Of a stretch of DNA of 32,598 bases, positions 1 through 32,598 are shown piece after piece. The stretch covers positions 1-32,598 of the forward strand of contig BCKE01000015.1 in the NCBI GenBank assembly GCA_001600495.1, given 5' to 3'. The position numbers were made by a program, and so were the translations under genes. Within the stretch, counting starts at the first letter, position 1, and every line of letters begins with the position of its first letter. The stretch is from Pilasporangium apinafurcum. Taxonomy: Eukaryota; Oomycota; Peronosporomycetes; Pythiales; Pythiaceae. Below the pieces are notes generated by a model. It was not told where the DNA came from, made no database searches, and saw nothing but the letters and a program-made list of their open reading frames with translations.

Positions 1-47
1 ATCTCCGTACCCACAATGTACGTAGAGAAGGTGGTGTTGTGACACAC

Positions 48-65
48 GAATCTGTAAACAGATTC
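48..65. repeat. 18-bp perfect palindrome
   Basis: GAATCTGT (48-55) and ACAGATTC (58-65) are perfect reverse complements separated by AA. It lies beside the 32-bp tandem repeat and the broken reading frame, so it is probably part of a decayed mobile element, though it could be chance. No function can be read from it. Confidence 0.5.
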
Positions 66-71
66 CACCTT

Positions 72-135
72 CTTATGTAATGGGTAAGACATCATTACAT
101 CATCTTATGTAATGGATAAGGGCCCATTACACCTT
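72..135. repeat. two-copy 32-bp tandem repeat with inverted TGTAATGG ends
   Basis: The first 17 bases of each unit, CTTATGTAATGGGTAAG at 72-88 and CTTATGTAATGGATAAG at 104-120, differ at one base. The units have a period of 32 bp, and the second halves also match in part. Each unit contains an inverted pair: ATGTAATG (75-82) with CATTACAT (93-100), and TGTAATGG (108-115) with CCATTACA (124-131). Short inverted TGTAA...TTACA ends are typical of retroelement LTR termini, so this could be an LTR or terminal-repeat remnant. That reading is inference; no second LTR, primer site or polypurine tract was found. Confidence 0.5.
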
Positions 136-909
136 ACATCATTTGTATGATCAACATCTTCAATGTCATCTAGCGGTTCCTCCGGTGGCTCAAATGATGA
201 AAACACACCTTGAGCCAAGAAGTTGTAATTGGGTAGTCCTAGCACTACATGGAGTTCTCTTATCTTGACAGACAATCGTAGGTTGATTGACCCATTAAGT
301 CGCATTGTAATGGTGCCGAACATATTCTCTTCACGACCATCATACCTTTGAGTGTTCTACATTGTATCTAAATGTTGCATTTGCGGAAACGTAGCGGTTT
401 CAGGGATTGAGTGTGGTATGCCCTCTGGCTGACGGGCATCTGTCATAGCCCAATGAGTTTGAGCGATTGACGAGGAAGTCGTCAATGATACGGGCACCCT
501 CTCGAACCCGGGAAGCGGTCGCGCGACGGATTCCTGTCGCCTCTGTTGCAGACTATTTGACTGCAAACACAAACACTTCCATTGTGAATGGATCAACCAC
601 CTTTCGACGCTTGTAATGATTAGCCCGAGCTTCAGCTATATGGGAAAGAAAATTCTCCTCATTTAATACAACAAAGTCTTTCTGGGCAGCACTGAGGCTT
701 GGTTTATGGTATATCTTGCGGTCTCTGCGGATGGATTTTTGATCGTAGGGCTGAACTGCACGAGCAACTCGTTCCTCAACCATATCACAAAAGTGTTCAA
801 AACTGCACTCCTCATCGAATGAAAATCGTGAATCCTCCACCTGTAGTGATGTTCTACTCGTCTTTGCGATATCACCGATCTTGACTGCAACTTGAGCTAG
901 TGTCTGCAT
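105..909 (-). pseudogene. degenerate reading frame, possible mobile-element remnant
   Basis: Reading leftwards, an ATG at 909 opens about 118 codons ending at 553. The first part is Glu/Asp-rich and looks protein-like. The reading then continues in another frame from about 596 down to a TAG at 357-359. After that single stop the same frame runs on without interruption to 105, including the segment around LNGSINLRLSVKIRELHVV. A frame change plus one stop within 800 bases suggests a decayed coding sequence rather than three small genes. Introns are an alternative explanation, but no convincing GT-AG pair was seen. I do not recognise the family. The repeats at 48-135 beside it favour a mobile-element origin, such as a gag-like or captured gene, but no reverse transcriptase, integrase or transposase motif is visible. 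Confidence 0.4.
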
Positions 910-1901
910 CACTAGTTATGGATATATATTGCTCCTTCCTCAAAATGCCCACCCCTTCATGGCCATTCGAAGGGTTTCTTCATAAAACCATTCTACTGGG
1001 TATATTTAGCACAGCAAATGGGGGTGCAACTAGGAGTAAGACATCCTAATTCTGGGTGACATTCTGTTTATATATGTATTTATGTCACACTATTTCAATG
1101 TAGTAGTTTATCATTTATTACTATGTGTATATTTATTTGAAGTATTTTGATACTTATTTGAGATCGTGGTGTCAAAAGTCACATTGTTTCGAAATGAAAA
1201 GCCGTAGAAAAAAAATTTGGAAAGTTAAAAAGAAGAACACAGCACTTGATGAGAAGGAAGGAGAATAGAGCGACTATGATGATGTTATTGCACAGGATGA
1301 GTTATATTGAAGTGTAGAGCATGTCATTGCTGTTGAAACCTTCAGAACACATGTAATGTTTCTATCGTTCTCTCTTCGTCGACCGGCTCACTCACTCGAT
1401 GTGATGATCGATGATGGAATCTGAGCATATTAATGCAATGCTTGACACAATGTGGGTGATAGAGATGCGTTGTTTCCGTTTCTTTGGGCCGTTTCATGAA
1501 GTTGTGGTGATGGTACAGTCGATTCAGAAGAAGTAGAAGACTAGAAGGATTGTAAAAAGACTTGATTTGGGTGTGGGGCTGATCAATTACTTGAGAGAGG
1601 CAACGCACGCCACTGCCTTCTCAGTACTCTCGCTCTATTGTTTGTTTGTTTTTTCTTTTCATCTGCATTTGGGAAGATGAGGATGAGTTTCGATTTATTT
1701 TCTTCTGTCGAGCATCTACGTCTAGATGCTAAAATGGGAATTTGCGACGGACTTCCTTTCCACATTCGCGAACGTTCGCTCCACCAGAAGCGCCACTTGT
1801 TCTAGTCAAGTCAGTCCTGGTTTGTTTTGCCAGTTCAGAAGAAGACGCGCATAAAACGCCGAGCACTTGGCTGCTCTTCGGTGGGAGAATAACGGATCTT
1901 G
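910..1901. other. intergenic region upstream of the FYVE/DUSP gene
   Basis: About 990 bases with no supported gene. The left part (930-1340) is AT-rich with runs such as tatttatttgaagtattttg. The right part, from about 1620, has pyrimidine-rich tracts on the plus strand and presumably contains the promoter and 5' UTR of the gene starting at 1902. The short open frames here are Ser/Leu/His-rich, overlap one another on both strands and show no family resemblance. Confidence 0.5.
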
Positions 1902-4037
1902 ATGGACAAAGCAACGACAGTGAACACCGTAGTGGCGGGACCAGATGTAGATATGACTGGCAACTCCCAAGTGCGATGTATTCATTCGATGGCACGGCAT
2001 AGTCATCTCGAACGTCGACTGGAGAAGCCGGCCAGTATGTTTAGCTTGCGCTCATTCCGTGGGTTTCACTTATCACTCAAGTCTCAGAAACCACGCCGTC
2101 CGTCAATGTCAACAGGGAGAACTAGCATCGCCACTCGACGCAGCATCGCCACTATCTCGGCTGATGATGAAGATTCCGCACCGAGTAAACTGAAACAGCA
2201 AAAGGGAAAGCATCGTCATCGAGCACGATCGACGTGGCGAGGTTTCTCAGGACTACGGTTCCGTCCAAAGAAAGCACCCACAACCATGTACTCGATCTCG
2301 TTCTATCCATGGAAGATGGAGTCGCACGGCTACTACTCCCATCCAGAGGCAGCAGTTGAGTGGGTCCCTGACACAGCAAGTTCACGATGTCAGATCTGCC
2401 TGGCGGCGTTCAACCTTACGCATCGCCGTCATCATTGCCGAATCTGTGGTCACTTGGTCTGCAACGACTGCTCCCTGCAACGCACGTATTTCCCTTTCGC
2501 CAAGGATACTCGTAGTGCGCACCATCTTATCAAAGACGGGGCGCCTCAACGGACATGCAACGCCTGTGCCAACACGCTGAAGAACATGGCAGCGCAGAAT
2601 GATTTCCGTGTCAAGAAGTTCACGGTGCAGTCGACGCATGCAAGAGATGGGGATGAGAACACCAGCGGCCAGGTTGTGGAAGTTGACCAGCCGTCTCAAT
2701 GGCGGCAGTCACGTGTGATGCATGCTGACGAGGATGATTTTTACAACCATCAGCTGCAGTTGGCCCGAGTTTCGTCGTCGGGCCAGTATGTATTTCCATT
2801 GTCAGGAAACCGAGCCGAAGAGCTGGACCGAATCCTGCAAGCACGCGCACTCTCGCGCGAACGTACCACGACCAAGCATTACGTAATTTGTTCACAATGG
2901 CTTGAACAGTGGTTGGAGTACGTGCACGTGGACTCACCATCTACCATGTCCAGTCGCTTGTCATGTTCTTCTGGTGAAAACGCGTTCCAGCGGTCATCTT
3001 CGACGGTAAAGAAGCTGCGTCAGCAACGCCACCGTCGTCCAGGTCCGATTTCCAACTATTCGTTGCTGAATTTTGTGAATGGTGATTTGGTGCCGAAGGA
3101 CGATTTGGAGCGAAGTCGTGGTAATGAAGGAAGTGGAGACTATCGCATTGTGAGTCAAGAGGTCTGGATGGTGTTTCTCAGTATCTACGGCGGTGGACCA
3201 AGTATTCAGCTTCGTGAAGAAGGTGGTAGCAATCGCGTTTACAATAACGACACCATAGTCGCCAGTTTGAAGCCAGTGAAGAGTCAAAACTTTTTGGGTT
3301 CTGTGGATGTCTATGACTGGATCATCACAGAACTGGAAGATTCGTTACCGCCCATTGCTGCGACTCATTTGGATCGATTCCCAGAACACGCTGCTCGAAG
3401 ACGACAGACCACGACATCCACTCCAGTAAATGATGATGACAGAGTGAGAATTCAATCCGATTTCCGTTCGACCACATCTGGTGTGATGATGATGACGACT
3501 GAGAGATGCACAAAGCATCCATCACTACCAAGGCAAGCGTCTACTCCTCGTCGTCGTCTCGTGTATCAAGGCAATTGCCGCCGGAATCCAAGCATGACAT
3601 CTCCTCGACCAAGACGAGCAATCGTAGCTGGTAAGAGCTACCTGCATCACTGCTTATCGGACTCGTGGAAGGAACAACGCAGTCGTCGTGGCGATCGTGT
3701 GTATCCAGCGTCTACAAACGATGTCATCTCGGAGGTGTACACTGAAGCCGTGCTGTATGACCCAAAGGAAGTGCATAGTAGCACTAATAATATCCCAGTG
3801 GCCAAACCTCCTGTGAGAAGTCAAAGCAGTAATGACATTGTGAACGCGAGTAACCCAGTCGAAGATTCTACCGACAAAAGCGACCCACGAGCCACGATTG
3901 CAGCAGTGTCTGCATTTGCCTCCGCAGCTGCACAGGCGAGGAAGAAGTCGGCCATGTCGCTCTCAAGACATTCCTCCTTCACAAGGATGAGCACGATTAG
4001 TGTTACGAACTCGTCTCACAATGCCATGTCTGCATGA
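1902..4037 (+). CDS. FYVE zinc finger and DUSP domain protein
   Basis: Single-exon gene of 711 residues; ATG at 1902 is the first Met in frame. Residues about 154-226 form a FYVE finger: the WVPD motif (WxxD), the RRHHCR basic core, and eight ligands at Cys163/166, 179/182, 187/190 and 219/222. The usual RVC is RTC here. FYVE domains bind phosphatidylinositol 3-phosphate on endosomes. Residues about 325-440 resemble a DUSP domain: W..WL.YV at the start, PGPISNYSLL, a basic/acidic stretch, then EVWMVFLSIYGGGPSI, interrupted by a Ser-rich loop of about 35 residues. DUSP domains are usually found in ubiquitin-specific proteases, but no protease domain follows. The rest of the C-terminus is Ser/Arg/Thr-rich and looks disordered. 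The probable role is an endosomal adaptor; partners are unknown. The next gene ends 181 bases away, tail to tail. Confidence 0.85.
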   Translation: MDKATTVNTVVAGPDVDMTGNSQVRCIHSMARHSHLERRLEKPASMFSLRSFRGFHLSLKSQKPRRPSMSTGRTSIATRRSIATISADDEDSAPSKLKQQKGKHRHRARSTWRGFSGLRFRPKKAPTTMYSISFYPWKMESHGYYSHPEAAVEWVPDTASSRCQICLAAFNLTHRRHHCRICGHLVCNDCSLQRTYFPFAKDTRSAHHLIKDGAPQRTCNACANTLKNMAAQNDFRVKKFTVQSTHARDGDENTSGQVVEVDQPSQWRQSRVMHADEDDFYNHQLQLARVSSSGQYVFPLSGNRAEELDRILQARALSRERTTTKHYVICSQWLEQWLEYVHVDSPSTMSSRLSCSSGENAFQRSSSTVKKLRQQRHRRPGPISNYSLLNFVNGDLVPKDDLERSRGNEGSGDYRIVSQEVWMVFLSIYGGGPSIQLREEGGSNRVYNNDTIVASLKPVKSQNFLGSVDVYDWIITELEDSLPPIAATHLDRFPEHAARRRQTTTSTPVNDDDRVRIQSDFRSTTSGVMMMTTERCTKHPSLPRQASTPRRRLVYQGNCRRNPSMTSPRPRRAIVAGKSYLHHCLSDSWKEQRSRRGDRVYPASTNDVISEVYTEAVLYDPKEVHSSTNNIPVAKPPVRSQSSNDIVNASNPVEDSTDKSDPRATIAAVSAFASAAAQARKKSAMSLSRHSSFTRMSTISVTNSSHNAMSA

Positions 4038-4218
4038 ACGCGCATCACTTGTGCCAGTAAACAGATCCTAATGATTGCAAGTTGTCTTTGGCACTACAAG
4101 GGACTTAGCTTTGGCTGTATATAAGTTTTGTACACAAAACAAAAATATCAAGAAGAGAAAGCTGTTTATCCACATTTGATATTGACGATTAATGTTTGAG
4201 TACTTGGATTTGACAGGA

Positions 4219-5784
4219 CTAATTTTGTGTATCATCGGCAGAGGCAAAGCGCATTTGCCAGTCTCGCGGCCAAAACGGGGACGAATATGGCATCTCAAAC
4301 GAGTTCAATTGATCTGGTGGGTGATACCAGTAATTCAGTGCCAAATGCCCATTTACTGAACCAAAGGACTCGACTTCATGGAACCACGACGCCGGGAGGA
4401 ACAACATCTCTCCCGCTTCAATCTCACAGAACGCTACTTTCGCGTCCTTGAACTCTGGAAATTCTGCGTGTAACTGTTTTTCTGATGCCGAATCCTTCAA
4501 CAAGTATGTATCGATCCGACTAAAGCTCACAGGATCCTTCACGGTTTTATCTACTTTTCGAGATTTAGATAGCGCATCCTCCTCGTCAAAATCTTCGAAT
4601 TCATCTTCTACATCTTGGTCTCCCACATCATCTCCTTCTTCATCGACATCATCATCGTCGTCTCCATCTTCATCAAAATGGAAAGGACCAAATTCTCCGT
4701 CTTCTGGTTCGGATAGCCCATCTTCATCCTCTCGCTCTACGCGTAAGACACCAAGAATAGCCTTATCCAATCGTTCTTCAGCGGCAGCGAGTCGTTGTTC
4801 TGCACCCTCTTCGCCATTTTCCATGGCTTGTTCCGCAAGCGCCAGCTCTTTTTCCGCATCATCTTTCTCAATCGACGCGAGCGCAGCAGCTTCCGACATG
4901 GGATCCGCACCATAGGCAGTCGTTTCTTCACCTTTGTAGTTGATACGTCCATTTGGATGCACATGTACCAACTTGCCGCGCGTGTACATCTTCTCTGCGT
5001 CTGCAGGTGAATACAATCGGAATCGCTTCTTGCCACGCAGCAAGATGTAGAGATTGTCGTGGTAATCATGATGTAGGCCAGATGAAGAGCCGTGTGTGTT
5101 GTTGCCCATCCAGATGTTAATATTCTGTGGGACGAGGTTACCCAACAGTGCCGGTCGCAATGGGAAGTCACTTTGCAACTTTGCGATAAACGGTGCCATG
5201 ACTGCAGGACGGCCATCGTCTTCTGCTTCGACATCCTGCGTGGTTAAATAATGCAGCTCATCACCTTTGTCGATTAGATGCAACAATTCCTTGAATTTCA
5301 TTGGCACTTCAATGCCTCGACCAAATTTTTCCTTCGTGGTCTCGCGCCGTTCCACTGCCAGGATTTCTTCACCTGCAAGTTTCTCCAAATGCTTGTTCGT
5401 CCACTTATTAGGTGCAGTAAACGCCGCATCTTGGATGAATCCACGTAACACTACAGGCTTTCGTGTTGCTACGTATTTTTCAAAGAAAAGTTCTGGTGTG
5501 ATGTCATTAACGTTGATGCGTTCAAGCTCATAATTTTGTTCAGGAACAACAAAGCCTTCATAGTGATTGATACGTGTAGATTCAGCACCATCTATCACCG
5601 ATATTGGCGAGGAACCAGCATTTCCTTCTTCTTTTCTCGAACGTTTTCGAGACGAAGCATCGGGTGATGCGTCTGCTGGGCGAGCAGCTTTCCCGTTTGT
5701 CATCACGTTTATCGTGTGCTTTCTAATTGATTGCCTTCCAAGATTGAAGCTCTTCGGCTTCGCGCCACCAGTACCGTATTTCAT
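4219..5784 (-). CDS. JmjC-domain 2-oxoglutarate dioxygenase, JMJD7-like
   Basis: 521 residues, uninterrupted, starting at the ATG at 5784; codons upstream in frame lack a Met. The protein begins with a basic, probably nuclear-targeting stretch (SSRKRSRKEE). The cupin/JmjC core starts near residue 100 with KYVATRKPVVLRGF. The iron-binding H-x-D is His238-His239-Asp240 within GLHHDYHDNLYILLRGKKRF, the usual JMJD7-type arrangement. The third ligand is probably the His in LFLPASWFHEVES, followed by ALNYWYHPP at the end of the core. Family members hydroxylate protein side chains (JMJD7 acts on lysine) using Fe(II), O2 and 2-oxoglutarate. Unusually, about 150 residues of Ala/Glu-rich helix and very acidic Asp/Glu sequence split the core between the H-x-D strand and the final strands. 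The substrate cannot be inferred. A spliceosome-associated or PSER-type JmjC protein is an alternative. Confidence 0.85.
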   Translation of the reverse strand: MKYGTGGAKPKSFNLGRQSIRKHTINVMTNGKAARPADASPDASSRKRSRKEEGNAGSSPISVIDGAESTRINHYEGFVVPEQNYELERINVNDITPELFFEKYVATRKPVVLRGFIQDAAFTAPNKWTNKHLEKLAGEEILAVERRETTKEKFGRGIEVPMKFKELLHLIDKGDELHYLTTQDVEAEDDGRPAVMAPFIAKLQSDFPLRPALLGNLVPQNINIWMGNNTHGSSSGLHHDYHDNLYILLRGKKRFRLYSPADAEKMYTRGKLVHVHPNGRINYKGEETTAYGADPMSEAAALASIEKDDAEKELALAEQAMENGEEGAEQRLAAAEERLDKAILGVLRVEREDEDGLSEPEDGEFGPFHFDEDGDDDDDVDEEGDDVGDQDVEDEFEDFDEEDALSKSRKVDKTVKDPVSFSRIDTYLLKDSASEKQLHAEFPEFKDAKVAFCEIEAGEMLFLPASWFHEVESFGSVNGHLALNYWYHPPDQLNSFEMPYSSPFWPRDWQMRFASADDTQN

Positions 5785-6229
5785 AAAATTATTTATTCTT
5801 ATTTTCACAACATAATTTTAGCCAATTAAATAACTGCCATCATTTGAATTATGTGCATTACAGTACATTGGAATTGGAATGACTGGATATGATTGAACTG
5901 CTCATTTCAACGCGCAGAAATGCAGCAATGACCGTGGGACAGAAGCAGTGGAGAGTTAATAGAAACCACCAGAGCACAACATAAATATGATAAAAAAAAA
6001 AACTAACTTCATCGTGTAATTGTTTGTGTTGGTGTTGCTTCTACAGAATGTGCGCGTCTTGCTTCAAAAGGTTCCACCACGAAACAACTATTAGAATTTT
6101 CCCCTATGACTTTGTTTCTAAGGAGAAAACCAAACGAGGACATAAGACTATGAGGATATCGATCGAATCATTTCATCTTTTCTGACTCGAACTTGATCCA
6201 CTGCATAGAGCGCGCAAGTATGAAAGAGC
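5785..6229 (-). other. intergenic region between JmjC and DNAJC7-like genes
   Basis: 445 bases that should contain the promoter of the JmjC gene (reading left) and the 3' UTR of the DNAJC7-like gene. It includes a poly-A run near 5992-6002. No open frame, RNA gene or repeat of note was seen. Confidence 0.4.
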
Positions 6230-8086
6230 TTAACCGAAGTGGAATCGCACGTTTCCGCCTTGACCACCGAAGCCATGATTGCCCATTCCACCCATTCCGC
6301 CCATACCTCCCATGCCACCACCGCCACCGAAGAACATCTGGAAAATCTGCGAAGGATCAACACCACCCATACCACCACCCATGCCATGGCCACCAAAGTC
6401 GCTGTCGAGATCTTCCAAATCCACTCCAGAGTCGTATCGCTGCTTCTTCTGCGGGTCTGAGAGTACAGCGTAGGCCTCGCCAATGTCTTTGAAAGTAGCT
6501 TCGGCTGCTGCTTTCTCTTCGTCTGTTTTATTTGAGTGACGATCCGGGTGATACTTCAGCGCGAGCTTCTTATACGCCTTCTTAATTTCATGCTCAGTCG
6601 CATTCTGAGAAATCGCCAAGATCTTGTAATAATCTTTACGCTTGGCTTTCTTGAGCTCCATCTTTGTCTCACGAATGCTACGAACAACGATGCAACATAT
6701 ATGTCAGCAAGAAAGATACACAACAGCTACGGATTCCTTCAAGTATTCACGCAATCAGCAAACCTGTTTTGAATGTCACGCTGAGCATCATCACCGACAA
6801 GCTTCGACGCTTGGTCATATTCACGTAGGGCCTGTTCCAAGTTGGATTCTCCACCAAGAGCCTTCAAGCACGCAGCCTTTCGCAGGTACGCTTTAGCATA
6901 CCCATGATCATAGTAAATGGCCTTGTCACAATCCTTGATGGCCTCTTCATGACGGCCAAGACGGGAAAGTGCATTGGCACGATTACAATGAATCTTCGAA
7001 TTGAAAGCCTTGTTGCTCGGGTCGATCAGCAGACACTCAGTGTATTTCTCCACTGCTTCTGTCATTTTGCCTGCTTTGAACGAGTTATTGGCGTCCTCTT
7101 TGCTATTCTCAAGTGCACGAATGCGCTTGATCTCCTTCATAAATTTACTGTTATCTGGATCCGAACGTAATGCCTGTTGCAAGTGCTTGATGGCACTAGG
7201 GAATTCTCCTTGGAAGTACAGGCACCGGGCTCGCAAGAACAATAAATCGGGACTGCTCGAGTTTGTACGCATCAATTGCGTCAGCGCCGCAAAGGCTTCG
7301 TCATAGCGCTCACAGCCAATCAGCGCTTCTCCGCGCAACAGCTTGATGTCATTCGCACCGGTACAGACCTGCAATGCGCTGTCAAAGCAGTGCACAGCTT
7401 GCGAGAATCGTTTCTACCAACAAAACACAAGTACATCGCATTAGCATCACACTATACCCAACACCACTACTTCGGATACAATCAACTATGCAAGATCATA
7501 TCATACCGCTGTCAAATGCTCTTTGCCTCGCTCCACTTTTTCCAACGCAATTTCTACCTGGCGCTTCTCTGTCAATAGCGTCGGATTATTGGGATCACGA
7601 ATTAAGCCCGCTTGAAACGTTTTGATAGCGCCATCATGATCGCCCTATATCATCCAAACCAATTATCATATGCAAAATGGTTAGCAAAGACTGAGTCACA
7701 TCTCTACATCTGCATCTTCCATGTCTGATTTCTTCCATCCACCCAACTCAGGAATCCCACTCACTCTTTTACAAAATGCAATTTCTATCTCCATTTGGAC
7801 TACAAAAATAGTCACGTACCAATGCAAGTTGAGCCTTGGCCTTGCGAACATACCCTTTGAAATACGTCGGATCGAAGACAATCGCGCGGTTGCAGTCGGT
7901 GATCACGTCCTTGTGCTTGCCGATCATGAACGACGCCGCCGCACGGTTACCGTAGTAGGCTACAACCGTCGGGGCCGCGTCGATCGCCTGCGTATACTTT
8001 TCAATGGCGCCCTGGTAGTCGCCGCGCTTGTATAGCTCGTTGCCCTCGGCCTTGTATTGCTCGGCTATCGCATCGCCGTTCTCCAT
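6230..8086 (-). CDS. TPR-repeat J-domain co-chaperone, DNAJC7-like
   Basis: Four exons on the minus strand: 7820-8086, 7507-7644, 6764-7413 and 6230-6677. The introns are GT-AG and all phases close, giving 500 residues against 494 for human DNAJC7. The ATG at 8086 begins [20 protein letters not shown], the first TPR helix; codons upstream are not TPR-like. Tandem TPR motifs fill residues about 8-340, for example [20 protein letters not shown] and [22 protein letters not shown] domain follows from about 367, with the HPD triad at 395-397 needed to stimulate Hsp70. The last 60 residues are Gly/Met/Phe-rich. The family couples Hsp70 and Hsp90 in client folding in the cytosol or nucleus. The first intron is 175 nt, more than twice the usual length here. 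Confidence 0.93.
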
Positions 8087-8721
8087 GGTCGTCGTTGCGT
8101 ATTGCTTCCTTGAGCGGGTATGTGCACTTTTGAGGCCAATCCGTAAATTCAGGCAAAGAACGTCCACTGTGGACCACACCACGTAACAAACAAGCGACGC
8201 GCAGAAGGATCCATCCAGTCTGGAGAGTGACAACTAAGTACGCGGTTCTGGAGATATCCGCACTTTACAGAATCGAGCTTCCTCTGCTCACTGTACACGG
8301 AGACATTCCAGATTCTACCAACATAAGTATTTCTTTTAAATATTGATGTAAATCGAGCGAGTGTCATTGAACTGGACATAACAATAAGCTAGATCAAGAC
8401 GCCACGCTTCGATCCATGGATGTGTTCTACCTACCCGAACTTAATGACCACTTCATTTTCCTAATTAATCGCATTTAGTCGACGTAAAGCAGTATTTTCG
8501 TTCGGTTAACAGCGTGAGAACAATAGAAAAATGGGTGGTTTCTCGAACGTTCTTTTTCCTAAGTTTATCACTTCGATAAAGTGACTAATAGATTCATTTT
8601 AGTGACTGTATGTACCCATCCGATAGGACTGACTCAAATATGGTACATTTCAACCTTGGTTGGATGATCAAGTGAAGCATCAATTGTGGGGTGAATCGAA
8701 GTTAAATTATGAGTGTTAAGC
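8087..8721 (-). other. intergenic region upstream of the DNAJC7-like gene
   Basis: About 635 bases between the end of the channel gene (8722) and the start of the co-chaperone gene (8086), both on the minus strand. It presumably holds the co-chaperone promoter and the end of the channel transcript. Three GAACGTTC/GAAC-type motifs occur near 8540-8552 (tctcgaacgttcttttt), resembling a heat-shock-element half-site array; this is only suggestive. No gene was seen. Confidence 0.35.
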
Positions 8722-11690
8722 TTAATCCATCTCTATTCCACACATCGAGTTCATATCAAACTCAGTCACGCGTTCGTCCCCATCCACATCGCTACTACTA
8801 GCTGTGCGCATGGGAGGGATGCATTTCTCTAAGGCATCGGCTAACATGCGAGAGACTGTGATGAGTGACTGCACCGTCTTCGTGTCCATTTGTGATAAGC
8901 CGTTGGCGATCATCAAGTGTTCATTTTGGGAAAGTTCTACGAATGACTTTACAGCGTGCTTCAATGTGTCTTTATGTTCAAGCACATTCGGTTGGTCCAC
9001 AGTGGCAAGCTGTTGTTCGTGCACCAGCGCTTCCAAGATCTGATGTCGTACAAAGCTAGACTTGCCCTGCCGATTTTGCGACGTGCGTTCAAAATCGTGC
9101 TGATGCACGACCTCAAGTGGACTGGAATGTTGGATCTTGTTATCGTCCTTAGACTTCAGCACAACCAAATCAGTATCACACCACTTACGCGGTTTCTGTT
9201 TGTCGACTGGATTCAGTACCGTTTCATCGATCGCACCACGCATCTGGTAGCCACAGAGAATTTCACCATATGCCTCGGCTCGCTTCGCTAGCTGCCAAAA
9301 CGACACCTCCTCCGACGGCAAGCAGTACTTGTTGAAGCCTTCCACTTCAAAATATGCACCATGAGGTCCAAGCAATTCGTCCAAAATCACGCGAACGTCG
9401 CGGCTTTCAGAGATCATCGCCAGAATACAGCTGACCAGCTCATTCGACTGAATAAATTCAGAGAGTCTCAAAATCGTCTCGCTTGTGGAGATAGTGCGCT
9501 GCGTACGTGGATCCAAGATTTCACTTATACACTTGCAGTAATCTTCAGGATGATCCATTTTGCCTGCTTTTTTAGCTGCACGATTTTGCAAGTCTCGGAT
9601 CAATAACAGCGACGCCAATGAATGTGAATCGGAGTGCATGATGTCGCTCTCACGCGATTGGTCGGCCAAAATCATAATCGACGTAAAAAAGTGCAGCGGC
9701 AATTGCTCTAAGTGTCGCCGAATGGCAGTATTTCCAAAGTGATGCTCCATTTTCAGATTCTGTAGCTCGTCTATGTTCAGGCCACTTTCACGCAAGAGTT
9801 TGCTGCGTAAATGAATCGGTTCTTCGCATACCATGTGTAATTCCGTTCCTGGCGAAACGAGACAATCTAGTAATTGAATCATATCACGCACATCTCGACG
9901 CCAACCACACATCATGATTCGCTCGTTGACTATTTTCTTTTGTGATGGTGGAGGAAGAGTCCCTACATCGATATTCTCTGGGGGACATGCCTTGTAAGTA
10001 TTATCGTCTTCAGCTAACACTATAATTTGATCACCTGATTCGACGATCGTGTCAAAATTAGGAAAGATCATTACTTCTCCATATTTTCGTTTGATACCCA
10101 AGGGAATGGCGTCTGGAAACCGCTCTGATAGATTCCGGAATGGGATACCAACGCACTCGGGCCATTCCTTAAAGTAGAATTCGTTGCCATCAAAGCCCAG
10201 CAAACAGGAAAAAAATCGTGCAAGCCCTGGTGATCTGGCAGCCATCAGCACAAGGCGGCCAATCACATCATGTGAGACAAGAATCTCGACGTGCTCTCCA
10301 CCAACAAGCCGAACTAATGGTTCATTATCGATGTCACGCAGCTCAGCCACGATATGTCCTGACAGCTGTAGAGAATAATAGAGAAGAGCGTAAATATCAT
10401 CGCATCAATCCACGTAAATGAATTCAATCAGTATCTTACTTCAGGAAGTGTTTTCAGGCTCAGCACAGTACGCAAGACGGCGGCATCAGATCTATCCGCT
10501 TCTCCTGTGGAATTGGCCATGATGATGATACTCTTTGCTCGATGCGCCGCGACTTTCAGGAGATCTACCGATAGCAACGGTGTCCCCGTGCGGAATATCA
10601 CAGTAGAGCCGTGTAGATCTTCCAGCGGTAGATGAGATTCTAGCTCTGCTTCTAGATCTTCCTTTTCATTCTCTGCTAATACTACGATGACACCTCCTTT
10701 CTCACTTGCATTCGCTAAGCAAATTTGCCGTATCAGCGATATGGATTTGTCTGTCCAGCCTAAAATCAACTACATATTCACATAATATGAAACTTTTTCC
10801 CATCCAACTAGCTGTGAAACGAAACACAGACGAATGTAAAACTCACCGTGTGTCCTTCTTCAGCAACTTTACTTTTACCTTTTTTCAAATTGTCCATCTT
10901 GTCACGAATGCCGTCAACCACAAAGCCCATAATAACTGAAAAATACAAGATACCGACCATAGTGGTCATGATACCAATAAACCGAAGACCCTACGCAATG
11001 GACCATCACTGTTACTTAACAACAAAAACATGTAAATCAACACAAAAACAAACGCACCGGTACTGTTAACGTTGTGTGTGATCCTGGATCGGCCAAGAAG
11101 GTCCAGGATTCCCATACCATCTCATCGAAATTTTTCGATGGTTGGCTCATCTTCAGAAGGATACCAGCAAGAATGACCAATACCAACCCAACAATCGTCA
11201 AGGAAATCGTTTGTCCTATGCGTGTTGAGATGTAGAGGTCGAGGCGATACGCGGCCTTTTCCATCCTGGAGTGTTTCGGCAGATGCTGTTTCGATTCCAT
11301 GGCAGCAAGCTGCTTTGCGCGGATTGCCGCTGTTGTTGGCGTCAGAGGCGCAACTGGTGCGTTCACGGAGGGTGCTTTCTTCAGAGTTGATTGGCTACGT
11401 TGTGTCAGTCGTGGCGGATGTGCAGCAGCAGTTTTCTTGACGAGCGTTGGTTTGTCTAGAAACGACTGGGTGCTATGGAAGGACTCTAGTATCGTTTCGC
11501 TCGGCAATGGTGCAACTACATCTCTTCCTGAGGAGGAATCGAGATCTGTTGCATCACCAACAATGCCACTCAAATGTCGAATGGCAGTCGTGCTATTAGA
11601 CTTATGCAGCGAGGGTATCGAGAGGATCGCACTTTCCTCCTCTACTGGAAGGACTCGTTGTGTTGTTCCATTCATGCTTCCATTACTCAA
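8722..11690 (-). CDS. CASTOR/POLLUX/DMI1-type ion channel with RCK domains
   Basis: Four minus-strand exons: 11058-11690, 10847-10990, 10440-10769 and 8722-10365, all in phase 0, giving 916 residues. A Ser/Thr-rich N-terminus precedes a membrane helix at 160-182 (TISLTIVGLVLVILAGILL). Next comes the pore stretch WTFLADPGSH (about 196-205) and a second helix at 214-237 leading into GFVVDGIRDKMDNLKKGKS. The RCK region begins with HTLILGWTDKS at about 258, then VVLAENEKEDLE, ELRDIDNEPLVRLVGGE and VIVLAEDDNTYK-like motifs, all hallmarks of plant CASTOR and POLLUX/DMI1. These are nuclear-envelope cation channels that drive calcium oscillations in symbiosis signalling; the role in this organism is unknown. 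The filter reads ADPG where the plant proteins, as I remember them, have ADAG or ADSG. The C-terminal 200 residues extend beyond the recognisable RCK part. Confidence 0.92.
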
Positions 11691-11993
11691 CTGCTAAGCC
11701 GCGTATTGTTCTTTAGCACTACCGGAAATACACACTTAGTTTCCAATAGCGTGGAGCTTCTGACACTTGGCTCTGCGTGTTAATTATACACCATGTTTCC
11801 ACCAAAGCAGCCCTCATCGTTTCGTTTTTTATTCGAAACGTTTGGGATTTGAAGCTTTATGTCGCTTCAGCAATAAACGTATATTATTGGCTAAAATATT
11901 AAATAATAATTTTTATTGGATGAAAATACGTTAAACTGCAGGATGCATTTGGGACAATCAAAGAGGATCTGTTACAAGTAGAGAGCGAGAAGG
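11691..11993. promoter_or_regulatory. divergent promoter region, channel gene / SWIB gene
   Basis: 303 bases separate the start codons of the minus-strand channel gene (11690) and the plus-strand SWIB gene (11994), so both promoters must lie here. The centre (11880-11925) is strongly AT-rich (ttggctaaaatattaaataataa), with a ttggctaa stretch that could be a CCAAT-like or TATA-like element. No experimentally defined oomycete initiator is obvious. Confidence 0.45.
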
Positions 11994-12340
11994 ATGTCAT
12001 CTGTGACGAAGATGTACAAGGTGTCGGCACCGCTACAGGGTTTGTTAGGCAAGACCAGGCTCTCTCGTCCAGCTGCCGTGAAAGAATTGTGAGGCATAGT
12101 CTATATTTATATTTGGCAATAATCAATGTCTAATGAAGATCCGGTTGGAAAATGTTGTGTTCATACAGTTGGGCGTATGTGAAGGAGCATTCATTGCAGG
12201 ATCCCAATGACGGACGGATCATCCGCCCGAATCAAGAGATGAAGGATGTGTTCCATGTGAATGACAAGATCAAGTTCACGCAGGTCATGGGGCTGCTCTC
12301 GAAGCATCTCCACACGGAGGAGATCCCAGCGAAGCCGTAA
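11994..12340 (+). CDS. single-domain SWIB/MDM2-fold protein
   Basis: Two exons, 11994-12088 and 12169-12340, joined by an 80-nt GT-AG intron, give 88 residues. An in-frame stop at 11979-11981 makes the ATG at 11994 the earliest start. Residues 26-85 are a complete SWIB domain: AAVKEFWAYVKEHSLQDPND, then GRIIRPNQEMKDVF and KIKFTQVMGLLSKHL, which is the core of the family. SWIB domains occur in SWI/SNF subunits, in TRI1-like proteins and as stand-alone small proteins in plants, algae and Chlamydia. With almost nothing outside the domain, this belongs to the stand-alone class, likely chromatin- or nucleoid-associated. There is a weakly basic N-terminus but no clear organelle signal. The intron splits the first helix, and both sides fit the family only after splicing. 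Confidence 0.88.
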
Positions 12341-12497
12341 ACGGGTCGATCATCTTGATCATATATCTATATTGGATGGATCAGTTTCAATGAGCAGTAT
12401 AGTGTACGTAGTGATTTCAAGACAAAAGCCGTAGTCAACTGGATACGCTACTGTAGTATATATTCCCAACATTCATTTGTTTCTTCTCTTCTCGCTC

Positions 12498-15400
12498 TTA
12501 GATTTCGGTTGTAAGCACACCGGCTTCATCTAAATAGGTCTGTGGATCGAGTGTGTGTTCACCACTCTCTCGCTGTTTGTCCTGCATATGCGAACCATTG
12601 ATGTCTGGTAAATGCATGTCATGGTGCACCGAGAGTCGTACTTCATCCAGCATGCGATCCATGAAACGTTGGCTTTCTTCCATGTCACTGCTCGAGAGAG
12701 GTAGATCGTCCGATGTCATTAAATGATGATGATGATGCTGATGATCATTGGTAGCTCCATCAATACCAACATTAACCACAGTACTTCGATCAGCTGCTGG
12801 AGCCGATACAACTTCACTTCGGGCCGCTTCGGAGATTGCGGATTGCAACGCTGTATTAAATAAATGAGTAGTCGATGTAATAGTTTTCCGCTTCTTCACT
12901 TTTTGTGAGCGGATCGTTCGTCCACAGAATTGACCAGCAAACAATTCAAACGCCTCCACCGAAACTGCTGAAAACGCGTTCATGAAATCATCGAGTGGTT
13001 TCGAATATTGCATGTTTTGTTTTCCCACTCCTCGTCGCTCTTTGTCCTTGATCTCGACCATACTCTCCATCAAGCCTTCAAAGACCGGATGCGTGCGAAA
13101 GTGACCAAACACTCCCATCCTGGCACACTTGAGCCAAAACACGACTTTCTTCGTGTCACTCTCGGCTTTTTGCTTGACAATGTGATACAGCGCACGAAAC
13201 GACCCGTTTTTCGATAACTTACGCAGAAACGGATCGCTCTCTGTGTACACACTAGGGACATACTTGACGTTGTCCGGGTTTTTCGGCATTTTGGCGCGAC
13301 TGAGCACACTTCGAAAATTCGGAATGCTTTTCAAATCCCGACAGGACCGGCAAACACCTCCCTTCGCTTTGCGATCTGCTACACGTAGACATCGCAGACT
13401 GCGCACACAATTGCCCACTTTATCGACACGCCACATACACTCACTAAATACTGCGTCTTGTAGCACATATTTCTGCTCTATGGTGAGCTTTTCCGCAATC
13501 TTGACTTTCAGGTCACCACTGAATACAGCAGGAAAGAGCTCTTTGGCGATGACGTATTTGGGACGACTGCCACCGATGATCTGAACCGCGTTGGAGACGT
13601 AGGCTTGCACACGTTCGTCTCGGAGACCTGTGCATGGCATTTGGTCCAGTGATATAGCTGACTTGGGAGGAGTAGCATTATTACTGCTGCAAGTGGTGGT
13701 ATCTATTGGGGTAGTATCGTCCGAAGGTAACCCTTCTTCACCATCGTCTTCCTCATCATGGGCATCGGTGGTAGTTTGTTGCTCGGCGGCTGAACTTTCG
13801 TCCGCGTCATTCACATGGTCGTGTTCTGAAGGAGGATGCGGAGGTGCTACATGTTCCGTCCGTTCAATTTCAGAAGGTGTCACAGTTGACAGAGAGCTGA
13901 GGTCGACATCATTAATGTCACTGATGGATAACGAAGGCATCATATGGGAGCCTGGCGCATCCAATAAATTGACAAAATTGTCCGGGTTACCCAACGTACT
14001 AGTCGGATCATACAAAAGCTCATGATGGTGAGAATGGTGATCCTCACTGGACGTAGTGTTGAACGATTTATCAGCATTTCCCGTAATATCGTTGCTAGAA
14101 GCTTGCATCGGTACTTGTGACGTTGGTACTATCGACGGATGCTTTCGTTTCTTCCCAACCGGAAGCTTCTGCTTTCGACCACATAGATGGTGCTGGAAAA
14201 AGTCGTAGGCATCGACAGAGACGTCGGCGAGAGTCCGCATAAATGCATCAAAATATTGGCTATAGTTCATATTTTGCATGCCCACACCGCGGCGTTCTTT
14301 ATGCTTGAGCGTTACCATCGACTCCACGAGCCCAATCAGCGCTGGATGGGAATCAAATGCCCCTTCAATGCCCATGTATCCCATATCCAGCCACACATTC
14401 AGTGAACTGCCGTCTGGAATCTCGACGAGTGACAAATCACGCAAAATACGTGCGTATTCTTCATTCATATTGAATTCCGACTCCAATTGAGAAAATACGC
14501 GACTTGAGCAAAACTTTCGGTTTAGTGGATTGCGTGGTGTTTTTGCTTTCTTGCTTGTAGCACTAATAGCAGTACGAAGACTAGGATTGAAGCGTAGTTC
14601 AGCGCATTGTGCACAAATGGACTCTCCTTTGCTAGTTTCAATAATGCCCCTGCAGTCCAGGCTTCGTACCGAGTTTCCATCTTTGTCCACAAACCAAATT
14701 GCCTCCCCTTCTATGATGTCATGTAGCGTAACTTTTTCTTCGGCTGAGAGTTTCTGATTGATGCTGTTGCGTTCTGTGATGGGGAAGATATGTGGGAAAT
14801 ACTCCTGAGCGATTTTGTATCGCGGTCGACTGCCTCCTACCAGTTGGACCGACGTTCCCACAAAAACATTCATCTTCTGGTCGCGTAACCCAGGACATGG
14901 CAAGATACCACGTGCTTGCACAACATCCCATCGGATTTCTCGCGGAAAACTTTTCCGTTTGACGCGTAACGAGACATTCTCCCCCAGTCGATTCCCCTTC
15001 GTTTGATTGGGTGTTGCTGACGCTTTCTTTGGCTTCTTGGCCACTCCGCCACTGACTCCGATTCGCTTTTTAACGATATTACGTTTCTCTGCGATATGCT
15101 CAAAGAACTTTCCCAGCATCCACGGACCAGAGAGGACTATCAGCTTGGAACATTTGCATTCAATAAACCGACCATCTGGCGTGATCTGACTGAAATGAGG
15201 ATTTGCACGAAGTACCATAGCGGATTCATACTGCTTCAGTTTTGTCTCAGGGGCACTTGATGATGGTGCTAATATTGTCGTTTGATCTGTTGCTATACCA
15301 AAATCTCGCGCAAGGATAACATCAAGCGGCTTTAATCCGTAAGAGTCGTCGTCATGTCGTCCATCACTAGCAGTACCCATCTCACTAGTGGATACTTTTT

Positions 15401-16418
15401 TTGCACTGAGAATATCCATATTCGACTTACTTATCTTGCTTCCGTCGTTTATCATTGCTTGATTATTGTTGACAATCATCTCGTGAGAGTCAAGCCTCCT
15501 TTCATTATTATCATTCACTACTTCCATACCTGACTCGCCAACTGTGCGACTCTGTTCAGTACGCTCATTGCCCACATCCGCGTCGTCTTTCGCCACAGTA
15601 ACTGCAATTGAGACTGGAGTCGTTTTAGGCTTCTTCTTGCGTAGGAACGTGCAGTTCCGACTAACAAGATGCTGCTCAAACTTTAAGATGTACCACGGCG
15701 GATTCAACCGAACGTTACGACCGCATTTACATATGATCGTGCGTCCATCGGGTGTTACAGACCGCACGATCGGATGTTCGCGAATCTGTTTTATCTTGTC
15801 TTCACGGCGCGAGTAGTAAACTACGTGCTTCGAGGCATCGTACGCATTTGTTGTCCCAATTGGATGCGGTTCAACATCTTTTGTTGCTGTCGCTCCTGCA
15901 GTTTCAGGAGTATTCATCTGGGATTTCTTCTCTACTAGACATTCTTGTTCATGGCTGTGTCGCTGCGGTGGTGCAGTATTATCTGAAGGACTACTGGTAG
16001 TTGTTACAGACGACGTCACAGGTGCATGGCTGACCTGACTATCGTTGTCGTTTCTCGAGAGAAATGCCTGTATCTGTAGTGCGTTTAGCTCCATATTCAT
16101 ATGCATCCCACTCATCGCTGGTGTCATGGAATTTATTGAGAGATCGGTGCTGCTCAAGCCAAAGTCTTCCGCACTTACGTGATCACCGTCTTCGATGATG
16201 TTGATGGAGTCGTCACCATCGCCGATACCGTAAAACATACCCATCGACGTCGATACCGACGCAGACGATGAGTCCATTGCTTCCACACGCTGGTCTCTCT
16301 CTGATGAATCGCTCTCCCTGGCAGCAGACGCAGTGGAAGACTCGGTGGGATCGCCATGAAGTTGGTCTCTTTCCTCTCCAGTCTCCATCTTTAGCAAATG
16401 CAATTTTGTGGACAACAT
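12498..16418 (-). CDS. large protein with duplicated Cys-rich modules, family not recognised
   Basis: One uninterrupted frame of 1306 residues; the ATG at 16418 has a stop two codons upstream. Two kinds of duplicated module are visible. Short modules lie at about residues 196-258 and 394-447: both have (V/I)TPDGR(T/F)I.CKC followed by PW...F..H, a probable C-x-C...H...C zinc knuckle; the last Cys is lost in the second. Long modules lie at about 508-760 and 928-1180. Both begin with C.GLRD, carry V(Q)(L/I)(V/I)GGSRP(R/K)Y, C-x2-C (CAQC, CRSC) and MGxxGxFxxHP, and end with KERRGVG.QNM.YS and CGR. The linkers are acidic, Ser/Thr-rich and His-rich, with basic KKRKH/KKRK motifs that could be nuclear signals. 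A nuclear, zinc-binding DNA or chromatin protein is my inference. No enzyme motif was seen. Confidence 0.85.
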   Translation of the reverse strand: MLSTKLHLLKMETGEERDQLHGDPTESSTASAARESDSSERDQRVEAMDSSSASVSTSMGMFYGIGDGDDSINIIEDGDHVSAEDFGLSSTDLSINSMTPAMSGMHMNMELNALQIQAFLSRNDNDSQVSHAPVTSSVTTTSSPSDNTAPPQRHSHEQECLVEKKSQMNTPETAGATATKDVEPHPIGTTNAYDASKHVVYYSRREDKIKQIREHPIVRSVTPDGRTIICKCGRNVRLNPPWYILKFEQHLVSRNCTFLRKKKPKTTPVSIAVTVAKDDADVGNERTEQSRTVGESGMEVVNDNNERRLDSHEMIVNNNQAMINDGSKISKSNMDILSAKKVSTSEMGTASDGRHDDDSYGLKPLDVILARDFGIATDQTTILAPSSSAPETKLKQYESAMVLRANPHFSQITPDGRFIECKCSKLIVLSGPWMLGKFFEHIAEKRNIVKKRIGVSGGVAKKPKKASATPNQTKGNRLGENVSLRVKRKSFPREIRWDVVQARGILPCPGLRDQKMNVFVGTSVQLVGGSRPRYKIAQEYFPHIFPITERNSINQKLSAEEKVTLHDIIEGEAIWFVDKDGNSVRSLDCRGIIETSKGESICAQCAELRFNPSLRTAISATSKKAKTPRNPLNRKFCSSRVFSQLESEFNMNEEYARILRDLSLVEIPDGSSLNVWLDMGYMGIEGAFDSHPALIGLVESMVTLKHKERRGVGMQNMNYSQYFDAFMRTLADVSVDAYDFFQHHLCGRKQKLPVGKKRKHPSIVPTSQVPMQASSNDITGNADKSFNTTSSEDHHSHHHELLYDPTSTLGNPDNFVNLLDAPGSHMMPSLSISDINDVDLSSLSTVTPSEIERTEHVAPPHPPSEHDHVNDADESSAAEQQTTTDAHDEEDDGEEGLPSDDTTPIDTTTCSSNNATPPKSAISLDQMPCTGLRDERVQAYVSNAVQIIGGSRPKYVIAKELFPAVFSGDLKVKIAEKLTIEQKYVLQDAVFSECMWRVDKVGNCVRSLRCLRVADRKAKGGVCRSCRDLKSIPNFRSVLSRAKMPKNPDNVKYVPSVYTESDPFLRKLSKNGSFRALYHIVKQKAESDTKKVVFWLKCARMGVFGHFRTHPVFEGLMESMVEIKDKERRGVGKQNMQYSKPLDDFMNAFSAVSVEAFELFAGQFCGRTIRSQKVKKRKTITSTTHLFNTALQSAISEAARSEVVSAPAADRSTVVNVGIDGATNDHQHHHHHLMTSDDLPLSSSDMEESQRFMDRMLDEVRLSVHHDMHLPDINGSHMQDKQRESGEHTLDPQTYLDEAGVLTTEI

Positions 16419-16421
16419 ATT

Positions 16422-16524
16422 CTAAAAGTAATTATATCCAATCATCATAGTTTGTAGTTTTCATATTGATTTTATTAGCCAATCAATTTACGATTTTTTG
16501 GCAATACGTCCCAATCATTCTTAC
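16422..16524 (-). other. candidate 5' UTR intron between F-box/kelch gene and the Cys-module gene
   Basis: On the minus strand a consensus donor CAG|GTAAGA sits at 16525/16524, seven bases after the F-box gene stop codon. An acceptor, acttttag, ends at 16422, three bases before the ATG of the next gene. Removing these 103 bases would join the two genes on one transcript, or give the downstream gene a spliced leader that starts inside the upstream gene. The protein frames are not joined by this splice. Confidence 0.4.
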
Positions 16525-16531
16525 CTGTAAT

Positions 16532-18522
16532 TTACAAAATTGACAGAACGTGCACATCGGAATCAGGCAACTGATGGTCAATTTTGCCAGTCGTACTGGA
16601 TTGCACAAAGCCGCTGGAGATCACAAGTGACGTGCCAAAGTATTGGTTTTTGAAGCCGCGACGTGGACATGGAGCCTGACCAGGGATCTTTGGGATCCGC
16701 CAGTGCAAGTTTGTGATATCGAGCACACGCACATCGTTTGCTAATTCGCCTGTACCTTGATCGTCTTGGCCACCGAAGAGCAGCAGATTTGTGCCGATGA
16801 CATTTGTACTGTGGCCGCGACGCGGAGATGGTATAGCACCAGTGAGTTCGGCTCGTGACCATTTGGCAAGATAGTGCTTCCTTGATGAGTCGGATAAGCT
16901 CTCATCACTGTCTTCGCTCATTATCTTCAATCGGAGCACGTCGAGAAGTCCATTGGATTGGCGAATCTACACGATGCAGCGACTGAGATGATCCTAGCGT
17001 TTTGCCACCATCGTCACATGTTTGTGCTACAATTTGCACATACCTGGCGTCCACCGAATATTAGTACCTCATCATTTGAAACTCTACATATAACGGACAG
17101 TGTGACACCAGTTAAACCGCATGACAGGATCAGTTGACTTGGATAGCATGTTTACTTGTAGACATCGTGAAGAGAACGACCCAGCGGGACGGTATCACAA
17201 ACAGGGGTTGACCATCGGAACGCTGCAGTAGTGAGAGTATCGCAATAAATTTTGAACAATATGCGTTTTTAAATTGATTTTGGCAGCATATATGAACTTA
17301 CTTGTGTTACTTTCGACATGGAGAAGGAAGACTTCCAATGACGATATGGGAGAAGTGCCATTACTTCCACCGCTAATCAAGATCAGGTCTTTAGAAAGGA
17401 GCGTTGCACAGTGACCACAACGCGGTGATGGTGGTTTTCCTGACACTGTTGGGATAAGCCAGTGCGCTTTAACCGCATCGCTCCTGTAGATTCACATATA
17501 TAGGTATGAGCATATCATTAGTTTGATCAGATAGAGCAGTCGATACATACGCAGATGTAGTTTCTTGAATAAACAGAACGTGGAGATCATTGAATGCTTC
17601 AAATGGTATTCCTTCACTTTGACCACCAAAGAAAACCACACGTTTTACTTGGACTAATTCTTCTGTTTCCGGTTCAGTGAGGCTATTAACACCTGCACCT
17701 ACAAGCGTTCCCCACTGACATAACCCCTTTGGAAGGCACGTCATTGAATGGTGGCGTCTTGAACATGGGCTCTTGCCTGAAGCTCGAATCTTCGTCCATT
17801 TACTGAATGTGATGTGTCGAGGAGATTGCAAAAACTCCAGTGAAACATCCTTGGATGATTGTGAGATATTCGACTCTCCACTTGGTGTCGTACTAGCCAA
17901 ATGCTCTTTTTCGGTCTCAAGTGCCGCATTTTCTAATCGGGTTTGCAAAACACTGAACCAGTAGTGACCGCCACTTCTGTAGAACAATAGGCACAATGAT
18001 GAATGGGATACACTAGTATATGCACGCAAGCGTTACCACTGACTCTTACCGAATTAAAAACTGTGTGTCAACGTCCACAACATACTCCTGACTATCAGAC
18101 TTTAGTGATCGCAGAGACGAAGACGTGCCCTCTTGCTGACAAACTGACCACTTCATACCACGGAGTGTCCTGAACGTCACATACAACTCCTTCCATGTCT
18201 GCAACAACAAATACAATTCCGCTCAATTCGGTGTATTTTCTCAAAAAAAAATAGCGCATGCAATCACCTTTGGGACTGGTGCAAGCATCCGATAGGTCGC
18301 AATCGTCGGATACAGAAAAGTCGTAAAGCATTCGCGCTTGCAGCGACTAGATATATTCGCCTCCAGATTACGACGAAAGCTCCCGCATGTGGCCTCCAAT
18401 GCGAACAGCGACGTCGGATCCAAAAACGCAGAGACCGTGTATAGTACCTCGATTGAAAGATCTGTCAGTTCTGGCCGCTTTTGCTGTATATCCATCTGCT
18501 CCATATTGCCTGTTGTCCTCAT
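16532..18522 (-). CDS. F-box and kelch-repeat protein, putative SCF substrate receptor
   Basis: Seven minus-strand exons: 18268-18522, 18050-18198, 17551-17976, 17302-17483, 17156-17222, 17044-17083 and 16532-16966. All phases close, giving 517 residues; one exon is only 40 nt. The F-box lies at about 17-58 (LTDLSIEVLYTVSAFLDPTS...LEATC..FRR). The second exon supplies TWKELYVTF, the usual continuation of an F-box protein. Kelch-like blades follow, with VVFFGGQSE, PSPRCGHCATLL..LILISGGS, EVLIFGGRQ, SPRRGHSTNVIGTNLLLFGGQD and PCPRRGFKNQYFGTSLVISSG. F-box/kelch proteins deliver substrates to SCF ubiquitin ligases through the propeller. The last blade stops at DVHVLSIL without the expected closing strand, so the C-terminus looks short. 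Confidence 0.9.
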
Positions 18523-19149
18523 TTGTTTCCTTTATTAAACCTGATGAAATGCATAACCTCTGATGTAGAATATTCACAAGCCCTTAGCCTCTATCCCATT
18601 CTTCCTATTAGCAAGATACACTTTGACCTGATTTTTAAAGCGAACAGATCCACATCGATTGAAGTAGAAGCTTGTTCCCAATTCTCCGCAACGAGCTCTC
18701 TTCTTTGCAAGAACGAATGTGAGAAGATCGAGTGCGTAGAAAATCAAAGGGATTATCTAGAAAGCGTGATGTGGTAGTATTGGTGCAAAAGGAAGGCAAA
18801 GATCATACTAGAAACATCTTTCTCAAGAATGAACACTTAGTCACCGAGTCCAGGCATCAGAGATGGGTACTCCGCGGTTGCCTAGTCTTAGCTTCCGCTG
18901 GTCAATTCGAATCCAAACAACAAAACAGGAGCTCCTCCCTGAGGTGCTTGTAATTTGGTATTGCATATGATCCTTGAGGTGAGGTACAAGACAATAAAAT
19001 AAAATGCAATGCCACGCGGGGTCTGTATATATATTAAGGAAAAAAAGGAACGCCGACGCATCTTCCAATGTTCTTCAGGACGAAAGTGCTTCATAGAACT
19101 CTGGTGTCTAACCTTTCACTCCACTCTCCAGCAAACGCATACCAATGTC
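18523..19149 (-). other. intergenic region between Rab2 and F-box/kelch genes
   Basis: About 627 bases: the F-box gene promoter (left part) and the Rab2 3' region (right part). The open frames here are short, overlap on both strands and resemble no family. A stretch at 18901-18915 (gtcaattcgaatcc) looks like a tRNA T-loop, but no cloverleaf could be built around it. Confidence 0.4.
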
Positions 19150-20101
<952 letters not shown>

Positions 20102-20983
20102 TGTGGATTACTCTATTCCATCAAAAACAAATACAAAGGCAAATCAATCATGCTACTCCAGACACCAAGGCAATAAATCCCATTTAAACGAGCAAGGAGG
20201 TAGGATAAAAGCACAAGCTGACTACTTTCACTTTTCCATCGTTTCCTCTACCGCTGCCAATATCAGCAGTAGCAAGCACTATCGTCCTCCATCCACTGAC
20301 ATGTTGTACATTACATGTATAGCACACACATAGAATGAAATGCCTACCTCTGGTGATCGTCTTCTGAGGTTCTCTTTAGCGCGCTTCTTCGGGTTTCCTG
20401 TAAACAACGGATGGATTTTTTTCTCTGATTTTTTTTGTTATTGCTAGTTTCACTTGGATAAAGTATAGGACCGTTTTTACTGTTCTTTTTTGATGTTGCA
20501 CCCACCAAATGGGTTTCTGCACTTGCTGAGCCCATATCACATCATAGTAAACACAAATTAAATCCAGTCTACCCGACCCATAATCAATGCTGATAACTCG
20601 CGACCCGGTCCGACCATAGAGTCATGGCAGCAATTCCAACTTCGTCACCCATCTTAGGTCAACTACGACACATGCATATGTAAACCGAAAACGAGTGTCT
20701 CATACACCAGTAAATCTTGGACATCAGCTGAGTCAAACAGGTCATGTTGAATATGCCAATGCGGTGGGAAAGCGAACGATAGGACATGAATTTTGCTTGT
20801 TATCCTCAGCAAGCATAACGCACTAATTTAATGTTTAAAACATTATACTAATTACTTTTCTGTTTTTTCGTGCCGTTAAAATTGGATCCAAAAGACGCAA
20901 GAAATGCAACGACCAGCTGCAAAATCAGCAGCATCCATTCTGCTCAACCAACGTTCTTCTGTGCTCTACACTGCTTTCGCTCC
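20102..20983. promoter_or_regulatory. divergent region between Rab2 and ULK4-like genes
   Basis: 882 bases between the start codons of two divergent genes. Both promoters should lie here. Between 20820 and 20870 it is AT-rich (taatttaatgtttaaaacattatac), including the inverted repeat GTTTAAAAC, just upstream of the kinase gene. A small minus-strand open frame, listed separately, lies in the middle. Confidence 0.4.
20344..20535 (-). CDS. possible small Lys/Ser-rich protein, doubtful
   Basis: A 63-codon frame starts at ATG 20535 (MGSASAETHLVG) and is rich in Lys, Ser, Asn and Arg. It ends at TAG just inside a possible donor (AGAG|GTAGGC near 20347). It resembles no family I know and could be chance, but such composition is also common in short basic nuclear proteins. 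If spliced it might extend into 20100-20270. Transcript evidence would decide. Confidence 0.2.
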   Translation of the reverse strand: MGSASAETHLVGATSKKNSKNGPILYPSETSNNKKNQRKKSIRCLQETRRSALKRTSEDDHQR

Positions 20984-23900
20984 ATGGAAAATTACAACAT
21001 ATACGACGAAGTTGGCCGCGGTACACACTCTTTTGTGTACAAGGCACGACGGAAGCGAAGCATCGAGTATGTCGCGGTGAAATCCACTGCCAAATGCCGG
21101 ATGGACAAGGTATGTATGGACAAACTTGTATATCCACTATAATTCCTATTCAATTATTTGCCATCATAATAAAAGGTACGCAATGGAGATATATGCCGAG
21201 TGACATTGTGGATTCTTGTGTGTGTATCTGTGCAGATTTTAAATGAAGTTCAAATCCTGCACAAGTTGGACAGTCGCTACGTGTTGAAGTTTTACAATTG
21301 GTATGAATCACAGAACCACATCTGGCTCATCTTTGAATATTGCATCGGTGGCGATTTGCTCAATTTGATCACACAAGATAAACGGTTGCCCGAGACAGCC
21401 ATTCGAGTATGTATGCTTTACTGATGGTCAACATAAAGCCAACTTATGTCTATTATTTCTGATGAGCACGTTATTATAATTGATAACCTTAGACGTTTGG
21501 TAGTGAATTGGTGGCGGGATTACAGTATTTGCATTCAAATGGGATTTTATTCTGCGATTTGAAGCCAGCAAATATTCTCATTGATGAGTTTGGATCATTA
21601 AAGGTATGTGCGGTGCTGTGTCTCGGCTGTTAAACGCTTTAGTTTTTATACAACGGAAACTAACAACCCATCAATTGACTTTATTTTGCATGAAGCTAGC
21701 CGATTTTGGGCTGGCGCGACGTATTCCGATGAGAGATACCAATTTCAATAGACAGGTAGCTTGACATCGCTAACCAGCATATGTGTGATAAAAATACTTA
21801 ATGCTGCATGGTCATGATGTCTCAGCTTGCTCCTGGCTCACCTAACTACATGGCTCCGGAGTTGTTCCAGCAGCCAGCGATTCACAGCTTTGTATCTGAT
21901 TTTTGGGCACTCGTACGCAAAATCACAGTGACATTCTTTGTTATACTCTTGAGAATTCTGATTTTGATATTTTCGCTTGCAGGGGTGTGTGCTCTTTGAA
22001 CTCTGTACTGGACGACAGCCGTTTACACACACAAATTTCTCCGAGTTGGCGCGAATGGTGGGTGGATGTTTTTTTACAAATGCGTGTGATTCTGCTACAA
22101 GTGTATTAACATGTGACCATACCGTAGATCCAAATTGAAGAGGTTCAATTTCCTATATCTGGAATTGATGTATCACCTGCGTTCTACGACTTGCTGTCGC
22201 GATTGTTGGTTAAAAATCCATATCAGCGGATAACTTGGTAGGAAGTTGTGATGACCATAATATGTTGCATTAAGTAACTTTGAGGATGTTTCTTGTTGCT
22301 ATTCTCGACAGGGATGAATTAATTGTACACCCATTTTGGAACAACATTCCTCGTCTTGCTAGAGTTCCGATGCCTGATCAAGAACTTTTCAACTCTCTCG
22401 CACCTCGCAGGTTTTGTGTCCCAATTTGATTGTAAAAGGAAAAAAACATGGGAGCTGTCTGATTGATTATCGATCTGTAGTGTAATACCTCGCCACATTC
22501 GAGCAGATCATTTGACCGCTGAGTCGGCCAAGACAGGGACAAGTTCTACCGAGCAAGCGGCATGCCAGCCAACAATAGATGCGTTGCTGTCCACTAGTCA
22601 TCAACCTATGTCATCTACTGAAACCAAGTTAACAGATAGCTCCAGCCAACGAAGCAGCGCAACCGAAGATGATGACCAAGTTGGAGTCTTGTCCGGCCTG
22701 GATGACGAAGAAGAGCAGTCTTCAGTGGCGATGAATACTGCAATTTATCCAGTGTCTGTTGCGCCCAAATCTCAGTTCACATATCCAGCAAAGAGCACAG
22801 TATCCGATTTCGAAGAGGAAGTGAACAATCATGAGGAAAATCACAACTTGTCATTGAAAGAAAACCGGGGTACAATACAAAGACCAAAAAGTAATGAAAG
22901 TTTTCATACAAAGCACACTGCCAAGAGAATAAAAGCACCAGCTACTGCGCCGCAAACGGCACCACCAGGACCTGCAAAACGGAGCACTTCGGCAATTCGT
23001 GCGAATGGACTTTTTGATCGGGATGGAAAACCCGGAGGTGGTTTGCGCAAAGTTTCTAAGCTCATCTATACGGCAACAGATTGCTTCGTCAAGCCCATCG
23101 TGTACAACAATGATATTGAGTTGATAAAAATGCCTCGAATCCAGGAGGAAGTGCTTAGCATTGAAATGATGTCACCGGATGATCTTCTCTCGTGCAGAAC
23201 CGACAAACTGGAAACTCATCTGAAGGAAATATACGTCTTCCTCAAATCACCCCAAGCGAAGGTATCGGAGAAGTTAAGCGCGCTCGGGTATCTTTTTTCT
23301 CTATGCCTGCATTCCAAGCTAGCAAATGTTGTCGTGAATAGCTCCATGCTTGTACTACTTACCAAGATGCTAACCAATGAAGTCACACAGGAGATGGAGC
23401 AATCAGGTTCTGTACACAGTTCGATGCTGTGCATGATCAGCCTTGTCCTCGGTGTTCTTTTTCGATTTGCAACTTTCATAGCGCCATCAACACCCGATCA
23501 ACTCCAGTCTCTCGTACGGCCATTAGTTCAGATTATACAAGTAGAAAGCGGATTGTCCAAGAAAAATGCCTCGGAATCTCGTTCGAGGGCCATAGCATGT
23601 CTCGGAGAGTTGCTGTTTTACATCTCAACCCAGAAGGATTGGGATTTTCCTCTACACGGGCTCATGTGCATGATATCATCGTTGGACGATCAAGACATGA
23701 TAGTACGGCATTATGCTGTTCGGACAGTATGCAACATGCTTATCCATTGTGGAGACGACTTAAAGCATCGACTGGTCACAGAACAAGTCATGTCAGCCCT
23801 ACTACGCGGGTTAATGCAATACACTGGTAATGCTGAAGAGGATCCCTCGGCCGTACACTCCTTCTTCCCACTTCGAACGTCAATTACTCAAGCGATCTCA

Positions 23901-26396
23901 CAGCTATTTAGGCATATCAGTATCCCGTCAACGTCTTCGACTCGATTATCGGTCCGATTGAAGAGTTCTATCCTAATGCTATTGGCAAAACCAAACCATC
24001 TGAGTGCAATTTGGCAGGGTGTGCAACATGGTGAAGAATCGTGTGATTTGGCAATAGCCTCACTGAATATTTTAAACACATTCCTCGAAATGAAGATTGA
24101 AGGCGTCACAGAAGCAGAACTAGCTACGATTGAAGAGAATAGAGAATTTGTACTAGGACGACTGGCCAGTTTTACGGATCTGAAGCGGATCTTAGAGATA
24201 CGATTCCGATTTGAAGATGAAGCACGGCGACACACGCAGTTCCAAATTGATTCCAATGGGCGAAAAAACGCCCAATTCGCATCTGGTATCATGGATTCTG
24301 GGAAACGTTATTCAGATGAGGATGGTGCACTTCCGGCCGTTCTGCGAGCAAAAGCAATACTGTTCCTTCATATTGGTATCCAGATGAACAGACAATTTGC
24401 ATTGGTATGCATCAACAACAACTATTTAAATTTTGTTGAGCGTGCGATGGCACCATTTGCAGCACAACTTCGTGTGAATGGAACAAATACAGACGACGTC
24501 GGTTCGATTAACAGTACCACCAGTACGTCCAATACCGTCTCGACGTCTTCAGGATCGTTTGCACATACGTCATCTTCGAGCTCACAGCGATCCCAGCTCT
24601 CAGTTACAGATATTTACCTTCTGCAATGTGCATTAAATATGACGAAATTATCCATTCGGACTGCTCTAAAGCTTGGTGCGGAATGTATTTCCGGCTACGA
24701 AAGGGACGCAGAAGCTGTGAATGGGGAAAACAAGCGACCAATCGTTGCATCAGCGCCGTTCCAACTCTTCGACCTGTTGCTGAAGAATACAATATGTCGG
24801 ACGCAATTGGTGACATATTTCGTGGTGAACGAAAACAAACAGTACACATTCTTTCTGCGATTGATGACAAAGCTATTGTTGCTCTTTCCTTCGGAAACCT
24901 TAGATGTTCCATATGGAACAACTATTGGAGTCCATGTGACCGAAACTATACTGCGATTGTTTCAATGCGCTTCGAATGATGCGAGTGAAATCCTGGTTGG
25001 GGAGACTGAAGTGCTTTTCACCCATCTACTTCCAACATTAACAGGACGACTAAGCGAAGTATCATGTGATGGGAGTGAGGAGGAGTATTCTGCCAACTGT
25101 ATTCGCATCATTTACCTCGTGCTATTGCATTTCCACTACAAAACCGTTGACGACACGATCCATTTGTTGCACAATTTATTTGTAAAGGAGCATTTGTTGC
25201 CCTGCTTCCATGTTCTGTTTACTGAAGCCAACATCAATGAAAATGTGTGGCGATTTGCTATTGAGCTGCTGTTTGGGTTACTCTCACGAGATCCACCATT
25301 GGTGATGGATGATAAAGAGCTGGCTACACTTGTTTCTTCGGTTATTGGGATTTTGCAGGCTCCAACAAAAATGGGGTTCCATACATTACCATCCAGTGCT
25401 ACAAAGATGCTCAAAATGCTGATTGAATCGAAAAAAATTACACTAGAACAGCTTTATAACGCCAATCTTGCGGACGGTATACTTTATGGGATCACGTTTG
25501 CAACAGGCTCGGCGCTTTTCGAATGTTTGATAGACTTACTGGAGGTGTTGCTGCATTTGTTGTATCAACGCTACGAAGCACTTCGTAAATTCGGGAGAAA
25601 CTCACTTCCTCCTGCTGGATTCGATCGGCTGGTTTACTGCAGTCCAATCGTTGTACAAATCTGCACATCAAATGCATTACATGAGCAACAGCAGTCCAGG
25701 TCGCCTCAACCACAAGAATCGCCTACTCGGAAACATATATCTATTGCTGGAAATATACAGGATTCGTCAATGAACTCGACACAGGAAACGAACGGCGATG
25801 TCGCTGACTTATCATCTCGTTGTCTAGTTTTCCTTTCTCAGGTGAGGGATTTTTACAGACCGCGTCAAGTTTTTTTGTGGAGTTCTTACAATTTATGCGT
25901 TTTTTCTCTTGTAGATATTTGGCGATAAGATGAATGAGCTAATACTGACGAAGTCTAAACGAAACAACCCTGACGATGTCATATCCAGGTAGACTTCCAA
26001 AGCTAATTGATAATGCTTCCAAATTAGGCAAATTAGAGGAGTACAAGTTGCTTATATCTGATACACCCTGTTGGTTTTTACAGATCGTTTATGTCATGTC
26101 TGGATCGAAGCAAATCTGCAAGCAACGTCGTGGTACTTCGTGTGCTCCTGACGCTCAAGAACTGTTTGCGGTGCCAAGGCAACAACCTCAGCGTCAGTCG
26201 ATGGCTGATCGACAATGTGCGATTGCATCAGTCCGTGCAAGCATTGGTGCTCACAAAGAATGAATCGAGTCCGCCACGAAGCGGTCATTCTAAACAGCAG
26301 TATAGAGATGCACAAACTATCCAGGAACAGATTTGGAAAACAGCATCCGATATCCTACGCTTGTGTCAGGCAACGTCACCGCAGCGAGTCACGTGA
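20984..26396 (+). CDS. ULK4: ULK4/RUNKEL-type protein kinase with helical-repeat C-terminus
   Basis: Eleven exons: 20984-21109, 21236-21406, 21493-21603, 21696-21755, 21826-21912, 21983-22057, 22128-22237, 22312-22410, 22481-25841, 25915-25988 and 26084-26396. All phases close, giving 1528 residues. The start MENYNIYDEVGRG matches the ULK4 and RUNKEL N-termini. Kinase motifs: Gly loop GRGTHSFV (11-18), VAVK with Lys33, LFCDLKPAN (Cys120 replaces the HRD Arg, Asp121, Asn126), DFG at 139-141, APE at 166-168, then SDFWALGCVLFELCTGRQPF. After about residue 290 a Ser-rich linker leads to about 1000 residues of Leu-rich helices like the HEAT/ARM C-terminus of this family. ULK4 and RUNKEL act on microtubules, in cilia and the phragmoplast respectively. 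Unlike vertebrate ULK4, the catalytic residues are present. The product is longer than human ULK4 (1275). Confidence 0.92.
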
Positions 26397-26482
26397 GGCA
26401 TCTAAGAAAATTTCTGTACATTACTTCTAGAAAAACTGTTTCATATTTTGCAAATTATCTCGCGCTCATCCTATTTTCTTGA

Positions 26483-29400
26483 TCATTCAAAGACATCACT
26501 ACTATTGGCACCAATGTCAATCGTCCAAATCGTTCCCGGCTTGAGAAATTTTACAAGCGCGCTTCTATCAGTTCGACTGGACAAGAGTTGTTTGCTCGGG
26601 TACGCAAAGATGTTGATTTGCGACGGTGCGACGTGCGCCACTTCTTCCACGTCGTAGAGGAACATTGCGCACTTCCATTTCACCTCATCAAAGCCGCCAC
26701 TGATCTGATCCATGTTCAATTCCATCGTTCGCACTTCTTCACCTGATTGTCCCATGCGTCGAAGATTCACAGTGCGTGTGCGATTCCGTGACCCGGAGAA
26801 CGAAAACCGATCGGAAAACTTCTTCATCAAGCCGCCACCACTGCTGTTGGAACTTGCGCTTGCTCTTGCAGCTGATCCCACAAAATCTGCTTCGGAACTG
26901 CCACTGTTACCGCGGCTCGTACGACCAAAATCTCCACTCGTTTCAGTGCCAGTCTCATTATCACTCCCACTGCCATGCGATCCCGTGCCATCATCATGCC
27001 CGTCTTTGCCGTTGAGTGCAAACCGAGAAATTTTGTGTACTGAAGCGCCAGTCGGCGTTAGCACTCCAAGAGAACCAGACCCACCGCCAGCAGTTGATGA
27101 TGCTGATGCACCGGTGTGGTCTTTTTCGTTACTAACCCCGCTACCAACACCAGTTCCCGTGTTCGTGCTGGAATGCCCACCCCCTCGTGATAACAGCTGC
27201 CTTGTAGTTGCAAGCAAAGAGCCACCTCTACTACTCGCCTGTTGCTGCGCGGCTTGTTCAGCGATCTTCGCCTTTGCTGAGAGTGCTGCCTGTTTCGCAA
27301 TGCGCATCATCGCATCATTAATCGAGTGATGTAGAAGTGCGTGTTGCAACTCAGCGAGCGCCTCCCGCATTCGTTCCTCTTCCTCTGAATTAGCTACTGC
27401 CAAATAACTTTGGTGTTTGTCGGATCCATGTGAGAAGATGCCATTCATTCGAGACGCTTCTTGGATTTTTTCCAAAAGCACGTATTTTAAATGCTTAAGC
27501 GAAACAGTCCTGGATTCGATGTGGTCTGTTTCTGCTGTTGCTACTGAATATTCTGTTGCGATGGACGATTTTAATACTCGAGAGATGTACTCTTCCAGTT
27601 CAGTACAAAACGTTTCTGCCAATGCCTGTGTCGATTGTCCGCACTGCACATACAGCTAACACCGCTTAGTTTCTTCACATGAATTACAACAGAAAATAAG
27701 CAGACGAACGCAAAATACCTTTTTTTCAGAAAAGAGCTCGCTTGATCGCTGTTGAGAAGTAGTGCTAAGATAACCCAGAGGCGACGTAACAGGTGGAACT
27801 GGAAATGCCTGGGAGAAAAAATCTACCAAATCCTGAGGACTTGATGCAGCTGCTACAGGTACGGGTGGCGCTGATGTTGTTATCGAAACAGGTAATGGAG
27901 CTGTTGATGGAGTGAAATCACCAAAGCCGTCGTCAGCGTCGCCTTCTGCTTGCGCATCAAATGTACTTGATGATTGCTGAAAGTCATCAAAGTCATCAAA
28001 GCCATCATTTTTGTCTGCACTCTGAGTAAAATCCCCAAAATCATCGTCTGGTTCGAATGTGTTTGAGCTTTGTGCAAAGTCCCCGAAATCCTCGTCAAAC
28101 TCACTAGCTTCAGCGATAACTGGAGCAGTCGAACTCTGCGTAAAATCTCCAAAGTCGTCTCCTACCTGAGTAGATGGATCAATATTTGGTGTTGCAGATA
28201 TTATTTCAGTCTGAGGCGATTGCTTTGAAGTATCTGTGCTTGCATCGCTCTCAAACTCGTCAAATTCAATGCCTTGTTGCTCAAATGTGGCTTCGCGAGT
28301 ATAAGTTGTTGCTGTATCCGAAGGTTTGTCGTTCTGTGTGAATCCTCCAAATTCGTCCTCTAATACGACAGTGTTTTCTTGAGGTGTTGCTTGCGATGTA
28401 AAGTCCCTACTATCATTGTCTGCGTGAAAGCTTTCGGCTGGGTGTGAAGTATTAAAACTGTCATAGTCATCCTCTTTTGAGATGGGTGTATCGTCGATTG
28501 AATGACATTCTTGGTCTTTTACATACGCAACATCACCACTATTCCCGCGCTCTAGACTGTCAACAGCTTCACGAGTGAGTGCGGCATCTTTTGATTTTTC
28601 ATCACCAATACAGGTGCTCTTGGTGACTTCGTATAATTCAAGTGAATTCGAATCGACACGTGCTTGTGGATCCATACTAGCCACGTCACCTTGGACTGGC
28701 TCGTATCCTTCTGATTGCGCATCTTGTGGATCACTTTCAGCATCTTCACTCGCTGATGCGGATGGGTTCAGCGAAATAAAGTCGAAATGGGAGAAAGAAG
28801 AAGACTCTGATGGCTCCATCGTGACCTTCTCACCTACATTGGCAGCAGTAATCGATTCTTCGACTTTGATTGCGTCTGGGATAGCGAATTCATTCTCCCA
28901 TTGATCATCAAAACTCGATGAATTAGTTTGTTCCGCTTCTACGGGAAACGCTGGCTCTTCTTCTGAGCCAGTGCCTTCTTGTGCAAGAGCAATTCCACCA
29001 CTAAACGGATCAAGTGTAGAGGCAATGTCTACTTCGGCAGAATCACATGCTTCATAATTTCCTTCAACATCGGTCGTTGTGGATTCTGACTGTAAAACGA
29101 ACGATCCGTAAAGAGATGCCGGAGCCGATGATGATGACGATGGTGGGGGCGGTGCTAACAATTCGGCGTCCAAACTGAAGAGGTCATCATTGGCAAAGAA
29201 GGATGGATTCGAGGCACTACTTTCTCCGAACGTCGGGTTTGAGATGCTTGCTACAGGGGAAAACGATAAGAGCTGTCCCGTCGACATTGCTGAAAAGGAT
29301 GATGACATGGATGACGACATTGATGCTGATGATGCAGACAATGAGGATCCCGGTGGTGGTGGCAATGGCAGGAATGAAGGCGGTACTTTCTTCTCTTCGT

Positions 29401-30037
29401 CGGTCGTCGAACTCACTGTATTCAAATCATTAGCAGAGCCAATTGCACTACTTGCCGTTGTTGTCGATGTGGTGATGTTCACAGAAGCAGACGCACTTGA
29501 TGGAGCAGGATTCGACCCATTGTCCAAGCTAAACTTGTTGGAAAAACTCGAGCTCGCACTGGTTGGTGCACTTTTCGAGAGCCCTAACGGCGAGAAACTA
29601 AGCAGTTCACGGTCTTGAATCGGTGACGGCAGAATACCAGCGAATGGGTCATCCTTCGGTGAATATGGCTTCATCACTGACGGAGGAAGAGACGATAACG
29701 AAGATGTCCGTGGAGATGCTACAGGTGAAAACGACAAAAGCTTTGGCGAACCCAGGATGTTCTTATTGTTGCTACCAGCTAGCGATGCGCTGATCGATGG
29801 CTCGCTTCGTGTACGTGTATCAGAAACCGTAGTAGCAGCCATTCCGCCGTAGGCGTCCGCAAACGGATCTGCATCAAACTGTTCGATTGGATTCGGTATT
29901 GGCCGCTCTGCCGCCGCAAATGCCGCAAAATCATCGTCATCATGCGCCGCAGAAGATGGTGCATGTGCAGCAGACCATATTTCCGTTGTCTGTGCCGCTG
30001 ATTTCCCGCTTGTCATGGACGCATTGCCGCTTTCCAT
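26483..30037 (-). CDS. DPF/DFGDF-motif protein, putative clathrin-adaptor accessory factor
   Basis: Two minus-strand exons, 27719-30037 and 26483-27655, joined by a 63-nt intron, give 1163 residues. The N-terminal two-thirds is low complexity with short linear motifs: DPF three times (DADPFADAY, KDDPFAGIL, TLDPFSGG), LLSFSP three times, and a cluster of acidic Phe motifs near residues 600-720 (DEFGGF, DDFGDF, DEDFGDF, DDDFGDF, DDFDDF, DGFGDF). DPF motifs bind AP-2 appendages and acidic FG-F motifs bind AP-1/GGA ears, so this is probably an endocytosis or TGN sorting factor like aftiphilin. Exon 2 encodes a helical region (LEEYISRVLKSS...), Ala-rich coiled coil, Gly/Ser linkers and a folded-looking last 90 residues of unknown family. 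Two in-frame acceptors 12 bases apart (27655, 27643) could give isoforms. Confidence 0.72.
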
Positions 30038-30505
30038 CCCTCCTGCCGATCCTATCTTTGCCTGGGCGTGCGTAGTGGAATGAATATTCAGATGCGAAGC
30101 TCCTGGACACGTTTCATAAAAAGAGAGTCCAAGTTATTTATCAATTATCGTTTCTATATATCAGATAATAGTGATATACTGCACTGTTCGAATCAGTGTG
30201 TTACTATGTTGTGTCACTTAAGTACGTTATTGCCATTTAACCTTTTTTCCTCAGGTGCAGTAGAGAAAGTAGAGTTGTAGTCTATGAAGTAGACATTGTT
30301 TTACAGTGTTAGTTTCTACTGGGCTTCTCAATAGCGGAGCATATTGAATTCAAGTATTTACCACCTCACGTCCATCTATTGAGTGTCGCTTCAACACTAT
30401 TCGCCAAAACAGAAAGAACCGCAGTTTTGAGAAACAGTATAATTAAAATGATCGAAAAGATCAAACCAACTACGAGGCGTTCTTGTGTTTGAACGTTGTG
30501 GTGAA
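30038..30505. other. region between adaptor-accessory gene and Fanzor-type gene
   Basis: 468 bases between divergent genes. It should contain the promoter of the minus-strand gene and any left end of the Fanzor-bearing element. A short inverted repeat GTCTA...TAGAC lies at 30281-30295. No terminal repeats or target-site duplication could be recognised. Confidence 0.35.
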
Positions 30506-32322
30506 ATGGCATCAACGAGTGACGGTATTGAAGAGAACACCACTAAAAAGTGGAAAGCTCGACAAAAGCAAATAGTCTACACAACGGTGAAGACTGGCTG
30601 GAGAAAGTTCTCCAAAGACAAAAGAATAGCAAAAAAGATTGATGAGGCTGTGCGAGGCATCTATGCTGGCATCCGCCCATGTTCTGCATATATTGCAAGT
30701 TGGCGAAGAACTCCATTGGATAATAACTTTTTCAATCGACGCACACCTGCAATAGCCAACTCGGGCGGCAGCGGAGAGGTCCATTCTGACTTGGAGACCA
30801 GTCTAGACCTTTACAGGACCCAACACCCTTCAGTTTATGAATCGACAGAGAAGAAATCCTATATGAGTCAGATGTTGGTTATGATCGCTCAATAAGCAAG
30901 GCAGAATCTTCAAGTCAGCAACCGATTGACGTTCTACTCCTGGTTGCGTAAGTGGATGCGCTTGCAGATACCTCTTCATAACAGCGCCTATTTTGAAAAA
31001 CACCAAGACAAGATAATCAAGAGTGCTATTTCACTGCTGGTCTATGCAAGCACCCAAACTCAGCATAGCTTATCCGCCTTGATCCCCGTGTACTCCAGGT
31101 TCAAGAAGTATCCCATCCCTACTGCGAAGATTGTTTGGATGCAGGAGTTATCGGATAGAGTGAGAAACGAGATCGAACCGCTGCCACTCGACTTGAACAA
31201 GTCACCAGAACGTCACATGCCCTTTCTCGGCACAATGCTGACAGACATACAAACTCACATGGATGATGGAATGAAGGGTTGCCGAGTCTGGTCTCTGCTT
31301 CCACAGAAACACTTCAAACCCATTTTCATCAAGATCAACATCATCGTCCTGAAGCATCTTGCTAAGGCTTTGGGTGACCCTGTTGAGCTTTACGCCGACG
31401 AAGCTGAGTTATGGCGCACGTACTTCAATATAGGTCTTGTGACCAAAGTCCAGCGAAAGGAGTTTGTGCACTTCATCTCGACCGACGGTATGTCAGTTGG
31501 TGTGACAATCTCCCGTCCAAAGCTTTCCGCGAGAGAGCAAAAAGAGGGATTTTCTCTTGAAGACCGGATCATCGGTTTAGATCCAGGGAGAAAGAAGATC
31601 TTCACTGCTGTTGTCTACAAAGATGAAAGCATGGCTACGCTGCAAAAATTGAAAGAACGTGAAACATGAAGTCATCCACTGGTCTAAGGGTTGTGTCTAT
31701 AGAGTGCGGCTACCATAGACGAACAAAGTTGACGAAAGAGTGGATTGATGCTGAGCCTGACATCAAAACCTTCAATGAAAACGTTCCTTCGACAAAAGTT
31801 CCAGACCTTGCCTCCTATTTGAAACGGGTGAGATTTTGTCTCGTGTATTTGGATCGTCTTCTTAACGTGTATTCATTAAAGAAGATGAAGAGGCTACGAT
31901 GGTCGACCTACATCCGTCGACAACAGACGTACGAGAAGGTAGTCAAGAACCTTACAGGTAGCGATAAACGAACTGTTATCGCGTATGGAGATGCAAATTT
32001 CGTAAGCTCAGCTAAAGACGGCATTGCTGTTCCCGCAACGACCCTACGGAAGAAAATTGGTTCCAGATGTAGTGTTGTTGATGTGGACAAGTTCAGGACG
32101 AGCAAGCTGCGTTGTGCTTGTCACAAGAAGATGAAAGAGTTAGTCCTTGACGGAAAAATTGTCAGTGACGATCTTTATGGCGTGCGATACTGCAAAAATA
32201 GTGAATGTCATCGCACATTGTGGGACTGTGACAGCAACGCCGCAATCAACATTTTGAGACTATTCATCGACGAAGTGAAGAAAAAGAGGAGACTTAAAGC
32301 CTTCACGAGGGGTAAAGGATGA
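30506..32322 (+). pseudogene. Fanzor (eukaryotic TnpB-like RNA-guided nuclease), disrupted
   Basis: The reading starts at ATG 30506, reaches a TAA at 30893-30895, continues in the same frame to TGA 31667-31669, then carries on one frame over to TGA at 32320-32322: about 605 residues in total, usual for Fanzors. N-terminal and wedge-like parts include CRVWSLLPQKHFKP and FVHFISTDGMSVGVTISRP. RuvC-like motif I is IIGLDPGRKKIFTAVV. Later come WRLRW-like LRWSTYIRRQQTYEKV, VIAYGDANF, VDKFRTSKLRCACH (zinc knuckle, partner Cys in YCKNSECHRT) and WDCDSNAAINIL, equivalent to the RDxNAA motif III. The family cuts DNA guided by an omega RNA and travels in transposons. One stop and one frameshift suggest decay or sequencing error. 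Splicing cannot rescue it: candidate introns are under 32 nt. Confidence 0.85.
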
Positions 32323-32425
32323 AGTGACGCTCGAAGTCAAAACTGAGGTGATAAAAGTCCTCACCGCTATGATCCGGAAACGGATGAGTGTAACTATTTT
32401 CCCATTTGTACCACGCATGGTACAA
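32323..32425 (+). ncRNA. candidate omega-RNA scaffold downstream of Fanzor
   Basis: Immediately 3' of the Fanzor stop are stacked hairpins: TGAGG/CCTCA (32344-32363) or the alternative GGTGA/TCACC (32347-32365), ATCCG-GAAA-CGGAT (32372-32385) with a GNRA tetraloop, and TTGTACCA-CGCA-TGGTACAA (32406-32425). TnpB and Fanzor guide RNAs come from the 3' end of the gene and the adjoining element end, so the position fits. The boundaries and the guide are not determined; this is inference from location and folding. Confidence 0.4.
32406..32425. repeat. 8-bp perfect inverted repeat with 4-nt loop
   Basis: TTGTACCA (32406-32413) and TGGTACAA (32418-32425) with loop CGCA; an outer CAT/ATG extends the stem past a two-base bulge. 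It could be the last hairpin of a guide RNA, the hairpin terminus of an element, or a transcript-end structure. Confidence 0.6.
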
Positions 32426-32470
32426 TGATGTGGGGAATAAAGGTTAGGATTGGTGCTGCTTTTCCTTGCA

Positions 32471-32486
32471 GTTGCACAATTGCAAC
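32471..32486. repeat. 6-bp inverted repeat GTTGCA/TGCAAC
   Basis: GTTGCA and TGCAAC flank the loop CAAT, directly after a pyrimidine-rich stretch ending TTGCAG that resembles a splice acceptor. Its meaning is unclear; it may mark an element boundary or the edge of a neighbouring exon. Confidence 0.35.
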
Positions 32487-32598
32487 ATCATCTATGGAGA
32501 AGGCGCCTCGAGAGATCATATGAGATACAAAAGTACGCCAGGAAGGAGCTCCTCTTTTTTCTTCGGGTCCGACTTGACCAGCAAAAGCTCATCAAGAC

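Follow-up and report, generated by a model that had tools for sequence, protein, structure and literature searches.

A decayed Fanzor1 element with TA-flanked ends and a structured 3′ tail in the oomycete Pilasporangium apinafurcum

INTRODUCTION

Near the right end of the stretch of DNA analysed here (32,598 nucleotides, called the window throughout, which forms the start of contig C15 in a 36.5 Mb genome), a first-pass annotation described a Fanzor-type RNA-guided nuclease gene and suggested that it was a transposed copy. What kind of protein this locus encoded, whether it is still a gene, and by what means it moved are the questions considered in this study. We conclude, with a probability of about 0.9, that the feature is the decayed remnant of a non-autonomous DNA transposon, in which the one gene recognised coded for a Fanzor1 nuclease. 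The protein belongs to a definable family, the gene is damaged, the TA-flanked ends recur in many copies, and a structured, co-varying 3′ tail stops at the end of the element (Table 1).

Table 1. Features of the Fanzor1 copy, in window positions
Feature	Position	Strand	Basis or remark
Left TA, putative target-site duplication, within TTTA	30238..30239		Sequence
Element	30240..32444	+	Type-B left end ACCTTTTTTCC..., right end ...GGGGAATAAAGGT; ends recur beside unrelated flanks
ORF1, N-terminal part of the Fanzor1 gene	30485..30895	+	ATG at 30506; TAA at 30893; matches P0023 and P0028
ORF2, same frame as ORF1	30896..31669	+	TDG motif 31481–31489; first RuvC Asp 31580–31582 (the D of LDPG)
ORF3, different frame	31666..32322	+	Remaining RuvC and zinc ribbon; homology from about 31702
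Lys at the relocated RuvC glutamate	32089..32091	+	Counterpart of SpuFz1 E541 by alignment (numbering of PMC10432273, in part)
Last RuvC Asp, retained	32230..32232	+	Start of DSNAAINIL; preceding RD-motif Arg changed to Cys (32227–32229)
Probable omega-RNA scaffold	32320..32446	+	Stop codon to right TA; small stems and terminal hairpin 32398–32437; z −3.3; covariation
Right TA, putative target-site duplication	32445..32446		TA in 30/30 right ends; search pattern favours TA
Host flank, would-be guide segment	32447..32461	+	Position only; 14–15 nt by analogy with SpuFz1 (PMC10432273, in part)

RESULTS

Three reading frames make up one Fanzor1 gene

Read in sequence, ORF1, ORF2 and ORF3 make up one Fanzor1 gene, and all three are collinear on the full-length relative P0028 (624 aa). 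ORF1 matched another full-length relative, P0023, at E 3e-9, and the metagenome relative P0001 (378 aa) was matched by ORF2 with 69% identity (E 1e-67) and by ORF3 with 64% identity (E 6e-97). The four motifs reported by the first-pass annotation, LDPG, FRTSK-L-RCAC (32092–32121), CKNSEC (32191–32208) and DSNAAINIL, are all present in the expected order, far above chance as judged by the ORF matches to P0001, P0023 and P0028. The last of them is a mutated form, since it follows a Cys, while relatives typically read (D/N)RD-x-NAA-x-NIL. The single reading that had been assumed holds in that the gene is collinear over the three ORFs, but not in its frame: ORF1 and ORF2 share a frame that is interrupted by a TAA, ORF3 lies in a different one, and the overlap of ORF2 and ORF3 is ATGA.

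The PDB matches of P0001 at E≤0.1 were three, all of them Fanzor1 proteins: SpuFz1 (2.4e-10) and those of Guillardia theta (0.012) and Parasitella parasitica (0.038). In a second search for relatives, 94 proteins reached E≤0.001; of those with a named source, many belong to the green alga Trebouxia. A family profile was made from 26 of these together with the three window ORFs. This profile matched the three Fanzor1 structures at 3.3e-39, 1.3e-34 and 2.9e-30, with the four remaining PDB matches (LaTranC and Cas12f) ranging from 5.7e-4 at best to 9e-3, and no chain named TnpB or Fanzor2 was matched at E≤0.01. The profile comparison proposed in the first-pass annotation thus came out strongly for Fanzor1 with the family profile, but poorly with the window ORFs alone: ORF3 matched SpuFz1 at E 0.11 and scored 18.5 bits against PF07282 (cut-off 26.3), ORF2 had no PDB match at E≤1, and ORF3 was absent from the 150 scored places of a PF07282 scan of the genome. 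Among its relatives, P0001 (28.8), P0003 (27.6) and P0052 (31.4) scored above this cut-off, and P0028 (21.2) and the genomic copy L060 (25.4) below it. Fanzor1 kinship extends over most of the length, as seen in the window ORFs, P0001 and the family profile. The very long 'open frames' in the PF07282 list proved to be runs of N at the loci inspected; another such run, 6.9 kb or longer, starts at the end of the window, right after 32598 (L009:3100 onward).

In a protein alignment of 29 rows (A5; counts over rows with a letter), the active site is conserved at the first Asp (26/26), the Glu (23/24) and the last Asp (19/23), as are the four zinc Cys (20/24, 24/24, 22/22 and 21/22) and the Arg of the RD motif (22/23). 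The Asp of the TDG motif, which marks the Fanzor1 WED domain according to Yoon et al. (PMC10711439, in part), is found in 24/24 rows, the window included. The published Fanzor1 motif, D-X(125,275)-[TS][TS]XX-C4-X(5,50)-RD (PMC3627910, in part), fits the family at the positions of P0001, and the window departs from it by its broken frame, a Cys changed to Arg and RD changed to CD. Likewise, the relocated RuvC glutamate is present in the family and absent from the window copy. Membership of this family suggests that its proteins would cut DNA under the direction of a guide.

That the protein belongs with Fanzor2 or TnpB instead of Fanzor1 is very improbable. PF07282 (weakly matched) and the relocated glutamate are common to both, and the same genome harbours a Fanzor2-type family with a nearly identical 5′ end, but the profile finds the Fanzor1 structures (3e-39 to 3e-30) and, at E≤0.01, no chain that bears the name of TnpB or Fanzor2, the protein of that Fanzor2-type family (L012, below) behaves in the opposite way against the PDB, the TDG motif is present, and an HTH_OrfB match was not found in ORF1. 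The family named in the first-pass annotation is accordingly sharpened to Fanzor1 by the profile, the hits of P0001 and the TDG motif, whereas 'nuclease gene' overstates what is present, because the window copy is dead.

A Pfam scan of the 10 other window ORFs matched six of them to ordinary cellular domains, the neighbour domains being FYVE/DUSP, cupin/JmjC, DnaJ, TPR and Castor/Pollux, with Kelch weak and under the cut-off; four had no match, including the neighbour at 27656–30037.

The window copy is decayed, as are the other genomic copies examined

By its sequence, the window copy is a pseudogene and would be non-functional. It carries one in-frame stop and two small frame-breaking deletions; the stop is common to 4 of 19 aligned genomic copies, one deletion occurs in 0/19 and the other in 1/19. 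At the relocated RuvC glutamate, where the window has Lys, Glu is kept in 17 of these 19 copies, another carries Asp and the last has a deletion, and the window is the sole exception among the 24 rows of A5 at this site. In addition, the first Cys of the zinc ribbon has become Arg and the Arg of the RD motif Cys. That the locus is instead a domesticated host gene with programmed frameshifting is hardly credible: the ATGA overlap of ORF2 and ORF3 would suit it, but the change of frame is due to small deletions found in 0/19 and 1/19 aligned copies, and the active-site Glu is lost.

The first-pass annotation had also looked to related intact copies; related copies are many, but none of the 20 examined is intact, the longest open stretch in any of them being 452 aa, as against 651 aa in the majority columns of the 20 copies. 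At the three codon positions, these copies differ from the majority by 5.4, 5.1 and 6.4%, a weak bias, which indicates that decay after insertion dominates. The window copy would be unable to make the protein, though its 3′ tail might still be transcribed. When differences from the majority were counted by class over window positions 30237–32446 and 19 other copies, C>T plus G>A formed the largest class in each of the 20; in the window, it accounts for 65 of 146 differences.

The gene lies in a repeated element with sharp, TA-flanked ends

The feature had been given as 30506..32322 in the first-pass annotation; it is larger and comprises a whole element of about 2.2 kb. A DNA search of the genome gave 460 candidates, of which 40 were scored; 37 of the 40, the window among them, cover 1,898 bases or more, and the 36 other near-complete copies among these scored places show 83–87% identity. 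The copies end sharply, the left end being ACCTTTATTCCCC-like and the right end reading GGGGAATAAAGG[T/C], and the flanks outside are unrelated. Long palindromes form the right end, part of which has been lost in a few copies, and the left end of the commoner type (type A); a second type of left end (ACCTTTTTTCC...) is found in the window and, among others, in L038, L042 and L054. The family end TTAACCTTTATTCCCC, with at most one mismatch, occurs at 505 genome sites (reversed control, 0), some of which are inner arms because the ends are palindromic. Among contigs of viral origin, 44 stretches with the pattern were found, none of them a relative.

The first ~320 bases of the type-A left end contain a second, opposite-facing end-like sequence, TTAACCTTTTTTCCCC or near to it (for example at L040:3791, L044:3768, L052:3678 and L048:3806), which looks like a nested small element or an additional left end.

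At the right ends (n=30), TA follows in 30/30, with a search pattern that favours TA, and the next base is A in 23/30; the terminal base of the element is T or C in a ratio of 23:7. At the left ends (n=27, with some rows out of register by 1–2 bases), TA is found in 23/27 and a T before it in 26/27. The repeat that hosts the insertion at L041 is present without it at L038 and L054, and the comparison by eye fits one copy of the target, although these paralogues have diverged and show TCA or TGA in place of TA at the insertion spot. The suggestion of a transposed copy is thus borne out by the sharp ends, the TA flanks, the many copies and the paralogous empty site. By eye, the repeat hosting the L041 insertion resembles the 5′ region of the Fanzor2-type elements described below.

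Copies, ends and TA flanks are those of a gene carried by a eukaryotic DNA transposon. TA duplication and terminal inverted repeats (TIRs) are traits of Tc1/mariner elements, and the preference for TTAA targets complicates this assignment; a TA duplication with a T-TA-A preference is the best reading, its rival being a duplication of TTAA. Helitron2, described with end hairpins and short asymmetric TIRs that are subterminal at the 3′ side (Bao and Jurka, PMC3627910, in part), was considered and rejected: the inverted repeats here are terminal at both ends, and the empty site is consistent with a short duplication. A comparison of the left and right flanks, in which some left rows are 1–2 bases out of register, gave no significant asymmetry as a TAM signature (Fisher p 0.054).

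Search for the transposase

No transposase of the element was found among the DDE_3 and piggyBac matches of the genome, the former being compared with the first 100 of the 505 end sites. DDE_3 had 59 matches in the genome, one of which, a mariner transposase at C34, adjoins a terminal repeat. It was placed outside the element from the 281 bases inspected, because the 3′ tail of a Fanzor element on the opposite strand lies just downstream of the transposase.

The element would be piggyBac-like rather than Tc1/mariner-like if it duplicated TTAA instead of TA, which we consider unlikely. TTAA is found on both sides at most sites, and one of three piggyBac transposase matches in the genome has a decayed, family-like end about 370 bases downstream (L057:3410–3472). 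However, the variation at the right flank (A in 23/30) and at the terminal base (T/C 23:7) exceeds the 5–6% per-site difference among copies, a matching left end was not seen at the L057 piggyBac locus, and the oomycete Fanzor1 elements that have been classified are Mariner (PMC3627910, in part). At L057 (G000:C5:658288 region), the sequence in question is a decayed terminal palindrome downstream of a 546-aa ORF of the piggyBac transposase type; piggyBac was set aside as the partner, the evidence for it being only suggestive.

The 3′ tail is structured and its pairs co-vary

The tail of the window copy folds at −39.2 kcal/mol (z −3.3), and that of L044 at −70.7 kcal/mol (z −11.9), both forming small stems followed by a terminal hairpin, which comprises 30 pairs in L044. 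Removing 8 loci without a readable right end and 2 duplicates from the 40 left 30 tails, 28 of which were aligned (A1), the short tails of L018 and L026 being left out; a second alignment (A2) dropped 7 further rows (six short-palindrome copies, including the window, and L032). Over the 28 copies, 92.5% of cells were paired in the L044 structure as compared with 91.0% in shuffles. Both partners had changed in 12 pairs, as compared with 7.4±1.6 in shuffles (3/500 shuffles reach 12), and doubly changed cells numbered 34, against 14.4±3.4 (0/500 reach 34). When the partners were slid along the same 28 copies as a control, 38–43% were paired, with 3 to 7 doubly changed pairs. Further pair types showed no excess in the 28 copies (44, against 43.8 in shuffles). 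In the 21 long-palindrome copies, there were 9 doubly changed pairs (5.2±1.3) and 22 doubly changed cells (10.4±2.2).

Published Fanzor1 RNAs are predicted to form three stems and to include the TIR and the target-site duplication (TSD) (PMC10711439, in part). The SpuFz1 non-coding RNA is located 3′ of the gene and reaches across the right inverted repeat (IR), with a 75-nt scaffold and a 14–15-nt guide that extends past this repeat (PMC10432273, in part). By analogy with these, the structured tail after the stop codon is a probable omega-RNA scaffold, with the flank as guide.

The terminal hairpin contains nine of the 12 co-varying pairs, and their covariation could also come from conversion between the DNA arms. 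An explanation in which the palindromic ends serve the transposase only or reflect conversion at the DNA level, and in which the 3′ tail is not an omega-RNA, draws on this concentration within the terminal palindrome and on the palindrome of the type-A left end, which cannot lie in a 3′ RNA; we regard it as somewhat doubtful, since upstream of the palindrome four small helices are kept (94.6 to 99.1% of cells paired, 3/19 pairs doubly changed), the left palindrome is nearly invariant by eye (18 copies) as against up to 5 pair types at right-end pairs, and the position and architecture of the tail agree with the published Fanzor1 RNAs.

Rfam had no match in the window at the gathering score. 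A likeness of the L044 terminal palindrome to mir-764, seen at a loose E-value (33.8 bits, cut-off 82), was dismissed as a chance likeness of long hairpins. A tRNA match in the flank of the same copy (L044:4201–4272, +) scored 30.9 bits, with a cut-off of 29.

Fanzor2-type elements in the same genome start with nearly the same bases

At L012 (G000:C62:15700-25600), a gene on the minus strand (4754–6265) has an open frame of 504 aa with the domains HTH_OrfB_IS605 (2e-10) and PF07282 (3.7e-21). Its PDB matches at E≤0.01 numbered 20, the best being the TnpB-like protein L79 (6.3e-25), which we take to be a mimivirus Fanzor2, and none was named Fanzor1; by its sequence, the protein is classed as Fanzor2-type. 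Other members were seen at L002, L004, L006 and L007.

The family of the window starts with TTAACCTTTATTCCCCACTT, and its first 20 bases are nearly common to the Fanzor2-type family: L006 and L007 start with TTAACCTTTATTCCCC-ATTT and TTAACCTTTATTCCCC-ACTT, respectively, L012 has one extra C, and L004 is a variant. At the 3′ end, the Fanzor2-type elements read GGTTA in 4/5 places and GATTA in L007. A genome search with this type gave 719 candidates, of which 40 were scored. In 22 of these, the match is confined to about query positions 1–589, and in 19 of the 22 it adjoins another to about 1545–1637 or further; these 19 are derivatives without the middle of the gene. Two of three Fanzor2-type 3′ tails folded no better than shuffles (z 0.50 and −0.38; the third, −1.96), and for this reason we make no RNA claim for this family.

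The simplest reading is that one transposase served both families. We tentatively extend this to a combined proposal, which we hold to be plausible without favouring it, that one class of ends mobilised Fanzor1 and Fanzor2-type nucleases and that the Fanzor1 terminal palindrome was at once a transposon end and an omega-RNA hairpin. If this were true, the passage of Fanzors between element backbones would be visible in a single genome, and the site of a transposase and the structure of a guide RNA would be one co-evolving object.

DISCUSSION

Since oomycete Fanzor1 elements have been published since 2013, the window copy is in itself ordinary: Bao and Jurka (2013; PMC3627910, in part) described Fanzor1 in Pythium ultimum (six families), Phytophthora and Albugo, and their examples from P. 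ultimum include Mariner elements. Taken alone, the locus is a familiar type of fossil. The family is useful in that its many copies, together with their flanks, form a natural record of guides and target motifs, and less ordinary than the copy itself are the Fanzor2-type elements, which start with an almost identical stretch of 20 bases. Such Fanzor1 and Fanzor2-type elements, almost alike at the 5′ terminus, provide a direct case in which to study how eukaryotic transposons capture these nucleases. This nearly shared end and the co-varying terminal hairpin, in which the sequence shifts and the pairs are kept, are the features worth following.

In intact ancestors, mobility would have depended on a transposase acting in trans, which used the ACCTTTATTCCCC-type ends to insert the element at T-TA-A sites. 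Transcription of the 3′ tail would have yielded an omega-RNA, with the terminal palindrome serving both as transposon end and as the last hairpin of the scaffold, and with the first 14–15 flanking bases as the guide. Excision would leave a rejoined site that reads TTTA and then the guide sequence; Fanzor1 would cut there, and repair from the element-bearing chromatid would restore the element. At the uncut right junction, the guide is preceded by GGTTA or GGCTA, so that a requirement for a tetranucleotide motif, for example TTTA, would leave this junction untouched.

The closest comparison is with Spu-1, the element of SpuFz1 in Spizellomyces punctatus (PDB 8gkh; PMC10432273, in part), which has a length of about 2.1–2.2 kb, one Fanzor1 ORF, TIRs and a putative TA duplication, and whose structured RNA region lies 3′ of the ORF and ends at the right TIR. 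Spu-1 also has gene-less derivatives (ghost elements), the counterpart here being found in the Fanzor2-type family. The present family, known from sequence, differs in its long palindromic right end, its TTTA rather than CATA flank and its decayed copies. The Fanzor1 element of SfAV is, like ours, non-autonomous and codes for Fanzor1 alone, with TIR and TSD predicted in the reRNA scaffold (Yoon et al., 2023; PMC10711439, in part), but its host is a virus and its duplication is a 4-bp TTAN (Bao and Jurka, PMC3627910, in part). The Fanzor2* elements of Chloropicon and Mercenaria (PMC10711439, in part) resemble the L012-type family in having a Fanzor2-type gene between inverted ends, with the difference that the 5′ terminus of the L012 type is almost the same as that of a Fanzor1 family in the same genome. 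By title and start of abstract, no study on palindromic-end Fanzor elements in oomycetes came up in our literature search, the scope of which left most subscription papers outside, and the word 'palindrom' is absent from the main text of Bao and Jurka (2013; PMC3627910).

The PUl elements of Pythium ultimum, compared by description only (PMC3627910, in part), are likewise oomycete TA-duplicating elements with Fanzor1; PUl-1 and PUl-4 are Mariner, and in PUl-4 Fanzor1 is the only encoded protein, as in the window. At L001 (C7), a mariner-type DDE_3 match (C7:591696–592100) lies 0.8 kb from a PF07282 match on the opposite strand (C7:592916–593110), which is the best-scoring PF07282 match in the genome. 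At L013 (G000:C135:11800-20189), two TnpB-like open frames of 691 and 703 aa are flanked by long inverted repeats, and a DDE_3 (Tc1/mariner) fragment lies tail to tail with the 691-aa frame; this locus is possibly a transposase-plus-Fanzor element like PUl-1.
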